From contig NZ_CP109430.1 in NCBI RefSeq assembly GCF_036250735.1, positions 5,146,001 to 5,210,000 on the forward strand: a stretch of DNA of 64,000 bases, written 5' to 3'. Below the pieces are notes generated by a model. It saw only the letters and a list, made by a program, of their open reading frames with translations, was not told the origin of the DNA and searched no databases. Source of the DNA: Streptosporangium sp. NBC_01495 (GTDB lineage: Bacteria > Actinomycetota > Actinomycetes > Streptosporangiales > Streptosporangiaceae). A program made the position numbers and the translations under genes. Shown one piece after another: positions 1-64,000 of this stretch (within the stretch, counting starts at the first letter, position 1; each line of letters starts with the position of its first letter).

Positions 1-59
1 CTCTGTCCTTTCCGTAGGTGAAGAGTGGAGTGTGGTGACCGGGCAGGGCGGGCGTCCGT

Positions 60-1337
60 CTACCCTTTCCCCGCCGGCCCGGTGCGCAGTGTCCTGATCT
101 CGCGGGTGAGCAGGAGCGGCAGGCACACCAGGGCCGCCAGCGAGCCGAGGACCCACAGCATCGGCCGGACGCCGAACACGTCGCCGAGCACGCCGCCGAT
201 GGCGGCGCCCAGCGGGAGCGTGCCCCACACCGCGAACCGCATGGACGCGTTCATCCGGCCCTGCAGCTCCGTCGGCGTGATCGCCTGCCGCAGGCTGATC
301 TGGTTGATGTTGTAGACCGAGATCCCCGCCAGCATCAGCCCGATCGCGACGGAGACGAGCAGCGAACCGGCGCCCGGTCCCGCCGAGGCGATGAGCAGGA
401 TCGGCAGGACCGCCAGCAGCGCGGCGCCGACCAGCGTCGGCCCCAGCCCCAGGGTCCTGACCACCCGCGCGTTGACCATCGCGCCGAGCAGGGCGCCCGC
501 GTTGCCCAGGGTCAGGATGAGCCCGAGCGTGCCGGGCGTGAGGTCGAGGTCGTTGAGCGCGAACACCACCAGCAGCGCGGTCAGCGCGCCACCGAGCCCG
601 ATCAGGTTCATCAGTGCCGTGCACATGGCGATCGCCCGCAGCGTGCGGTTGCCGAAGACGAACCGCAACCCCTCGCCGATCTCCGTGGCCATCCTCCGCC
701 GCGGGGCGGCGGGTTCCGGCCCGGTGGTGGCGGGACGACTGGTGATCATGCTGACCAGCACGGCCGACACCAGGTAGCCGGCCACGTTGAACAGCAGCAC
801 GAACGGCGCGATCAGCACCTGGATGAGCAGTCCGCCGAGGCTCGGTCCCCCCAGGTACGCGATCGACCTGGACACCTCCAGCCGGGTGTTGCCCGCGGGA
901 ATGTCCTCGGTCTCGACCACCGAGGGCAGGAACGCCTGGTCGGCGATGTCGAAGAACACCGTCTGCACCCCGACCAGCAGGCCGACGACCAGCATCAGCC
1001 CGATGCTCAGCATGTCGAACAGGTAGGCGATCGGCAGGGTCGCGAGGACCACCATCCGCCCGACGTCGGTGAAGATCAGAATGCGGCGCCGGTCCCAGCG
1101 GTCGACCCACACGCCCGCGGGCAGCGAGACCAGCAGGAACGGCAGGGTTTCCGCGGCCACGAGCAGGCCGACCTGGGTGGTGGACGCGTTGAGCACGGTC
1201 AGCGCGATCACCGGGATGGCGAAGAAGGTGATCTGCGAGCCGATCTGGCTGACCGTCTGGGCCGCCCACAGCAGGGTGAAGTCACGGTGACGCCAGAGAC
1301 TTCGCCGGTCCGCGGTGGGCGTGGCCTTGCTGTCCAT
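60..1337 (-). CDS. MFS exporter of the NRPS locus
   Basis: A major facilitator superfamily protein of 425 residues with about 12 hydrophobic segments. The start reads MDSKATPTADRRSLWRHRDF, the usual N-terminus of actinobacterial MFS_3 (enterobactin-exporter EntS-like) proteins, and the loop between TM2 and TM3 carries GVWVDRWDRRRIL, the family's conserved GxxxDRxxRR signature. I chose the ATG at 1335-1337, which has GGAGA upstream, over the longer open frame, whose extra 54 residues are low-complexity Arg/Pro/Ser. It lies 34 bases after the MbtH gene in the same direction, so it is probably the last gene of the NRPS operon and exports the peptide. Export of the NRPS product is an inference from position; the fold call is firm. 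Confidence 0.88.
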   Translation of the reverse strand: MDSKATPTADRRSLWRHRDFTLLWAAQTVSQIGSQITFFAIPVIALTVLNASTTQVGLLVAAETLPFLLVSLPAGVWVDRWDRRRILIFTDVGRMVVLATLPIAYLFDMLSIGLMLVVGLLVGVQTVFFDIADQAFLPSVVETEDIPAGNTRLEVSRSIAYLGGPSLGGLLIQVLIAPFVLLFNVAGYLVSAVLVSMITSRPATTGPEPAAPRRRMATEIGEGLRFVFGNRTLRAIAMCTALMNLIGLGGALTALLVVFALNDLDLTPGTLGLILTLGNAGALLGAMVNARVVRTLGLGPTLVGAALLAVLPILLIASAGPGAGSLLVSVAIGLMLAGISVYNINQISLRQAITPTELQGRMNASMRFAVWGTLPLGAAIGGVLGDVFGVRPMLWVLGSLAALVCLPLLLTREIRTLRTGPAGKG

Positions 1338-1371
1338 GATGGGGGGTGTCCCTTTCTCCGTCGGTGCCGAC

Positions 1372-1569
1372 TCAGCCGGCGGCAAGGTGCTCGCGCAGCG
1401 AGCGCGGGCGCATGTCGGTCCACACCCGCTCGATCCGGTCGAGGCAGGTCTCGCGGTCGCCGACGGTCCCCTCCTCGGTCCATCCGGGGGGCAGGGCACG
1501 TCCGACGGGCCAGATCGAGTACTGGTCCTCGTCGTTGCGGACGACGCGGTAGTCGGTGGGGTCGGTCAT
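1372..1569 (-). CDS. MbtH-like NRPS accessory protein
   Basis: A 65-residue MbtH family protein, a small chaperone that binds NRPS adenylation domains and is often essential for their activity. All family landmarks are present: NDEDQYSIWP near residues 12-21, PPGW at 27-30, the CLDRI helix and WTDMRP at 50-55, ending SLREH. The ATG has GAGGAG seven bases upstream. It sits between the second NRPS (32-base gap) and the MFS exporter (34-base gap), typical of an NRPS operon. Length matches the family (60-75 residues). The partner should be one or more of the three adenylation domains encoded upstream. Confidence 0.96.
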   Translation of the reverse strand: MTDPTDYRVVRNDEDQYSIWPVGRALPPGWTEEGTVGDRETCLDRIERVWTDMRPRSLREHLAAG

Positions 1570-1601
1570 GGACACTCCTCGCGGTGATTCCTCTTGCCTG
1601 T

Positions 1602-4600
1602 TCAATGGGATGGGCGTGTCACGGACAGCAGGTCGGCGACCGGCCGGTCCAGCCCGTCGGCCAGGGCGTCGAGCACGCGCCTGACGTGGTGCAGCAGCTC
1701 CACGGCGCGCTCGTCCGACACCTGCTCGCGGTAGTAGCTCACCTTCAGCAGCAGGGCGGGGTCCGGCCAGACGACCAGCCGCAACGTCTCGTCGCCGGGG
1801 GCGCCGTTGGCGATCGGGTTCCAGCCCGCGAGCCGCGACTGCAGCCGCCCGTCGAACGGGAAGTTCTCGACGACGATCTCCGAGTCGTAGAGCCGGTCGG
1901 CGTCGTCGAGACCGCACCAGCGCTGGACGTCCAGGGGCGAGACGTATTCGAACCCGGCCGCCTCGGCGTGGTTGTCCTGCAGGCCGCGCAGCCAGTCCCG
2001 GCAGCGGGCCGCGTGGTCCACGACGACCCGGCTGGGCAGCCGGTTGTTGAGGCAGCCCACGATGTCCTCCGCGCCGCCGACCGCGTCGGCGCGGCCCGAG
2101 ACGACGGTGCCGAAGACGAGATCGCCGGTGCCGAGCGCGTGGCCGAGCGCGATCGCGTACGCGCCCTGCACCAGGGTGTGCAGCGTCAGCCCCGCCTCGG
2201 CCGCCCGCCGGTTCAGCGGGGCCGTGCGCTCGGCGGGCAGCCAGACGCGCTGGTCGGCGTGGAACTCGCCGTCGGCGGAGCCCGGACCGAGCCCGGCGGC
2301 GACCAGCCCGCGCGGCGCCCCGGCGAGCCTGCCGGTCCAGTACGACCGGGCGGCGGCGGCGTCACGCTCCCGCCACCAGCGGGCGATCACACCGGGTTCC
2401 GGCCGGGCGGCCAGGGTGACCGGCTCACCGGCGCGGAACCCGTCGTGCAGGTCGAACAGATCCCGCAGCAGCGCCGAGAACGACCAGCCGTCGAGGTTCA
2501 GGTAGGAGTAGTCCCACACCAGGTAGGCGGCTCCGGGACCCCGGTCGAACACGGTCAGCTCGACCTGGCAGCGGCGCAGCGGATCGGCCGGGGTGCTCCT
2601 GAGGACCCCCAGGTGCCGGTTGACCGCCAGGACCGCCTCGGCCGTGCCGAGCCCGCCGAGGTCCTCACGGCGCACACGGAGCGCGGCGTTGCGGTGCACC
2701 ACCTGCAGGTCCCTGCCGTCGTGCGTGCGCAGCGAGGTGCGCAGGGCCGGATGGTGCTCGACGAGCGCGTTCCACGCCAGGACCAGCAGGTCCACGTCGA
2801 TGTCCGTGCCACTGACGTCGAACGCCTCGTACACCCGGTACATCCCGGGCCGGGGCCGGTGCCGCAGCCGGTTGAGCCCCCAGCGCTGCATCGGCCCGGC
2901 CGGTTCGATCCGCTCGGCGTCGAGCAGCCCGGCCAGCAGCGCGGGACGGCTCGCGCCGTCGATGCCGAGGTGGGCGGTCTCGGGCAGCCGGAAGCCCCTG
3001 GGGGTCGGCTCGGCCGCGGCCACCGGCGGCTCGCTCCCCCGCGGCGTCCAGGTCGCGCCGAGCGCCCCGGCCAGCTCGCGGACCGTCTGGTGGGCGAACA
3101 CGTCCCGCGCGGTGAACGGCATCCCCGCCGCCCTGGCCAGGGAGACCACCCGGATGCTGGAGATCGAGTTGCCGCCGACGGCGAAGAAGTTGTCGTCGGC
3201 CGAGATGTCTTCGCGGCCGAGCACCTCCCACCAGATGCGCAGGAGCGCCGCCTGGCCGTCGCCTGCCGGCGCGGGCCCGTCCGCGGCCGGTCCCCGCTCC
3301 CGGACGGGCTCCGGCAGCGCGCTCGGCACGAGCTTGCCGCCCGCCGTACGCGGCAGCTCGGCCAGCTCGACCAGGTAGGCGGGCACCTGGTAGCCCGGTA
3401 TCCGCTCGACGAGAAAACGCCGCAGGCCGGCGGGGTCGAGCGTGCCGCCGGGCCGGGCGACCACGTAGGCGACCACCTCGTGTGAGCCCTCGGTGCGCAC
3501 CGCGCGCGCGACCACCTCCTCGACGTCGGGGTGGGCGGCGACCGCCACCTCGACCTCTCGCAGCTCGACCCGGTGGCCGCGCACCTTGATCTGGCCGTCG
3601 ACCCGGCCGACGAAGCGCAGCACGCCGTCGGCGTCGACCCTGGCCCGGTCGCCGGTGCGGTACATCCGCGCGCCCGGCTCGCCGCCGAACGGGTCGGGCA
3701 CGAACCGCCGCGCCGTCGCGGCGGGCAGGCCGGGGTAGCCCCGGGCCAGGCACGGGCCCGCGACGTACAGCTCCCCCGCCAGGCCCGGCGCGACCGGCCG
3801 CATCTCCGCGTCGAGCACGTAGGCGCGCATGCCGCGCATCGGCAGGCCGATGGGCACCACGGGGCCGAGCCTGCCGTCGCTCACCGAGCCGGTGTGGGTG
3901 AGCGAGGTGATCAGGGTCTCGGTGAGGCCGTAGGCGTTCACCACCGGCACGTCGGTCCGCTCGGACCAGCGTTTGAGGTCGGCCACGTAGCCCGCCTCCG
4001 CACCGATCACCACCGTGCGCAGCGCCGGGGGCAGCGGGCGCGGGCGGCGTTCCAGGTCGCGCGCCCACTCGGCCCAGTAGGAGCTGGTGAAGTCGGCCAG
4101 CGTGCCGCCGCCGTCGGTGAGCACCCGCTCCAGGTCCACCGGGGCGATCCTGTTGTCCTCCAGCAGCAGCACCCCGCCCCCGACGCACCACACCGGCACC
4201 GTCTCCTCGAAGCAGACGTCGAAGGTGAGCGCGGCGAACTGCAGGAACACGTCGTCGGCGGTGATCGCGAGCCGCTCGGCGAAGATGCCGGCGTAGAAGG
4301 CGAGTGCGTCGTGGCCGACCGCCACCGGCTTGGGAAGCCCGGTCGATCCCGAGGTGAACAGCACGTACGCCAGCGCGTTGAGAAGGGTGGCGGGCGCCCC
4401 CGCCCCCGCGCCCCCGGCGTCCGCGCCGATCCCGTCCGCGCCCCCGGCGTCCGCGTCGACTCCGGCCGCGCCTCCGGCGTCCGCGTCGACTCCGGCCGCG
4501 TCGATCCCGTCCAGGTCCAGCCAGGCGAGGTCCGCGTCGAGGTCGAGCCGCTGCGCGACCTCCTTGGCCGCCTCCGCGGACTCGGCCAGCCCTAGGCGCA

Positions 4601-6302
4601 CGCCGGCCGCCTCCGTCATCGCGCGCAGCCGCTGGTCGGGCAGGGACAGATCGAGCGGGACGACGGCGGCGCCCGCGTACCAGGTGCCGAGCACCGCGAC
4701 CGCCCAGCCCACCCCGCGCGGCAGGGCGAGCAGCACGGTGTCGTCCGGCCCCGCGCCCGCCGCGCGGATCCGCGCGGCCAGGCTCCTGGCCCGGTGGTCG
4801 AGCTCGCGGTAGGTCACCTCGACGCCCTGGCAGGTCCTGGCCGCGACGGCGTCAGGGCACAGCGCCGCCCGCTCGGAGATCTGCACCGGCACCGGCACCC
4901 AGGTCGGCAGGACCGGCCCCTCGGCCCTGACCGGCCCGAACAGCAGGCTCCCGTTCCCGCCCGCGTCCAGGTCGCGCACCAGCCCGCCATCCCCGCCGTC
5001 CCCGCCGTCGCCGGCCACGAAGGACTCCAGCAGGGCCAGGTGGGCTCCGGCCAGCGCGGCCACCGTACTCTCGTCGAACAGGTCCGTCCGGTACTCCCAG
5101 TCGGCGACGACTCCCCCGGCGGTGACCTCCACCCCGAGGCCCAGCTCGAACTTGGCGTTCGTGCACGGCGTCGACATCCGCTCGGCGGCGAGACCGGCGC
5201 CGAACTCGGGGGTGATCACGTCCAGCTGGTCGAGGCCGCACAGCACCTGCACGATCGGCGCGTACGCCGTCGAGCGCGGGACCCGCAGCCGGTCCACCAG
5301 CTCCTCGAAGCCGACACCGCCGTGGCGCATCGTCTCGAGCACCCTGGTCCGCACCTGGTCGAGCAGGTCCCGGACGGTGTCGCCGGCGCCGACGCGCAGC
5401 CGCAACGGGACGGTGGTGACGAACATGCCGACGGTGTCCACGTCGTCCATCGACGTCCGCCCCGACGACGGCGAGCCGATCACCAGGTCGCGCTGCCCGG
5501 TCAGCCTGGCCAGCAGGACCGCGTACGCGGCGAGCACCACCATGTACGGCGTGACGCGCCACCGCGCGCAGGCGGCGACGAGCCGCCGCCACAGCCTCGG
5601 CGGGATCGTCCGGCGCAGCGCGCCGCCCGCGCTGCCGCCGCCCTCCGGCCGTGGCCGGTCGGCCGGCAGGTCGATCACCTCGGGAGCGTCGCACAGCATG
5701 TCCTCCCAGTAGCGCAGGGCCTCCTCCCTGCCGGGTGGCACGGTCGTGTCCCGGCCGAACCAGGACTCGACGGCGGGAAGCCCGGCCTCCGTCCCGCCGG
5801 AGAGCGCGCGGTAGAGCAGGCCGAGGTCGCGATACAGCACCCGCAGGGACAGGCCGTCGCACACCAGGTGGTGCACCACCAGGACCAGCACGTGGTCGTC
5901 GGCGGACACCCGCAGCAGGGCCGTACGCAGCAGCGGGCCGCGGGACAGGTCGAACGGCCTGTCCACCTCGTGGGCGAGCCTGGCCCGCGCCATCTCCGGC
6001 GCGGTGTGCGGCGAGTGCGAGAAGTCCACCACCGGCATCGCGAGCACGACCGGCCCGGTGTCCTCCAGCAAGGGCCGCTCACCCGCGACGACGTGGCCGC
6101 GCAGGACCGAATGCCGGTCGAGCAGGGCCGTCAGCGCCCGGTGCAGCACGTCGGCGTCGAGCGCGCCGCGCACCCGCAGGGAGGCGTTGATGTGGTACAG
6201 CGCGGCCCCGCCGTCCGCCAGGACCGCGCGCTCCCACTGCTCGCCGAACCAGAGCCCGAGCTGCGCCGGGGTCAGCGGCACACGGACCGGCACGCCGGTC
6301 AC
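1602..6302 (-). CDS. NRPS, module 3 plus degenerate terminal condensation domain (C-A-T-C*)
   Basis: A nonribosomal peptide synthetase of 1566 residues. Domain order: condensation (1-430, intact HHLVCDG at 144-150), adenylation (475-1000, core LFTSGSTGLPKP at 648-659, YRTGD near 881, catalytic Lys990 in GGK), carrier (1015-1085, Ser1046 in GGNS) and a second condensation-like domain (1120-1566). In the last domain the HHxxxDG motif reads SYLNLDG, so both histidines are missing while Asp-Gly remains. The A-domain signature, aligned by eye to PheA, is about D-V-E-S-V-I-A-I-T-K; the Glu at the third position hints at a basic or amino side chain. Start is a GTG overlapping the previous NRPS stop by four bases (GTGA). 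The longer open frame upstream is shadow. No thioesterase, epimerase or reductase is present. A three-copy 30-bp repeat lies inside the A domain. Confidence 0.95.
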   Translation of the reverse strand: MTGVPVRVPLTPAQLGLWFGEQWERAVLADGGAALYHINASLRVRGALDADVLHRALTALLDRHSVLRGHVVAGERPLLEDTGPVVLAMPVVDFSHSPHTAPEMARARLAHEVDRPFDLSRGPLLRTALLRVSADDHVLVLVVHHLVCDGLSLRVLYRDLGLLYRALSGGTEAGLPAVESWFGRDTTVPPGREEALRYWEDMLCDAPEVIDLPADRPRPEGGGSAGGALRRTIPPRLWRRLVAACARWRVTPYMVVLAAYAVLLARLTGQRDLVIGSPSSGRTSMDDVDTVGMFVTTVPLRLRVGAGDTVRDLLDQVRTRVLETMRHGGVGFEELVDRLRVPRSTAYAPIVQVLCGLDQLDVITPEFGAGLAAERMSTPCTNAKFELGLGVEVTAGGVVADWEYRTDLFDESTVAALAGAHLALLESFVAGDGGDGGDGGLVRDLDAGGNGSLLFGPVRAEGPVLPTWVPVPVQISERAALCPDAVAARTCQGVEVTYRELDHRARSLAARIRAAGAGPDDTVLLALPRGVGWAVAVLGTWYAGAAVVPLDLSLPDQRLRAMTEAAGVRLGLAESAEAAKEVAQRLDLDADLAWLDLDGIDAAGVDADAGGAAGVDADAGGADGIGADAGGAGAGAPATLLNALAYVLFTSGSTGLPKPVAVGHDALAFYAGIFAERLAITADDVFLQFAALTFDVCFEETVPVWCVGGGVLLLEDNRIAPVDLERVLTDGGGTLADFTSSYWAEWARDLERRPRPLPPALRTVVIGAEAGYVADLKRWSERTDVPVVNAYGLTETLITSLTHTGSVSDGRLGPVVPIGLPMRGMRAYVLDAEMRPVAPGLAGELYVAGPCLARGYPGLPAATARRFVPDPFGGEPGARMYRTGDRARVDADGVLRFVGRVDGQIKVRGHRVELREVEVAVAAHPDVEEVVARAVRTEGSHEVVAYVVARPGGTLDPAGLRRFLVERIPGYQVPAYLVELAELPRTAGGKLVPSALPEPVRERGPAADGPAPAGDGQAALLRIWWEVLGREDISADDNFFAVGGNSISSIRVVSLARAAGMPFTARDVFAHQTVRELAGALGATWTPRGSEPPVAAAEPTPRGFRLPETAHLGIDGASRPALLAGLLDAERIEPAGPMQRWGLNRLRHRPRPGMYRVYEAFDVSGTDIDVDLLVLAWNALVEHHPALRTSLRTHDGRDLQVVHRNAALRVRREDLGGLGTAEAVLAVNRHLGVLRSTPADPLRRCQVELTVFDRGPGAAYLVWDYSYLNLDGWSFSALLRDLFDLHDGFRAGEPVTLAARPEPGVIARWWRERDAAAARSYWTGRLAGAPRGLVAAGLGPGSADGEFHADQRVWLPAERTAPLNRRAAEAGLTLHTLVQGAYAIALGHALGTGDLVFGTVVSGRADAVGGAEDIVGCLNNRLPSRVVVDHAARCRDWLRGLQDNHAEAAGFEYVSPLDVQRWCGLDDADRLYDSEIVVENFPFDGRLQSRLAGWNPIANGAPGDETLRLVVWPDPALLLKVSYYREQVSDERAVELLHHVRRVLDALADGLDRPVADLLSVTRPSH
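4411..4500 (-). repeat. 30-bp tandem repeat x3 inside the adenylation domain
   Basis: Three consecutive 30-base units (4411-4440, 4441-4470, 4471-4500) encode the linker units AAGVDADAGG, AAGVDADAGG and ADGIGADAGG at about NRPS residues 602-631. Two units are nearly identical. The linker sits in the N-subdomain just before core motif A3 and is absent from ordinary A domains, so it is an in-frame expansion that probably forms a flexible acidic loop. Confidence 0.85.
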
Positions 6303-9300
6303 GCCGGGACCTCTTCCACGGGCGGGGTCACGGCGAGGTGGCCGACGAGCTCGGCGACCGTCGGGTGGGCGAAGAAGTCGGCGACCGGAAGATCCATGCC
6401 GGTCGACGCCTTGAGCCGGTGGCGGATCCGCAGCACCGCGAGCGAGTGCCCGCCCAGGAGGAACAGGTTGTCGTGCCGGTCGACCCGGGGCACCTCGAGG
6501 ATCTCCGCCCAGATGCCGCTCATGGTGCGCTCCAGTTCCGCCCACGGCGCCCGGTCCCCGCCCGCCTCGTCGCCCCCGTCGCCCTCGTCGCCCTCGTCGC
6601 CGGGGACCGCTCCGGTGTCGTGCCGCGGTTCCGTGTCGTGCGATGGTTCCGCGTCGTACGGCGGTTCCGGCAACCGCGCGCGGTCGACCTTGCCCGAGGT
6701 GGTCAGCGGGATCTCGTCGAGCACGACGTAGGCGCGCGGCACCAGACCCGAGGGCAGCTTGGTCGCGGCGTGCGCGGCGAGGTCCTTCGCCGGCGGCGGC
6801 TCGTCCGTCGCGGGCCGCACATAGGCGACCAGGGTCTGCGCAGGAGCCTCGCCGCGCACCACGACGTAGGCCGCCGCGACGGCCGGGTGGGTGCCGAGCA
6901 CCTGCTCGATCTCGCCGAGCTCGACGCGCAGGCCACGGATCTTGACCTGCTGGTCGCGCCTGCCGAGGTATTCGAGCCGGCCGTCCAGCGCCCACCGGGC
7001 GCGGTCGCCGGTGAGGTAGAGCCGGCCGCCCGGCCGCCGGCCGTACGGGTCGGGGACGAACCGCTCGGCGGTGAGGCGGGCGCGGCCGAGGTAGCCGTCA
7101 CAGACGCCGTCGCCGCCGATGGCGAGCTCGCCCTCGACGCCGCGCGGCAGCAGGTGCCCGCCGGGATCCACGACGTGGACCTCGACGCCGGGTCCTGGCG
7201 CGCCGAGCGGCCAGGGCCGGTCGGGGTCGGCGGTCACCGGGCCGCCGGTGACGAACACCGTCGTCTCGGTCGGGCCGTACAGGTTGCGCACCATCGGCAC
7301 GCCCGCCTCCTCCACCAGCCGTACGAGCGGCGCGGTGCCGGCCTCGCCGCCGAAGTTCACCGAGCGCACGCCCGCCGGGATCGCGCCCTCGCGCAGCAGC
7401 TCGGCGAGCATGCTGCCGACGACGTTGACCTGGGTGGGGACCAGGCGCTCCGGCAGCGACGGCAGCGCGAACAGGTCGTCGACGAGCACGACCGTCCCGC
7501 CGGCCGCCAGCGTCGGCAGGATCTCGTGCACCGAGACGTCGAACGTCAGCGCGGTGGCGGCGAGCGTGCGCTCCAGCAGCCCGTCCGGGGTCTCGGCGAG
7601 CGCCCAGCGCACGAAGTGGTCGAGGTTGGCGTGCGTCACCCGGCAGCCCTTGGGGAGGCCCGTGCTGCCCGAGGTGTACATGACCCACGCGGTCGAGGCG
7701 GGGTGCGCGGGCCGGAACGGGGGGCCGTCCGCGGGTTCGGGCTCGGCTTCGGGCGCGGGTTCGGGCGCGGGTTCGGGCTCGGGTTCGGGCGCGGGTTCGA
7801 GCGCGGTGACGTCGAGCGGTTCCCAGTCCCCCGGGGGCAGCAGGCCCGCCGTGCCGGCGTCGACGAGGACCCGGCGCACGCCGGAGTCCGCGAGCATGTA
7901 CGCGATGCGGTCGGCCGGGTGGGCGGGGTCGAGCGGCAGGTAGCCTCGGCCGGAGAGCAGCGTGCCCAGCAGCGAGATCAGTGCCTGCGGCGTACGGCGC
8001 AGCAGGACGCCGACCGGCGCGCCGCCGCCGGCGCCGGACTCGTCGAGCATCCGGGCGACCGACCGGGCCCGCCCGGCGACCTCCGCGTAGCGGAGCGTCC
8101 CGGCCGTCGTGCTGATCGCGGGCGCGTCCGGGACGCGCGCGACCGCGGCGGCGAACAGGTCGGCGAAGGCCGCCGCCGGCGCGGCGGGCCGGCCGGCGCC
8201 CAGGGCGAGCAGCCCGGCCCGGCTCCCCGGGCCGACGAGGTCCACCTCGCCGAGGCGCGCGCCGGGGTTCTCGGTCATCGTGGCGAGCAGATGCAGGTAG
8301 GAGTCCGCCACCTCGGCGACGAACTCCCTGGCGAACAGGTCGCTGTTGTACTCCCACAGCAGGGTGACCCGGCCGTCGAGGCGGCCGTCCGCGCCGGGCT
8401 CCGCCTCTGCTCTCGGGATGACGACCACGTTGAGGTCGACCTTCGCCGAGCCGTTGTCGCGCTCGTAGACCGTCGCCGAGCAGCCGGGCAGTTCCAGGTC
8501 GGGCATCCTGGCGTCGTTGGCGCTGAACATGATCTGGAAGTAGGGGTTGGCCGCCGGGTCGCGGTCGGGGTTGAGCGCGCGCACCAGTTCCACGAAGGGG
8601 AGCTCCTGGTTGGCCGTGGCCGCGCGCACGGTCGCGGTACTGCGGCGCAGCAGTTCCGCGAAGGTGGGGTCGCCGCCCGCGTCGCAGCGCAGCACGACCG
8701 CGTTGACGAACATGCCGATGACGTCCTCGGTCTCGGCGAGCTGGCGGTTGCCGAACGCCGAGCCGACCGCGAGGTCGTCCTGGCGGGTGTAGCGCCACAG
8801 CGTGGCGTAGAAGCCCGCGAGCATCGCGCTGAACAGCGTGGTGTGATGGGTCCTGGCGAGCTCGCGGAGCGCGGCGACGGTGCGCGCCGACACCTCCAGC
8901 CGCACCATGCCGCCTTCGAAGCCCTGCGGCCTCGAACGGGCCCTGGTGGTGGGCAGTGACACCGCCGGCGGGCTGCCGGCCAGTGTCGCGGCCCAGTGTT
9001 CCCGCTGACGTCGCATGCCCTCGCCCGCCAGCGCCCGCTCCTGCCAGCGCGCGTAGTCGGCGTACCGGAACTCGATCTCGGGCAGCCCGGCCGGCTCCCC
9101 GGTGACCTCGGCGGTGTAGGCGGCGCGCAACTCCCGCATCAGCAGGCCGAAGGACCAGCCGTCGTGGACGAAGTGGTGCTCCACCAGGATGATCTCGTGG
9201 GTGGCCGGGCCGAGCCGTACCACCGTCCACCGCACCAGCGGCAGCTCGCCGAGGTCGAACGGCGTGGTCATGTCGCGGACGACGAGTTCCTCCACCCTGG

Positions 9301-11425
9301 CCCGGTGCTCGGACTCCGGCACGCCGGACAGGTCGACGAGGTGGACCGGCATCGGGCCCTCGGCGTGCACGCGCTGGAACGGCATCCCGTCGTCGTCGTG
9401 GAAGGTGGTCCGGAAGATCGACTGGCGGGCGGTGATGACGCCGACCGCGCGCCGCAGCGCGCCGAGGTCGAGGTCGCCCGCCACCCGCATCGTCGTCTGC
9501 GCGTGGTAGGCGATGTTGCCGGGGGCGAGCCGGTCGAGGAACCAGACCTGTTGCTGCTGCGCGGTGAGCGGCACGCGGTCGTCGTCGCCGCCGCGCTCCA
9601 TCGGGGGCAGGGCGGCGTCCGCGCCGGGGCCGCCCCGGTCGACGAGCGCGGCCAGCGCGGCGATCGTCGGATGTGCCATCAGGTCGGCGACGGTGACCTC
9701 GGCCGGCCGGCGGGCGCGGATCCGGTTGGTGATCTGCACGGCGGCGAGGGAGTGCCCGCCGAGGTCGAAGAACGAGTCGTCGACGCCGATCCGGTCGACG
9801 CGCAGCGTCCGGCTCCACAGCCGGGCCAGCTCGATCTCGGTGTCGGTGACCGGCGCGCGGAAGGGCACGTCGTCGGCGCGCCGCCACAGCTGGGACTTGG
9901 GCAGCGCGTCAGCGTCGATCTTGCCGCTGGGCAGCAGCGGGAGCGCGTCGACGACGACGTAGCGGCTGGGGATGTGGCCGGCGGGCAGGGACCGTGCCAG
10001 ATGCTCGCGGAGCCCGCCCGCGGTGGGCACCCGGTGGGAGTCGACCGGCACGACGTAGGCGATCAGCCGGGTGTCGCCGTCGTCGCCGGTCTCGGCGCGC
10101 GCGTGGGCCGCGGCGACCTCGGGGTGGGAGCACAGGTGCCGGACGACTTCCCCGGGGTGCACCCGCTGGCCCCGGATCTTCACCAGGTCGTCGGCCCGGC
10201 CGAGGATCCGCAGCACGCCGCCGGCGTCGAGGACGCCGCGGTCGCCGGTGCGGTACAGGCGCGCTCCCGCGCGGCCCGACCAGGGGTCGGGGACGAACCT
10301 GTCGGCGGTGAGGCGGGGGTCGCCGCGGTAGCCGAGCGCCACCCCGGGCCCGCCGATGTGGACCTCGCCGGACCGGCCGGGCGGGACCCGCTCCAGGTTC
10401 TCGTCGAGCAGGAGGACCTCGGTGCCCAGGATGGCCGTGCCGACGGGCAGGGTCGCTCCGCCGACGGCGGCGTCGGCGTCGGCCCCGGTGAGCGGGTGCG
10501 TCGTCGAGGTCACCGTCGTCTCGGTGAGACCGTACGCGTTGATCGTCTCGACCTGGCAGAACCTGCGCCAGGTGGCCAGCGTCGTGGCGCGGCCCATGTC
10601 GCTGCCGATGACCAGCAGGCGCAGCGAGCGGGGTATCGAGGGGAGTACGGCGTCGCCGCCCTGGTCGAGGTCGCGGACCCACTGCTCCCAGTAGGGGGTG
10701 GGGAGGTTGGCGACGGTGACCCGCTCGCGGGTGAGGAGGCCGGTGAGCTGCTCCGTGGTGATCGCCGAGGTCGGCGCGAGCACGAGCGTGGCCCCGGCCA
10801 GCAGGGTCGGGAAGATCTCCTCGAGTGCCACGTCGAAGCCGACGGTGGCGAACTGGAGGACCCGGTCCCCGCCGCTCAGCGCGTACGCCGCCCGGATGGC
10901 CCGCGCGTGCGCGCCGAGCGCGCGGTGCGGGACCTCGACGGCTTTCTGCGCGCCGGTGGTTCCCGAGGTGAACAGCACGTAGGCGAGCTGCTCGCCATGC
11001 GGTGGACGCCCGGCGAACGGCCCGGCGCCGGACTCGGGGAGCGGCCGGACGCCGGCCCGCTCGGCGACCACGGCGCCCGCCGCGTCGGTGAGGCACAGGT
11101 CGGCGGCGGCGAGCATGCGCAGCCTGCGGTCGAGCGGCAGCTGCGGGTCGACCGGCAGGAAGGCCGCGCCGGACAGCAGGACGCCGGTCAGCGCGGCGAT
11201 CAACTCCTCGCCCCTGGGCAGCATGATCGCGACCACCGTCTGCGCCCCGGTGGGGCCGGTCGGGTCACCGACGCGCGACGCGACGCTCAGCGCCCGTTCC
11301 TCCAGTTGCCGGTAGGTCAGTTCCGATGTGCCCGCCCTTACGGCGATCCGCTCGCCGCCCGCCCTCAACGACTCGGCGAGGGCGGCGCACAGAGGGTAGG
11401 AGAAAACATCGGCGTCGTCGGGCAT
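6299..11425 (-). CDS. NRPS, modules 1 and 2 (A-T-C-A-T)
   Basis: An initiating NRPS of 1708 residues with no starter condensation domain. Order: A1 (about 25-515; LFTSGTTGAQK at 151, Lys502), T1 (Ser559 in GGHS), C (about 615-1060; intact HHFVHDG at 750-756), A2 (about 1085-1590; TSGSTGLPKG at 1251) and T2 (Ser1661 in GGHS). By-eye specificity codes: A1 about D-V-E-P-L-I-A-V-T-K, with the same acidic third position as the downstream module; A2 about D-V-H-M-V-F-L-V-F-K, unassigned. I take ATG 11425. A GTG three codons upstream (11434) is possible because GGGAGG lies 4 bases before it and 13 before the ATG. Two low-complexity stretches, Pro-Glu (about 1208-1232) and Asp-Glu-Gly before T2, mark tandem codon expansions. 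The stop overlaps the next NRPS start, implying translational coupling. Confidence 0.95.
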   Translation of the reverse strand: MPDDADVFSYPLCAALAESLRAGGERIAVRAGTSELTYRQLEERALSVASRVGDPTGPTGAQTVVAIMLPRGEELIAALTGVLLSGAAFLPVDPQLPLDRRLRMLAAADLCLTDAAGAVVAERAGVRPLPESGAGPFAGRPPHGEQLAYVLFTSGTTGAQKAVEVPHRALGAHARAIRAAYALSGGDRVLQFATVGFDVALEEIFPTLLAGATLVLAPTSAITTEQLTGLLTRERVTVANLPTPYWEQWVRDLDQGGDAVLPSIPRSLRLLVIGSDMGRATTLATWRRFCQVETINAYGLTETTVTSTTHPLTGADADAAVGGATLPVGTAILGTEVLLLDENLERVPPGRSGEVHIGGPGVALGYRGDPRLTADRFVPDPWSGRAGARLYRTGDRGVLDAGGVLRILGRADDLVKIRGQRVHPGEVVRHLCSHPEVAAAHARAETGDDGDTRLIAYVVPVDSHRVPTAGGLREHLARSLPAGHIPSRYVVVDALPLLPSGKIDADALPKSQLWRRADDVPFRAPVTDTEIELARLWSRTLRVDRIGVDDSFFDLGGHSLAAVQITNRIRARRPAEVTVADLMAHPTIAALAALVDRGGPGADAALPPMERGGDDDRVPLTAQQQQVWFLDRLAPGNIAYHAQTTMRVAGDLDLGALRRAVGVITARQSIFRTTFHDDDGMPFQRVHAEGPMPVHLVDLSGVPESEHRARVEELVVRDMTTPFDLGELPLVRWTVVRLGPATHEIILVEHHFVHDGWSFGLLMRELRAAYTAEVTGEPAGLPEIEFRYADYARWQERALAGEGMRRQREHWAATLAGSPPAVSLPTTRARSRPQGFEGGMVRLEVSARTVAALRELARTHHTTLFSAMLAGFYATLWRYTRQDDLAVGSAFGNRQLAETEDVIGMFVNAVVLRCDAGGDPTFAELLRRSTATVRAATANQELPFVELVRALNPDRDPAANPYFQIMFSANDARMPDLELPGCSATVYERDNGSAKVDLNVVVIPRAEAEPGADGRLDGRVTLLWEYNSDLFAREFVAEVADSYLHLLATMTENPGARLGEVDLVGPGSRAGLLALGAGRPAAPAAAFADLFAAAVARVPDAPAISTTAGTLRYAEVAGRARSVARMLDESGAGGGAPVGVLLRRTPQALISLLGTLLSGRGYLPLDPAHPADRIAYMLADSGVRRVLVDAGTAGLLPPGDWEPLDVTALEPAPEPEPEPAPEPAPEAEPEPADGPPFRPAHPASTAWVMYTSGSTGLPKGCRVTHANLDHFVRWALAETPDGLLERTLAATALTFDVSVHEILPTLAAGGTVVLVDDLFALPSLPERLVPTQVNVVGSMLAELLREGAIPAGVRSVNFGGEAGTAPLVRLVEEAGVPMVRNLYGPTETTVFVTGGPVTADPDRPWPLGAPGPGVEVHVVDPGGHLLPRGVEGELAIGGDGVCDGYLGRARLTAERFVPDPYGRRPGGRLYLTGDRARWALDGRLEYLGRRDQQVKIRGLRVELGEIEQVLGTHPAVAAAYVVVRGEAPAQTLVAYVRPATDEPPPAKDLAAHAATKLPSGLVPRAYVVLDEIPLTTSGKVDRARLPEPPYDAEPSHDTEPRHDTGAVPGDEGDEGDGGDEAGGDRAPWAELERTMSGIWAEILEVPRVDRHDNLFLLGGHSLAVLRIRHRLKASTGMDLPVADFFAHPTVAELVGHLAVTPPVEEVPA
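7735..7800 (-). repeat. Short Pro-Glu codon repeats in adenylation domain 2
   Basis: A run of imperfect 6- and 12-base units (variants of TTCGGGCGCGGG on the plus strand) encodes alternating Pro-Glu and Pro-Ala dipeptides at about residues 1211-1232 of the first NRPS, just before the A3 core. It occupies the same structural position as the 30-bp repeat in the downstream NRPS, so two of three A domains have an expanded loop at the same site. Confidence 0.75.
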
Positions 11426-12325
11426 GGGGTCCACACAGCCTCCCTGATCGTCAACCGCGCTCAAGCGACGCCGGGCATGTGAGAACGGCACGCGGGGCTC
11501 ACCGAATGAGCCGTGCGCGGCGTCGAACCGCCTCACCGGGCATCGGCGAACCGCCGCCCGAAACTTTGGATGTCCCCTGGTAGATTTCGGCGGCCCCACA
11601 CACACCGAACCAAGGCATGAAAACCCGGATCTACTCGGACCCTTATCTGCTGAGTTATGGTCCGATCGCGACGCGGATAACGTCCGGGCTACTGTCGTTT
11701 ACCCGCCGCACTCTCATTTCCAGAGCCATAGCAGAGCACAGCGGGTTGTCACCTAACAACCCCACAAGACCTTTTTGTTATTTTCGCTATGTATTGGAAA
11801 TATGGGCCTTGTCGTCCGTTCGAAATTGTTGTATTGATTCCATCCGGCCCGTCGCCCGCGGCGGGCGAAGACCGGGTTTCACGAGCCGACGAACTGGCAG
11901 GCGGCGATGTTTTCGCAGGTGAGCGCCTTGACCTGAAGTGCCGGACGAGAGTGGGCCGGCCGTTCGGAGCGGGAGCCTCGCGGGAGGCCGCGATTCCCGG
12001 CGGCGGCAGGGGTGCGCCGGAAAGATCACGCCGCCGCGCGGCCCGGTGGCCCGGTACCCCCTCCGAGCCGGCCCGCGAGCGGCGTCCCCGCCGGACGGGC
12101 CCACAGAAAATTGGAACCGTCCATTGACGCGGATAGATGGCCTGGTGCATCATTCAGGCGTCGTCAGGCCGGTTTATCGATGATTTTTGCCGACGCCGTG
12201 ATTCTTATATCCATCGTGCCATTCTCCGGGATGCATAACACGGTGACAGTCCGACTCCCGAGAGCGAATGACGCTGGTCAGGCTGCCATCCGGTAATCGG
12301 AATTTTACGATCAAAGGAACGGGCA
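11426..12325. promoter_or_regulatory. Divergent 0.9 kb control region between the NRPS operon and argHG
   Basis: No credible gene is seen in these 900 bases, although open frames exist on both strands. The region is locally AT-rich (about 11600-11830 and 12100-12310), unlike the flanking genes. It holds a 7-bp inverted repeat with a 6-base loop at 11743-11762 (GGGTTGT/ACAACCC). It also holds ATGCATAA at 12231-12238, which resembles half of an actinobacterial ARG box; a full box is not evident. It must contain the promoters of both transcription units. No pathway-specific regulator gene lies next to it. Confidence 0.6.
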
Positions 12326-13873
12326 TTGACTGACAAGTTATGGGGCGGTCGCTTTGACGAGGACATCACCAAGGACGTTCTCGACTACACCCTCACCGTG
12401 GACGTCGACGAGCGGCTCGTCTTCGCGGACCTGTGGCAGGACATCGCGCATGTGCTGATGCTGGGCGTCCGGGGAATCGTCACCGGCGAGGTCACCCGGG
12501 CCCTGCTCGGCTCGCTGCTCCGGCTGTGGGACCGGAGCGAGCGCGGGGAGCTGCGGCTGCGCCCCGAGCTCGAGGACGTCCACTTCAACATCGAGCAGAA
12601 GGTCATCGAGGATCTGGGGCGTGAGACCGGCGGCCACCTGCAGACCGCGCGGTCACGCAACGACCAGGTGTCCACGGACACCCGCATGTACCTGCGGCGG
12701 GTCCAGCTCGACGCGGTCGCGGCGAACCTGGAGCTGATCGGTGAGCTGCTCGGCTTCCCCGAGGAGGACCTGCTCGCGATCCTGCCCGGCTACACCCACA
12801 GCCAGGCCGCCCAGCCGATCTCCGTCGCCTTCTGGAAGACCGCGCACGCGAGCATGCTCCTGCGTGACGTGCGCCGGCTGCGCGACGTGTTCGGCCGGAC
12901 GGACGAGTCCCCCCTGGGCTCCTGCGCGCTGGCCGGCACGTCCTTCGCGATCGACCGCGAGCTCACCGCCCGGCTGCTCGGGTTCTCCGGCGTGCTCGGC
13001 CACGCGCTGGACGCCACCAGCGCCCGCGACCATCTCATCGAGAGCGCCTCGGCCTTCGCGATCGGCGGCAACAACCTGTCCCGCATGGCCGAGGAGATCG
13101 TCATGTGGAGCGGGCACGAGTACAGCCTGGTCGAGGTCTCCGACGCCTACGCCACGGGCAGCTCGATCATGCCCCAGAAGAAGAACCCGGTCGTCGCCGA
13201 GCTGGCCAGGGGGCGCACCGGGCGGACGGTGGGCACCCTCGTCCAGCTCCTCACCATGTCCAAGGGGGTGACCCTCGGCTACAGCTGCGACCTCCAGGAG
13301 GACAAGCCGTACCTGTGGCACGCCATCGACACCTACCTCTCGACCCTCCGCATCGTGGCCGGGCAGACCCGGGGGCTGCGCTTCGACGGCACCCGGGGCG
13401 AGGAGCTGTGCTGGGACAACTTCTCCACGGCCACCGAGCTGGCCAACCACCTGGTCGCCGACCGGGGGCTCGCGTTCCGCGAGGCGCACCACGTCAGCGG
13501 CGCGCTCGTCTCGGCCCTCCTCAAGCGGGGCGCGACGCTGCGGGACACGGCCGCCGGCGCGGAGATCCTCGCCGGGCTCGGCCATCCCGTGCCCGAACCC
13601 GTGCTCGCCCACCTCCTCGCGCCCCGGACCGCGGTGGCCGGCTACACCAGCCCCGGCGGCACCTCGCCGCGGAGCGTCACGGCCGTGCGCGCCGAGCTGC
13701 ACGCGGCGGTGACCGCCCACGCCGCCTGGCTCGACGGGACACGGCGAAGGCTCCGGAGCGCGTACGAGGCCGCCTTCCGCGCGGCCCGCGACGTCGCCGG
13801 CGGAGCCGACGTCGGCGAGGCCCTCGGCCGGATCGCCCCCGACCTGCCCACGCTCAACGGAGGCCCGTCATGA
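12326..13873 (+). CDS. argH: Argininosuccinate lyase, divergent paralogue
   Basis: A fumarase/aspartase-superfamily lyase of 515 residues, longer than usual ArgH (about 460-480). The reaction expected is argininosuccinate to arginine plus fumarate. Catalytic parts are kept: RSRNDQV near 109, GYTH near 154, the mobile signature GSSIMPQKKNP near 278, and Tyr/Gln/Lys of the substrate loop (GYSCDLQEDK). Several normally invariant stretches have changed. The N-terminal FNASI..FD is YTLTVDVD here, DIxGSxAH is DLWQDIAH, THLQRAQP is THSQAAQP and LAYNKD is LGYSCD. The TTG start has AAAGGA seven bases upstream. argG follows with an ATGA overlap. Order argH-argG, opposite to an NRPS operon and apart from other arg genes, suggests a pathway copy rather than the housekeeping one. 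Altered substrate scope is an inference. Confidence 0.88.
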   Translation: MTDKLWGGRFDEDITKDVLDYTLTVDVDERLVFADLWQDIAHVLMLGVRGIVTGEVTRALLGSLLRLWDRSERGELRLRPELEDVHFNIEQKVIEDLGRETGGHLQTARSRNDQVSTDTRMYLRRVQLDAVAANLELIGELLGFPEEDLLAILPGYTHSQAAQPISVAFWKTAHASMLLRDVRRLRDVFGRTDESPLGSCALAGTSFAIDRELTARLLGFSGVLGHALDATSARDHLIESASAFAIGGNNLSRMAEEIVMWSGHEYSLVEVSDAYATGSSIMPQKKNPVVAELARGRTGRTVGTLVQLLTMSKGVTLGYSCDLQEDKPYLWHAIDTYLSTLRIVAGQTRGLRFDGTRGEELCWDNFSTATELANHLVADRGLAFREAHHVSGALVSALLKRGATLRDTAAGAEILAGLGHPVPEPVLAHLLAPRTAVAGYTSPGGTSPRSVTAVRAELHAAVTAHAAWLDGTRRRLRSAYEAAFRAARDVAGGADVGEALGRIAPDLPTLNGGPS

Positions 13874-15048
13874 AGATCGTTCTGGCCTACTCCGGCGGCC
13901 TCGACACGTCCGTGGCCCTGCACTGGCTCCAGCGGCGCCACGACGCCGAGATCATCGCGTTCTGCGCGGACATCGGCCAGCTGGAGTCGCTGGAGACCGT
14001 GCGGGAACGGGCGCTGCGTACCGGCGCCTCGAAGGTCTACGTGGAGCCGCTCACCGAGCGGTACCTGAGGGATTTCGCGCTGCCCGCCCTGCAAGCACAC
14101 GCGCGTTACGAGAACAAGTACCTGCTGGCCGCGCCGCTCTCCCGGCCGTTGATCGCCCAGCGCATGGTCGAGATCGCCCGCGCCGAGGGCGCCGACGCCG
14201 TGGCGCACGGGGCCACCGGCAAGGGCAACGACCAGGTGCGGTTCTTCACCAGCGTGACCGCTCTCGATCCGGGGCTGCGGGTGCTGGCGCCGGTCATCGA
14301 CTGGGAACTGACCACCCGCGAGACGGAGATCGCCTACGCGCGGGAACACGGCATCGAGGTGTCGGTCAGCAAGGAGAACCCGTACAGCATCGACACCAAC
14401 ATCTGGGGCACCAGCATCGAGTGCGGTGAGCTCGACGACATCGACCGGCCGCCGCCCGGCCACGCCTGGCAGCTGACCGCCGACCCCAAGACCGCCCCCG
14501 ACCGGGCCGAGCACGTCACGGTGGGCTTCGAGGCGGGGATCCCCGTCTCCCTCGACGGCGACAAGCTGGAGCCGGCCGACCTGGTGTCCCGCCTGACGGC
14601 GATCGCCGCCCGCCACGGCGTGGGGCGAATCGACATCGTCGAGAGCCGGATCGTGGGTTTCAAGACCCGCGGCATCTACGAGGCGCCGGCGGCGACCGTG
14701 CTGATGGCCGCGCACGAGGAACTGGAGGCGATCGTCCTCGACCGTGAGACGCTGCACCACAAGCAGGGCCTCGCGCAGCGCTACGCCGAACTCGCCTACT
14801 ACGGTTACTGGTTCTCCGACCTGCGCCGCGCCCTGGACGGTTTCGTCTCCACGTTGCAGCCGCGGGTGACGGGCGAGGTGACCGTCGAGCTCTACAAGGG
14901 GACCTGCGCCATCGTCGGCCGCCGCTCGCCGAACTCCCGCTACAGCGACTCGCTCGCCACCTACGAGGCGGGAGACACCTTCGACCACCGGGCGGGCGCG
15001 GGTTTCGCCTACGTGTGGTCGCTGCCACTCAGGGGCTCCCCGCGCTGA
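13870..15048 (+). CDS. argG: Argininosuccinate synthase
   Basis: A 392-residue ATP-dependent ligase joining citrulline (or a related ureido compound) to aspartate. It has the PP-loop AYSGGLDTS at 6-14, GATGKGNDQVRF near 116-127 for citrulline and aspartate, YSIDTNIWG and SIECGELDD near 172-188, and KTRGIYEAPA near 261. It is closer to the family consensus than the adjacent ArgH, though the normally Leu-Glu-Asp-Pro segment after SIECG is altered to LDDI. Translation is coupled to argH by an ATGA overlap, so the two steps are made in equal amounts. Likely role: supply of arginine or a guanidino building block for the adjacent NRPS. That role is inferred from position. Confidence 0.95.
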   Translation: MKIVLAYSGGLDTSVALHWLQRRHDAEIIAFCADIGQLESLETVRERALRTGASKVYVEPLTERYLRDFALPALQAHARYENKYLLAAPLSRPLIAQRMVEIARAEGADAVAHGATGKGNDQVRFFTSVTALDPGLRVLAPVIDWELTTRETEIAYAREHGIEVSVSKENPYSIDTNIWGTSIECGELDDIDRPPPGHAWQLTADPKTAPDRAEHVTVGFEAGIPVSLDGDKLEPADLVSRLTAIAARHGVGRIDIVESRIVGFKTRGIYEAPAATVLMAAHEELEAIVLDRETLHHKQGLAQRYAELAYYGYWFSDLRRALDGFVSTLQPRVTGEVTVELYKGTCAIVGRRSPNSRYSDSLATYEAGDTFDHRAGAGFAYVWSLPLRGSPR

Positions 15049-15128
15049 CCCGCGCGACGGGGCACTGACCGCGTGACAAGCCCCGATCCCGGGCGTTCGC
15101 CCGGCGGCGACGGCCGCCGGGCCCGGCC

Positions 15129-15191
15129 TCAGCGGGCGACGGTCAGAACGATCTTTCCGGTGGTGCGGCCGGTCTCGCCCAGCTCGTGCGC
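15129..15191 (-). pseudogene. C-terminal scrap of a quinone oxidoreductase
   Basis: On the minus strand the last 21 codons before a TGA at 15129-15131 read RAHELGETGRTTGKIVLTVA plus Arg. This is the characteristic end of zinc-type NADPH:quinone reductases (a nucleotide-binding fold protein of about 310 residues). Nothing of the rest of the protein is seen upstream, where a long hairpin and then the MarR gene lie. It is a deletion remnant left next to argG. Confidence 0.7.
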
Positions 15192-15235
15192 CCGGCGGCG
15201 TCGCGCCGCGGATCGGGCGCGACGCCGCCGGGCGC
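15188..15235. terminator. 20-bp perfect inverted repeat, likely bidirectional terminator
   Basis: Arms 15188-15207 (GCGCCCGGCGGCGTCGCGCC) and 15216-15235 are exact reverse complements around an 8-base loop. There is no T tract, as is common for high-GC actinobacterial terminators. It separates the converging ends of argG and the MarR gene. Confidence 0.7.
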
Positions 15236-15284
15236 CCGAGGCGGGCGTCACGTCCCGCGGACGTCGCACGGAGCGGCCGGTGGA

Positions 15285-15800
15285 CTACCCGTGGGTTCCC
15301 GTGGAGCCTTCCTCACCGCCGGACGCGGACTTGAGCCGGTGGGTCTCGGCGGCGGTGCCGCGCTCGGCTGTTCTCATGAATCGGACGAGGGCGCCGAGCT
15401 CCTCGTCGTCGAAGGCGCCAAGGTCGTCCCGCGTACGTGCGATCAGTCCCGAGTAGGCGGCGGTGACCCGGTCGAGGCCCTCCCGGGTGGGCTCGATGAG
15501 CACCCGCCTGCGGTCGCCGGGGTCGGCCACCCGCCGGACGCAGCCCGCGGCGACAAGCCGGTCGATCATGCGTGAGGCCGATCCGGTGGTGAGGTTCACG
15601 TGTTTGGCCAGAACACTCGGTGTCGTCGGGCCGTGATGGCCCAGCACGTGCAGGCACTGCACATCGGTGTCGGTGACACCCAGCCGGCCGGCGACAACGT
15701 TGTTGAGCCGCACGACCTGGATCGCCCAGGCGGGTATCGCGTCTCCGACGAGCTCGGCGAGCAGCGCTTCCCTGTCCGGGCCCGGGTTCGGCTTCGTCAT
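15285..15800 (-). CDS. MarR-family repressor of the adjacent MFS/P450 unit
   Basis: A winged-helix regulator of about 171 residues. The helix-turn-helix runs through PSVLAKHVNLTTGSASRMID and the wing through ADPGDRRRVLIEPT, a standard MarR DxRxxxxxLT region. I chose ATG 15798-15800, as the 14 residues upstream are non-conserved and would overlap the operator. The gene is divergent from a drug-type MFS pump 132 bases away. The gap carries three short palindromes of one family, so autorepression and control of the pump are likely. The ligand is unknown. Confidence 0.93.
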   Translation of the reverse strand: MTKPNPGPDREALLAELVGDAIPAWAIQVVRLNNVVAGRLGVTDTDVQCLHVLGHHGPTTPSVLAKHVNLTTGSASRMIDRLVAAGCVRRVADPGDRRRVLIEPTREGLDRVTAAYSGLIARTRDDLGAFDDEELGALVRFMRTAERGTAAETHRLKSASGGEEGSTGTHG

Positions 15801-15825
15801 CGTGACACCCACTCCATCCAATATC

Positions 15826-15887
15826 GCTGCGTCGCGCAGCAATCTTGTAGTACATTTACTGCGTGACGCAGCTACTGTGTTGCGCAG
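15826..15887. promoter_or_regulatory. Triple palindromic operator for the MarR regulator
   Basis: Three related palindromes lie between the divergent starts: GCTGCGTCGCGCAGC (15826-15840), CTGCGTGACGCAG (15859-15871, perfect) and CTGTGTTGCGCAG (15875-15887). All share CTGCGT/ACGCAG half-sites, and the two on the right are 16 bases apart centre to centre. They are the expected binding sites of the MarR protein encoded to the left. Confidence 0.82.
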
Positions 15888-15932
15888 TCACATTATCGCA
15901 CCACCCACCTGCCCTGAGGAGTACAGCGCGGT

Positions 15933-17393
15933 ATGACCACATCCACCCGCCCCCATGACAGCGGCGCTACAACTTCCCTCCTGTCCGGGCGCGCGGCATT
16001 CGTCGTTCTGACCGTGATCCTCATCGCGGCCTTCATGGAGCTCCTCGACGCCACGATCGTCAGCGTGGCGGCCCCCGCGATCGCCGAGGACCTGGGTTCC
16101 GGTGAGGCAGCCCTGCAGTGGATGCTGGCCGGGTACACGCTCTCCGCCGGAGCGGGCCTCATCACCGGTGGCCGCGTCGGCGACCAGTTCGGCCGCCGCC
16201 GCGTGTTCCTCCTCGGACTGGCCGCGTTCACGCTCGCCTCGGCCGGATGCGGTCTGGCGCCGAACTCCGGCGTGCTGGTCGGCATGCGCGTCGCGCAGGG
16301 TCTGGCGGCCGGACTGATGATCCCGCAGGTGTTCGGCATCATCCGCGCCTCGTTCGAGCCCGGCGCACGCGCGAAGGCGCTCGGCGCCTACGGTGCCGTG
16401 CTCGGCCTGGCCTCGGTGGCCGGACCGCTGTTCGGCGGGATCCTGGTCGAGGCCGACCTCTTCGGCCTGGGCTGGCGGGCGATCTTCTGGGTGAACGTTC
16501 CGATCGCGATCGTCGGACTGGTCGTGGGAGCCCGGTTCATACCCGAGTCCCGGGTGCCGGGCGGTGCCCGGCTGGACCTGCCGGGCGCGGCCCTCGCCGC
16601 CGCCGCGGCGGTGCTCCTGCTCCTGCCCCTCATGCAGGGACGCGACTGGGGCTGGCCCTGGTGGGGCTTTCTCATCCTGGCACTCTCGGTTCCGGCGGTG
16701 GCCCTGTTCCTCCTCAGGGAGCGGCGACTGGTCGCACGCGGCGGGCAGCCGATCCTCGACCCCGCCCTCCTCCGGGTGCGGGCCTTCGCCGGTGGCCTGT
16801 CCGTCTCCCTGCTGTTCTTCGGAGCACTCGGTTCCTTCTTCCTCCTGCTGTCGCTCTATCTTCAGCTGGGCACCGGACGCACCGCGCTCGAAACCGGCCT
16901 CGTGATCCTGCCCTATGCCATCGGCTCGATCATCACCTCCGGGATCGGCGTCCGGTTCGCCCAACGCGCCCTGCTCGTGTCGGGCGCACTGGTCCTGGCC
17001 GCGTCCCAGATCATCCTTCTCCTCGTCGTCCGTGGCGGCGCCGACCCCTCCTACTGGGCGCTCGCCACCCCGCTGTTCGTAGGAGGTCTTGGTCTGGGCC
17101 TCACCGCCCCGTCCCTGATCAACATCGTTCTCGCCGGCGTACCCGCCAAGGACGCCGGAGCCGCGGGCGGTGTCCTCACCACCGTCGGCCAGATCGGCAA
17201 CGCGCTCGGGGTCGCAGTACTCGGGGTCGTGTTCTTCGCCCGGCTGGAAGGCTCCCTCACCGACGGAGGCACCGGCCTCATCGCCTACGGCGACGCCTTC
17301 ACCACGATCCTGCCCTGGCAGGTCGCCTGCTACCTCGCCGCGGCCGCGCTCATGTTCCTGCTGCCCAGGCGGGCGAACGCCTCTCATGGGTAA
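15933..17393 (+). CDS. DHA2-family (14-TM) MFS drug efflux pump
   Basis: A proton-antiport efflux protein of 486 residues with about 14 hydrophobic segments. It carries the DHA2 motifs: MELLDATIVSVAAPAI in TM1 and GGRVGDQFGRRRVFL in the TM2-TM3 loop (motif A). The ATG follows GAGGAG by 11 bases. It is divergent from a MarR regulator with three operator palindromes between, and is followed 99 bases later by a P450 in the same direction. The unit therefore looks like an inducible toxin or metabolite response: export plus oxidation. The substrate cannot be read from sequence. Confidence 0.93.
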   Translation: MTTSTRPHDSGATTSLLSGRAAFVVLTVILIAAFMELLDATIVSVAAPAIAEDLGSGEAALQWMLAGYTLSAGAGLITGGRVGDQFGRRRVFLLGLAAFTLASAGCGLAPNSGVLVGMRVAQGLAAGLMIPQVFGIIRASFEPGARAKALGAYGAVLGLASVAGPLFGGILVEADLFGLGWRAIFWVNVPIAIVGLVVGARFIPESRVPGGARLDLPGAALAAAAAVLLLLPLMQGRDWGWPWWGFLILALSVPAVALFLLRERRLVARGGQPILDPALLRVRAFAGGLSVSLLFFGALGSFFLLLSLYLQLGTGRTALETGLVILPYAIGSIITSGIGVRFAQRALLVSGALVLAASQIILLLVVRGGADPSYWALATPLFVGGLGLGLTAPSLINIVLAGVPAKDAGAAGGVLTTVGQIGNALGVAVLGVVFFARLEGSLTDGGTGLIAYGDAFTTILPWQVACYLAAAALMFLLPRRANASHG

Positions 17394-17492
17394 TCGCGGG
17401 CACACCCCGGGCCGCGGCGGAGCCCCTCGTACGTCCGCACACGACCGGCCCCCGTCCTCGCCCCCGATCCGGACCGCTTTCAAGGAGATCCG

Positions 17493-18656
17493 ATGACCAG
17501 CGCACCCCGTGTCACCGCCGACCCGTTCGCCGTCACCTTTCGCGGAGTCGGCGAACCCCATCCCGCCCGCGCCGCTCTGCGCGCCGCGGGTCCCATCGTC
17601 CGGGCCGACGCCCCGGCCGGCGGCCCGGTGTGGATCGTCACCGACGACGTGCTCGCCCGGGAGGTCCTCGTCCACCCCCGTATCGTGAAGGACCCGGCCT
17701 ACGCGCCCGCGGGCTGGGACCCGCGGATCGCGGGTCTCGAGCCGGCCGCCGCCGCACAACCGTCGCTCACCACCCTCGACGGCCCGGCGCACGAACAACT
17801 GCGCCGGGCGCACGCCCCGCTCTTCACCGCCCGGCGGATGCGCGACTACTCCGAACGAATCACGGCGCTCGCCCGAGAACTGCTCACCGGGCTCGCCGAT
17901 ACCGGTGAAACGGTGGATCTGATGGCCGACTTCACCACGCGGTTCCCTCTCACCGTGGTCTGCGACGTGCTCGGCGTGCCGCTCGACCGGGTCGACCAGG
18001 CCATCGCGGCCTGCCGGGGCATGTACGGCGGCCCCGAGGAGGTGGGAAAGGCGATGGCAGCCTTCGGGGAACTGGCCGCCGCCGCGCTGAGCGACGGCCA
18101 GGACGGCCTCGCCGCCGAACTGCGCGAGCGGGTCCCCGACGAGATCACCGAGACACAGCTGCACTACCTGCTCTTCACGCTGATCTACGCCGGACAGCTC
18201 ACCACCGACCCGTCACTGGGATTCCTGCTCGCGCGCGTCTTCGCCGCCGAAGACGCCGAAGACGCCGAAGCGGAGGGGACCACGGTCGAGGAGTTCGTCC
18301 GGGAGACGCTGCGCCTGCACTCGCCGGCCCCCTTCAGCCTCTGGCGGTTCACCTCCGCCGACCTCGATCTCGCCGGGGTGCGGCTCCCCGCCCGCTCGGC
18401 CGTGCTCATCGACATCCAGGGCATCAACACCGACCCCGGCCGGTCGATCGGGCCGGACCTCTCCTTCGGCGCCGGCCCGCACTACTGCACCGGCGCCCAG
18501 CTCGCCCAACTCGAGCTGGGCGCGGTCGTGGAGGTCCTGCGGGCCGACTTTCCCGGCGCGCGCCTCGCGGTGCCCTTCGCCGACCTCCGGCAGATCGACC
18601 TCGGCGGCATACAGGGAAGCCGCCTGACCGCTCTGCCGGTGAGACTACGGGGCTGA
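17493..18656 (+). CDS. Cytochrome P450 with atypical I-helix
   Basis: A 387-residue class I bacterial P450. The haem ligand is the Cys in FGAGPHYCTG (near residue 327) and the ExxR pair lies in VRETLR (near 267). In the I-helix the usual AGxE/DTT is AGQLTT (near 229), so the acidic residue that helps deliver protons is replaced by Leu while both Thr remain. Such changes occur in P450s that use the substrate for proton delivery or carry out unusual reactions. The ATG has AAGGAGAT six bases upstream. It is cotranscribed, or nearly so, with the MFS pump. No ferredoxin gene is attached to it; the nearest is at 18716. Confidence 0.93.
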   Translation: MTSAPRVTADPFAVTFRGVGEPHPARAALRAAGPIVRADAPAGGPVWIVTDDVLAREVLVHPRIVKDPAYAPAGWDPRIAGLEPAAAAQPSLTTLDGPAHEQLRRAHAPLFTARRMRDYSERITALARELLTGLADTGETVDLMADFTTRFPLTVVCDVLGVPLDRVDQAIAACRGMYGGPEEVGKAMAAFGELAAAALSDGQDGLAAELRERVPDEITETQLHYLLFTLIYAGQLTTDPSLGFLLARVFAAEDAEDAEAEGTTVEEFVRETLRLHSPAPFSLWRFTSADLDLAGVRLPARSAVLIDIQGINTDPGRSIGPDLSFGAGPHYCTGAQLAQLELGAVVEVLRADFPGARLAVPFADLRQIDLGGIQGSRLTALPVRLRG

Positions 18657-18715
18657 CGCCCCACGGCATCCGGCACGGTGCCGGCGAACGGCCGTCCGCC
18701 GGGCGCGCCCGGCGC

Positions 18716-18916
18716 TCACGCCCGCTCGCTCAGCCCGATGGCGGCGGCGGGACAGACGGCGGCGGCCTCGCGGACCAGGGTGTGCTGGTCCGCGCCCGGC
18801 TCGGGTTCGAGCAGGACGACGACGCCGTCGTCGTCACGCTGGTCGAACACCCCCGGCGCGATCAGCACGCACTGGCCGGCACCGCAGCATTTGGCCTCGT
18901 CCACGGTGACCTTCAT
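18716..18916 (-). CDS. 3Fe-4S ferredoxin, P450 partner
   Basis: A 66-residue actinobacterial P450-associated ferredoxin. Cys10 (or Cys11), Cys16 and Cys55 (in VCPAAAI) form a three-cysteine cluster motif, as in Streptomyces Fdx proteins that carry a 3Fe-4S cluster. It is 39 bases downstream of a P450 gene in the same direction, so it is that enzyme's electron donor. No dedicated reductase gene is nearby. Confidence 0.95.
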   Translation of the reverse strand: MKVTVDEAKCCGAGQCVLIAPGVFDQRDDDGVVVLLEPEPGADQHTLVREAAAVCPAAAIGLSERA

Positions 18917-18955
18917 GCGGGTTCCTCTCCGTTGGTCGGGTGGGGCGGTGCCGGA

Positions 18956-20167
18956 TCACCAGCGGACCGGGACCGTGCGCAGGCCGCCGACGGCCAGCCC
19001 CTCCACCCGCTCCAGCTCCTCCACCGGGACGGCCAGCTCCAGGGTCGGGAGCCTGCGCAGCAGCACCTCGAGCACGACCTGCAGCTCGGTGCGGGCCAGT
19101 GCCTGGCCCAGGCAGGAGTGGGCACCCACGCCGAAGGCCAGGTGCGGGTTCGGGCTGCGGCTCAGGTCCATCTCGGCGGCGGCCTCGAAGGCGCTCTCGT
19201 CCCGGTTGGCCGCGGCCATGCTGCACACCACGGTGGTGCCGCGGGGCAGGGTCGTGCCGCTGACCTCGATCTCCTCGCGCAGGTAGCGCGGCAGGCCGAA
19301 GCCGGCGTTGGCGTCGAGCCGCAGCGTCTCCTCCACCGCCGTGCGGATCAGTGACGGGTCGGCGAGCAGCCGCTCCCACCGGCCGCGGTCGGCCAGCAGC
19401 ATGGAGACCATCTTGCCGATCATGTTGGCGGTGGTCTCGTGCCCGGCGACCAGCAGGCCCATGCCGGTGACCAGGATCTGGATGTCGGACAGCCCACCGT
19501 CCTCGGGGCCGCCGACCGCGATCAGCTCGCTCAGCAGGTCCTCGCCCCGCTCGGCACGCTTGGCCGCGAGGTGGTCGGACATGTACTGGAAGAACTCGCC
19601 CTGAGCGGCCTCGACCTCGGCCTGGCTGTAGCGGGTGAGGTTGAGCAGAGTGTCGGACCAGTACGAGAAGCGGTCGCGGTCCGCGGCCGGCACGCCGAGC
19701 ATGTCGCAGATGACGTAGACCGGGAGCGGGAAGCCCAGGGCGGCCCTGAGATCGCCGGGCTGACCGCGCTCGACCATGTCGTCGACGAGCCGCTCGGCGG
19801 TCTGGGTCATCGCCGGTCGCAGAGCGGCCATCCGCTTGGCGGTGAACCACTTGCCGACCAGGCGCCGCCAGTGCTGGTGCTCGTCACCTCCGTCGGGGAT
19901 GACCTGCGCCATCTCGCTGCTGAACACCCCGCCGCCCTCCGCAGAGAGCCGCGCCGCGTCGGGGGCGTTGAGCTGGCGGGTGAAGCGCGGGTCGGCGAGC
20001 ACCTTCCTGACGTCCTCGTAGCGGGTCAGCAGCGTCGCCTGGTCGCCGCTGGGCAGCTTCACGTGCGCCACCGGGCACTCGCCGCGCAGCTCGGCCCATT
20101 CCGCGGGCGGCTCCAGCGCCGTGTCGTTGGGGATCGGGTAGCGCAGAACCTGCTCGTTGACACTCAC
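18956..20167 (-). CDS. Cytochrome P450 (CYP105-like)
   Basis: A 403-residue P450 with canonical motifs: AGHETTANMI in the I-helix, VEETLRL (ExxR), and haem loop FGVGAHSCLG with the Cys ligand. The start MSVNEQVLRYPIPNDTALEP is typical of CYP105-type xenobiotic or secondary-metabolite hydroxylases. It forms an operon with the ferredoxin downstream and is divergent from a TetR regulator. A perfect 10-bp inverted repeat lies in the shared promoter region, consistent with substrate-induced expression. Confidence 0.95.
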   Translation of the reverse strand: MSVNEQVLRYPIPNDTALEPPAEWAELRGECPVAHVKLPSGDQATLLTRYEDVRKVLADPRFTRQLNAPDAARLSAEGGGVFSSEMAQVIPDGGDEHQHWRRLVGKWFTAKRMAALRPAMTQTAERLVDDMVERGQPGDLRAALGFPLPVYVICDMLGVPAADRDRFSYWSDTLLNLTRYSQAEVEAAQGEFFQYMSDHLAAKRAERGEDLLSELIAVGGPEDGGLSDIQILVTGMGLLVAGHETTANMIGKMVSMLLADRGRWERLLADPSLIRTAVEETLRLDANAGFGLPRYLREEIEVSGTTLPRGTTVVCSMAAANRDESAFEAAAEMDLSRSPNPHLAFGVGAHSCLGQALARTELQVVLEVLLRRLPTLELAVPVEELERVEGLAVGGLRTVPVRW

Positions 20168-20436
20168 GCGCGTCTCCTTGCGAATGGATGGTTTGGTCAG
20201 GCCGTGCCGCTTCTCACCCGCGCGCGCCCCGGCCCGCCCGGCCGGGAAGCCCGCGAGGAGTCAGGCCGGTGGCCGGCACAGCGGCGCTCGGGATGTTCTC
20301 AACCGGGGGCACGGGGCGGCGGCCAGGCTCGCGCGTATCCGCATATGACGCGGTCCTTTCCGTCGTCCTGCACCACCAAACTACCCTACACATGTCGGAA
20401 AACCTACATGTGTAGTTTGACGGTAAAGTAAAAGAC
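20168..20436. promoter_or_regulatory. Divergent P450/TetR promoter region with TetR operator
   Basis: The arms CTACACATGT (20386-20395) and ACATGTGTAG (20406-20415) are exact reverse complements around a 10-base spacer, directly upstream of the TetR GTG start at 20437. The surroundings are AT-rich relative to the genes. The remainder (20168-20380) shows no gene. Confidence 0.8.
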
Positions 20437-21072
20437 GTGGCCACGACCAAGAACAGCAACACCCCTTCCGGCGACCGGCGCGTGCGCCGTACCCACACGG
20501 CCCTGGCACGCGCGCTGATCCAGCTCGTCGAGGAGCACGACCTTTCCCGGATCACCGTGGCCGACGTCGCCGAACGCGCCGAAGTGAGCCGCTCGACCTT
20601 CTACGACCACTACCGCGACGTTCACGAGCTGGCCGAGGTCGCCTGCACCGCGATGATCGACGGATTGATCGGCTCCCTGCCCACCCCCGGTCCGGAGGCC
20701 GCGGATCCGGTGCCTGAGGCGACCCAGTCGCTGGAGGCGTTCTTCGCCAGCCTCGCCGAACACGCCGGGCTCTACCGCGCCCTGCTGGGGCCGCAGGGCA
20801 GCGCACGCGTCGTCGACCACATCCGCCGCCGCATCGCCGAGGCCGTCTACGACCGCATCCACCAGGACGCCGCCGGCGCTCTCCCCGAGCCCGCCGGCTC
20901 GCCGCCGGACACTCCGCACAACGTCCCGGCCGCGTTCGCCGCCGGGGCGCTCATCGGCGTGGCCTCCGACTGGCTTCAGCGCGGATGCCCGCGGTCCCCG
21001 GCCGAGATGGCCGCCCTGACCTGGCCGCTCTTCGGCGGGCTCTACCACCTCGACGCGGGCACGCCCACCTGA
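20437..21072 (+). CDS. TetR-family regulator of the P450-ferredoxin pair
   Basis: A 211-residue TetR protein. The N-terminal HTH reads RITVADVAERAEVSRSTFYDHY (within residues 38-61). The C-terminal ligand domain is variable, with TetR_C_7-like features. The GTG start sits 21 bases after a perfect inverted repeat, so it probably represses itself and the divergent P450. The ligand is probably the P450 substrate; this is an inference from layout. Confidence 0.92.
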   Translation: MATTKNSNTPSGDRRVRRTHTALARALIQLVEEHDLSRITVADVAERAEVSRSTFYDHYRDVHELAEVACTAMIDGLIGSLPTPGPEAADPVPEATQSLEAFFASLAEHAGLYRALLGPQGSARVVDHIRRRIAEAVYDRIHQDAAGALPEPAGSPPDTPHNVPAAFAAGALIGVASDWLQRGCPRSPAEMAALTWPLFGGLYHLDAGTPT

Positions 21073-21210
21073 GGCCGGCCACCCGAACGGCGCCCCGGCG
21101 ACCGGCCCGTGGTGCCCCCGCCGCGCGAACGCCGCCGGCCTCCCGGCCGAGGTCGGCGGATCCCGTTGAGGACACCGCGGCCGGTCAGACGATGAGCCGG
21201 ACCCTCGCCG

Positions 21211-21735
21211 TCAGCCGAGGTCGAAGAAGATCGTCTCCTCCTCGCCCTGCAGGCGGACGTCGAAGCGGTAGACGCCCTCGCGCTCCGGCGTGGCCAGCAG
21301 CGTGTGCGCGCGCTCGGGGGGCAGCGAGTCGAGGAAGGCCTCGTGGGCGAGGTAGATACGGGTGTAGAGGTGGTGCAGCAGGCCACGGGCGAACACGCAC
21401 ACGCTGATGTAGCCGTTGCCGGGCACGAGGGTGCGCAGCGTCCAGCGGCCGTCGGCGTCGGTGGGGACCCGGCCGAAGCCGGTGAAGTCGACGCCGTTCC
21501 TGCCCAGGACCGCGCCGTTCACCGGGTCGCGGCGCAGCGTGCCGGGCGCGCCGGCGAGGTCTCCGGACGGGGCGGCCTGCCAGAACTCCAGCAGCGCGTC
21601 CGGCACCGGAGCGCCCGCGCCGTCGTAGACGTACCCGTGCACGGTGATGCCGCCGGTCGCGATGTCGCCGCCACCGGGGAACGGGAGCGCGTAGCCGTAG
21701 AAGGGCCCGACGGTCTGCGAGGGGGTGGGGTTCAT
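21211..21735 (-). CDS. pcaG: Protocatechuate 3,4-dioxygenase alpha subunit
   Basis: A 174-residue intradiol dioxygenase subunit. It starts MNPTPSQTVGPFYGYALPF, the classic PcaG N-terminus (TPSQTVGPF). The beta-sandwich core has HGYVYDGAGAPVPDALLEFWQA and FTGFGRVPTD. As expected for the alpha subunit it lacks the iron-binding residue set, which the beta subunit provides. The ATG overlaps the pcaH stop (ATGA), coupling the two subunits. The enzyme opens protocatechuate to beta-carboxy-cis,cis-muconate in the beta-ketoadipate pathway. Confidence 0.96.
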   Translation of the reverse strand: MNPTPSQTVGPFYGYALPFPGGGDIATGGITVHGYVYDGAGAPVPDALLEFWQAAPSGDLAGAPGTLRRDPVNGAVLGRNGVDFTGFGRVPTDADGRWTLRTLVPGNGYISVCVFARGLLHHLYTRIYLAHEAFLDSLPPERAHTLLATPEREGVYRFDVRLQGEEETIFFDLG

Positions 21736-22502
21736 CGGCCCTCCTCCGTCCAGGTGGCGGCGGGGCCGTCCAGCACGATGTCCCACCGGTAGCCGAGGGA
21801 CCACTCGGGGACGGACAGGTCGTGCTCGTAGGCGGCGACCAGGCGCTGCCGGGCTCGTTCGTCGGTGACGGAGCTGAGGATGGGGTCGTAGGGGAACAGC
21901 GGGTCGTTCGGGAAGTACATCTGGGTGACCAGGCGCTGGGCGAAGGCGGTGCCGAAGACCGAGAAGTGGATGTGCGCGGGACGCCAGGCGTTGACGTGGT
22001 TGCGCCACGGGTAGGCACCGGGCTTGATCGTGGTGAAGGCGTAGCGGCCGTCGCCGTCGGTGAGGCAGCGGCCGACCCCGGTGAAGTTGGGGTCGAGCGG
22101 GGCCGGGTGGTCGTCGCGCTGGTGCGGGTAGCGGCCGGAGGCGTTGGCCTGCCACACCTCCACGAGCTGGCCGCGCACCGGGCGCCCGTTCCTGTCGAGG
22201 ACGCGGCCCTGCACGGTGATGCGCTCACCCAGCGGCTCGGCGAGATGCTGCCTGGTCAGGTCGGCGTCGAGCGCGGTGACGTCGGCGACACCGAAGACCG
22301 GCCCGGTGAGCTCGGCCGCGTCCGGGTCCTTGAGCGCGATCAGCGGCTGCCCGGGGTGGCGGAGCGCGGTGCTGCGGTAGGGGCCGTAGTCGCGGGACGG
22401 GTGGTGCGTCTCCGGGCCGTCGCCGGTGATCCGGAGCTCGCGGAGCTCTCGGAGCTCGGCGATCTCGCGGTCGATGTCGGCCTGCGTGGGGGGTGTTGAC
22501 AT
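21732..22502 (-). CDS. pcaH: Protocatechuate 3,4-dioxygenase beta subunit
   Basis: A 256-residue catalytic subunit. The non-haem Fe(III) ligands are visible: Tyr125 in SGRYPH, Tyr164 in TTIKPGAYPW, and His177 and His179 in WRPAHIHFS. GGAG lies five bases before the ATG. The gene follows a residual pcaF stub by 6 bases. Normal actinobacterial order is pcaIJFHGBL; here pcaB and pcaL do not follow pcaG, and the plus-strand TetR gene ends in the space. Confidence 0.97.
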   Translation of the reverse strand: MSTPPTQADIDREIAELRELRELRITGDGPETHHPSRDYGPYRSTALRHPGQPLIALKDPDAAELTGPVFGVADVTALDADLTRQHLAEPLGERITVQGRVLDRNGRPVRGQLVEVWQANASGRYPHQRDDHPAPLDPNFTGVGRCLTDGDGRYAFTTIKPGAYPWRNHVNAWRPAHIHFSVFGTAFAQRLVTQMYFPNDPLFPYDPILSSVTDERARQRLVAAYEHDLSVPEWSLGYRWDIVLDGPAATWTEEGR

Positions 22503-22508
22503 GAACTC

Positions 22509-22640
22509 CTACCTTCCGGAGGCGGCGGCCGGGCCCCGGCCGGAGCCGGACACCGCGACCTTGATGACGTGGGCGGCCGGGTCGCCGAGGTCCCGGCGGC
22601 CAAAGGGGGTGCGTACGGCGTCCGCGATGGAGACCCTCAC
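22509..22640 (-). pseudogene. pcaF: pcaF stub: thiolase reduced to its first codons
   Basis: The GTG start overlaps the pcaJ stop by four bases (GTGA), exactly where pcaF should begin. The first residues [16 protein letters not shown] match the universal thiolase N-terminus. After about 18 codons the match is lost and the frame runs a further 25 codons to a TAG just before pcaH. About 1.15 kb of beta-ketoadipyl-CoA thiolase is therefore missing by an internal deletion. The catalytic Cys and the two His motifs are gone, so the last pathway step must come from elsewhere. Confidence 0.85.
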
Positions 22641-23266
22641 ACCCTCACCTCCGCGTCCGTGCGATCGCGCAGCTCCGCCGGGCTCACCCCGGGCGCGGTC
22701 TCCACCAGCGCCAGCCCCTCCCCCGTGACGTCGAGGACGCCGAGGTCGGTGATGATCCGGTGGACGCACCCCTTCCCCGTGAGGGGCAGCGTGCACCTCT
22801 CGACGATCTTCGGCGAGCCGTCCCTGGCGGTGTGCTCCATGATCACGATAACCCTGCGGGCGCCGTGGACCAGGTCCATCGCGCCGCCCATGCCCTTGAC
22901 GAGCCTGCCGGGGACCATCCAGTTGGCCAGGTCGCCGCGGGCCGAGACCTGCATCGCGCCCAGCACCGCCACGTCGATGTGACCGCCGCGGATCATGCCG
23001 AACGACAGGGAGGAGTCGAAGAACGACGCTCCGGGGAGCACGGTCACGGTCTCCTTGCCCGCGTTGACCAGGTCGGGGTCGACCGCGTCCGGCGCGGGGT
23101 AGGGGCCGACGCCGAGGACGCCGTTCTCCGAGTGCAGGATCACGTCCACCTCCGCCGGCAGGAAGGAGGGGATGCGGGTGGGCAGGCCGATGCCGAGGTT
23201 GACGTAGTCGCCGTCGCGCAGCTCGGCCGCCGCGCGCGCGACCATCTGGTCACGACTCCAGCTCAT
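22637..23266 (-). CDS. pcaJ: 3-oxoadipate CoA-transferase subunit B
   Basis: A 209-residue class I CoA-transferase beta subunit, which transfers CoA from succinyl-CoA to 3-oxoadipate. The catalytic glutamate lies in [11 protein letters not shown] (near residue 47). [11 protein letters not shown] and [15 protein letters not shown] are typical family segments. Its start overlaps the pcaI stop (ATGA) and its stop overlaps the pcaF stub start (GTGA), an unbroken coupled operon up to the deletion. Confidence 0.95.
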
Positions 23267-24060
23267 GGGCTGCTCTCTCCCCGGGACGCGGGAACGGAGG
23301 TGGTACGCCGCTCGACGGCCTTGTCGGCGGCCTGCTCCGGGGTGAGCCGCACGACGCGCTGGACGAACACGCCGGGCAGGTGGATCTCGTCGGGGTCGAG
23401 CTCGGTCAGCTCCTCGACCTCGGCGATCGTGATCCTGCCGGCCATCGCGGCCAGCGGGTTGAAGTTCCTGGCGGCCTTGCCGAACACGAGGTTGCCGTAC
23501 CGGTCGCCCCTGGCCGCCCGCACCAGTGCGAAGTCGGTGACGATGCCGTGCTCCAGCACGTAGGCCCGGCCGTCGAACTCGCGCACCTCCTTGGGCGGCG
23601 AGGCGAGCACCACCGAGCCGTCCCGGCCGTGCCGCAGCGGCAGCCCGCCGTCGGCGACCGGCGTGCCGACTCCGGCCGGGGTGTAGAAGGCGGGGATGCC
23701 GCAGCCACCCGCGCGCAGCCGCTCGGCCAGGCTGCCCTGCGGGGTGAGCTCCACCTCCAGCTCCCCGCCCAGGTACTGCCGGGCGAACTCCTTGTTGTCA
23801 CCGATGTAGGAGGCCGTCACCCGGCCGATCCGCCCGGCCGCCAGCAGGACGCCCAGGCCGCCGCCGTCCACGCCGCAGTTGTTCGACACCACGCCGATCC
23901 CGCGCACACCCGTGTCGTACAGGGCCTGGATCAGCACGTTCGGGATGCCGCTCAGGCCGAACCCGCCCACCGCGAACGAGGCGCCGTCGCGCACGTCCGC
24001 CAGCGCCTCCGCGGCGGTGGCGATCACCTTGTCTCTGCGCACGACACTCCGTTCCGCCAT
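23263..24060 (-). CDS. pcaI: 3-oxoadipate CoA-transferase subunit A
   Basis: A 265-residue class I CoA-transferase alpha subunit, first gene of the pca operon. It contains [17 protein letters not shown] (CoA-binding loop) and [15 protein letters not shown], with [33 protein letters not shown]. The promoter lies in the 97-base gap to the divergent IclR gene, where a perfect palindrome sits 3 bases before this ATG. Confidence 0.95.
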
Positions 24061-24062
24061 GC

Positions 24063-24077
24063 GTTCGCTCTGCGAAC
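24063..24077. promoter_or_regulatory. PcaR/PcaU-type operator palindrome
   Basis: GTTCGCTCTGCGAAC is a perfect 6-3-6 palindrome directly upstream of pcaI and within 81 bases of the divergent IclR start. It closely resembles the GTTCGATAATCGCAC-type sites known for IclR-family regulators of protocatechuate genes. It is the probable site of the double IclR protein. Confidence 0.75.
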
Positions 24078-24157
24078 TTTAGTTCACTATTGTGCATTCG
24101 AGTATGTGTATCGGTGACTGTCCTGTCAAAGTGCCCTCATCGACGGAGGAGAGGCCG

Positions 24158-25621
24158 ATGGAAGCGGCCGGAACCCTGGAACGCGGGCTGACCGTGCTGC
24201 GCGCGCTGGCCGCCGACCCCGGACGGCGGACCCGTGCGACGGATCTCGTCCGCGCGACCGGCCTGGCCAGATCCACGGTCGACCGGGTGCTCGGCACCCT
24301 CGTCCACCTCGGCCACCTGCGCGTGGAGGGGCGTGACGTGCTGCTCGCGCCGCGCCTGATGGAACTCGGGGAGGCGTACCTGGCCTCCGGCGGCCTGCGC
24401 GACGCGCTCGATCCCCTCGCGGAGCGGCTCGCGGAGGAGCTGGACGAGTCGGTGTCGCTCGCCGTACGCGACGGCGACGGGGTGCGCTTCATCGACCAGT
24501 TCACCCGGCGGCGCACCATGTCGATCACCTTCCGGGTCGGCGATCTGCTGCCCGCCGACCGGTGCGCGGCGGGACTGGCCCTGCTCGACCCGGCCGCGCC
24601 GTACGCGGAGGACGACCAGTTCGTCGAACCGGGCCTGGTCGCGGTGGCCGTACCCGTACGGGACGAGGGCGGGCGGGCGGTCTGCGCGGTCAGCGTCGTC
24701 AGCCACACCAGCAGGCACACCGCGGCCGGACTGCGCGACCACTGCCTGCCCAGGCTGCGCGAGACGGTGCGGGAGATGGAGGCCGCCCTGGCCGGCCGGG
24801 CAGCGCGGCCGGACCCGCCCGCGTCCGCCCCGGACCGCCGCCTCCGGGCCGCCAAGCGGGAGCCGGGCACGGGTTACCTGCAGTCCCTGGCCCGCGGGCT
24901 CGCCGTGCTGGTCGCGCTCGGCTCGACGCGCGGCGGCCTGTCCCTCGCCGACTGCGCCAGGGCCACGGGACTGCCGCGGGCCAGCGTGCGGCGGGCGGTC
25001 CAGACCCTGGTCCGGCTGGGCTACGCGTCCGCCGACGGGACCCGGTTCGCACCGCTGCCGAGGGTGCTGGAGCTGGGGTACGCCCACCTGTCGGGACGGA
25101 CGTTCGGCGAGATCGTCCAACCGCACCTGGTGGACCTGGTGGCGCGGGTCCGCGAGTCGGCGTCGGTGGCGGTGCTGTCCGGCGACGACGTGGTGTACGT
25201 GGCGCGGGTACCGACCGTGAGCATCATGAGTGTCGACATCTCCGTCGGCACCCGGCTCCCCGCCTACCCGACCTCCCTGGGGCGGGTGCTGCTGGCCGAG
25301 CTGCCCGAGGAACGGCTGGCCGCGATCGTCCCGCGGCGGCTGTCCCGGCACACCGTCACCTCGGCGGCCGAGCTGGCGACGGCCGTGCGCCAGGCCGCCG
25401 TGGACGGGTACGCCCTGGTGGACCAGGAGCTGGAGGAGGGCGTGCGGTCGATCGCCGTACCCGTCCGCGACCGGACCGGGCGGATCGCCGCGGCGGTCAA
25501 CGTCGCCACCCACGCCAGCCGTGCCACCCCCGCCGACCTGCTGCGTGACGTCCTGCCCGCGCTCACGGAGGCCGCCGCCAGGATGGAGGCCGATCTCGCG
25601 TACACCCGCGCCGCCGGATGA
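24158..25621 (+). CDS. Tandem double IclR-family regulator of the pca operon
   Basis: A 487-residue protein made of two IclR units in one chain. Unit 1 spans about 1-215 (HTH around ATDLVRATGLARSTVDRVLG; effector domain FRVGDLLPADRCAAGLALL). Unit 2 spans about 235-487 (HTH around LADCARATGLPRASVRRAVQ; effector domain VGTRLPAYPTSLGRVLLAEL). The first effector domain is short: some 40-50 residues between its ALL segment and the FVEPGLVAVAVPV strand are missing, whereas unit 2 is complete. Duplicated IclR proteins are known for aromatic catabolism in actinobacteria. ATG 24158 has GGAGGAGAG upstream; the longer frame would run into the operator. Likely effectors are protocatechuate or beta-ketoadipate. 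Confidence 0.9.
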   Translation: MEAAGTLERGLTVLRALAADPGRRTRATDLVRATGLARSTVDRVLGTLVHLGHLRVEGRDVLLAPRLMELGEAYLASGGLRDALDPLAERLAEELDESVSLAVRDGDGVRFIDQFTRRRTMSITFRVGDLLPADRCAAGLALLDPAAPYAEDDQFVEPGLVAVAVPVRDEGGRAVCAVSVVSHTSRHTAAGLRDHCLPRLRETVREMEAALAGRAARPDPPASAPDRRLRAAKREPGTGYLQSLARGLAVLVALGSTRGGLSLADCARATGLPRASVRRAVQTLVRLGYASADGTRFAPLPRVLELGYAHLSGRTFGEIVQPHLVDLVARVRESASVAVLSGDDVVYVARVPTVSIMSVDISVGTRLPAYPTSLGRVLLAELPEERLAAIVPRRLSRHTVTSAAELATAVRQAAVDGYALVDQELEEGVRSIAVPVRDRTGRIAAAVNVATHASRATPADLLRDVLPALTEAAARMEADLAYTRAAG

Positions 25622-25724
25622 CACGTACGCGTTCTCTCTCCCCCCCCCGCGTTCTCAGCCGCCGATCGGGGCACTGAGGCGTGAAGTGTGGAAGGGGGAT
25701 ATGGGAGGCGGGAGGCGGGAGGCG

Positions 25725-26669
25725 TCAGCGTGCCACGGCCTCGGCGTAGGCGGCGGGGGTCTCCATCGGCATCAGGTGCCCCGCGCCCTCGAACACGCGC
25801 AGCTCCCAGTCGGGCCTGCGCCCGAGCAGGAAGTCGACCACCGGGCGTTCGATCAGCGGGTCCCGGTCACCCCACAGCAGCAGGGTGGGCGCGCGCACCC
25901 GGTCGATCGCGTCGAGGACGGGGCGCCGGTCGATGTACATGGCCGACAGGGCCGAGGCGAAGGCGACGACGGCGTCGGCCAGCCTGTCCGGCCGGGCGCG
26001 CATCTCCCGGCGCTCCTCGGTCTGGAGCGCGACCAGTTCGGGCGAGACGCGCGTCAGGTCACCGCCCGCCAGATCCAGCCCGCCGCCGGGCGAGGTCACG
26101 GGGTCACCCCTGCGCAGCTTGGCCTCCAGCAACTGCCTGCCGTACAGGCGCAGGGTGCCGCGCAGGGCCGGCACGGCGGCCAGCAGCGTGAGCCGGCCCA
26201 GCGTCTGCCAGGCGAGCGCCTCCGGCCTGGTGAGGGGGCCGGGAAGAGTTGGGTTGGTGAGCACCAGCCGTTCCACGCAGTCGGCGCGCCGCGCGAACAG
26301 CAGGCTCACCAGCCCGCCCATGGACCAGCCGTGAACGACCACGCGTTCCAGTCCGAGCGTGCGGGTGAACGCCCGCAGGAACCTGGCGTTGAGGTGCGCC
26401 CCGGCCGCGCGGGGATGCGGCGTCTCCGTGTGGCCGGTGAACGTGCCGGGCAGGTCGGGTGCGACGACCGGCCCGCGGGCGGCCAGCAGCGGGATGACGT
26501 CCAGCCAGAATGTCCCGGTGGCGCCCATCGGATGCACCAGCAACTGGGCGGGCCCGTCGGCGGGTCCCCGCGCACGCAGGAAGTGCACCCTCGTGCCCTG
26601 GACGTCGACCATCTCGCTGCGGATTCCCGCCCAGCGCGGCGAGCGCTCGCCCCAGTCGTCGTACCGCAC
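25725..26669 (-). CDS. Alpha/beta hydrolase
   Basis: A 314-residue serine hydrolase. The nucleophile elbow is GWSMGG (Ser near 116), the acid lies in LLLWGDRDPLIE (near 269) and the His in GAGHLMPMETP (near 296). A lid region sits between residues 130 and 220. It lies convergent to the double IclR gene and might be mistaken for PcaD (oxoadipate enol-lactonase). It lacks close features of that family and is longer, so I leave the substrate open. Confidence 0.85.
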   Translation of the reverse strand: MRYDDWGERSPRWAGIRSEMVDVQGTRVHFLRARGPADGPAQLLVHPMGATGTFWLDVIPLLAARGPVVAPDLPGTFTGHTETPHPRAAGAHLNARFLRAFTRTLGLERVVVHGWSMGGLVSLLFARRADCVERLVLTNPTLPGPLTRPEALAWQTLGRLTLLAAVPALRGTLRLYGRQLLEAKLRRGDPVTSPGGGLDLAGGDLTRVSPELVALQTEERREMRARPDRLADAVVAFASALSAMYIDRRPVLDAIDRVRAPTLLLWGDRDPLIERPVVDFLLGRRPDWELRVFEGAGHLMPMETPAAYAEAVAR

Positions 26670-26808
26670 GACGCGCCTCCCCTGCCTCGGGCCACCGGAG
26701 CCCGGCTGTGACGCTACCGTTTTCCGCGAGCCAGGACCATACGACGGTTGTCGTCGTCACGGTCACCGGACCGCCGGGACCCGGCGGGCGAGGAGCTCCT
26801 GCCGCCGG

Positions 26809-27492
26809 TCAGGAGGGGACGTCGGCGAGCCGGCCCTCAAGGCCGTCGAGGAGGGCCTGGAGTCCGAACTCGAAGGTCTGGTCGGGGGCGGCGGCGTAGT
26901 CGATGGCCTGCGGTGTCTCGAGGCGGGCGCGCAGCCGGGGGAACCGCGTGGCGACCTCGGTCGCCCTGGACATCGTGTCCTGGATCAGCGCCTCGGCGTC
27001 TCCGCCGTCCCGGCTCAGCCGCCTGGTCAGGGAGACCGCGGCCGAGGCGCCGAGGACGTTGCCCAGGACGAACGTGAAGACGGTGGCCGCGGCGCGGTCG
27101 GCCCGCGCTCCGGCGAAGCCGGCCGCCTCGTAGACGGCGAGGCTGTGGTCGTCGTGGCGCGCCTTGCCCGGGCCGTAGAAGAGGTGGGAGCCGAAGGCCT
27201 GGACGAGCCACGGGTGGCGGGCGAGCATCGTGTGCAGGCTGGTGGCCATCGCCGTGGCCGCCGTACGCCAGTCGAGCGCGTCGAGGTCGGGCAGCTCGAC
27301 CTCGTCCCAGACCCGGTCGCCGGCGAGCAGGATGAGGTCGTCCTTGTTCTTGACGTGCCAGTAGACCGCCGTCGCGGCGGCGCCGAGCCGCTTGCCCAGG
27401 CTGCGCATGTTCAGGCCGTCCAGGCCCTCGTCGTCGAGCAGCTCGATCGCGGTCCCGACGATCTGTTCCTTGGTCAACGTGTCGCGCGGCAT
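26809..27492 (-). CDS. TetR-family regulator (TetR_C class)
   Basis: A 227-residue regulator. It starts MPRDTLTKEQIVGTAIELLD with HTH LNMRSLGKRLGAAATAVYWHVKN, the TetR/TetR_C layout in which the recognition helix ends YWHVKNKDDL. ATG 27490-27492 is preferred over an upstream start, which adds residues with no similarity. Two exact 13-bp direct repeats lie just upstream. No target gene is obvious: the small membrane protein on the same strand is upstream and has its own promoter. Confidence 0.9.
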   Translation of the reverse strand: MPRDTLTKEQIVGTAIELLDDEGLDGLNMRSLGKRLGAAATAVYWHVKNKDDLILLAGDRVWDEVELPDLDALDWRTAATAMATSLHTMLARHPWLVQAFGSHLFYGPGKARHDDHSLAVYEAAGFAGARADRAAATVFTFVLGNVLGASAAVSLTRRLSRDGGDAEALIQDTMSRATEVATRFPRLRARLETPQAIDYAAAPDQTFEFGLQALLDGLEGRLADVPS

Positions 27493-27521
27493 GCGCTCAC
27501 GATAGGCCACCCAACCCGTCC

Positions 27522-27557
27522 TGCACAAAGTTCAAAAAGCCTCTTGCACAAAGTTCA
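27522..27557. promoter_or_regulatory. Direct-repeat operator, two copies of TGCACAAAGTTCA
   Basis: TGCACAAAGTTCA occurs exactly at 27522-27534 and 27545-27557, 23 bases apart, about two helical turns. The copies lie 30-65 bases upstream of the TetR start. On the minus strand each reads TGAACTTTGTGCA. They look like a two-site autoregulatory operator overlapping the promoter. Confidence 0.7.
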
Positions 27558-27709
27558 GGGCATGTCCGCCATCGCCTCGTGGACGTTGCCGAAGAACCGG
27601 TGGGCCCGGCCCTGCCGGGCGACCGTCGCCCACACGGCCTGCCCGCCCGAACGGTTCCGCACGCGGACGGTGTCCCGGCCCGCCGACGCCCGCACCGCTC
27701 GCCGCGACG

Positions 27710-28399
27710 TCACGAGGCCGGCTTCAGGCGGATCAGGGTGACGCCGTACGCGATGATCCAGACGACCCACATCAGCCAGCCGGCGAGGCCGAGGAGACCG
27801 AGGGGACCGGCGTGGTCGATGACCAGGGGCGTGAGGGTGGCCGAGCCGAACAGCAGGGCGGCCGACGCCAGCCCCAGGGTGCCGTGCCACGGCCGGATGA
27901 GACCGGCGCGCAGGCCGGCGACGGACAGGCCGAGGAGGGCGAGTGCCAGGAAGGTGCCGTTGAGGGTGAACAGCGCGTCGTGCAGGACCCACAGCCCCCC
28001 GGTCGTGGCACTGTCGCGCGCGGCCGTCGACGTGAGCGCGAGGCGGATCGCGATGACCGCGGCGAAGGTGACGTTCTGCAGCGCCAGGCCGGTGAACCCG
28101 AGCAGTGACCACGCCTCTCCCCTGCCGCGTTCGGAGCGCCGCAGCGCGGAGACCGCGCCCGCGCCGAACAACGTGGCCAGGAGCCAGGCCGTGGGGGTGA
28201 GGGCGGACGCGATGGCGACGATGTCGCTCCGGGTGCCGAAGAACGCGTTGACCTCGCCGATCCCGGCACCGGTGACCGGCAGGCCGGCGGGCACCATGAT
28301 CGCGTTGGCGAGGACGATCGTGACGGCGAAGCCGACGGCGGCGACGCCGGTGATCCGGGAGAAGTCCGTGGCGGTACCGCCAGATGATTGACGTAACAT
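27710..28399 (-). CDS. Multi-pass membrane protein, leaderless
   Basis: A 229-residue hydrophobic protein with about six membrane segments (DUF4386-like layout by eye; no motif assigned). No ribosome-binding site precedes the ATG. Instead a perfect TATAAT (28406-28411, minus strand) ends six bases before the ATG, so the transcript should begin at or within a base or two of the start codon. It is divergent from a TetR regulator 40 bases away, which very probably controls it. Function unknown; a target of a TetR repressor, it could be a stress or drug-response membrane protein. Confidence 0.8.
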   Translation of the reverse strand: MLRQSSGGTATDFSRITGVAAVGFAVTIVLANAIMVPAGLPVTGAGIGEVNAFFGTRSDIVAIASALTPTAWLLATLFGAGAVSALRRSERGRGEAWSLLGFTGLALQNVTFAAVIAIRLALTSTAARDSATTGGLWVLHDALFTLNGTFLALALLGLSVAGLRAGLIRPWHGTLGLASAALLFGSATLTPLVIDHAGPLGLLGLAGWLMWVVWIIAYGVTLIRLKPAS

Positions 28400-28405
28400 A
28401 TATTA

Positions 28406-28411
28406 ATTATA
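28406..28411 (-). promoter_or_regulatory. Consensus -10 box giving a leaderless start
   Basis: TATAAT on the minus strand, ending six bases from the ATG at 28399. The 40-base gap to the divergent TetR start at 28440 is AT-rich (ATATATTAATTATAA) and is the only space for operators of both genes. Confidence 0.7.
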
Positions 28412-28439
28412 AGCAGCGTAAAACGACTAGGGGAAGCCA

Positions 28440-29066
28440 GTGAGCGCAGAGCCGGACCGGCGCCGTTACGACTCGTTGCGCCGGGCGACGCAGGCGCGGG
28501 AGACCCGGGCCGAGATCGCCCGCGCCGCCCGCCGGCTGTTCGTCTCCCAGGGGTGGGCGGCGACGACCGTGCGGGACGTCGCCCGCGAGGCGGGAGTCTC
28601 CGTGCCGACGGTCTACGCGGCGTACGGGAACAAGGCGGGGCTGACCCGGGCTCTGGCGGACGCGGCGGACCTCTCGGCGGGCGTGCCGCAAATGCTGGAG
28701 GAGCTGGAGTCCGCGGCGGCGTCCCCCGAGCGGCAGCTCGCGGCGATGGCCGCCTACGACCGGCGGCTGTTCGAACGCGCGGGCGACGTCATCACGCTGG
28801 TGCGCGAGGCGGCCCGTACCGAGCCCGAGCTGGCGACGGCCTATGACGACGGCCGCAGGCGGGGCGACGAGACCCGTGTGCTGGTGTTCTCGTCCTGGCC
28901 GGACGGCGTCCTGCGGCGCGGCCTGGACGTGCGGTCCGCCGTCGACGTCTACGCGGCCATGTGCAACATCGACGTCTACGCCACGCTCACCGCCGAGCGC
29001 GGCTGGTCGCCCGACCACGTCGAGCGGTGGTGGGGTGAAGCGCTGACCCGCCAGCTCCTGGACTGA
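28440..29066 (+). CDS. TetR-family regulator
   Basis: A 208-residue TetR protein with HTH TTVRDVAREAGVSVPTVYAAYGNK (within residues 42-66). GTG start with AGGGGAAG a few bases upstream. It is divergent from the membrane protein gene at 27710-28399, sharing a 40-base control region, so it is the likely repressor of that gene and itself. The C-terminal domain shows no family-specific ligand motif. Confidence 0.9.
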   Translation: MSAEPDRRRYDSLRRATQARETRAEIARAARRLFVSQGWAATTVRDVAREAGVSVPTVYAAYGNKAGLTRALADAADLSAGVPQMLEELESAAASPERQLAAMAAYDRRLFERAGDVITLVREAARTEPELATAYDDGRRRGDETRVLVFSSWPDGVLRRGLDVRSAVDVYAAMCNIDVYATLTAERGWSPDHVERWWGEALTRQLLD

Positions 29067-29087
29067 CGCCCCGCCTCCACCTCACCT

Positions 29088-29166
29088 CGAAGCTGATGAT
29101 CGTCTGGGTCAGGCCGAGCACGAGGATGCCCAGCACGGTGCCGGGGAGATAGCCCGAGCCGCCGGT
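29088..29166 (-). pseudogene. C-terminal scrap of a sugar ABC-transporter permease
   Basis: The minus strand encodes GSGYLPGTVLGILVLGLTQT followed by IISFE. This is the end region of YjfF/RbsC-type monosaccharide permeases, where GTxxGVLxxGLIQTxIxFxGTL is usual. Match stops at both ends: at the 3' side after Phe-Glu, and at the 5' side where a TnpB-like piece begins. It is a short deletion remnant. Confidence 0.65.
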
Positions 29167-29169
29167 GAC

Positions 29170-29324
29170 AGGTGTTCACGCTCACCGCCGGTAAGCCACG
29201 GACGGTGTTCACGCACGGTTTCGTCCGACAACGCCAAGGCGACGGTGATCCCCCGGTCGATCCCCACGGCCGGGCCGAGATGGGTGTCTGTACCCGTGGC
29301 GGTCATGGTCTGGGTCCGGAACAC
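29170..29324 (-). pseudogene. TnpB-like transposon nuclease fragment
   Basis: About 50 codons on the minus strand include GPAVGIDRGITVALALSD and a following LTGGEREHL. The pattern V-G-I-D-R-G-V-x-V-x-L-A-x-S-D-G is the RuvC-I region of IS605/IS607-type TnpB proteins, holding the first catalytic Asp. The remaining RuvC motifs and zinc finger are absent. It abuts the permease scrap, suggesting insertion followed by deletion. Confidence 0.6.
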
Positions 29325-29405
29325 GATCTGCCGGCCGGGCTCCGGTGATCCGCCCGGCCGGGCCGCTCCGGGTGAGGCCGGACCCGGGACCGCGTCCGCG
29401 CGGTG

Positions 29406-29945
29406 TCAGTCGTTCGAAGGGTCGTGCCGGTCGATGTGATCGCGGAACCAGTCGAGCGCGAAGCGGTGTGAGGCGATGCCGTAGTCGAGCGTCGCGCGCT
29501 GGTGGACGGCGAGGTCGCGGTGCTCCTCGGGGACGTCCAGGGTGTCGAGGTGCTTGTCGAGGACCGAGAGCGCCGCGAGGTCGGCCTCGATGCGCGCCGT
29601 GATGCGGCGGAGCACCGCCACCCGTTCGACCGGCTCCAGCAGACCGAGGAAGTAGAGCCTGGACAGCGCCGCGGTCTCCAGATCCGGCCCGGCCGGCTCC
29701 CCCGTCATCCACGCGTGGAACTCCTGACGACCGGCGTCGGTCAGGTGGTACACCTTCCGCCCCCGGCCTCCGGCCTCGACGCTGGCGACCTCGATGAACC
29801 CCCGCGCGAGCAGGGTGTCCAGCGCGCGTTTGATGCTGCCGGAGCTGGCGCTGTAGAAGAGCGCGACGCCGGCCTCGAATCCCTTGATGAGGTCGTAGAA
29901 GCTCTGCGGGGCGATCAGGAGCAGACCGAGGATCACGTGGGCCAT
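29406..29945 (-). CDS. PadR-family regulator
   Basis: A 179-residue PadR protein. The N-terminal winged helix covers HVILGLLLIAPQSFYDLIKG through the wing GGRGRKVYHLTDAGRQEF. The C-terminal Vir_act_alpha_C dimerisation domain follows (about 90-179). The gene is divergent from an S12-type serine hydrolase. A perfect 19-base palindrome, ATATGTCTAGTAGACATAT, lies 31 bases upstream of its start, so it should repress itself and probably the hydrolase. Confidence 0.92.
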   Translation of the reverse strand: MAHVILGLLLIAPQSFYDLIKGFEAGVALFYSASSGSIKRALDTLLARGFIEVASVEAGGRGRKVYHLTDAGRQEFHAWMTGEPAGPDLETAALSRLYFLGLLEPVERVAVLRRITARIEADLAALSVLDKHLDTLDVPEEHRDLAVHQRATLDYGIASHRFALDWFRDHIDRHDPSND

Positions 29946-29975
29946 CGGTCGAGTCTAGACCGTTGACTCTCATAG

Positions 29976-29994
29976 ATATGTCTAGTAGACATAT
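29976..29994. promoter_or_regulatory. Perfect 9-1-9 palindrome, PadR operator
   Basis: ATATGTCTAGTAGACATAT is a perfect palindrome around a single central G. It matches the ATGT-(8)-ACAT spacing known for PadR sites. It lies between the divergent PadR and serine hydrolase genes. Confidence 0.85.
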
Positions 29995-30088
29995 AAAGAT
30001 CATCAAGACCCTCACCCAGCCCGTCAAAACCGGATAAATAGTGACATTTCATGACAACACGAAGGAACGGACACGGGGGGGCATTCAC

Positions 30089-31231
30089 ATGACATCGCCG
30101 CCGGCCACGACCCACGCTCATGACAATCACGTTCCCGCCGCCGTCGACGCGCGGTTGACGGGCCTGCTGGAGAGCCTCGTCGCGCAGCGCGGCATACACC
30201 ACGCCAACCTCGCCGTCACGAGCGGCGACGGGAAACAGCACTGGTCCGCCGCCTCCGGCCCTGCCGGTGCCGACGATCACCCGCCGCGTCCCGACACCCC
30301 GTTCTTCGTCGCGAGCGTCACCAAGCGTTTCATCATCACGCTCGTACTCCAGGCGCACGAGCGCGGCGAGCTGGAGCTGGCCGCGCCGATCGACAGCTTC
30401 CTGCCTGCGGAGACGACCACTGGACTGCATGTCCTCAAGGGGGTCGACCGGACGTCCGCGATCACGGTGCGCCATCTGGCGAGTCACACGTCCGGGTTGC
30501 CCGACCACTTCGAGAAGCGTCGTGAAGGCCCCAGCCTGTATGAGCGCCTCGCCGCCGGCCAGGATCTGGCCTGGACCTTCGAGGACACGATCCGGACCAC
30601 GCGCGAGCAGCAGCGCCCGCACTTCGAGCCACAGGACCTCACCGCCGCCCGGCAGAGGGCCCGCTACTCCGACACCGGCTTCCAGTTGCTCATCCGCATC
30701 GTGGAGACGGTGACCGATCGGTCGTTCGCCGATCTGCTGGCCGAACGGATCCTCGGCCCGCTCGGCCTGACGCACACCTGGCTCCCAGGACATCGCCCGC
30801 CGGATCCGGTGACCGCCACGCCCTCACCGCTCTACGCGAAACGGCGCCGCGTGGAGCTGACCTCGATGATCGAGTCCTCCAACGACCTGTTCAGCACCAC
30901 CGGCGATCTCCTCACCTTTCAGCGAGCGCTGCTCAACGGCGAGCTCTTCGGTGACGCCCGCTCACTGGAGCCGCTCACCGAGCGGCGCAACCGGCTGCGC
31001 AACATCCCCATCCTCCGGTACGGACTGGGCACCATGTTCTTCAAGGTCGGTCGGCTCATGTCATCGGGGCGCCGCCCTGTCACGCTCGTCGGCCACTCGG
31101 GAGCCACCGGGACCTGGCTCTTCCACTGTCCGGAGCTCGACCTGCACCTGGTCGGCACGGTCGACCAGACCAAGGGGCAGGCCATCCCCTTCCGGTTCAT
31201 GGCGCGGTGCCTGGACGTCTGGCGAAGGTGA
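30089..31231 (+). CDS. S12-family serine hydrolase (class C beta-lactamase-like)
   Basis: A 380-residue penicillin-binding-fold hydrolase. Motif 1 is Ser76-Val-Thr-Lys79 (SxxK), motif 2 Tyr193-Ser-Asp195 (usually YxN) and motif 3 His336-Ser-Gly338 (usually KTG or HxG). This pattern is shared by D-aminopeptidases, esterases and AmpC-like proteins. No signal peptide is seen, so it is probably cytoplasmic, which argues against a role in cell-wall or secreted beta-lactam work. I chose ATG 30089 over GTG 30041 because the extra 16 residues are not conserved. The divergent PadR gene and palindrome suggest regulated expression. Confidence 0.88.
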   Translation: MTSPPATTHAHDNHVPAAVDARLTGLLESLVAQRGIHHANLAVTSGDGKQHWSAASGPAGADDHPPRPDTPFFVASVTKRFIITLVLQAHERGELELAAPIDSFLPAETTTGLHVLKGVDRTSAITVRHLASHTSGLPDHFEKRREGPSLYERLAAGQDLAWTFEDTIRTTREQQRPHFEPQDLTAARQRARYSDTGFQLLIRIVETVTDRSFADLLAERILGPLGLTHTWLPGHRPPDPVTATPSPLYAKRRRVELTSMIESSNDLFSTTGDLLTFQRALLNGELFGDARSLEPLTERRNRLRNIPILRYGLGTMFFKVGRLMSSGRRPVTLVGHSGATGTWLFHCPELDLHLVGTVDQTKGQAIPFRFMARCLDVWRR

Positions 31232-31683
31232 GCATCGCGCGCAACGTCCTCGTCGACCACATGCGCCGTAAACGCCCGGAGACACCGCTGCCCGGCCCCG
31301 ACGAACTCGGCATGCCGGAGATGGCCACCGACGCCGTCGCGGTCCGCGATGGGCTCGCCGGAACGGCCTTCGGTGACCGCGAGGACGAGCTCACCCAGGA
31401 CTTCTTCGGCAGGGTAGGGCGACCGCCGCTCGGCCATGCCACCGAGACCCCGCTGACCTACGCCCGGTACAACGTCGGGACGGGCAACCAGCCCAAGGAG
31501 CACATGCGGAAGGTGCTGGCCCGCCTCCCCGAGACCATGAACGCGCTCGCCGTCGTGGAGTTCACCGCTCCGCACACCGGCTCCCAGCTCTCCGCCTTCG
31601 GCGGGCGGTACGGGTCCTGCCCGGATCTGGCGGTCTACGAGAACCGTCCGCGTTCCACCCCGATCACCTGGGGCCGGACATGA
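31229..31683 (+). pseudogene. Chimeric open frame with a sigma-factor-like segment
   Basis: The frame opens within the stop region of the serine hydrolase. The first residues, VSIARNVLVDHMRRKRPETP, resemble region 2.4 of ECF sigma factors (xIARNxxxDHxRRRR), but no other sigma region follows. The later part (about LPETMNALAVVEFTAPHTG to YENRPRSTPITWG) is unlike a sigma factor and reads into the next frame. It ends at a TGA that overlaps the following ATG. I read it as a fusion of an upstream-truncated sigma fragment with the N-terminal half of an uncharacterised protein. Confidence 0.45.
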
Positions 31684-31964
31684 TGCCGAGCACCTCCACG
31701 ACGCGCAGCGGCGAGTGCAGCGACCTGGTCCCGCACGAGCTGGCGAACTTCCGCGCCTGGGTGGGAACGCTCAAGGAGTACGACGAGCCGAACCTCAGGA
31801 GATTCGGTCTGGACCTGGCACGACTGCGCTCCGCGGCGTCGGGCGGGAAGGTCTACGCCTACGTGGACACGCTCTCCACCATCGGGCAGCTCCGCAGGAT
31901 CATCGACGACCCTCGGGTCGCGACGGTCCGGGTCGCCGAAGTGGCCTACGACCTGGAACGGTGA
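31680..31964 (+). CDS. Uncharacterised 94-residue protein, perhaps the second half of a frameshifted gene
   Basis: A hydrophilic protein with ANFRAWVGTLKEYDEPNLRR and a C-terminal DDPRVATVRVAEVAYDLE. It starts with ATG in an ATGA overlap with the preceding frame. Reading the upstream DNA in this frame gives a smooth join (TWGPDMMPST), so a single -1 frameshift could have split one gene. Coupled translation of two separate proteins is the alternative. Function not recognised. Confidence 0.5.
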   Translation: MMPSTSTTRSGECSDLVPHELANFRAWVGTLKEYDEPNLRRFGLDLARLRSAASGGKVYAYVDTLSTIGQLRRIIDDPRVATVRVAEVAYDLER

Positions 31965-32427
31965 GCGCAGGAGTCCGGCGGATGACACGGAGCCGCGCGG
32001 GACCGGCGAGCGGTTCCGGGTGAAGACGCCACGGCCCGTCCCGGAAGGCGGCCTCGGCGACCGGGGTCACCCCGGCCCGCGGGAGGACCTCCACGACGTC
32101 GAGCCGTGCCGGGGTGACCCCGGCACTACGTCACCGACTCCAAGGAGGTATACGCGCTCGGCCTGGAGCACGGCGTCGAACTGGGCGACTTGATAAACCA
32201 CTAAGCGCACCGCGCTACACCCGAGAAACCGCCCTGGCCCCGCCAGGGCTTTTTCGTGTCTCCCAGGCCGCCGCGCGCCAGATCCGCCGACTCAAAGCCG
32301 AATGCGAGCAGGCCGTCACGACCACCTTCGGGGATGGACTCAGGCGCCTCAGCTGGTGGCCACCACCTGGCGGGGCTCGCCCGGGAAGTGCTGTTCATCG
32401 AACAGCACCCATTGCGTAATCGTGGCC
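31965..32427. other. Mosaic of short gene scraps, no intact gene
   Basis: No complete gene is seen. GTGCCGGGG-TGA-CCCCGGCAC (32106-32126) is a perfect 9-bp palindrome, echoed by CCGGGGTCACCCCGG at about 32061-32075. A plus-strand tail ending SKEVYALGLEHGVELGDLIN plus His-stop (TAA at 32202-32204) has no start and precedes a good terminator. A minus-strand tail reading YEATITQWVLFDEQHFPGEP ends near 32353. Neither tail was identified. The sequence looks like stacked deletion junctions. Confidence 0.5.
32232..32254 (+). terminator. Rho-independent terminator
   Basis: CCCTGGC (32232-32238), loop CCC, GCCAGGG (32242-32248), then CTTTTT. This is a textbook intrinsic terminator with a T tract, rare in this genome. 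It follows the orphan tail that stops at 32204, so that tail is the end of a once-functional plus-strand gene. Confidence 0.85.
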
Positions 32428-33024
32428 TCATACAGCCGTGTCGGGGTTCGTCCGCTCCTGAGTTTCGCCCGGTCCAGGGCATCCGCTACCGAACTCGCGC
32501 GCACGGGTCACCACGCTGGCGCTGTGAAAGGTGTGTTCATCAGAGACGGCGCCGAACGCGATTCGATATGCCTCCCTGAGCTCGCCGCTCTTTGCGAGCG
32601 CAGAAGCGTGTTCGAATCGAACGAGGGCTGGTTCGGTGGTATCGGTCAGGTCATAGTCCGCCAACGCCCTGGAGGCAGCAGCAGCGGCCCCATCAGCGTC
32701 CCCGAGATCGCCTCGGCCGCGCGCCCCATAGAAGGAGAGCTTCTCGGGCAGGAATGAAAAGATCCCCGGCAGAACAGTCCCAGGGGATGACCGCTCTAAG
32801 GCGGTCCGGCTAGCCTCGATCGCCCGCTCGAACGCGGCCCGGTCGCCGAGAGCGGCAGCCCGCCGCCTCCAGGGCGCTCGCGTGTTCGGACAGCACCGAG
32901 TCGCTGACGCCCAGGTTGTCGCGGACGAAGGCGAGCTCGGCCTCCTCGGCGGCGGCCGACGGCGAGACGATCCACAGCCGCGTCGGCACCCGGCCCGCCG
33001 CTCGAAGCGAGCGGGCGCGCGAGC
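32428..33024 (-). pseudogene. TPR-containing XRE-type regulator, truncated and frameshifted
   Basis: Two minus-strand frames together give the helical repeat part of an actinobacterial XRE regulator. The first covers about 33024-32860 (RLWIVSPSAAAEEAELAFVR, SVLSEHASALEAA). After a one-base shift near 32855-32865 it continues as LGDRAAFERAIEASRTALER, FLPEKLSFYGARGRGDLGDA and LVRFEHASALAKSGELREAY, ending near VVTRAREF. The N-terminal HTH is missing, removed at the junction with the next gene's stop codon at 33025. It is non-functional. Confidence 0.7.
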
Positions 33025-34752
33025 TCAGGTCGGAAACTCTCCGTACCAGGCGCGGTTGACCAGGTACTTCGGCAGGTACGGCGACGCGGTGTCGACGGGG
33101 AATTCCCAGTCGTGGGCGAGACACGCCATCGCGAGGGGGCCCAGGGCCACGCGGCCACGCGGATCGTCGCTCCTTTGAGCGTCCCAGTAGCTTTCGTGGT
33201 GCGCGAGGGCTTCGGTCAGGGCACCGGCGAAGGCGGCTTTGTCGTTGGCGATGAGCCGATGGAAGAGGGCGACGGGCTGGTAGTCGATCAGATCAAGGAA
33301 GTCCTTCGGGGTGCGGGTCGCCGCTTGAGGGTGGGACGTCTCCATGGTGGCGAGCAGCTTGGGCACGATGTCGTCCATGGGCCGGCGCAGCCAGTAGCTC
33401 TGCAGGGTGTCGATCCAGTGGAAGACGTAGTCGTCCTGGGAGCCGGCTCGGCGCAGGACGTCCAGCGGGACCTGGCTCAGCATCGTCAGCCGGTCTTGCT
33501 CGCGGCAGACGAGGGCGAGCCAGCAGGTGTCGAGCCAGGCGCGGGCGTCGGCGTACGGTGCGGGGCCGGTGGCGGGCAGGGTCAGCACACGGTCGCCGAC
33601 CCGGCACTGCACGGTGCCCTCCCGCGCGAGGGTGGTGGCGAACATCGCGGAGCCGATCTGCATGGCGCCGACCCAGGCCTCCCAGCTCTCCAGCGTCGCG
33701 GCGTCGGGGTCGGCCGCGCAGCGAGCGTGGGCAAGGGCCAGGGCCGCCGCGAAGGCGTCGCCAAGACTGGCCGGATCCTGTTCCAGCCGCCCGGTGAACT
33801 CCTCCACCGTACGCGCCGACTCCTCAACGGTGGCCGTCGGATTTCCGGCCGCGGCCCCCTGTTCTCCGCGCAGCTTCTTCATCGTCTCCAGCAGTTCCCG
33901 CGGCGGCTGCACGGACAGGGAGCGGCTCTCTTGGTCGAAGACCGTGAGGCAGACCAGGCGCCCCCGGTGCCACCAGTACAGCCGCGGGGTGAGAGCACCG
34001 GGCCCGTCCCGGTAGGCACCCAGGGCGTAGTCGCTCAGATCGTTGACCGCATCCACGACGGTGCCGTCGACGATCGGATGGAAAGTCAGCAGGTGCCTGG
34101 TCGGAACGGCGACGAGCGCCCCAGCCTCCGGCAGTCCCCGGCCGGTGACAACCTGGGCCAGTTCGGGCAGTACGAGCGCCTTGCTCGCGACGAAATGAGA
34201 GTCGCCGCTGATCGAGTACAGCAGCGCGCCCGACGGCCCGCGCGTCTCCGTGTGCTTTACCGGCTCACCCAGCAGATTCGCCCGGCCCGCCGCCCATAGC
34301 TCGTCAAGACCGGCGCGGGTCACATCAACATCGCTCAGGATCCGTACGGAGGTGGGCGCGTCCAGGGCCAGGGCCACGAGCAGGTCCTCGGCCACCGGCT
34401 GGGCGTAGCGGAAGTGGTCGGCGGCGTCTCCGGCGAAAGCGTCGCCGGGGAGCAGCCGCAGGTACGACTGCCGCAGCAGTTCCTCCCGCCCCTCCCCGCC
34501 CGGGGACGCGTCCTCCAGCCGGGCGAAGTGCTCGGTGACCAGCTCAGGCCAGTGCTCCTCCGGAATGGTGCGGCACCGCTGCGCCAGCGTCGTCAGCGGG
34601 CTGAACCGCCCGTCATGCGTGACGGTGCCTCCCTCGACCTCCGGACGCACACCCCGCTGGGCGAAGTAGTCGGCCACCAGACCCCGCAAGCGTTCGGCCT
34701 GGGGCACGGTGAGCATGGGCAAATGGACATCAGATGTGTAGTTTTGACTCAT
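33025..34752 (-). CDS. Imm49-family immunity protein fused to a YtpQ/DUF1444-like domain
   Basis: A 575-residue soluble protein. The C-terminal 280 residues have the helical Imm49 pattern, ending LGPLAMACLAHDWEFPVDTA followed by SPYLPKYL, as in immunity proteins of polymorphic toxin systems. Residues about 20-300 resemble YtpQ/DUF1444 (APTSVRILSDVDVTRAGLDE, SGDSHFVASKALVLPELA, VAVPTRHLLTFHPI). The fusion is about twice the length of a usual Imm49. No toxin gene is adjacent: the neighbours are two broken genes, so it may be an orphan immunity gene kept against rivals' toxins. Assignment is from pattern recall; the toxin it would neutralise is unknown. Confidence 0.7.
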   Translation of the reverse strand: MSQNYTSDVHLPMLTVPQAERLRGLVADYFAQRGVRPEVEGGTVTHDGRFSPLTTLAQRCRTIPEEHWPELVTEHFARLEDASPGGEGREELLRQSYLRLLPGDAFAGDAADHFRYAQPVAEDLLVALALDAPTSVRILSDVDVTRAGLDELWAAGRANLLGEPVKHTETRGPSGALLYSISGDSHFVASKALVLPELAQVVTGRGLPEAGALVAVPTRHLLTFHPIVDGTVVDAVNDLSDYALGAYRDGPGALTPRLYWWHRGRLVCLTVFDQESRSLSVQPPRELLETMKKLRGEQGAAAGNPTATVEESARTVEEFTGRLEQDPASLGDAFAAALALAHARCAADPDAATLESWEAWVGAMQIGSAMFATTLAREGTVQCRVGDRVLTLPATGPAPYADARAWLDTCWLALVCREQDRLTMLSQVPLDVLRRAGSQDDYVFHWIDTLQSYWLRRPMDDIVPKLLATMETSHPQAATRTPKDFLDLIDYQPVALFHRLIANDKAAFAGALTEALAHHESYWDAQRSDDPRGRVALGPLAMACLAHDWEFPVDTASPYLPKYLVNRAWYGEFPT

Positions 34753-34872
34753 CCGCCAACCCTATTGGGTGGGGCCATTCGGGTCTGGCGGGCGAGATCG
34801 CCGACAGGCTCGTCCGGATTGACCCAGCCCAGATGCCGCGTCCGAAAGAGACCCACGCCAACCTCGGCGACC

Positions 34873-35331
34873 GCGGCGGCCTCGATCGGCCGGGGGCTGC
34901 GCCGCCTCCACGACGCCCTGCCCGTGGAGGAGTGCCCGTTCGGCTGGAGCGTCGAGTGGCGCCTGGTACGGGCCGACGAGCGCATCGCCGACGGCGAGGG
35001 ACCGGCCGACTGGTCCCCCGAGCACCACCACCTCGAACTCGCCGAGGCCCGCAAGCGCCTCGGCGAACCGCCCGCCGTCGACCGCCTCGTCGTCTGTCAC
35101 GGCGACGCGTGCGTCCCCAACACCCTGCTGCACGACGACGGCACGTTCGCCGCCCACGTCGACCTCGGCTCCCTCGGGCTGGCCGACCGCTGGGCCGACC
35201 TCGCGGTCGCCGCCTGGAGCACGGAGTGGGACTACGGCCCGGGATACGACGGCGTCCTGTACGACGCCTACGGGATCGCCCCGGACCCCGAGCGCATCGC
35301 CTACTACCGCCTGCTCTGGGACCTGGCGTAA
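34873..35331 (+). pseudogene. Aminoglycoside 3'-phosphotransferase, N-terminal deletion
   Basis: The frame from about IGRGLRRLHDALPVEECPFG to the TAA encodes the C-terminal two thirds of an APH(3')-type kinase. It includes the Brenner motif VVCHGDACVPN (catalytic Asp), the DFG-like VDLGSLGLADRWADLAVA, and the AYGIAPDPERIAYYRLLWDL end. The first about 100 residues, with the ATP-binding Lys and nucleotide loop, are absent and no start codon fits, so it should give no resistance. Confidence 0.85.
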
Positions 35332-36028
35332 CCGACGCCCGTCGCGGAGAGCACGCTCGCCAGCCGCGGCGGCTTGCCGCTCCCGGCGGAAGGGCGGCAC
35401 TTTCGCCGACTCCAGCACTGTCACCTCGGCGCCCGCCGCGCGAGCGGCGGCGCAGTCTCCAGACCGATCTGCGGATACGCCCTGGCACGTCGCGAGGGGC
35501 CGCACGGGCTTGGCCATGGAGCGCGGCCGTACCCGGAGGCGATCGAGCGCGGCGACACCGGGCTCTTGCTCGTCTCACCCACCCGTGCGATCGCGCGCAA
35601 TGGCCAACACGACGCCTCGGTGCTCAGGCGGCGGACACGTAGGCCCAGGCGTCGAGGCCCGACCCTGTGCCCCGGCTGCCAAGCGCCGACCGCCGACGAC
35701 ATCCCTGCGCTTCAGCTGGCCCGATAGGGCCGCAGGGCAGGCGGGCAGACGGGTGTCGGGCAAACACCGATGGCGCCACCGCCCTGCGGGGGGCACGAGT
35801 ATCGCCGGGGCTTTGTTGGCCGTGCGTGCACAGTTATTTGCCGCTGCGTCTACAGGGTGCACCGTCATGCGATAAGGATTCAGTCATACCGCCGGTTCGG
35901 GCGAACGCTGGATCCGCGATACAGAGGAAATCGACCGCCGAAAGGGCGAGGTCAAATGGGGGTTCGCGTGCCGCGCACGGCCATCACGGGCGTGATGGCG
36001 AAGGCCCGCCGAGGGAAACGGGGAAATC
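35332..36028. other. 697 bases without an intact gene
   Basis: Open frames here have no family features. One weak trace on the minus strand (about 35400-35470) reads ARAAGAEVTVLES, like the strand-turn-helix of an FAD- or NAD-binding domain, and may be a scrap of an oxidoreductase. The last 200 bases, locally less GC-rich, probably contained the promoter of the truncated AraC gene. Confidence 0.4.
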
Positions 36029-36511
36029 GTGATCGATATGGTGCTCCGCAGTGAGGATCTGCCTGTGGCTGACCGGTTCGATTTCTGGCGGGAGCAGGTC
36101 GGCCATACGCATGCGCCCATCAAAATCATCAGCGAGCACGCCGCCGACTTTCACGCGTACCAGCGTTTCCTCCAGTTCGGTGCCGTATGCGTGTGGCCGA
36201 CGTCCTTCCAGCCACTGGTCTTCCAGCGGACCCCCAAGCTGGTCAGGCAGTCGGATCCGGAGACGGTTCACGTCTCGCTCCCCCGGAGCGGGAGCCTGAC
36301 GGTCACCCACGAAGGCCGGGAGGAGACCTACGCCCCGCACGACCTGCTCGTCCTCACCTCCTCCCGGCCCCACGAACTCCGGACGGAAGAGCACCTGCGC
36401 CGACACACCGGAGTGGGGCTGGAGGTGCCCAGGGCACTGCTGCCGCTGCCCCCGTCCTCGATTGATCGGCTGTTCGGCCGGGGGTTGCCGGGACTTGCGG
36501 ATAATCCATAA
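36029..36511 (+). pseudogene. AraC-family regulator truncated before its DNA-binding domain
   Basis: A GTG-started frame of 160 residues matching the N-terminal AraC-binding-like domain of actinobacterial regulators: LPVADRFDFWREQVG, then CVWPTSFQPLVFQRTPKLVR and QSDPETVHVSLPRSGSLTV. The frame stops after RLFGRGLPGL; a full protein of about 320 residues would continue with two helix-turn-helix motifs. A transposase scrap of IS630 type lies 40 bases beyond, so an insertion probably removed the 3' half. GGGGAAA precedes the start. Confidence 0.8.
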
Positions 36512-36550
36512 CGGGACCGGTTGTTACCGTCATGACGCCGCCCCACACCG

Positions 36551-36689
36551 AACCGGACCTGTCGTTCCTCATGAACGGGACGATCCCGGTCTTGGCCGCA
36601 CGGCGCCCGACCACCTTGGCATGGTCGACGCCGCAAGCGGCCAGGTAGGCCAAAGATCCACCGCGGTCGTATTCATGGTTAACGCGCAT
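36551..36689 (-). mobile_element. IS630-family transposase fragment
   Basis: The minus strand reads DRGGSLAYLAACGVDHAKVV then GRRAAKTGIVPFMRN. IS630-type transposases contain the diagnostic stretch GALAYLAAYDVHRAKVFGRCE followed by TTGIxPF, a near match. Only about 45 codons remain, between the second and third DDE acids. No inverted repeats were recognised. Confidence 0.75.
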
Positions 36690-36934
36690 TATGCGGGCGG
36701 CGTCCGGCGGCGGGGTGGCATGAAGAAGCCCTCGACTGCGCCTGCGACCTCTACCTCAGCCGCTGCCCCCGAAGAACTCGCGGGCGAGACCGCTTGGGAG
36801 CGCCCGCGAAGACCGGATCCCCGACACGGCGAAGACCCTCCTGGATGATCCGGGAGGGCCTTCGCCGCCTGTACGGCCTCGCGAGAACCGTGAAGCCGAG
36901 CCGCACAGGACGTCTGCCGTACTGCTACGCCGAG
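36690..36934. other. Gene-poor gap with a long hairpin
   Basis: No gene is seen. The main structure is a near-perfect inverted repeat at 36828-36866, listed separately. The rest has no start or motif worth reporting. Confidence 0.4.
36828..36866. terminator. 14-bp inverted repeat, likely terminator
   Basis: GGCGAAGACCCTCC (36828-36841) pairs with GGAGGGCCTTCGCC (36853-36866) at 13 of 14 positions over an 11-base loop. It lies about 70 bases beyond the stop of the secreted-protein gene on the minus strand and is probably its terminator. Confidence 0.65.
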
Positions 36935-37342
36935 CTAAGAATCGGGGCACGCGGTTTTCGGCAGGGTCACGCTTCCGATCTGGTTGCTGGGAAAGCCGAT
37001 CCTCTTGTCCCCTTTCGTGCCCGCGTTGACCTCGATACAGGTGACCAGCACATCGTGGTGGGTGCGGACGACGATGCGCCGCTTCTGGTTGCAGTGGTTG
37101 TTGAAGTAGAAGGTGGTGCTGGCGGTTCCGTCTCCCCAGGAGATGTTGAATTTACTGCCGCTGGGTGACGCGCAGGAGGCACTCTTGCGGTGGACCGCCA
37201 GTAGTCCTGTGTCGCTCGAATCGGTCTGCTGGGTCGCCGCGCCTCTGATGGCCGTCGAATGGGTGTCGGCAGTGGCCGTTCCGGTGAAGGCGACGGCACT
37301 GGTGGCGGCTCCGAGGGCCAGCATTGCGGCGAGAATTCGCAT
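36935..37342 (-). CDS. Small secreted four-cysteine protein
   Basis: A 135-residue protein with a clear Sec signal (MRILAAMLALGAATSAVAF; cleavage probably after TATA or a few residues on) and a mature domain of about 105 residues with Cys at 57, 84, 102 and 132. Four cysteines suggest two disulfides. The segment STTFYFNNHCNQKRRIVVRT resembles small secreted actinobacterial beta-sandwich or inhibitor-like proteins, but no family is recognised. GGGAGAT lies five bases before the ATG, so the start is firm. It could be an exported inhibitor, colonisation or defence protein. Confidence 0.8.
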   Translation of the reverse strand: MRILAAMLALGAATSAVAFTGTATADTHSTAIRGAATQQTDSSDTGLLAVHRKSASCASPSGSKFNISWGDGTASTTFYFNNHCNQKRRIVVRTHHDVLVTCIEVNAGTKGDKRIGFPSNQIGSVTLPKTACPDS

Positions 37343-37692
37343 TTCATCTCCCTACTTAAATCCATGTCCTGCATTTCCGTCTTCGGAATTCCCCTATTGT
37401 CACGCACATGACGGTTGAAAAATTGCCGAGAGTCTAATGGTGTTGACGTGGAGTCCACAGCTTCTCGGGTCTGTTTCCGCTCGCGCGGTCGGCGCCAGGC
37501 GGGATCTTCCTGGCGGGCGCCGAAGAGTTCGCCGGGATCACTCAGAGCCGGCTGACAAAGGGATTCGGCGTCGAGGTTCGAGTCAGGAGACCGTCGAGGC
37601 GTGGTCATTGTCGGGTCGTTGACCCGTGAACGGGAGCGGGCTCCCGGTAGCTGAGGTGTTGTCTAAGCAGCTCAGCGGCCAGGAGCCCGTGG
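37343..37692. other. Promoter region of the secreted protein and left flank of the IS5-type element
   Basis: The first 100 bases, AT-rich for this genome (AATTGCCG.., GACAATAGGGGAATTCC on the minus strand), should hold the secreted protein's promoter. No gene is seen in the rest. I could not find a terminal inverted repeat that defines the left end of the transposase element. Confidence 0.4.
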
Positions 37693-38472
37693 TTGTCCGT
37701 CTACACGCCCGCGTCCGTGAACGCCGGCGATTGCGCCTCACCGGGGTGCCGATGTCACGGCCGGAAACCGGCATATCCATCGGACCTGACCGATACCGAA
37801 TGGGCGGTGCTGGAAGGCGAGGCGCGGGCGGTGATGGCCGAGCCGGTCGCGACCACCGGCAGGCCGATGGTGCATGATCTGCGGGCGGTACTGGACGCGA
37901 TCACCTATGTGACCCGGTACGGGGTCGAGTGGCGGGCCCTGCCGATCGACTTCCCGCCGCATCAGGCGGTGTACGCGTTCTTCCTGTGCTGGTCCCGGCG
38001 TGGCCTGCCTGAACAGCTCGCCGGGCGGCTGCGCGGACGCCTGCGTGTCTTGGCCGGGCGGGTTCTCGGCCTGGCCGTCACGATCGTCAGGCGCAGCGAC
38101 GACGCCCGCGGCTTCGTCGTCCTGCCCCGCAGGTGGGTAGTGGAAAGAACCTTCGCCTGGCTGGCCCGCTACCGCCGGCTCGTACGGATCTACGAACGCA
38201 GACCCGAACATCATGAAGCCCTGATCTGGTGGGCCACCATGCACCAGATGACCCGCCGCCTGACCCGTGAACCGGCAGGCCAACCACCCCATGGCCGTTG
38301 GAGCGACCCGCCGCCGCTTCCTGCCCTGACCAGCACCGGCCGGCGCGGCAAGGTCCTGGAACTCCTGGCCGCCCAGCCCTGGCGGGCCTGGAAAGGGGCC
38401 GAGCTTGCGGCCATCCTCGGCATCGGGAACGTCAACAGCTTCCGCGTCCAACTATCCCAATTTTCGTGCTGA
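37693..38472 (+). pseudogene. IS5-type transposase lacking its catalytic core, with a winged-helix tail
   Basis: The frame encodes the N-terminal part of an IS5-family transposase (AYPSDLTDTEWAVLEG, RYGVEWRALPIDFPPHQAVY) and its C-terminal part (VRRSDDARGFVVLPRRWVVE and RTFAWLARYRRLVRIYERRP). About 85 residues between, which carry the first two DDE aspartates (xxDSQSVK and ADGGYxG in intact relatives), are missing in frame. After the normal end a further 60 residues continue with RRGKVLELLAAQPWRAWKGA and a helix-turn-helix-like ELAAILGIGNVNSFRVQL. The protein cannot transpose itself; the fused tail may come from a neighbouring gene. Confidence 0.8.
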
Positions 38473-38579
38473 CCTTTCGGTGTTTGCGTCGCTTGTCCGC
38501 CTGCACCAGGGCGGCGGCATGATCCTCATACGCTTCATACGTCCACAGGCCGCCGCAGCCACCGACGTCCTCCCGCTCA

Positions 38580-39167
38580 TCACACTCGATGTTCCTTGGC
38601 CCGGGGCTGGGCGCGGACGTGCATGCGCTCGCCCTGGGGTCCGAAGAGGCTGAGGATCTCGACGGCTCCGGCTCCCGCACTGCCGAACCAGTGCGGGAGC
38701 CGGGTGTCGAACTCGGCGACCTGGCCCGCGGCCAGCACAAGGTCGTGCTCGGCCAGAACGAGCCTCAACCGGCCGGACAGCACGTAGAGCCATTCGTAGC
38801 CGTCGTGAACCCGGAGTTCGGGCTCGGTCTGGTCGGCGGGGACGAGGATCTTCCAGGCGGCGATGCCTCCCGGCTGGCGGGTGAGCGGGACCACGATCCG
38901 GCCGTGCGCCCGGCGAGGCGTGAGCCGGATCCTGGGATCGCCCACCTCGGGCGTGCCGACCAGCTCGTCCAGCGGCACCTGATGGGCCTGGGCGATGGGA
39001 AACAACAGTTCCAGGCTCGGCTTGCGCTGTCCGGACTCCAGACGCGACAGCGTGCTCTTCGAGATCCCGGTCGCCTCGGAAAGCGCGGCGAGGGTGATCT
39101 CACGCTGGGTCCTGAGCCGCTTGAGGCGGGGACCGACCTCGGACAGAGCCTGAGCGATCTTGTCCAT
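38580..39167 (-). CDS. XRE-cupin transcriptional regulator
   Basis: A 195-residue regulator starting MDKIAQALSEVGPRLKRLRT. The helix-turn-helix is TLAALSEATGISKSTLSRLE, and a C-terminal cupin runs through YEWLYVLSGRLRLVLAEHDL to FDTRLPHWF. ATG 39165-39167 has AAGGA nine bases upstream; the longer frame adds 37 Arg-rich residues and is rejected. XRE-cupin proteins often sense small metabolites and control adjacent transport or catabolic genes, but none is adjacent here. Confidence 0.92.
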   Translation of the reverse strand: MDKIAQALSEVGPRLKRLRTQREITLAALSEATGISKSTLSRLESGQRKPSLELLFPIAQAHQVPLDELVGTPEVGDPRIRLTPRRAHGRIVVPLTRQPGGIAAWKILVPADQTEPELRVHDGYEWLYVLSGRLRLVLAEHDLVLAAGQVAEFDTRLPHWFGSAGAGAVEILSLFGPQGERMHVRAQPRAKEHRV

Positions 39168-39453
39168 CCACCAATCCTTGCAGATACGGCAGAAAGGGTT
39201 GCCGATCCGGTCTCCTCTGTCCCGCCCCGCGGCCACTCCGCCACCGGGTGACCGCCACGACCGGCTCCGGCCCCGCACTCACGGATCACCCGGAACGACA
39301 GGGGGTGCCGCCACTCCATCGAAAAGATCTTTCCACCTTGCCGCAAACCGCCCATCTATCCTGTCATAGCTGCTCGACGGGCAGGTGGCGGTGAGATCGC
39401 GGCCCCGGCCGGGTTCGTCGGCAGGATGCGGGACCCGGGACGAGACAGGGGCG

Positions 39454-40368
39454 ATGAGGGTGGCGGATACCGGAGCGGTGGACGAATCCGGTGGGCCGGA
39501 AGATCTCGAACAGGCGGCGGCGATCTTCGCGGACGTGCGCCCGCGCCTGTTCGGGATCGCGTACCGGATGCTGGGCAGTTCCGCCGAGGCCGAGGACCTG
39601 GTGCAGGAGGTCTGGCTGCGCTGGCAGACCGCCGACCGCGGCACGGTGGCCAACCCGGCCGCGTTCCTGGCGACGGTGGCCACGCGGCTGGCCATCAACG
39701 CGGCCGGGTCCGCGCGGGTCCGCCGCGAGACCTACGTCGGCCCGTGGCTTCCCGAACCCGTCGACACCGGCGCGGATCCATACCTCGGCGCCGAGCGGGA
39801 CGAGGCCCTGAAGTTCGCGGTCCTGCTTCTCCTGGAGCGGCTCTCGCCCAACGAACGCGCGGCATACGTGCTGCGGGAGGCGTTCGACTACCCGTACCGG
39901 CAGATCGCCGACATCATCCAGCTCAGCGAAGCGGCGGTCCGTCAGCTGGTCAGCAGGGCCCGCAGACACGTGGTCGCCGGGCGCCGCGCGCCGGTGACCG
40001 GCGCCGAGCAGCGCAGGCTCCTGACGGCCTTCGTCGCCGCCGCGCGCTCCGGCGACCTCGCCGCGCTGGAGGAGCTCTTCGCGGCGGACGTGACCAGTTA
40101 CTCCGACGGCGGTGGCGTCGTCCGGGCCTCTCGCATCCCCGTGGTGGGCGCGCTCCGGGTGGCCAGGTACGTCAGGGCGTTCGCGGGCCCGTTCTGGGCC
40201 GGGGTCGAGGTGGAGTGGGCGAGTGTGAACGGTCAGGCGTCCGCCCTGCTGCGCCGCGACGGCGCGGTGTTCGCGGTGCTCACGGTCGACGCCTCGGACC
40301 GGGGCATCGACCAGGTGCTGTGGATGATGAACCCGGCCAAACTCGCCGCGGTGTCCGCCGCGAGCTGA
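39454..40368 (+). CDS. ECF41-type sigma factor (SigJ-like) with SnoaL-like C-terminus
   Basis: A 304-residue sigma factor. Region 2 includes FGIAYRMLGSSAEAEDLVQE and VWLRWQ. The linker has YVGPWLPEPV, region 4 FDYPYRQIADIIQLSEAAVR, and the C-terminal SnoaL-like domain SYSDGGGVV. WLPEP and DGGG are the ECF41 hallmarks; the C-terminal domain replaces an anti-sigma factor and controls activity. Start ATG 39454 has AGGGG upstream; an earlier GTG at 39385 is possible. ECF41 genes usually sit beside a carboxymuconolactone decarboxylase, oxidoreductase or epimerase (COE) gene. Here none is intact, only an aldo/keto reductase tail downstream. Confidence 0.93.
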   Translation: MRVADTGAVDESGGPEDLEQAAAIFADVRPRLFGIAYRMLGSSAEAEDLVQEVWLRWQTADRGTVANPAAFLATVATRLAINAAGSARVRRETYVGPWLPEPVDTGADPYLGAERDEALKFAVLLLLERLSPNERAAYVLREAFDYPYRQIADIIQLSEAAVRQLVSRARRHVVAGRRAPVTGAEQRRLLTAFVAAARSGDLAALEELFAADVTSYSDGGGVVRASRIPVVGALRVARYVRAFAGPFWAGVEVEWASVNGQASALLRRDGAVFAVLTVDASDRGIDQVLWMMNPAKLAAVSAAS

Positions 40369-40396
40369 TCCGCCACCGGTCCGGGACCCGCGCCGC

Positions 40397-40763
40397 CCAC
40401 GGGATCGGCTTCACCGCCTACAGCCCACTCGCCGGGGGCCCGCTCACCGGCAAGTACCGGGCCGGTGAGCGGGCCCCCGCCGGTTCCCGGCTGGCGCTGC
40501 TTCCCGGCTGGTGTGGGCATCTGCCCGCGGACGCGCTCTTCCGGACCCTGGACCGGCTGCGCGAGGCGGCGGCGGACCGGGGCAGCACGCTCGCCGCCCT
40601 CGCGCCGGCGTGGATGGTCTCCGATCCCGCCGTCACGACCACGCTCATCGCCCCGCGTACGCCAGAGCAGCTCGCCGCCATGTGCGCGGTCCCGGACATG
40701 TCACTCTCGGACGGGGAACGCGCGGCGATCACGAAGATCGCCACCGAGACGGGCGGCGACTAG
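40397..40763 (+). pseudogene. Aldo/keto reductase C-terminal fragment
   Basis: Starting at GIGFTAYSPLAGGPLTGKYR the frame encodes the last about 120 residues of an aldo/keto reductase, including the NADP-binding-side region around ALAPAWMVSDPAVTTTLIAP and RTPEQL. The N-terminal barrel half with the catalytic Asp, Tyr, Lys and His is missing. It begins 29 bases after the ECF sigma stop and ends at TAG 40761-40763. Confidence 0.8.
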
Positions 40764-41146
40764 CCGTCGACGATCACACCTCCGAGCGCGGTGCGGCCGG
40801 CCGGGGTCGCGACGAGCTCGACCGCGATGGTGTCGCGCAGGTGCGCTCCGAGGACGTCGGCGACGGCGTCGGTGACGGTTCGCACGAGCTTGGCGGCGAG
40901 CTCGCCGCTGTCGGGGCGGGTGAGCGCCGCTTCGCGGATCCCGAACGTGATCACGGGCGGGGCCTCGTCGACCGGCTCGCCTCGCAGACCCCACCGTCCG
41001 GCGGGTACGCCGTCGAGGTGGATGACCGCGACGTCGCGCGCCCACTCGCCGTACACGTCGGCCACCGCGTCGGTCAGCGCGGTGATGAGTGCCGATTCGT
41101 TGCCTTCGAGCTGCGGCTCCAGGACTCGGACGGTCAGATGTGGCAT
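40760..41146 (-). CDS. Fused 4-oxalocrotonate tautomerase-like enzyme
   Basis: A 128-residue tautomerase-superfamily protein. It starts Met-Pro-His-Leu-Thr-Val, so removal of Met exposes the catalytic N-terminal Pro. The chain has two beta-alpha-beta halves (about 1-60 and 65-128, the second reading PPVITFGIREAALTRPDSGE), like the fused cis-CaaD and malonate semialdehyde decarboxylase types. GAGAGG lies six bases upstream. It is divergent from a MarR regulator and therefore a likely target of it. The substrate is unknown. Confidence 0.85.
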   Translation of the reverse strand: MPHLTVRVLEPQLEGNESALITALTDAVADVYGEWARDVAVIHLDGVPAGRWGLRGEPVDEAPPVITFGIREAALTRPDSGELAAKLVRTVTDAVADVLGAHLRDTIAVELVATPAGRTALGGVIVDG

Positions 41147-41158
41147 TGTGAGCCTCTC

Positions 41159-41172
41159 ATTTGTTCTCAAAT
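41159..41172. promoter_or_regulatory. Short palindrome in the tautomerase/MarR gap
   Basis: ATTTG-TTCT-CAAAT lies in the 62-base AT-rich gap between the divergent starts (41146 and 41209), a typical place for MarR autoregulation. The gap also contains the plus-strand sequence TTTATATACAAAGG, which may be a second half-site pair or a -10 region. Confidence 0.6.
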
Positions 41173-41208
41173 TAGCTTTATATACAAAGGTAATCGGTGA
41201 GGTGCCGG

Positions 41209-41676
41209 ATGGTCAACAACGCGGACAGCATGACGACCCAGCAGGCGGTGCGGTCCATGCTGCTGCTGATGCCCAGGCTCGTCGGGCGGGCCAAGCGACT
41301 GCCCGTTCCGGAGCCGCTGCGGACGCTCGATCTCGCACCCCGCCACCTGTCGCTGCTGGCCTACCTGCAACACGACGGCCCCCTCACGGTGAGCCGGCTG
41401 GCGGAGCAGCTGGAGGTCGCTCCGACGACCGTCAGCCTCATGGTGGGCGACCTGTCTCGCCGCGGCGTCCTGACGCGGGAAGAGGACGACGCCGACCGGC
41501 GACGGCGGGTCGTCGCGATCGCACCGGAGTACGCCGAGCCGATCCGCGAGTGGCTGGCGGGCAGTGCACTGGCGTGGGCCGAGGTCCTGGCCGACCTCAC
41601 ACCGGCCGAACGCGCCACGATCGTGCGGACGATGCGTGCATACGAGACCGCCCTGGGCAGGCGGATGCACACCTGA
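41209..41676 (+). CDS. MarR-family regulator
   Basis: A 155-residue MarR protein with HTH LTVSRLAEQLEVAPTTVSLM and wing EEDDADRRRRVVAIAPE. ATG 41209 has GAGG six bases upstream; the GTG four codons earlier is less well placed. It is divergent from the fused tautomerase and 173 bases before a zinc-type oxidoreductase, either or both of which it may control. Confidence 0.92.
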   Translation: MVNNADSMTTQQAVRSMLLLMPRLVGRAKRLPVPEPLRTLDLAPRHLSLLAYLQHDGPLTVSRLAEQLEVAPTTVSLMVGDLSRRGVLTREEDDADRRRRVVAIAPEYAEPIREWLAGSALAWAEVLADLTPAERATIVRTMRAYETALGRRMHT

Positions 41677-41849
41677 GACGAAGGCGCCCGCCCCCTTGAC
41701 CTGCCGTCTTTCCGCACTCACCTCGCTACATCATCAATCTACAGTTAGAGGCTATAGCGAAACTTATTGACACTCTCCATCTGGTTGCGTTACAACTTAT
41801 AACGAACGCGAAGGATAGTAACCGGACGCGCAGCGCAGTGGAGGTCACC

Positions 41850-42881
41850 ATGAACACCGAGGGACTCGTCGAGGTCGTTCTGCCGGGCAAGGTGGAGCCG
41901 GAAGGCCTGGAGATCCGGCACGGAGCCGTCCCCGTCGCCGGTCCTGGCCAGGTGGTGATCCGGATGGAGGCGACCGGGGTCTCCTTCGCCGAACAGCAGA
42001 TGCGCCGCGGCCGGTACTACGACCAGCCGGCGTTCCCGTTCGTGCCCGGCTACGACCTGGTCGGCACGGTGCTGGCGACCGGTGAGGGTGTCGAGCCGGG
42101 CCTGGCCGGCACCCGGGTGGCCGCGCTGGTCAAGGTCGGCGGCTGGGCCAGCCATGTGATCGTCGACGCGGCGGACGTGGTGGAGGTTCCCCAGGGGGTC
42201 GGCGCGGCGGAGGCGGAAACCGTGGTGGTCAACGGCATCACCGCCTGGCAGATGCTGCACCGCAGGGCGCGGGTCCGCGCGGGGCAGACCATCCTGGTGC
42301 ACGGCGCCAACGGCGGCGTGGGCTCGGTCCTGGTCCAGCTGGCGCGGGCCGCGGGCGTGAAGGTGATCGGCACGGCGTCCGCGCGCCACCACGACGCCCT
42401 GCGCGAGCGCGGCGTCGTCCCGGTCGACTACCGCACCGAGGACGTCGCCGCGCGCGTCCGCGCGCTCGCCCCCGGCGGGGTGGACGCCGTCTTCGACCAC
42501 GTCGGTGGCCGCGGCCTCGTCGGCTCCTGGCGCCTGCTCGCGCCCGGCGGCACGCTCGTCTCCTACGGCAGCGCCTCCACCAGGGACGACGAGGGGTCCA
42601 AGCAGTGGCCCGTGCTCAAGCTGCTCGGCCGGGTGTGGCTGTGGAACGCGCTGCCCAACCGCCGCCGCGCCTACTTCTTCAACGTCTGGTCCGGGCGGGC
42701 CCTGACCAGGAACCGCTTCCGCGCCCGGCTGCGCGCCGACCTCACCCAGGTCTTCGCGGCCCTTCAGCGCGGGGACGTCACCGCCCAGATCGCCGCCCAG
42801 CTGCCGCTCACCCGCGTCGCCGACGCTGTGCGGCTGGCCGAGTCCGGGACCGTCGCCGGAAAGGTGGTACTCACCCCTTAG
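41850..42881 (+). CDS. Medium-chain quinone/alcohol oxidoreductase
   Basis: A 343-residue MDR-superfamily NADPH-dependent oxidoreductase. The Rossmann motif HGANGGVGSVLVQLARAAG (about 153-171) is clear, and SFAEQQMRRGRYYD with PFVPGYDLVG places it in the zeta-crystallin/quinone reductase group, which lacks catalytic zinc. GGAGGT stands five bases before the ATG. The upstream gap has an imperfect inverted repeat, GTTA..TAAC (about 41793-41808), in an AT-rich stretch. Together with the MarR gene and tautomerase it forms a likely electrophile or quinone stress unit. Confidence 0.93.
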   Translation: MNTEGLVEVVLPGKVEPEGLEIRHGAVPVAGPGQVVIRMEATGVSFAEQQMRRGRYYDQPAFPFVPGYDLVGTVLATGEGVEPGLAGTRVAALVKVGGWASHVIVDAADVVEVPQGVGAAEAETVVVNGITAWQMLHRRARVRAGQTILVHGANGGVGSVLVQLARAAGVKVIGTASARHHDALRERGVVPVDYRTEDVAARVRALAPGGVDAVFDHVGGRGLVGSWRLLAPGGTLVSYGSASTRDDEGSKQWPVLKLLGRVWLWNALPNRRRAYFFNVWSGRALTRNRFRARLRADLTQVFAALQRGDVTAQIAAQLPLTRVADAVRLAESGTVAGKVVLTP

Positions 42882-43546
42882 CGCATCCCCTCCGCAGCCG
42901 CCGATGGCGCGCCCCCTCTCCCCTTACCTCCGACACCGGACGCCGGATCGCCGACAGCGCGGCACCGCACCGGGCACACCGGCGAGACCTCGCCCGGACC
43001 CCGCTTCGCATCTCCCGGGTGAGATGCGAAGTGAGAGACGGCGCCCGGACGACGTCACACATCGGCCGGTGCGGCGGCCGGGCCGGAACGTGCGACCGCG
43101 CCGCTGTGCCGCCGTGCCGGGCAAAACCCCGCCGGGACCTGTGGTCGAGGAGTCCGGATCGTCGTTCGCGAGCACTGACTCCAGGATCGGGAAGAAAGGA
43201 GGAAATGTCTTTGATCATGGGCGCACACGTTCTTGACGGTTCGCGCACGGGTCGCGGACGGGTCGCGGTCGCGGAGATCCTGGGTGAACGGGTGAACAGG
43301 TGACCGGACCGATCAGGATTCGCGAAGCACCGTTCACCGAACCGCGGATACCGTGACAGCCATGGACATCGCCATTCAGAGGGGGCGTCAGGCGGCGTGG
43401 ACCGTCTGAGGGCGGAGCACGCTCGGGTCAGCGGCGAGGGCCGCCTTCACCGCGGCGGTGTCGTCGGCGGAAACCAGTGCAAGGGCTTCGCCCCAGCTGA
43501 GAGGGCTGCTTCATGCTTTGTCGTACCGGCGTGCCAGCATGCCGTC
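42882..43546. other. Mostly empty 665 bases with one small frame
   Basis: No standard gene is seen. The only noteworthy element is the 32-codon frame at 43205-43303, listed separately. The region around 43320-43500 shows no family features on either strand. Confidence 0.4.
43205..43303 (+). CDS. Possible 32-residue peptide behind a perfect Shine-Dalgarno
   Basis: AAAGGAGG stands immediately before ATG 43205 and eight bases before an in-frame TTG at 43211. The peptide would be MSLIMGAHVLDGSRTGRGRV plus 12 more residues, ending ERVNR. It has no Cys, no signal peptide and no membrane segment. The strength of the ribosome-binding site is the only evidence; it may instead be the surviving start of a deleted gene. 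Confidence 0.35.
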   Translation: MSLIMGAHVLDGSRTGRGRVAVAEILGERVNR

Positions 43547-44014
43547 ATGGCGACATCAAAACAGCCGGTGACGGTCCCGACCGACGTCAGCGTCGACGAC
43601 TTCCTGGCTGCGGTCTCCGACGAACGCCGGCGAGCCGACGCGGAGCGGCTGTGCGCGATTCTGCGCGAGGTGACCGGCGAGCCCGCGGTGATGTGGGGCC
43701 CGAGCATCGTCGGCTTCGGCAGCTACCGTCACACCTACGAGAGCGGGCGCACGGGTGACTGGCCCCTGGCGGGCTTCTCACCGCGAAAGCAGCATCTCGT
43801 CGTCTATCTGGTGGGCGGGTTCGAGGAACGACACGCGTCGGTGCTCACCCGGCTGGGGCCACACAAAACCGGAAAGGGCTGTCTCTACCTGAAGCGGCTC
43901 GACGACGTCGACGAGAGCGCGCTGCGCGAGCTCGTCGACCGCACGGCCCGGGTGCACAGGGGCGTCGGCCGGGCCGGCCCGCCTCCGTCACGGCGCATCG
44001 AAGGCGCGCCGTGA
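43547..44014 (+). CDS. DUF1801 (YdhG-like) protein
   Basis: A 155-residue protein of the DUF1801 fold. VSVDDFLAAVSDERRRADAE opens the domain and GEPAVMWGPSIVGFGSYRHTY, SPRKQHLVVYL and KTGKGCLYLKRLDDVD are the standard conserved stretches. The start ATG has no visible Shine-Dalgarno. The 50 residues upstream in the open frame are not conserved. Function of the family is unknown; a surface-exposed beta-sheet with possible iron or nucleotide binding has been suggested for relatives. Confidence 0.88.
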   Translation: MATSKQPVTVPTDVSVDDFLAAVSDERRRADAERLCAILREVTGEPAVMWGPSIVGFGSYRHTYESGRTGDWPLAGFSPRKQHLVVYLVGGFEERHASVLTRLGPHKTGKGCLYLKRLDDVDESALRELVDRTARVHRGVGRAGPPPSRRIEGAP

Positions 44015-44183
44015 CGGAGGCGTTCCCGGCTCTCTCGTACGAACCTCCGGGCGGCACCGGACATCCCCCGCGCTTTCAAGAGGAACGCTCCACGGAGGAC
44101 ACGACGCCCGCGAGAGCCGGCGAGGTCATGACCCGCCGGGTGGCGTCCGCCGGCGGCGGCACGCCGTTCGGGGACCGGTCTCC

Positions 44184-46484
44184 TTACCGGGGCCAGGTCC
44201 AGTCGCGGATCTCGGCCGGGTCCTCCCCGTACTCGCGAGTGTGGGCGCGGGCGCGCAGCCGCGCGTCGGCCATGTGCTGGCGCAGGTGCGCCGAGCGCTC
44301 GGCCAGCCCGGGAACCCGGTCGATGACGTCCATCACCAGATGGAACCGGTCGATGTCGTTGAGCATGGCCATGTCGAACGGCGTGGTCGTGGTGCCCTCC
44401 TCCTTGTAGCCGCGCACGTGGATGTTCTCGTGCCCGGTGCGGCGGTAGGTCAGGCGGTGGATCAGCCAGGGATAGCCGTGGAAGTTGAAGATGACCGGCC
44501 GGTCAGCGGTGAACAGCGCGTCGAACTCCGCGTCCGACATACCGTGCGGATGCTCCGACGACGGCTGCAGCCGCATCAGGTCCACCACGTTGACCACCCG
44601 GACCCGCAACTCGGGCAGGTGCTCGCGCAACAGGGCGGCCGCCGCCAGGGTCTCCAGGGTGGGCACATCCCCGGCGCAGGCCAGCACCACGTCCGGCTCG
44701 ACCCCGGCGTCGGTGCCGGCCCACTCCAGCACGCCCAGACCGCGCGTGCAGTGCGCGATCGCCTCGTCCATCGACAGCAGGTCCAGCACCGGCTGCTTAC
44801 CGGCCACGATCACGTTCACGTAGTCGCGTGAGCGCAGGCAGTGGTCGGCCGTCGACAGCAGCGTGTTGGCATCCGGCGGCAGATAGACCCGCACCACCTC
44901 GGCCTTCTTGTTCATCACCACGTCCAGGAAACCGGGATCCTGGTGGGAGAAGCCGTTGTGGTCCTGGCGCCACACGTGCGACGACAGCAGGTAGTTCAGC
45001 GAGGCGACCGGACGGCGCCAGCCGATCTTCCGGGAGGACTCCAGCCACTTGGCGTGCTGGTTGAACATGGCGTCGATGATGTGGATGAACGCCTCGTAGC
45101 AGTTGAACAGCCCGTGGCGGCCGGTCAGCAGATAGCCCTCCAGCCAGCCCTGGCACAGGTGCTCGCTGAGCACCTCCATCACCCGCCCGCCCTCCCCCAG
45201 GTGCTCGTCGGTCTGGAACACCTCGGCGTTCCAGGCCCGGTCGGTGACCTCGAACACCGCCGACAACCGGTTGGAGGCGGTCTCGTCGGGGCCCATCAAC
45301 CGGAAGGTGGCGGGGTTGGCGGCGATGACGTCGCGCAGGAAGGCGCCCAGCACCCTGGTGGGCTCGGTCGTGGCGGTGGCGGGCGACTTGACCTCGACCG
45401 CGTACTCGCGGAAGTCGGGCAGCGCGAGGGGCCGCAGCAGTTCGCCGCCGTTGGCGTGCGGGTTGGCGCTCATCCGCAGCGGCCCCTCGGGCACCGTCTC
45501 CAGGATCTCGGCCACCGGCCGCCCGTCGGTGTCGAACAGCTCCCCCGGCCGATAGGAGCGCATCCACTCCTCCAACATCGCCAGATGCTCGGGATTGTCG
45601 CGCACCCCCGACAGCGGCACCTGGTGGGAGCGCCAGGTGCCCTCCACCGGCAGGCCGTCGACCTCGCGCGGCCCGGTCCACCCCTTGGGGGTCCGCAGAA
45701 TGATCATCGGTGGCCGGCCGCCCTCGGCGATCTGGTCGAACACCGTCTCCAGGGTCTGGGCCATGATCTGGTGCACGGCCTCGGGCTCGTCTCCGGCCAC
45801 GATGTGCGGCCGGTATCCGTAGCCCTCCATGAGCTTGACCAGCTCGTCCTGCGGGATGCGGGCCAGCACGGTCGGATTGGCGATCTTGTAGCCGTTCAGG
45901 TGCAGGATCGGCAGCACGGCGCCGTCACGGCCCGGGGCGAGGAACTTGTTGGAGTGCCAGCTCGCCGCGAGCGGCCCGGTCTCGGCCTCGCCGTCACCGA
46001 TGACGCAGGCCACCACCAGGTCCGGATTGTCGAACGCGGCCCCGTAGGCGTGCGCCAGGGAGTAGCCGAGCTCACCGCCCTCGTGGATCGAGCCGGGTGT
46101 CTCGGGTGCCACGTGGCTGGGAATGCCGCCGGGGAAGGAGAACTGCCGGAACAACCGCCGCATCCCCTCGGCGTCCTGCGTAATATCCGGATATTTCTCG
46201 GTATAGGAGCCTTCCAGCCAGGCGTGCGCCACCGCCGCCGGACCACCGTGCCCCGGACCGGCGATGTAGATCATGTCCTGGCCGCGTTCGGCGATGATCC
46301 GGTTCAGGTGGGCGAAGCAGAGGTTCAGCCCCGGCGTGGTCCCCCAGTGCCCCAGCAACCGGGGCTTGATGTGCTCGGGCCGCAGCGGCTCGGCCAGCAG
46401 CGGGTTGTCCAGCAGGTAGATCTGACCGACCGACAGGTAGTTGGCCGCGCGCCAGTAGGCGTCGACGTGCGCGAGTGCGTCCAT
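44184..46484 (-). CDS. xfp: Xylulose-5-phosphate/fructose-6-phosphate phosphoketolase
   Basis: A 766-residue thiamine-diphosphate enzyme that splits xylulose 5-phosphate (or fructose 6-phosphate) with phosphate to acetyl phosphate and a triose or tetrose phosphate. [52 protein letters not shown] (ThDP site) and [19 protein letters not shown] are all present. Length is slightly below the usual 790-800, from a compact N-terminus. ATG 46484 has GAGGAAC upstream; an out-of-frame ATG four bases earlier is ignored. No acetate kinase or phosphotransacetylase gene is adjacent. Confidence 0.96.
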
Positions 46485-46814
46485 ACATCGACAGTTCCTC
46501 GGCTGAGGCGTTCGAACCCCGGCACGGCGAACGCGTTCACACCGCGCGGCCGCTCAGGCGGGACGCGGGGGCACCGGGCGCCCGGGGGCCCACAGGGGCC
46601 CACAGGGCCAGCAGGGGCCCACGGAGACGGGGCACGCGCGAGGCCGCCGGGTGACCGCCCCTCACCGAACCGCATCACCGCCATCAACAGCACCTCCCGC
46701 CCCACTACCGCATCGGGAAGGAATGTACGAAGATCTCCGGATGAGCCGAGAGCGCGGTAGAGGGGCGTTCGAGGCTGCCGTGGTGCCCCTTACCGGGAAC
46801 GTCGGGAGTGAACG
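46485..46814. promoter_or_regulatory. Divergent promoter region of xfp and the FAH hydrolase
   Basis: No gene is seen in this 330-base gap. It contains a short repeat: GGGGCCCACA at 46585-46594 and 46595-46604, and GGGGCCCAC at 46614-46622. The repeat is GC-rich and palindromic at its GGGCCC core. The FAH gene has GGGAG six bases before its ATG. Confidence 0.45.
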
Positions 46815-47663
46815 ATGAGGTTTGTCGGGTTTCGGGATGAGCGCCAGGTTCGGGTGGGTGTGCTGACCGGCGGTGACCGGGTGGCCCCGCTGACCGAGGT
46901 GGGCGAGTTCTACGACGACCTGCCCGGCTGGACCGCCAGGGCGCGCGAGCTCACCGGCGGCGAGCCGGGATCGTACGGGTACGCGCCGGCCGAGCTGAAC
47001 CTGGCCCCGGCGGTGGCCGGTTCCGCGCGGGTGGTGTGCGTCGGGCTGAACTACCGGGCGCACGCCGCCGAGGGCGGCTTCCCGATCCCGGAGACACCCG
47101 CGATCTTCGGGCGATGGACGGCGTCGCTCGCGGTCGACGGGACGCCGGTGCCGGTGCCGCCGGACGAGGCGGGCCTGGACTGGGAGGTCGAGCTGGTCGC
47201 GGTGGTCGGCACGGAGATGCGGTGCGTGGACGAGGAGACCGCGCTCGCCGGGGTGTTCGGCTACGCGACCTTCAACGACCTGAGCGCCCGCCGGGCGCAG
47301 CGGCTGACCGCGCAGTGGACGCTCGGCAAGAACTCCGACCACAGCGGGCCGATCGGCCCGGTGGTGACCGCCGACGAGGTGGGCGACCCGGCCGGCGGGC
47401 TCCGGCTGGTGACCCGGGTCAACGGCGAGGTCGTCCAGGACGGCGACACCAAGGACATGATCTTCTCGGTCGGGCGGGTGCTGGCGCACCTGAGCCGGAC
47501 CATGACGCTTCGTCCCGGCGATCTGGTGGCGACCGGCACCCCCGCGGGGGTGGGGCACGCGCGCACCCCGGCACGCTTCCTGCGGCCTGGGGACGTGGTC
47601 GAGGTGGAGATCGACCGGCTGGGGTCGGTGCGCAACCCGATCGTGGCCTGGCCGGAGAGCTGA
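46815..47663 (+). CDS. Fumarylacetoacetate hydrolase-family enzyme
   Basis: A 282-residue FAH-fold enzyme, typical of aromatic meta- or gentisate-pathway C-C hydrolases and oxaloacetate decarboxylases. CVGLNYRAHAAE starts the core, the metal-binding acids lie in LDWEVELVAVVG and the later core in FNDLSARRAQ, and GDLVATGTPAGVG closes it. The segment usually reading DxxGPxGP is NSDHSGPIGP. It is followed by a DUF3500 remnant and an FAD monooxygenase in the same direction, a plausible aromatic-acid catabolic operon. Confidence 0.92.
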   Translation: MRFVGFRDERQVRVGVLTGGDRVAPLTEVGEFYDDLPGWTARARELTGGEPGSYGYAPAELNLAPAVAGSARVVCVGLNYRAHAAEGGFPIPETPAIFGRWTASLAVDGTPVPVPPDEAGLDWEVELVAVVGTEMRCVDEETALAGVFGYATFNDLSARRAQRLTAQWTLGKNSDHSGPIGPVVTADEVGDPAGGLRLVTRVNGEVVQDGDTKDMIFSVGRVLAHLSRTMTLRPGDLVATGTPAGVGHARTPARFLRPGDVVEVEIDRLGSVRNPIVAWPES

Positions 47664-47666
47664 CCG

Positions 47667-48018
47667 ATGTCGCAGACCTCACATTCCAGCCATCCTCCCC
47701 GGGAGCACCCCGGCCATCCGGGAGGCGCCCTCACCCCCGCCGGGCGGATACCGCGCTCGGGACTGGAGGAGCGGCCCGGGGACTTCAACGTCACCCTGAT
47801 CACCTTCGCCGCGATGGCGCTGTACGACGCCCTGGACGGCGAGCAGCGGGCTCGGGCACTACTACCGGATCCAGGGCCCGGTCACGTTGATCGAGTTCGA
47901 CAACACCGAGGACGACGCCGACCACGCCCACAGCGTGTGGCGCGACCCGGCCAACGACTTCGGCGAGGACCTGCTGATGAGACACCTCATCGAGGAGCAC
48001 CGCGGTGTCGCGGAGTGA
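47667..48018 (+). pseudogene. DUF3500 protein with internal deletion
   Basis: The first 60 codons include FAAMALYDALDGEQRARA, like the N-terminal part of DUF3500 proteins. The 3' end, in another frame, encodes HYYRIQGPVTLIEFDNTEDD then HAHSVWRDPANDFG and ends EEHRGVAE, which is the family's C-terminal signature (RIxGPxxxIEYDNT...HxHxVWRDPxxDFG). The join is inside CGGGCTCGGGCACTACTACC near 47850, where a deletion of the middle also shifted the frame. Confidence 0.8.
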
Positions 48019-48046
48019 GACGCCGTCCGAGGAGAGGAACCCCTGA

Positions 48047-49234
48047 GTGAAGATCGCCATTGTCGGCGGAGGCATCGGCGGGCTGGTCACCGCCCTGCTG
48101 CTGCGGCAGGCCGGCGTCGAGGCCGTCGTGTACGAGCAGACCGCCGAGCTGCGCGAGGTCGGAGCGGGGATCGTGGTGGGCCCCAACATGGTCCGTCCCC
48201 TGGTAGGGGCCGGCCTCGGTGAGCGGCTGGCGTCCTTCGCCGTCCCTCTGGAGGCCGCCTGGGAGTTCCGGCGCTGGGAGGACGGCCGGGTGCTGTCCTC
48301 CCAGCTGATGGGCGAGGAGTGCCGGCGGCTGTACGGCACCGACTGCTACGTCGCGCACCGGGCCGACCTGCTCGACATGCTGCTGAGCGCGCTGCCCGCG
48401 GACGCGGTCAGGACCGACCGGCGGCTGGAGCTGCTGGAGCAGGACCGCGAGGAGGTCGAGCTGACCTTCACCGACTCCAAGGGCGTGAAGAGGACGGTGG
48501 TCGCCGACGCGGTGATCGGCGCGGACGGCATCCACTCGGCCGTCCGGCCCGCGATCGTCGACGAGGAGCCGCCGCGTTTCTCCGGGTTGTGCGCCTACCG
48601 GTGCCTGGTCGACGCCGATCGGGCACCGGAGCTGGCGCTGCGCCGGGTGCAGACGCTCTGGCTGGGGCCGGGGCGCCACTTCGTCCACTATCCCATCCGG
48701 GACAGAAAGCTGATCAACATCGTCGCGATCGTGCCCGCGGGCGAGTGGCGCGTCGAGTCGTGGACGGCCGACGGGCGGATCGAGGACCTGGCGCGCGAGT
48801 TCGAGACCTGGGACCCCCGGCTGGGGCGGCTGGTCGCCGCGGCCACCGAGACCAAGCGCTGGGCCCTGTACGACCGCGCCCCCCTGGAGCGCTGGACGTC
48901 GGGACGGGTGGCCCTGCTGGGTGACGCCGCCCACTCGATGCTGCCCTTCTTAGGTCAGGGCGCCGCCCAGGCGATCGAGGACGCGGTGGTCCTCACGGGC
49001 TGCCTGCGCGACGCCACCGGTGAGACGGTGGCGAAGGCGCTGGCCCGCTACGAGGAGATCCGCAGGCCCCGGGCCTCACGGGTGCAGCTGGTGAGCCGGG
49101 GCCGCGAGGTGCAGAACCACCTGCCCGACGGGCCCGCCCAACTGGAGCGCGACGCGGCCCTCGCCGTCGGCGACCCGCTCCGGCAGAGCGCCTGGCTCTA
49201 CGGCCACGACCCCGAGACCGCCACGGCGGGCTGA
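48047..49234 (+). CDS. FAD-dependent aromatic hydroxylase
   Basis: A 395-residue group A flavoprotein monooxygenase (salicylate or 6-hydroxynicotinate hydroxylase type). It carries GGGIGGL at the N-terminus, GADGIHSAVRPAI (DG motif, near 164) and GDAAHSMLPFLGQGAAQAIE (GD motif, near 288). GTG start with AGAGGA eight bases upstream. It is downstream of an FAH hydrolase and may hydroxylate an aromatic acid ahead of ring cleavage. No ring-cleavage dioxygenase is adjacent. Confidence 0.94.
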   Translation: MKIAIVGGGIGGLVTALLLRQAGVEAVVYEQTAELREVGAGIVVGPNMVRPLVGAGLGERLASFAVPLEAAWEFRRWEDGRVLSSQLMGEECRRLYGTDCYVAHRADLLDMLLSALPADAVRTDRRLELLEQDREEVELTFTDSKGVKRTVVADAVIGADGIHSAVRPAIVDEEPPRFSGLCAYRCLVDADRAPELALRRVQTLWLGPGRHFVHYPIRDRKLINIVAIVPAGEWRVESWTADGRIEDLAREFETWDPRLGRLVAAATETKRWALYDRAPLERWTSGRVALLGDAAHSMLPFLGQGAAQAIEDAVVLTGCLRDATGETVAKALARYEEIRRPRASRVQLVSRGREVQNHLPDGPAQLERDAALAVGDPLRQSAWLYGHDPETATAG

Positions 49235-49277
49235 ACGCCGGGCCTGGCGGGACGGGCGGGCACCGAGGGTGCGACGC

Positions 49278-49613
49278 TCATCTGCCGGCCTCGGCGCGCA
49301 GCTCGGCGAGCAGCTCTCCCTGCTCGGCGAGAACCTCGGCCAGGATCGATCGCGCCACGGACATCAGGTCGGCCAGGTCCCGGGTGGACAGGGCGTAGAC
49401 GACGGTGGCGCCGTCCCGGGTGGCGGTCACGACTCCCGCGCGACGCAGCACGGCGAGCTGCTGGGAGAGGTTGGAGGCCTCGACGTCGATGGCGCTCAGG
49501 AGGTCCCGCACCGGCAGGGGGCCGTCCTGGAGCAGCTCCAGCACCTGGACGCGGACCGGGTGGCCGATGGTACGGAAGAATTCGGCCTTGGCCTGGTGCA
49601 GCGGCACCGGCAT
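49278..49613 (-). CDS. ArsR-family regulator
   Basis: A 111-residue winged-helix repressor: FFRTIGHPVRVQVLELL, DLLSAIDVEASNLSQQLAVL and RDGATVVYALST. No metal-binding cysteine pair is seen in the recognition helix, so it is probably a metal-independent sensor. Its ATG lies two bases after the stop of a 64-residue gene upstream, a translationally coupled pair. Confidence 0.92.
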   Translation of the reverse strand: MPVPLHQAKAEFFRTIGHPVRVQVLELLQDGPLPVRDLLSAIDVEASNLSQQLAVLRRAGVVTATRDGATVVYALSTRDLADLMSVARSILAEVLAEQGELLAELRAEAGR

Positions 49614-49615
49614 GA

Positions 49616-49810
49616 TCACACAGCTCCGGCGGCAGGCCCGCCACCGGCGTATCGCACGTCGACATCGTGCTGGTCGGCGATGCGCAGCAGGTTCTCCAGC
49701 CGTCCGGACAGGACCTCGACCGCGTGATCGTCGAAGGCCTGGCGCATGAGCTCCAGCTCGCCGTCGACATCGGCGATGCGTGCTCGTAGCTCCGCCGCGA
49801 ACTCGCTCAT
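49616..49810 (-). CDS. Small coiled protein coupled to the ArsR gene
   Basis: A 64-residue protein, MSEFAAELRARIADVDGELE onward, predicted mostly helical, with no Cys. GGGGGG stands four bases before ATG 49808-49810. Upstream, near 49890 on the minus strand, TTGAAGAATTATGCAA looks like an ArsR-type imperfect palindrome. Function unknown. It could be the ArsR partner or target, as small helical proteins with coupled ArsR genes often are. Confidence 0.7.
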   Translation of the reverse strand: MSEFAAELRARIADVDGELELMRQAFDDHAVEVLSGRLENLLRIADQHDVDVRYAGGGPAAGAV

Positions 49811-50106
49811 GTCCCCCCACCTCCCGTGGATCAGGTCACTCCCCGGCGTCTGGTTTATCGGCACACCGTTCCTCATGATGTGGCAAATTGCATAATTCTT
49901 CAAATCGTAATGACGTTGGCTATGATGGCGAAGGCCGTTTTCCAACAGGGCCCACGGCCGGTTCGAGCCCGATCGATGACGGATCGACCGCGCAGCGGGA
50001 TACTTGGTACGGCTACCGCAGGCTGACCTGCGGCGTCAGAGCGCGCCAGCCGGCGATGCGACAGTGACGAGAGGCCGAGCACGGCCTGCGCGAGGGAGTA
50101 CAGCCA
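49811..50106. promoter_or_regulatory. AT-rich divergent control region
   Basis: No gene is seen. The stretch 49860-49925 is AT-rich and holds TTGAAGAATTATGCAA (minus strand), the likely ArsR operator, and the promoter of the DUF3073 gene to its right. Confidence 0.55.
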
Positions 50107-50274
50107 ATGGGACGGGGCCGAGCCAAGGCTAAGCAGACGAAGGTTGCTCGCGAGCTGAAGTACAGCAGCCACAGCATGGATCTTGACCGGTTGCGCAAGG
50201 AGCTTGGCGCCGGTGACGATCCCGCGCCGGAGAGCGAGGCCGACGACCCCACCGGTGAGCAGACCGGCAGGTGA
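50107..50274 (+). CDS. DUF3073 protein
   Basis: A 55-residue protein beginning MGRGRAKAKQTKVARELKYS, the invariant start of the actinobacterial DUF3073 family (MGRGRAKAKQTKVARxLKY). It continues MDLDRLRKELGAG and has an acidic tail. GAGGGAG stands eight bases before the ATG. The family is small, basic at the N-terminus and nearly universal in actinomycetes; its function is unknown. Confidence 0.93.
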   Translation: MGRGRAKAKQTKVARELKYSSHSMDLDRLRKELGAGDDPAPESEADDPTGEQTGR

Positions 50275-50966
50275 CACTGCGGGCGGGCCACGAACCCCGC
50301 CCGGCCGCCGTGGCGCCGGAGGAACCGGTTCCGTGTCCTCGCACGGCCTCGCGGCCCCGGTCGCGCGGCCCTGCCCGCGAGGGTTCCCCGGCATATCGAT
50401 CGGCCGGTGCGCCGATCGGCCGGCGGACGCCCGTGGCGGCGTCCGCCGCCCGGCGGCGAATTCCGCGCAACATCCGGCAACACCATTGAGGCACCCGCCC
50501 AGGGCTGCTTACCGTCACGGTTGTGCGTACCGCAGCGCGGCGGTCGCGCACTCCCGGTCAGCGCGTCGACGGAGAGCTCTGGCGGGTCCCACTCATCCCA
50601 TGGTGACCGGCTACCCTTCCCCCGCCGGACATCCGGGATCTGCCAGATCACACGCCGTGGCCCCGGGACGAATCGCCGGATCGCGCGAGGTCGTGCCTCG
50701 CGCGGGCGGAAAGTCTCCCCGGGCCACGGCCACCATTCGTCCTGCACCCCCACGGGTTCACCGGGCTTCCGGCTGCCCCACCGAGCCACACCACAGGGCG
50801 ATACATGTCCTGATCTGTCCGGTTATGCTGGCTGGTTGAATGGACCCGACCGGGTGGGGTTACCGACGACGATCTCCTGGCGGGCGGCCGAGGCCACCCC
50901 GCGAGCCGTGCCCGGCGGCGACGGACCGCGGCACGCGCGGGCCAAGATCTTCCCGCCAGAGGAACA
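50275..50966. other. 692 bases without a credible gene
   Basis: Open frames on both strands are Arg/Pro-rich shadows. A 10-bp inverted repeat (GGCGGACGCC/GGCGTCCGCC, 50422-50447) lies 150 bases after the DUF3073 gene and may end its transcript. CGATCGGCCGG occurs twice just before it (about 50397-50407 and 50412-50422). Confidence 0.45.
50422..50447. terminator. 10-bp inverted repeat, candidate terminator
   Basis: Perfect arms 50422-50431 and 50438-50447 with a 6-base loop. No T tract. Convergent role only; position 150 bases after the nearest stop makes the call tentative. Confidence 0.45.
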
Positions 50967-51991
50967 GTGACGAACCGCTACGGAGCCCAGTTCGGGCCCG
51001 ACATCACCTTCCTCGGCGTCGAGCGATGCTCGCTGGACGACCCCGCGAGCTACGCGGGCGCCGACATCGTGATCGTGGGGGCGCCGTTCGACGGCGGCAC
51101 CTCGCACCGGCCCGGTGCGCGCTTCGGGCCGCAGGCGATCCGGATGACCGACTACCTGCCGCACGACGGGACGCGCCCCAGCCTGGCGCTGCGCACCGAC
51201 GGGCTGCGCGACCTGCGCGTCCTGGACGCGGGCGACGTCGAGATGCCGCCCGGCGACATCCTGGCGTCGCTGGCCGCCCTGGAGGCCGCCGTCGAGAAGG
51301 TCGCCCGATCGGGGCCATCCCGGTGATCCTGGGCGGTGACCACTCGATCGCCTTCCCCGACGCCAAGGGGGTGGCCAACGTCCTCGGGCACGGCCGGATC
51401 TCCATGATCCACTTCGATGCCCACGCGGACACCGGCGACATCGAGTTCGGCTCGCTGTGGGGGCACGGGCAGCCGATGCGCAGGCTCATCGAGTCGGGGG
51501 CGCTGCGCGGCGACCGGTTCCTGCAGGTCGGCCTGCGCGGCTACTGGCCGCCGCCGGAGACGCTGGACTGGATGGCGGAACGGGCGATGCGCTCGTACGA
51601 GATGACCGAGATCGTGCACCGGGGCCTGGAGGAGTGCCTGACCGAGGCCTTCGCCATCGCCGTCGACGAGTGCGACGGCGTCTTCCTGTCCGTCGACATC
51701 GACGTGTGCGACCCGGGACACGCGCCGGGCACGGGAACCCCGGAACCCGGTGGCCTCACCGCGCGCCAGCTCCTGGACTCCGTACGGCGCATCTGCCTGG
51801 AGCTGCCGGTCGTCGGCGTCGACGTCGTGGAGGTCAGCCCGCCCTACGACCACGCCGACATCACCGCCGCGCTGGCCAACCGGGTGGTCCTCGAGGCGTT
51901 GAGCGCCATCGCCCGGCGGCGGCGCGATGCCAGGGACGGGACCGCGTGGAACCCGCTGCTGCCGCTGCTCGCCGAGCGCCCGGACCGCTGA
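50967..51991 (+). pseudogene. Agmatinase/guanidinobutyrase-family ureohydrolase with a frameshift
   Basis: Two overlapping frames make one manganese ureohydrolase. The 5' part (GTG 50967, GAGGA upstream) includes VIVGAPFDGGTSHRPGARFG and PQAIRMTDYL, and ends by frameshift at EKVARS. The 3' part, starting after IGAIPVILGGDHSIAFP, has FDAHADTG and SVDIDVCDPGHAPGTGTPEP plus GGL: all metal-binding motifs. A single missing base between 51305 and 51306 (GTC GCC [G]CG ATC) restores one frame of about 342 codons. It is either a real inactivating mutation or a read error. If repaired, it would release urea from agmatine or guanidinobutyrate. Confidence 0.88.
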
Positions 51992-52027
51992 CCCGCCCGC
52001 TCAGTCGTCCGGCGGTCGCCGCGGGGT

Positions 52028-52477
52028 CTACCGGGTTCTCGGGCGGTTGCCCCACTTGGGCCTGCGGAACAGGTCGCGGCGCTCCAGCAGGTAGACGAGC
52101 TTCGAGGCGGCGGTCCTGACGGCCTCCTCGTGGCGGTGGCGCTTCTGCGGGACGACGGCGCTCCAGCGTTCGAGCAGGAGGGCGATCTCCTCGGCGAGCT
52201 CGCCGATCACCCGGTAGCGGGTGCTGAAGGCGTAGAGGTCGCCGTGCACCTCGTCCACCAGGTCCTCGTCGACCCGGTGGGCGAGCGGCCTGACCCTCTT
52301 GAGGATCCCCGCCTCCATCGCCGGGGTGACCGGTGCCCGGCGGGCGTCGCCCTCGGGCACCATGATGAGGGCCCGGACCCGCGCGACGGCCAGGGCGCGC
52401 TCGGGCTGCGGGGTCGCGGGATGCTCGGCGAGGTCCAGGAGGCGGCGGAGGGTCTCCTGCGTCTTGTCGTCGAACAT
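52028..52477 (-). CDS. Uncharacterised helical protein
   Basis: A 149-residue, mostly helical, charged protein starting MFDDKTQETLRRLLDLAEHP. It has no signal peptide, membrane segment or motif I recognise. The start ATG is chosen because the longer frame adds 28 Arg/Gly-rich residues. It is convergent to the agmatinase remnant and unlinked to known genes. Confidence 0.65.
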   Translation of the reverse strand: MFDDKTQETLRRLLDLAEHPATPQPERALAVARVRALIMVPEGDARRAPVTPAMEAGILKRVRPLAHRVDEDLVDEVHGDLYAFSTRYRVIGELAEEIALLLERWSAVVPQKRHRHEEAVRTAASKLVYLLERRDLFRRPKWGNRPRTR

Positions 52478-52903
52478 GGAAAACCATTCCGCCTTCGCGT
52501 CCCCGTTGTCGCCGGACCGGGAGGTAAGGCCTCGGCGTCGGCACCCGCGCATGCCGCGCACGTGCGATCACATGCTATTCGACCCGATGGGCCCCGATGG
52601 GCAGGACGCGTACCGCTGTGACCCGTGAGCGCGGGGTGAGTTGAGATATGCCCGGTAGGCGGGAACGGCCAGACCTCACGGGACGGCGCGCACCGGCAGC
52701 GGAGGCGGGAGGCCAGACGATGGTAGATGCTGCCGGGGCACGTTTCCCGCCTTTCGCCGAATCCGGTATTCAACAGCCTCCCATCTCGGCTTTTTATGCA
52801 AATAGCCTCACTTCTCCATTTTTCTGCGAATACAGTCCAGCTTTGTCGGACGGCGCCCCCTTCTCGGAAGGGCGGAGGAGAGTGGACGGGGTGGCTCACA
52901 GCC
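52478..52903. promoter_or_regulatory. Control region of the CHAP gene
   Basis: A 426-base gap. The stretch 52740-52850 is distinctly AT-rich (CTTTTTATGCAAATAGCC, CATTTTTCTGCGAATACAG) compared with the rest of the window and probably contains the CHAP gene promoter. No gene is seen. Confidence 0.5.
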
Positions 52904-53929
52904 ATGGATCCGATCGGTGACGATCTGCTCAGCACCATCAAGCCCGAGATCGGGTACCGGGAGGGGTCCGGCCAGCACAGCAAGTTCGGCGAGTGGTACG
53001 CGGTCAACGTGGCCCAGGACCCGCAGTACAAGACGGCCCCCTGGTGCGCGATGTTCATCGCCTGGGCGGCGGAGAAGGCGGGCGTGCAGGAGTACGTCGG
53101 GCAGTTCGCCTGGACCCCGTCGCAGGCCCGCTGGTTCGAGACCAACGACGCGTGGACGCGGACGCCGGAGCCGGGGGCCCTGGTCTTCTTCGACTGGTCC
53201 GGCGGCAAGGACATCAGGGGCATCGACCACGTCGGCGTCGTGGAAAGCGTGAACGGTGGAACGATCCACACCATCGAGGGAAACGTCGACCGGGTCTGGC
53301 TGAAGCGCAAGACCCGCGACCAGAGCAAGGTCGTCGGCTACGGGCTGCCGCGCAAGGTCAAGGAGAAACTGACGGCCGTCCCGGGAAAGGACGACACCGT
53401 CCCGCAGGCGGCCGGGCGGATCGAGGTCCGCCCGGCGCTCGCCCCGGGCGCGACGACCCCGGCCGGCACGCCTGGAACGCTCCCCGTCTCCATGGAGACC
53501 GCCGCGATCGCCGGGCTGCTCACCTTCATCCTCGGCGCGACGTTCGTCCTGTCCCGGCTGCGTCCCCGCAGTCCCCGCGTCTCGGCGGGACGGCACCGCA
53601 GGAGGAACGGGCGGCGGGAACGGGCGGACCTGTGGACCGGCATGACGTATCCGGTCGCGGAGACGCTCCCCCGTGCGGAGACTCCCCCGGCCTGGAAGGC
53701 GCTCCCCCAGGCCCTGCCGTCCGATCCGGGCGGGCCGGACAGGCCCACTCCCCGGATGCGCGAGACGCTCCGCGTGAGCAGGCCGAGCTGGGCGTGCGAG
53801 CCGTACCGCGCGGGCCTCCCGAAGCCTGCCGGCGGCGCCGGCACGCGGACCGCCGGGACGGATCTCGGGGTGAAGGCGCGGCGCGCCGCGCCGGAGACGC
53901 GCGAGGGCGAGGAGGCTCGGGCCGCGTGA
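52904..53929 (+). CDS. CHAP-domain peptidoglycan amidase, membrane-anchored by a single helix
   Basis: A 341-residue protein. The N-terminal CHAP (NlpC/P60-like) domain has Cys48 in APWCAMFIAWAAE, His109 in GIDHVGVVE and a polar residue in TIEGN (near 127), the catalytic triad of such hydrolases. There is no signal peptide. Instead a single hydrophobic helix lies at about 197-217 (ETAAIAGLLTFILGATFVL), followed by a strongly basic stretch (RRRNGRRER). By the positive-inside rule the CHAP domain would be outside and the 120-residue Pro-rich tail inside. It is a possible cell-wall remodelling enzyme. ATG 52904 has only a weak ribosome site. Confidence 0.85.
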   Translation: MDPIGDDLLSTIKPEIGYREGSGQHSKFGEWYAVNVAQDPQYKTAPWCAMFIAWAAEKAGVQEYVGQFAWTPSQARWFETNDAWTRTPEPGALVFFDWSGGKDIRGIDHVGVVESVNGGTIHTIEGNVDRVWLKRKTRDQSKVVGYGLPRKVKEKLTAVPGKDDTVPQAAGRIEVRPALAPGATTPAGTPGTLPVSMETAAIAGLLTFILGATFVLSRLRPRSPRVSAGRHRRRNGRRERADLWTGMTYPVAETLPRAETPPAWKALPQALPSDPGGPDRPTPRMRETLRVSRPSWACEPYRAGLPKPAGGAGTRTAGTDLGVKARRAAPETREGEEARAA

Positions 53930-53993
53930 CCGGTCCCGGCGAGGACGCGCCGGGCCGTACGGGATCGGGCGGAGGCGGTGGCGGGTTGCCTAA

Positions 53994-54012
53994 TAAGGTT
54001 AGGCAAAGCTAA
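53994..54012 (+). promoter_or_regulatory. IdeR/DmdR iron box
   Basis: TAAGGTTAGGCAAAGCTAA matches the TTAGGTTAGGCTCACCTAA iron-box consensus at 15 of 19 positions. It ends 39 bases before the siderophore-interacting protein start. The gene should be repressed by Fe(II)-bound IdeR/DmdR. Confidence 0.85.
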
Positions 54013-54051
54013 GTTGCTGGGGACGGCATTCCCCCCAGCGAAGGCGGCACG

Positions 54052-54990
54052 ATGACAGCGGGCGGCGAGCAGACCCTTGAGCGCGCGGCGGAGGTTCCGG
54101 CCTACCGCGGCCACCGGGTGGAGGTCCTGCGGACGGCGCGGCTCAGCCCGAGCTTCGTCCGGGTCACCTTCGGCGGCGAGGACCTGGCGGGCTTCGCCGA
54201 CAAGGGCTTCGACCAGCGGATCAAGGTCATCCTCCCGCTGCCGGACGGCAGCATCACTCCGCTGGGCGACGGAGACGACTGGTACCAGCGGTGGCGGGCG
54301 CTCCCCGAGGAGCTGCGCAACCCGATCCGCACCTACACCGCGCGGGCCGTGCGGCCCGAGCTGCGCGAGCTCGACATCGACTTCGTCCTGCACGGCGAGA
54401 CCGGCCCCGCCTCCCGGTGGGCGACCCGCGTCTCCCCCGGTGACCGGGTCGTGGTGGTCGGTCCCAACGCCGCGTATTCCGGCCCCGTCGGTGGCCAGGA
54501 GTGGGCTCCGCCCGCCGGGGCGTCGCACCTGCTGCTGGCCGGGGACGAGACGGCCGTGCCCGCCATCGCCACGATCGTCGAGTCGCTCTCCGGCTCCGTG
54601 CGCGCCACCGCGCTGCTGGAGGTCCCCGAGGCCGCCGACGCGCTCCGGCTCGACGTCCGTCCGGGTGTGAAGGTCACCTGGCTGCCCCGCGAGGGGGCCC
54701 GCCACGGCGACCTGCTCATCCCGGCCGTACGCGACGTCCTGGGCGGGCTCACCGCCGAGCCCGCGGGCGCCGCGAGCCCGCTGGAGGACGTCGACGTCGA
54801 CGAGGAGATCCTCTGGGAGGTCCCCGAGGCCCCCGAGTCCTCAGGGGGCGGCGGCCTGTACGCCTGGCTGGCGGGCGAGGCTGGCATGGTCAAGCTGCTC
54901 CGCCGCCACCTGGTGCAGGAGGCGGGCGTCGACCGCTCCTCGGTGGCCTTCATGGGCTACTGGCGGCTGGGACGCTCGGAGAGCGCCTGA
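54052..54990 (+). CDS. Siderophore-interacting FAD reductase (SIP family)
   Basis: A 312-residue ferric-siderophore reductase of the ViuB/SIP family. RTYTARAVRPELRELDIDFV holds the FAD-binding RxYT motif, HGETGPASRWA and LLLAGDETAVPAI the nucleotide region, and AFMGYWRLGRSE the family C-terminus. An iron box lies in its promoter. No siderophore operon is adjacent; the NRPS locus is about 40 kb away and gives no catechol or hydroxamate genes. Confidence 0.95.
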   Translation: MTAGGEQTLERAAEVPAYRGHRVEVLRTARLSPSFVRVTFGGEDLAGFADKGFDQRIKVILPLPDGSITPLGDGDDWYQRWRALPEELRNPIRTYTARAVRPELRELDIDFVLHGETGPASRWATRVSPGDRVVVVGPNAAYSGPVGGQEWAPPAGASHLLLAGDETAVPAIATIVESLSGSVRATALLEVPEAADALRLDVRPGVKVTWLPREGARHGDLLIPAVRDVLGGLTAEPAGAASPLEDVDVDEEILWEVPEAPESSGGGGLYAWLAGEAGMVKLLRRHLVQEAGVDRSSVAFMGYWRLGRSESA

Positions 54991-55147
54991 GCGGGGGTTC
55001 CCGGCGGCCCGCCTGAGCCGGGGGTCCCGGCGAGGCGCACCGGCCCCCGTTGACGCGGCCGTCACCGGGCGGCCTTTGCCTCCGGCGGCGGGAAACCTGC
55101 CGACTCCTTGACGCGGGACATAACCAGGTAGGCGTCCGGGGCACGTA

Positions 55148-55192
55148 GCTTGAGGGCGTAAGGCTTGAGGGCGTAAGGCTTGAGGGCGTAAG
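55148..55192 (+). repeat. Exact 15-bp tandem repeat x3 upstream of the GH15 gene
   Basis: Three perfect copies of GCTTGAGGGCGTAAG (55148-55162, 55163-55177, 55178-55192) end 30 bases before the GH15 start. Tandem direct repeats at this place may be activator or repressor binding sites, or a slippage array that alters the spacing of the promoter. Confidence 0.85.
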
Positions 55193-55222
55193 GTGCCCGG
55201 CTCGCGACGTGAGAAGGCCGAC

Positions 55223-57061
55223 ATGACAGCAGCGGAATCCGCTCGTCAGGACCCGGCGGGCGCCCCCGGATACCGGCCCATCGCCGACCACGGGCTCATC
55301 GGCGACCTGCACACCGCGGCGCTGGTGGACACCGGCGGCACCATCGTCTGGTATTGCTGCCCGCGCTTCGACGCGCCCAGCGTGTTCGGCTCGATCCTGG
55401 ACGCGGGCCGGGGCGGGTCGTTCGAGCTGCGCACGGACGCGCCGGCGAGGACCAGGCAGTTCTACTTCCCCGACACCAACGTGCTGATCACCCGTTTCTC
55501 CGCCGCCGACGGGGTGGGCGAGGTCCAGGACTTCATGCCGATCGTCGGCGACACGCGCGACGGCGCCAGGCACCGGCTGATCCGGCGGGTGAGGTGCGTC
55601 CGCGGGGCGCTGTCGTTCCGGGCGCGGGTGGCTCCGCGGTTCGACTACGGCAGGCAGGACCACGTCCTGAGCATGCACCGGGACCGGGCGGTCTTCGAGT
55701 CGCCGTCGCTGTCCCTGACCCTGACGTCCAGCACCACCCTGGAGGCGGACGGCCGGGACGTGCGCTCGGAGTTCAAGCTCAGCGAGGGCGAGTGCGCGGT
55801 GTTCGCCCTCGACAGGTTCGGCGACGACGTGGCGCTGCGCTCGTGCCCGATCGAGGAGGCCGAGGAGGAGTTCGCCGCGACCGTGGCGTACTGGCGCCAC
55901 TGGCTGTCCTCGTCGAGGTACCGGGGCCGGTGGCGGGAGATGGTCCACCGGTCCGCGCTGACGCTGAAGCTCCTCACGTACGCGCCGACCGGGGGGATCG
56001 TGGCCGCCGCGACGACCAGCCTTCCCGAGCAGCTCGGCGGGGAGCGCAACTGGGACTACAGGTACGTCTGGATCCGCGACTCGGCGTTCTGCGTGTACGC
56101 GCTGCTCAGGCTGGGCTTCGGCGAGGAGGCCGAGGCGTTCATGGGCTTCCTGTCCAGGCACGTCAGCCGCGACGGCGGCGGCGCCTCCGGTCCCCTGCAG
56201 ATCATGTACGGCATCGACGGACGCACCGAGCTGCCCGAGATCGAGCTGCCCCACCTCGAGGGCTACCAGGGCTCGGCCCCGGTACGCGTCGGGAACGCCG
56301 CCGTGGACCAGCTCCAGCTGGACATCTACGGCGCTCTCCTCGACTCCGTCTACCTCTACGACAAGTGGCACCGCCCGATCTCCAGCGCCCTCTGGGACGA
56401 CGTCCACATCCTGGTGGACTGGGTCTGCGACAACTGGGACCAGCCCGACGAGGGCGTGTGGGAGACGCGCGGCGGGCGCAAGGACTTCGTCTACTCGCGA
56501 CTGATGTGCTGGGTGGCGATCGAACGGGCCATGCGGATGGCCGCCCACCGCGGGCTGCCCGCCGACACCCCGCGCTGGCAGCTGGCCCGCGACGCGATCT
56601 ACCGGCAGATCATGCGGCGCGGCTGGTCGGAGGGACTGCAGGCGTTCGTCCAGCACTTCGACGACGACGTCCTCGACTCCTCGGTGCTGATGATGCCGAT
56701 GGCGAAGTTCGTCTCCCCCACCGACCCGAAGTGGCTGTCGACCCTCGACGCGCTCGGCGCGAACCTGGTGTCCGACTCGCTGGTCTACCGCTACGACCCC
56801 GCGGTCAGCCCGGACGGGCTGCGCGGGGAGGACGGCACGTTCTCTATCTGCTCGTTCTGGTACGTCGAGGGGCTCACCCGCGCCGGGCGCCTGGACGAGG
56901 CACGGCTGGCGTTCGAGAAGATGCTCACGTACGCCAACCACCTCGGCCTGTACGCCGAGGAGATCGGGCAGACCGGCGAGCAGCTCGGCAACTTCCCGCA
57001 GGCCTTCACCCACCTCGCGCTGATCAGCGCGGCGTTCAACCTCGACCACGCCCTGGGCTGA
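55223..57061 (+). CDS. GH15-family trehalase/glucoamylase
   Basis: A 612-residue glycoside hydrolase with the actinobacterial trehalase-type GH15 layout. The N-terminal beta-sandwich begins GYRPIADHGLIGDLHTAALV. The (alpha/alpha)6 barrel follows from NWDYRYVWIRDSAF, and the acidic active-site pieces are ELPHLEGYQGSAPVRVGNAA and EEIGQTGEQLGNFPQAFTH. ATG 55223 has GAGAAGG seven bases upstream. No signal peptide, so it acts inside the cell, probably on trehalose or malto-oligosaccharides. Confidence 0.93.
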   Translation: MTAAESARQDPAGAPGYRPIADHGLIGDLHTAALVDTGGTIVWYCCPRFDAPSVFGSILDAGRGGSFELRTDAPARTRQFYFPDTNVLITRFSAADGVGEVQDFMPIVGDTRDGARHRLIRRVRCVRGALSFRARVAPRFDYGRQDHVLSMHRDRAVFESPSLSLTLTSSTTLEADGRDVRSEFKLSEGECAVFALDRFGDDVALRSCPIEEAEEEFAATVAYWRHWLSSSRYRGRWREMVHRSALTLKLLTYAPTGGIVAAATTSLPEQLGGERNWDYRYVWIRDSAFCVYALLRLGFGEEAEAFMGFLSRHVSRDGGGASGPLQIMYGIDGRTELPEIELPHLEGYQGSAPVRVGNAAVDQLQLDIYGALLDSVYLYDKWHRPISSALWDDVHILVDWVCDNWDQPDEGVWETRGGRKDFVYSRLMCWVAIERAMRMAAHRGLPADTPRWQLARDAIYRQIMRRGWSEGLQAFVQHFDDDVLDSSVLMMPMAKFVSPTDPKWLSTLDALGANLVSDSLVYRYDPAVSPDGLRGEDGTFSICSFWYVEGLTRAGRLDEARLAFEKMLTYANHLGLYAEEIGQTGEQLGNFPQAFTHLALISAAFNLDHALG

Positions 57062-57257
57062 CCGCCACCCCTCGAGCGGGAAAGACGCGACCCCGCCGGC
57101 TCCGGCGCGGAGGCCGGGGGCCATCAAAAACCGCCCGTACGAGCGCGAAAGACCCGGACGGCTCCGGCGCGGAGGCCGGGGACCGCCGAACACCGCCCGT
57201 ACAAGCGCGAAAGACCCCACCGGCCCGCCGCGGGGGCGGGCCGGTGGGGTCGCGGGG
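57062..57257. repeat. 62-bp tandem repeat and bidirectional terminator between convergent genes
   Basis: A 62-bp unit recurs exactly spaced: GGCTCCGGCGCGGAGGCCGG at 57098 and 57160, ACCGCCCGTAC at 57130 and 57192, and GCGCGAAAGACCC at 57143 and 57205. A third, imperfect copy with a 5-base insertion starts near 57076. The region ends with a perfect 15-bp inverted repeat (57215-57249). This array lies in the 3' untranslated regions of both neighbours. Confidence 0.8.
57215..57249. terminator. 15-bp perfect hairpin, bidirectional terminator
   Basis: CCCCACCGGCCCGCC (57215-57229), loop GCGGG, and GGCGGGCCGGTGGGG (57235-57249). It serves the convergent GH15 and cobN genes. Confidence 0.85.
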
Positions 57258-61046
<3,789 letters not shown>

Positions 61047-61097
61047 GCGCCACACTCCAGGAGAGGCAGGGCGGTACGGCCCAGGGGTGCCACGGCG

Positions 61098-61168
61098 TGG
61101 CGGGGAAACGGCGATGTCGCGATGTGGCGGGGGAACGGCGATGCCACGGTATGGCGGGGGAACGGCGA
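61098..61168. repeat. 27-bp tandem repeat x2.6 in the cobN leader
   Basis: Units 61098-61124 and 61125-61151 share TGGCGGGG(A/G)AACGGCGATG, and a third partial unit covers 61152-61168. The array lies between the riboswitch aptamer and the cobN start, where the expression platform should be. Copy number could change the distance between the aptamer and the ribosome site. Confidence 0.8.
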
Positions 61169-61214
61169 AAAGCGCACGGAGCTTCCTCCCTCGGGGTCCT
61201 CGCCCCGGGTCGTC

Positions 61215-61380
61215 GTCGGCCGCGACGGCTGGAGTCTCCTGGCTCCCGGATCGGTGCTCACCCCGGCCTTCCCGTCCGTCGTCGGACAGTGGCCCGGGTG
61301 GGGTTCGCTCCCCGGTTACAGTGGCGGGACCGCGCCGGAATCACACCGGCTTCCTCCCTTTGCCGTCGCCACCGATGACA
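61215..61380 (-). promoter_or_regulatory. Adenosylcobalamin riboswitch
   Basis: The minus strand has GAAGCCGGTGTGATTCCGGC then GCGGTCCCGCCACTGT, the universal B12-aptamer core, near 61355-61320. It is followed by GGGAGCGAACCCC and the B12-box region GCCAGGAGACTCCAGCC near 61241-61225. It should shut off cobN when cobalamin is plentiful. The tandem repeat lies just downstream of it. Confidence 0.93.
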
Positions 61381-61428
61381 CTACGGCAGTCCGGTTCGTT
61401 GCAAGAAACTGGCGTTAACATCCTCTGA

Positions 61429-62997
61429 GTGTCCATTGCCGACTTTTCCGGACGATCGCGACTCGACGCGTGTCCCGGGGCGCTTCAGGTCCATGCCGCC
61501 GCGGACGGCGGCCTGGCCCGCGTCCGCGTGCCCGGAGGCCGCCTCACCCCCTTCCAGCTGCGCGAGCTCGCCGACGCCGCCTCCGCGTACGGCGGCGGCG
61601 TCATCGAGCTGACCTCCCGCGCGAACGTCCAGGTGCGCGGCCTCGGCCCGGAGAGTCCGGACGGCGGTACGGGAAGCGGGTTCGCCGCGCGGATGGCGGG
61701 GGCGGGCCTGCTGCCCTCGGCGACGCACGAGCGGATCCGCAACATCCTCGCCTCCCCGCTGACCGGGCTCGCGGGGCGTGCCTGGCCGACCGGCGCGTAC
61801 GGTCCGGGCGGCGCGGAGCCTCGGGGTCATCCGGGCCGTCCGGACGGCGGCCCGATCGTCGACGTCACCCCGCTCATCGGCGAGCTGGACCGGCGGCTGT
61901 GCGCCCGGCCCGCCCTCGCCGCCCTGCCGGGGCGGTTCATGTTCGCCCTCGACGACGGCCGGGGGGACGTGGCCGGCCTGGGGGCGGACGCCGGGATCCT
62001 GCCGACGGGGCCGGACGAGGCCGCGCTGATCCTCGCCGGAACCGACACCGGTCTGCGCGTCCCGCTGAACGGAGCCGTGACCGCCCTGCTCGCCGCCGCC
62101 GAGGCGTTCCTCGACGAGCTGGCCACCCGGGATGTCACCGTCTGGCGGATCGCCGAACTCCCCGACGGCCCCTCCCTGATCGCCGCCCGCGTGCGAACCG
62201 CCCTGGGGATCACCGGCACGGCGCCCTTCGAACCGGTGAGACCTCGGGTCGTGACGCTCGGCCCTGTCGGGGTCATCGGGAGCGCGGGCGTCACCGGAAC
62301 CGAGGCCGGAGCCGGGGGTGAGGGAGGAGAGGGCGGAGAGGGCGGAGAGGGCGGAGCCGCGCGGGTCGCGCTCGGGGTGGCGGTCCCGCTGGGGCGGCTG
62401 ACCTCCGCGTCGGCCCGGCTGCTCGCGGACGCCGCCTCGGGCGGGGAGATCCGGCTCACACCGTGGCGGGGCGTGGTCCTGCCCGGCCTGGAGCGCGCCG
62501 AGGTCGCGGACACGGCCGCCCGGCTGGAGGCCGCCGGGCTGGTCGTCGACCCCGCCTCCCCGTGGGTCGGCGTGACGGCCTGCACCGGCCGCCCCGGCTG
62601 CGCCAAGTCCCTGGCCGACGTCCAGGCCGACGCGGCCACCGCCATCGGCCTGACCCCGCCGTCCGGGGCCCTGCCGTTCACAGCCCCGTCACCCGGTGAC
62701 GGGCCGTCCGGGAACGAGCCGTCCGGGAACGAGCGGTCCGGGAACGGGCCGTCCGGAAGCGAGCCGTCCGAAGACGGGCCGCCGGTGGCCCCGCCGTCCG
62801 GGAGCGGGCCGGGCACCGATACGCTCCCCGTGCACTGGGCGGGCTGCGCCAGGCGCTGCGGCCGCCCGAGGGGGCGGGTCGCGGACGTGGTCGCCACCGG
62901 CGACGGCTACCGCCTGGAACTGGACGGCACCGGCCTGACCTGCTCCGGCATCGAGGAGACCGCGGCCGCGGTGGCGGCCGCCAGAGGGGAACTGTGA
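61429..62997 (+). CDS. cobG: Precorrin-3B synthase-type protein CobG
   Basis: A 522-residue protein of the sulfite/nitrite reductase fold that uses a 4Fe-4S/sirohaem-like centre in precorrin-3B formation. The N-terminal half has [20 protein letters not shown] and ANVQVRGL. The cysteine pairs are [11 protein letters not shown] (about 385-395) and [12 protein letters not shown] (about 472-483). Between them lies an expansion of [20 protein letters not shown] type. A second run, [11 protein letters not shown], sits near 300. The GTG start lacks a ribosome site but TAACAT lies seven bases upstream, so translation may be leaderless. Confidence 0.9.
62326..62786 (+). repeat. Two short-repeat expansions in cobG
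   Basis: GGCGGAGAG repeats at 62326-62357 encode the Gly-Glu run. Imperfect 15-bp units (GAGCCGTCCGGGAAC and variants, 62699-62786) encode the [10 protein letters not shown] run between the two iron-sulfur cysteine motifs. These are slippage-type arrays; copy number may vary between strains. Confidence 0.75.
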
Positions 62998-63620
62998 TCG
63001 ACTACGTCCGCGACGGCGCGGAGATCTACCGCCGCTCCTTCGCCACCATCCGCGCGGAGGCCGACCTGGACGGCCTGCCCGCCGACGTCGCCCGGGTCGC
63101 GGTCCGCATGATCCATGCCTGCGGGATGGTCGACCTGGTGAGCGACCTGCGCTGGTCGCCCGGTGTCGTGGCCTCGGCGCGCGAGGCGCTCCGCGCGGGC
63201 GCCCCGGTGCTCTGCGACGCCATGATGGTCGCCTCCGGGGTGACCCGGCGCCGTCTCCCCGCGGGCAACGAGGTGGTCTGCACCCTCGGTGACCCCAGGG
63301 TGCCGGAACTCGCCGCGGAGCTGGGCACCACCCGCAGCGCCGCCGCACTGGAGCTGTGGCGAGACAGGCTCCAGGGCTCGGTGGTCGCGATCGGCAACGC
63401 GCCGACCGCGCTGTTCCGGCTGCTGGAGATGGTCGAGGAGGGCGCGGGCCGCCCGGCCGCCGTACTCGGCGTCCCGGTCGGCTTCATCGGCGCCGCCGAG
63501 TCCAAGCAGGCCCTCGCCGAGCACCCGGCGAATCTGGAGTACCTGGTCGTGAACGGACGCCGGGGCGGAAGCGCGATGACCGCCGCCGCGGTCAACGCGA
63601 TGGCGAGTGAGGAAGAATGA
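62994..63620 (+). CDS. cobH: Precorrin-8X methylmutase CobH
   Basis: A 208-residue enzyme that moves the C-11 methyl group to C-12 of precorrin-8X to give hydrogenobyrinate. Catalytic His is in MIHACGM (near 43), and [25 protein letters not shown] and [13 protein letters not shown] are the family blocks. The GTG start overlaps the cobG stop by four bases, and its stop overlaps the next ATG, so the cob operon is tightly coupled. Confidence 0.96.
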
Positions 63621-64000
63621 GCGACGACGTGACCGGACGGCTGTGGGGCGTGGGGCTCGGACCCGGCGACCCCGAACTGGTGACCGTCAAGGCCGCCCGC
63701 CTGATCGGCCAGGCGGACGTGATCGCCTTCCACAGTGCCCGCCACGGCCGGAGCATCGCCCGCTCGGTGGCCGCCCCCTACCTGCGGGAGGGGCAGGTCG
63801 AGGAGGCGCTCATCTACCCGCTCACCACCGAGACCACCGACCACCCGGGCGGCTACCAGGGGGCGATCGACGACTTCTACGCCGCCTGCGCGGTGCGGCT
63901 GGCGGCACATCTGGACGCCGGGCGCGACGTCGTGGTGCTGTGCGAGGGCGACCCGCTCTTCTACGGCTCGTACATGCACATGCACAAGCGCCTGTCGCAC
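63617..64000 (+). CDS. cobI: Precorrin-2 C20-methyltransferase, cut by the window edge
   Basis: The first 128 codons of a SAM-dependent tetrapyrrole methyltransferase. [20 protein letters not shown] is the CobI/CbiL N-terminus, [10 protein letters not shown] follows, and [18 protein letters not shown] is the usual SAM-site region. The ATG overlaps the cobH stop (ATGA). It may be a CobI-CobJ fusion, as often seen in actinobacteria, which cannot be judged from the part seen. Confidence 0.92.

Follow-up and report, generated by a model that had tools for sequence, protein, structure and literature searches.

Several described systems come close to the locus analysed here. Arginine biosynthesis runs through ArgF, ArgG and ArgH, and hydroxyornithine is formylated by coelichelin-type formyltransferases such as CchA, the type to which the formyltransferase of this locus belongs. 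Imipenem is thienamycin with a chemist-added N-formimidoyl group. In aminoglycosides, the FAD-dependent enzyme Orf1 of BD-12 is reported to carry out a glycine-derived N-formimidoylation (PMC10156733). Nitrile synthetases of the ArgG family are named as making nitriles (PDB 9lei/9leh; PMC13060819).

Here we describe a seven-gene cluster in Streptosporangium sp. NBC_01495 that contains a real, conserved and dedicated module of arginine type, in which a formyltransferase stands where a carbamoyltransferase would be expected. Our proposal, to which we give about even chances, is that formylation takes the place of carbamoylation and that the cluster's peptide is built with N5-formimidoyl-ornithine. 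Gene calls and Pfam indicate that the window, meaning the whole 64,000-nucleotide stretch that was analysed, opens inside the cluster, leaving one gene beyond its edge (Table 1): the formyltransferase, which starts 4 bases past the edge and is separated from the MFS gene by 62 bp. A similar MFS gene adjoins the formyltransferase in the relatives' loci L042-L044. An earlier, sequence-only reading had placed an NRPS (A-T-C-A-T plus C-A-T-C), an MbtH protein and an MFS exporter on one strand, and a coupled argH and argG on the other across 0.9 kb. Gene calls and Pfam confirm this layout, with 4-base overlaps in both the argH/argG and the NRPS1/NRPS2 pairs, and an 891 bp gap between the divergent arms. 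The control region (11435-12325) had no Rfam match at the gathering threshold; its counterpart in L034 seems to overlap coding sequence, and alignment of the region was of little use.

Table 1. Features of the cluster, in window positions except for the formyltransferase, which lies outside the window
Feature	Position	Strand	Basis
MFS exporter, predicted (MFS_3)	60..1337	-	Pfam PF05977, 115.8 bits
MbtH-like NRPS partner protein	1372..1569	-	PF03621, 64.6 bits
NRPS2, C-A3-T-C	1602..6302	-	gene call + Pfam
NRPS1, A1-T-C-A2-T	6299..11434	-	gene call + Pfam
Divergent control region, NRPS1/argH, 891 bp	11435..12325	.	gene calls
Extra argH (argininosuccinate-lyase family), TTG start	12326..13873	+	TIGR00838, 454.8 bits (cut-off 279.5)
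Extra argG (argininosuccinate-synthase family)	13870..15048	+	TIGR00032, 464.2 bits (cut-off 268.2)
Formyltransferase, seventh gene	G000:C1:5145047-5145997 = L010:19047-19997	-	Pfam Formyl_trans_N + Formyl_trans_C

Scanning genome contigs with the window ArgH gave nine loci, and a later survey added three Streptomyces genomes, bringing the total carrying this argH type to thirteen with the Streptosporangium genome itself, a lower bound because the pattern method of the contig scan picks up close relatives only. The type is rare. Matches at E 1e-150 came from 1 of 394 genomes sampled in the class (the Streptosporangium genome alone), from 3 of 160 in Micromonospora and 4 of 392 in Streptomyces, and from 2 of 297 genomes in the family of G061. 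In all thirteen genomes argG and the formyltransferase are linked to this argH type, forming a trio that flanks the same NRPS in four (Streptosporangium included) and consists of consecutive genes in the other nine. The NRPS-type relatives are Acrocarpospora phusangensis, Nonomuraea solani and N. typhae (L033-L035), which have argH-argG together with the same two NRPS genes, the latter at 75-82% identity (NRPS1 75-82%; NRPS2 79-82%, over the part fetched). In these three, some 12 kb separate the formyltransferase from argH, as it closes the opposite end of the cluster past MbtH and MFS. When NRPS2 was used as bait against 60 genomes, its own included, it found besides itself only generic NRPSs at 33-41% identity. 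Genes beyond the formyltransferase and argG differ by eye among these relatives, and hence we take the core of the cluster to be seven genes. On the left, an LLM oxidoreductase gene, the third argG and an HTH gene were rejected as members, as were the MarR, MFS and P450 genes on the right, because the flanking genes look different by eye in L033-L035 and L042-L044; in a tblastn search of L033-L035, the rejected genes were not among the matches over 38% identity.

The window argG and argH are not the only ones in the genome. A second pair lies at C1:6216357-6218968 (argH 575.1 bits, argG 490.1 bits), beside genes named by eye from their ORFs as argF- and argC-like, and relative to this housekeeping pair the window pair is therefore extra; it is 40% (ArgH) and 46% (ArgG) identical to it. 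A third argG, of E. coli type, lies to the left of the cluster. A separate ArgH, scoring above the copy of the window type, was also found in 9/9 relative genomes tested, those of the contig scan, so that with the Streptosporangium one the check covered ten genomes. With housekeeping genes elsewhere, and inheritance alongside the NRPS in four genomes, the earlier suggestion that the arg pair is dedicated to this cluster is supported.

The trio is not confined to such surroundings. Nine loci (six from the contig scan and the three later Streptomyces) lack the same NRPS, and each of them has argH, argG and the formyltransferase one directly after another on a single strand, spaced by -4 to 143 bp. 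Gene sets of carbapenem or clavam type contain or adjoin the trio in several genomes of Streptomyces and Micromonospora. A CarB-like crotonase is near it in 9/9 of these loci, the best match of each in the reference set being the CarB-like protein of L038 (46-82% identical, plus L038 itself). CarA/BLS- and CarC-like genes occur in five of the nine, two of these emerging after flanks were fetched, and CeaS/BLS/PAH-CAS clavam genes in two, one of which also has carbapenem-type genes; the flanking sequence was extended for L036, L037, L038 and L041 only, making the counts lower bounds for the other five. One gene of L040 is 24% identical to CeaS. Comparison with solved structures, made for the L038 proteins only, gave clear homologues of CarC and CarB, and a third protein that matched beta-lactam synthetase and CarA about equally. 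ArgJ, which releases ornithine, is present in six of the nine loci, whereas searches of the NRPS-type loci and of L083-L085 found none. Searches at E 1e-10 of the window, L010, L011, L033-L035 and L042-L044 gave no homologue of the Car proteins, CeaS or BLS; their sole hit was an agmatinase-like gene (window 51057-51901) found by the PAH-CAS query. The recurrence of the trio in carbapenem- and clavam-type loci marks it as a portable module that is not tied to this NRPS.

The three proteins also share a history. The trees of ArgG, ArgH and the formyltransferase have five bipartitions in common, including each main group, although each tree contains poorly supported nodes, and the pairwise distances of the three proteins correlate (r 0.885-0.964). 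The clade formed by the trio copies is monophyletic relative to canonical copies, with support of 0.854 for ArgG and 0.993 for ArgH.

On the NRPS side, two of the three A domains had been said to carry Glu at the third signature position, and A1 (DVENVGAVT) and A3 (DVEDVGAIT) indeed do so. Nine positions were read and the tenth, Lys, assumed, using the PheA signature positions after inspection of an LgrA alignment by eye. Both codes resemble those for arginine: PMC5311044 lists DVEDIGAIEK and DVEDIGAVEK for arginine in its Table 2, and A3 equals DVEDIGAIE, the Planktothrix ApnA A1 code, at 7/9 positions, while A1 agrees with it at 5/9 and with DVEDIGAVE at 6/9. Both NRPS proteins also match ApnA A1 structures in the PDB. 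The Glu is kept in both codes in 4/4 genomes, across which A3 is invariant and A1 has a single V/I change. Hence the concern that the A domains might take neutral residues does not apply to A1 and A3; A2 (DVHGNGLVF), which varies among relatives, has no assignment. Pfam found no thioesterase domain in NRPS1 or NRPS2, and the terminal C domain of NRPS2 has WDYSYLNLDG where HHxxxDG is expected, its histidines being lost in all four genomes (WDY[S/C]YL[N/S]LDG).

The ArgG and ArgH of the trio keep the presumed catalytic and substrate residues but also have fixed changes. In an alignment of 13 clade and 9 canonical ArgG copies, Y84, N120, R124, S173, E258 and Y270, which we take to be the positions binding the amino-acid part of citrulline, are kept in 13/13 clade members, and the residues taken to hold the aspartate are unchanged. 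This retention of the presumed citrulline-binding residues favours an ornithine-derived substrate. Positions 87-88 are AA in 13/13 clade members, as against VS, VC or GT in the nine canonical copies, such that position 88, next to Tyr84, is Ala throughout the clade and S/T/C in 9/9 canonical copies, and T in the E. coli-type ArgG of the Streptosporangium genome; S/T/C at this position is not a strict defining feature of argininosuccinate synthase. Further clade changes (E126 to F/Y/H, R143 to I, and Pro89) were rejected as proof of a new substrate, because the same E. coli-type ArgG has comparable residues (Y at 126, L at 143 and P at 89). ArgH, compared between 13 clade and 12 canonical copies, has the fixed changes L159S/G, H169F, N226H, S227A, D289V and E328P. 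The His of GYTH, the Ser of GSSxMP, the Lys/Asn of KKN and the Tyr/Gln/Lys of YNxDxQEDK, which are presumably catalytic and substrate positions, are unchanged in 13/13, while neighbouring positions differ. These alignments suggest that ArgG and ArgH are active enzymes, whose substrate would be derived from ornithine and altered at its reacting end, a description that N5-formylornithine would fit.

The formyltransferase scores 211 bits against NF005414 (PRK06988), below the curated cut-off of 316, and reaches the thresholds of both Pfam formyltransferase domains. An NxH motif and an FDLG[D/E] stretch are each present in 13/13 trio copies; we take the catalytic set of the superfamily to be Asn, His and Asp, with FDLG[D/E] holding the Asp. 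The nearest relatives found in the genomes with the trio are about 58% identical and adjoin Lys/Orn N-monooxygenases in 3/3 cases, in neighbourhoods that by eye are siderophore-like, and 26 fixed differences separate the 13 trio copies from these three. The monooxygenase in L052 best matches MbtG, named as a lysine enzyme, and then the ornithine enzymes KtzI and those of PvdA/SidA type; for the neighbouring monooxygenase, the sole NCBIfam match was to a histamine N-monooxygenase model, whose cut-off it missed by far. The window, L010, L011 and L033-L050, with the 40 kb to the left of the window included, gave no Lys/Orn N-monooxygenase. Similarly, tblastn with the genome's own ArgF found no ArgF-like carbamoyltransferase in the window, L010, L011, L033-L044 or L083-L093, the positive control L012 being the only match. 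As neither enzyme was found in the trio loci searched, unhydroxylated ornithine is the acceptor that these searches suggest.

The route we propose would parallel arginine synthesis. The formyltransferase would place a formyl group on the side-chain amine of ornithine, with 10-formyl-THF replacing carbamoyl phosphate, yielding N5-formylornithine, an isostere of citrulline in which the terminal NH2 is replaced by H. ArgG would activate the formamide oxygen with ATP (O-adenylation) and add aspartate, and ArgH would then release fumarate to leave N5-formimidoyl-ornithine, which would mimic arginine but have a formamidine for the guanidine. A1 and A3 would load this as residues 1 and 3 of a small peptide that the MFS protein would export, and the same trio would supply the same building block to carbapenem- and clavam-type clusters. 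The sequence-only reading had linked the arg pair to the NRPS through a guanidino group made from a ureido precursor. The link itself is supported by the dedicated pair and the arginine-like codes of A1 and A3, but the guanidino-from-ureido step is not, as the precursor is probably a formamide: N5-formylornithine is the better candidate because no ArgF-like carbamoyltransferase was found in the loci searched, and the formyltransferase is linked in 13/13 genomes. The broader claim, that actinomycetes possess a second, parallel arginine pathway as a portable formamidine module for tripeptide NRPS, carbapenem and clavam clusters, we hold tentatively, at slightly worse than even chances. No description of this route was found in the open-access literature at the level of titles and abstract openings, which is a weak sign of novelty.

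Plain arginine is the main alternative, which we judge unlikely. ArgG and ArgH would make L-arginine from citrulline for A1, A3 and the CeaS clavams, with the formyltransferase N-formylating the first residue or another amine. Both enzymes are far above their family cut-offs and retain their presumed catalytic residues, and the A1 and A3 codes would suit arginine itself. Clavam synthesis uses arginine, and clavam genes are near the trio in two genomes; furthermore, NRPS1 opens with an A domain, a usual place for a formylated starter. However, the trio is also consecutive in seven loci in which no close CeaS homologue was seen (extra flanks being available for L037 and L038 only, and about 18-21 kb for the rest), and both enzymes have fixed changes relative to canonical copies. 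A separate ArgH in all ten genomes examined means that an extra arginine supply is not obligatory, and such a supply would not need a formyltransferase to be co-inherited with ArgG and ArgH. The fixed changes would also fit the conversion of a ureido compound other than citrulline to a guanidine, with the formyltransferase acting elsewhere. We regard this as improbable, given that no carbamoyltransferase was found near the loci searched with the ArgF query, which covers the ArgF family only, and that the unchanged residues presumed to bind the amino-acid part of citrulline favour a substrate derived from ornithine.

The surroundings of the formyltransferase's nearest relatives raise another scenario, in which it acts on N5-hydroxyornithine from a monooxygenase encoded elsewhere, giving an N-hydroxylated version of the product or serving a siderophore in trans. 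Each of the 13 genomes has at least one Lys/Orn N-monooxygenase elsewhere. Distances to the trio on the same contig are about 79 kb (G062), 234 kb (G064) and 298 kb (Streptosporangium); the Streptosporangium gene adjoins a large NRPS, and no second formyltransferase of this type was found in that genome. Yet none lies within the trio loci searched, G060, G061 and G068 possess a separate formyltransferase for that role besides the trio copy, and the linkage to ArgG and ArgH would be left unaccounted for, making this scenario very improbable. Formylation of unhydroxylated ornithine, followed by ArgG and ArgH, remains our preferred reading.

If it is correct, two enzymes of primary metabolism have been reused on a formamide, and argH-argG-formyltransferase is a genetic tag by which clusters for carbapenems, clavams and peptides that use arginine-mimic building blocks could be found. 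All three enzymes are of small size, and their relatives are well understood. The likeness to arginine biosynthesis lies in ArgG and ArgH of the same families, above cut-offs and in one operon, with ArgJ in several loci, whereas the clusters searched have a formyltransferase and no ArgF-like carbamoyltransferase, and the proposed product is a formamidine, not a guanidine. With coelichelin-type systems it shares the type of formyltransferase, but differs in its linkage to ArgG/ArgH, in the 26 fixed differences, and in trio loci that, where searched, lacked the monooxygenase. Genes of the clavam (CeaS-BLS-PAH-CAS) and carbapenem (CarA-CarB-CarC) clusters accompany the trio in several other genomes, whereas no Car, CeaS or BLS homologue came up at E 1e-10 in the window with its left flank or in the three relatives that share its NRPS. 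The proposed formamidine would possibly be a natural counterpart of the N-formimidoyl group of imipenem. The anabaenopeptin synthetase ApnA, with its arginine-activating A1, resembles A3 in seven of nine code positions, but differs from it at two and from A1 at three or four, as well as in peptide architecture. The nitrile synthetases are a further case in which a relative of ArgG has apparently been taken up for a different chemistry (PMC13060819). BD-12 Orf1 also equips a natural product with a formimidoyl group, but by an FAD-dependent reaction with a glycine-derived group, and the accessible part of its report does not mention formyltransferase or argininosuccinate-type enzymes (PMC10156733). 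The route proposed here, if true, would be a path to formamidines distinct from the glycine-derived one of the aminoglycosides.

The last condensation domain of NRPS2 lacks the HHxxxDG histidines, carrying WDYSYLNLDG instead, and this loss is common to all three NRPS-type relatives (Acrocarpospora phusangensis, Nonomuraea solani and N. typhae). Left of the window lies a third argG, of E. coli type (NF003779, 841.7 bits; cut-off 657), with an F420-type LLM oxidoreductase next to it; in these relatives neither gene was seen adjoining the cluster. Elsewhere in the genome, a siderophore-like locus combines a Lys/Orn N-monooxygenase with an NRPS-like frame of 4114 aa, with no formyltransferase next to it.

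Coordinates of the features discussed
Feature	Location	Description
NRPS2	window 1602-6302 (-)	
E. coli-type argG	L010:15267-16715	left of window
F420-type LLM oxidoreductase	L010:16803-17765	adjoins this argG
Siderophore-like locus	G000:C1:5442961-5457788 (L099, L100)	own genome
Agmatinase-like gene	window 51057-51901	
PAH-like (agmatinase-family)/clavaminate synthase fusion	L041:4224-6224	single open frame

The agmatinase-like gene is similar, at 39-54% across two pieces, to the portion of the clavam fusion that corresponds to PAH; no CeaS, BLS or Car homologues were found within the window. In the L041 frame the clavaminate synthase domain reaches 523 bits against NF043003 (cut-off 450).

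The Streptomyces genome G063 has a third ArgH-family gene (L072, contig G063:C27), whose 283.9 bits are barely above the 279.5 cut-off. On another of its contigs, G063:C9 (L087, L036, L086), the argH-argG-formyltransferase trio shares about 35 kb with carbapenem-type (CarA/BLS-, CarB- and CarC-like) and clavam (PAH-CAS, BLS and CeaS) genes, a stretch that possibly represents a beta-lactam supercluster.
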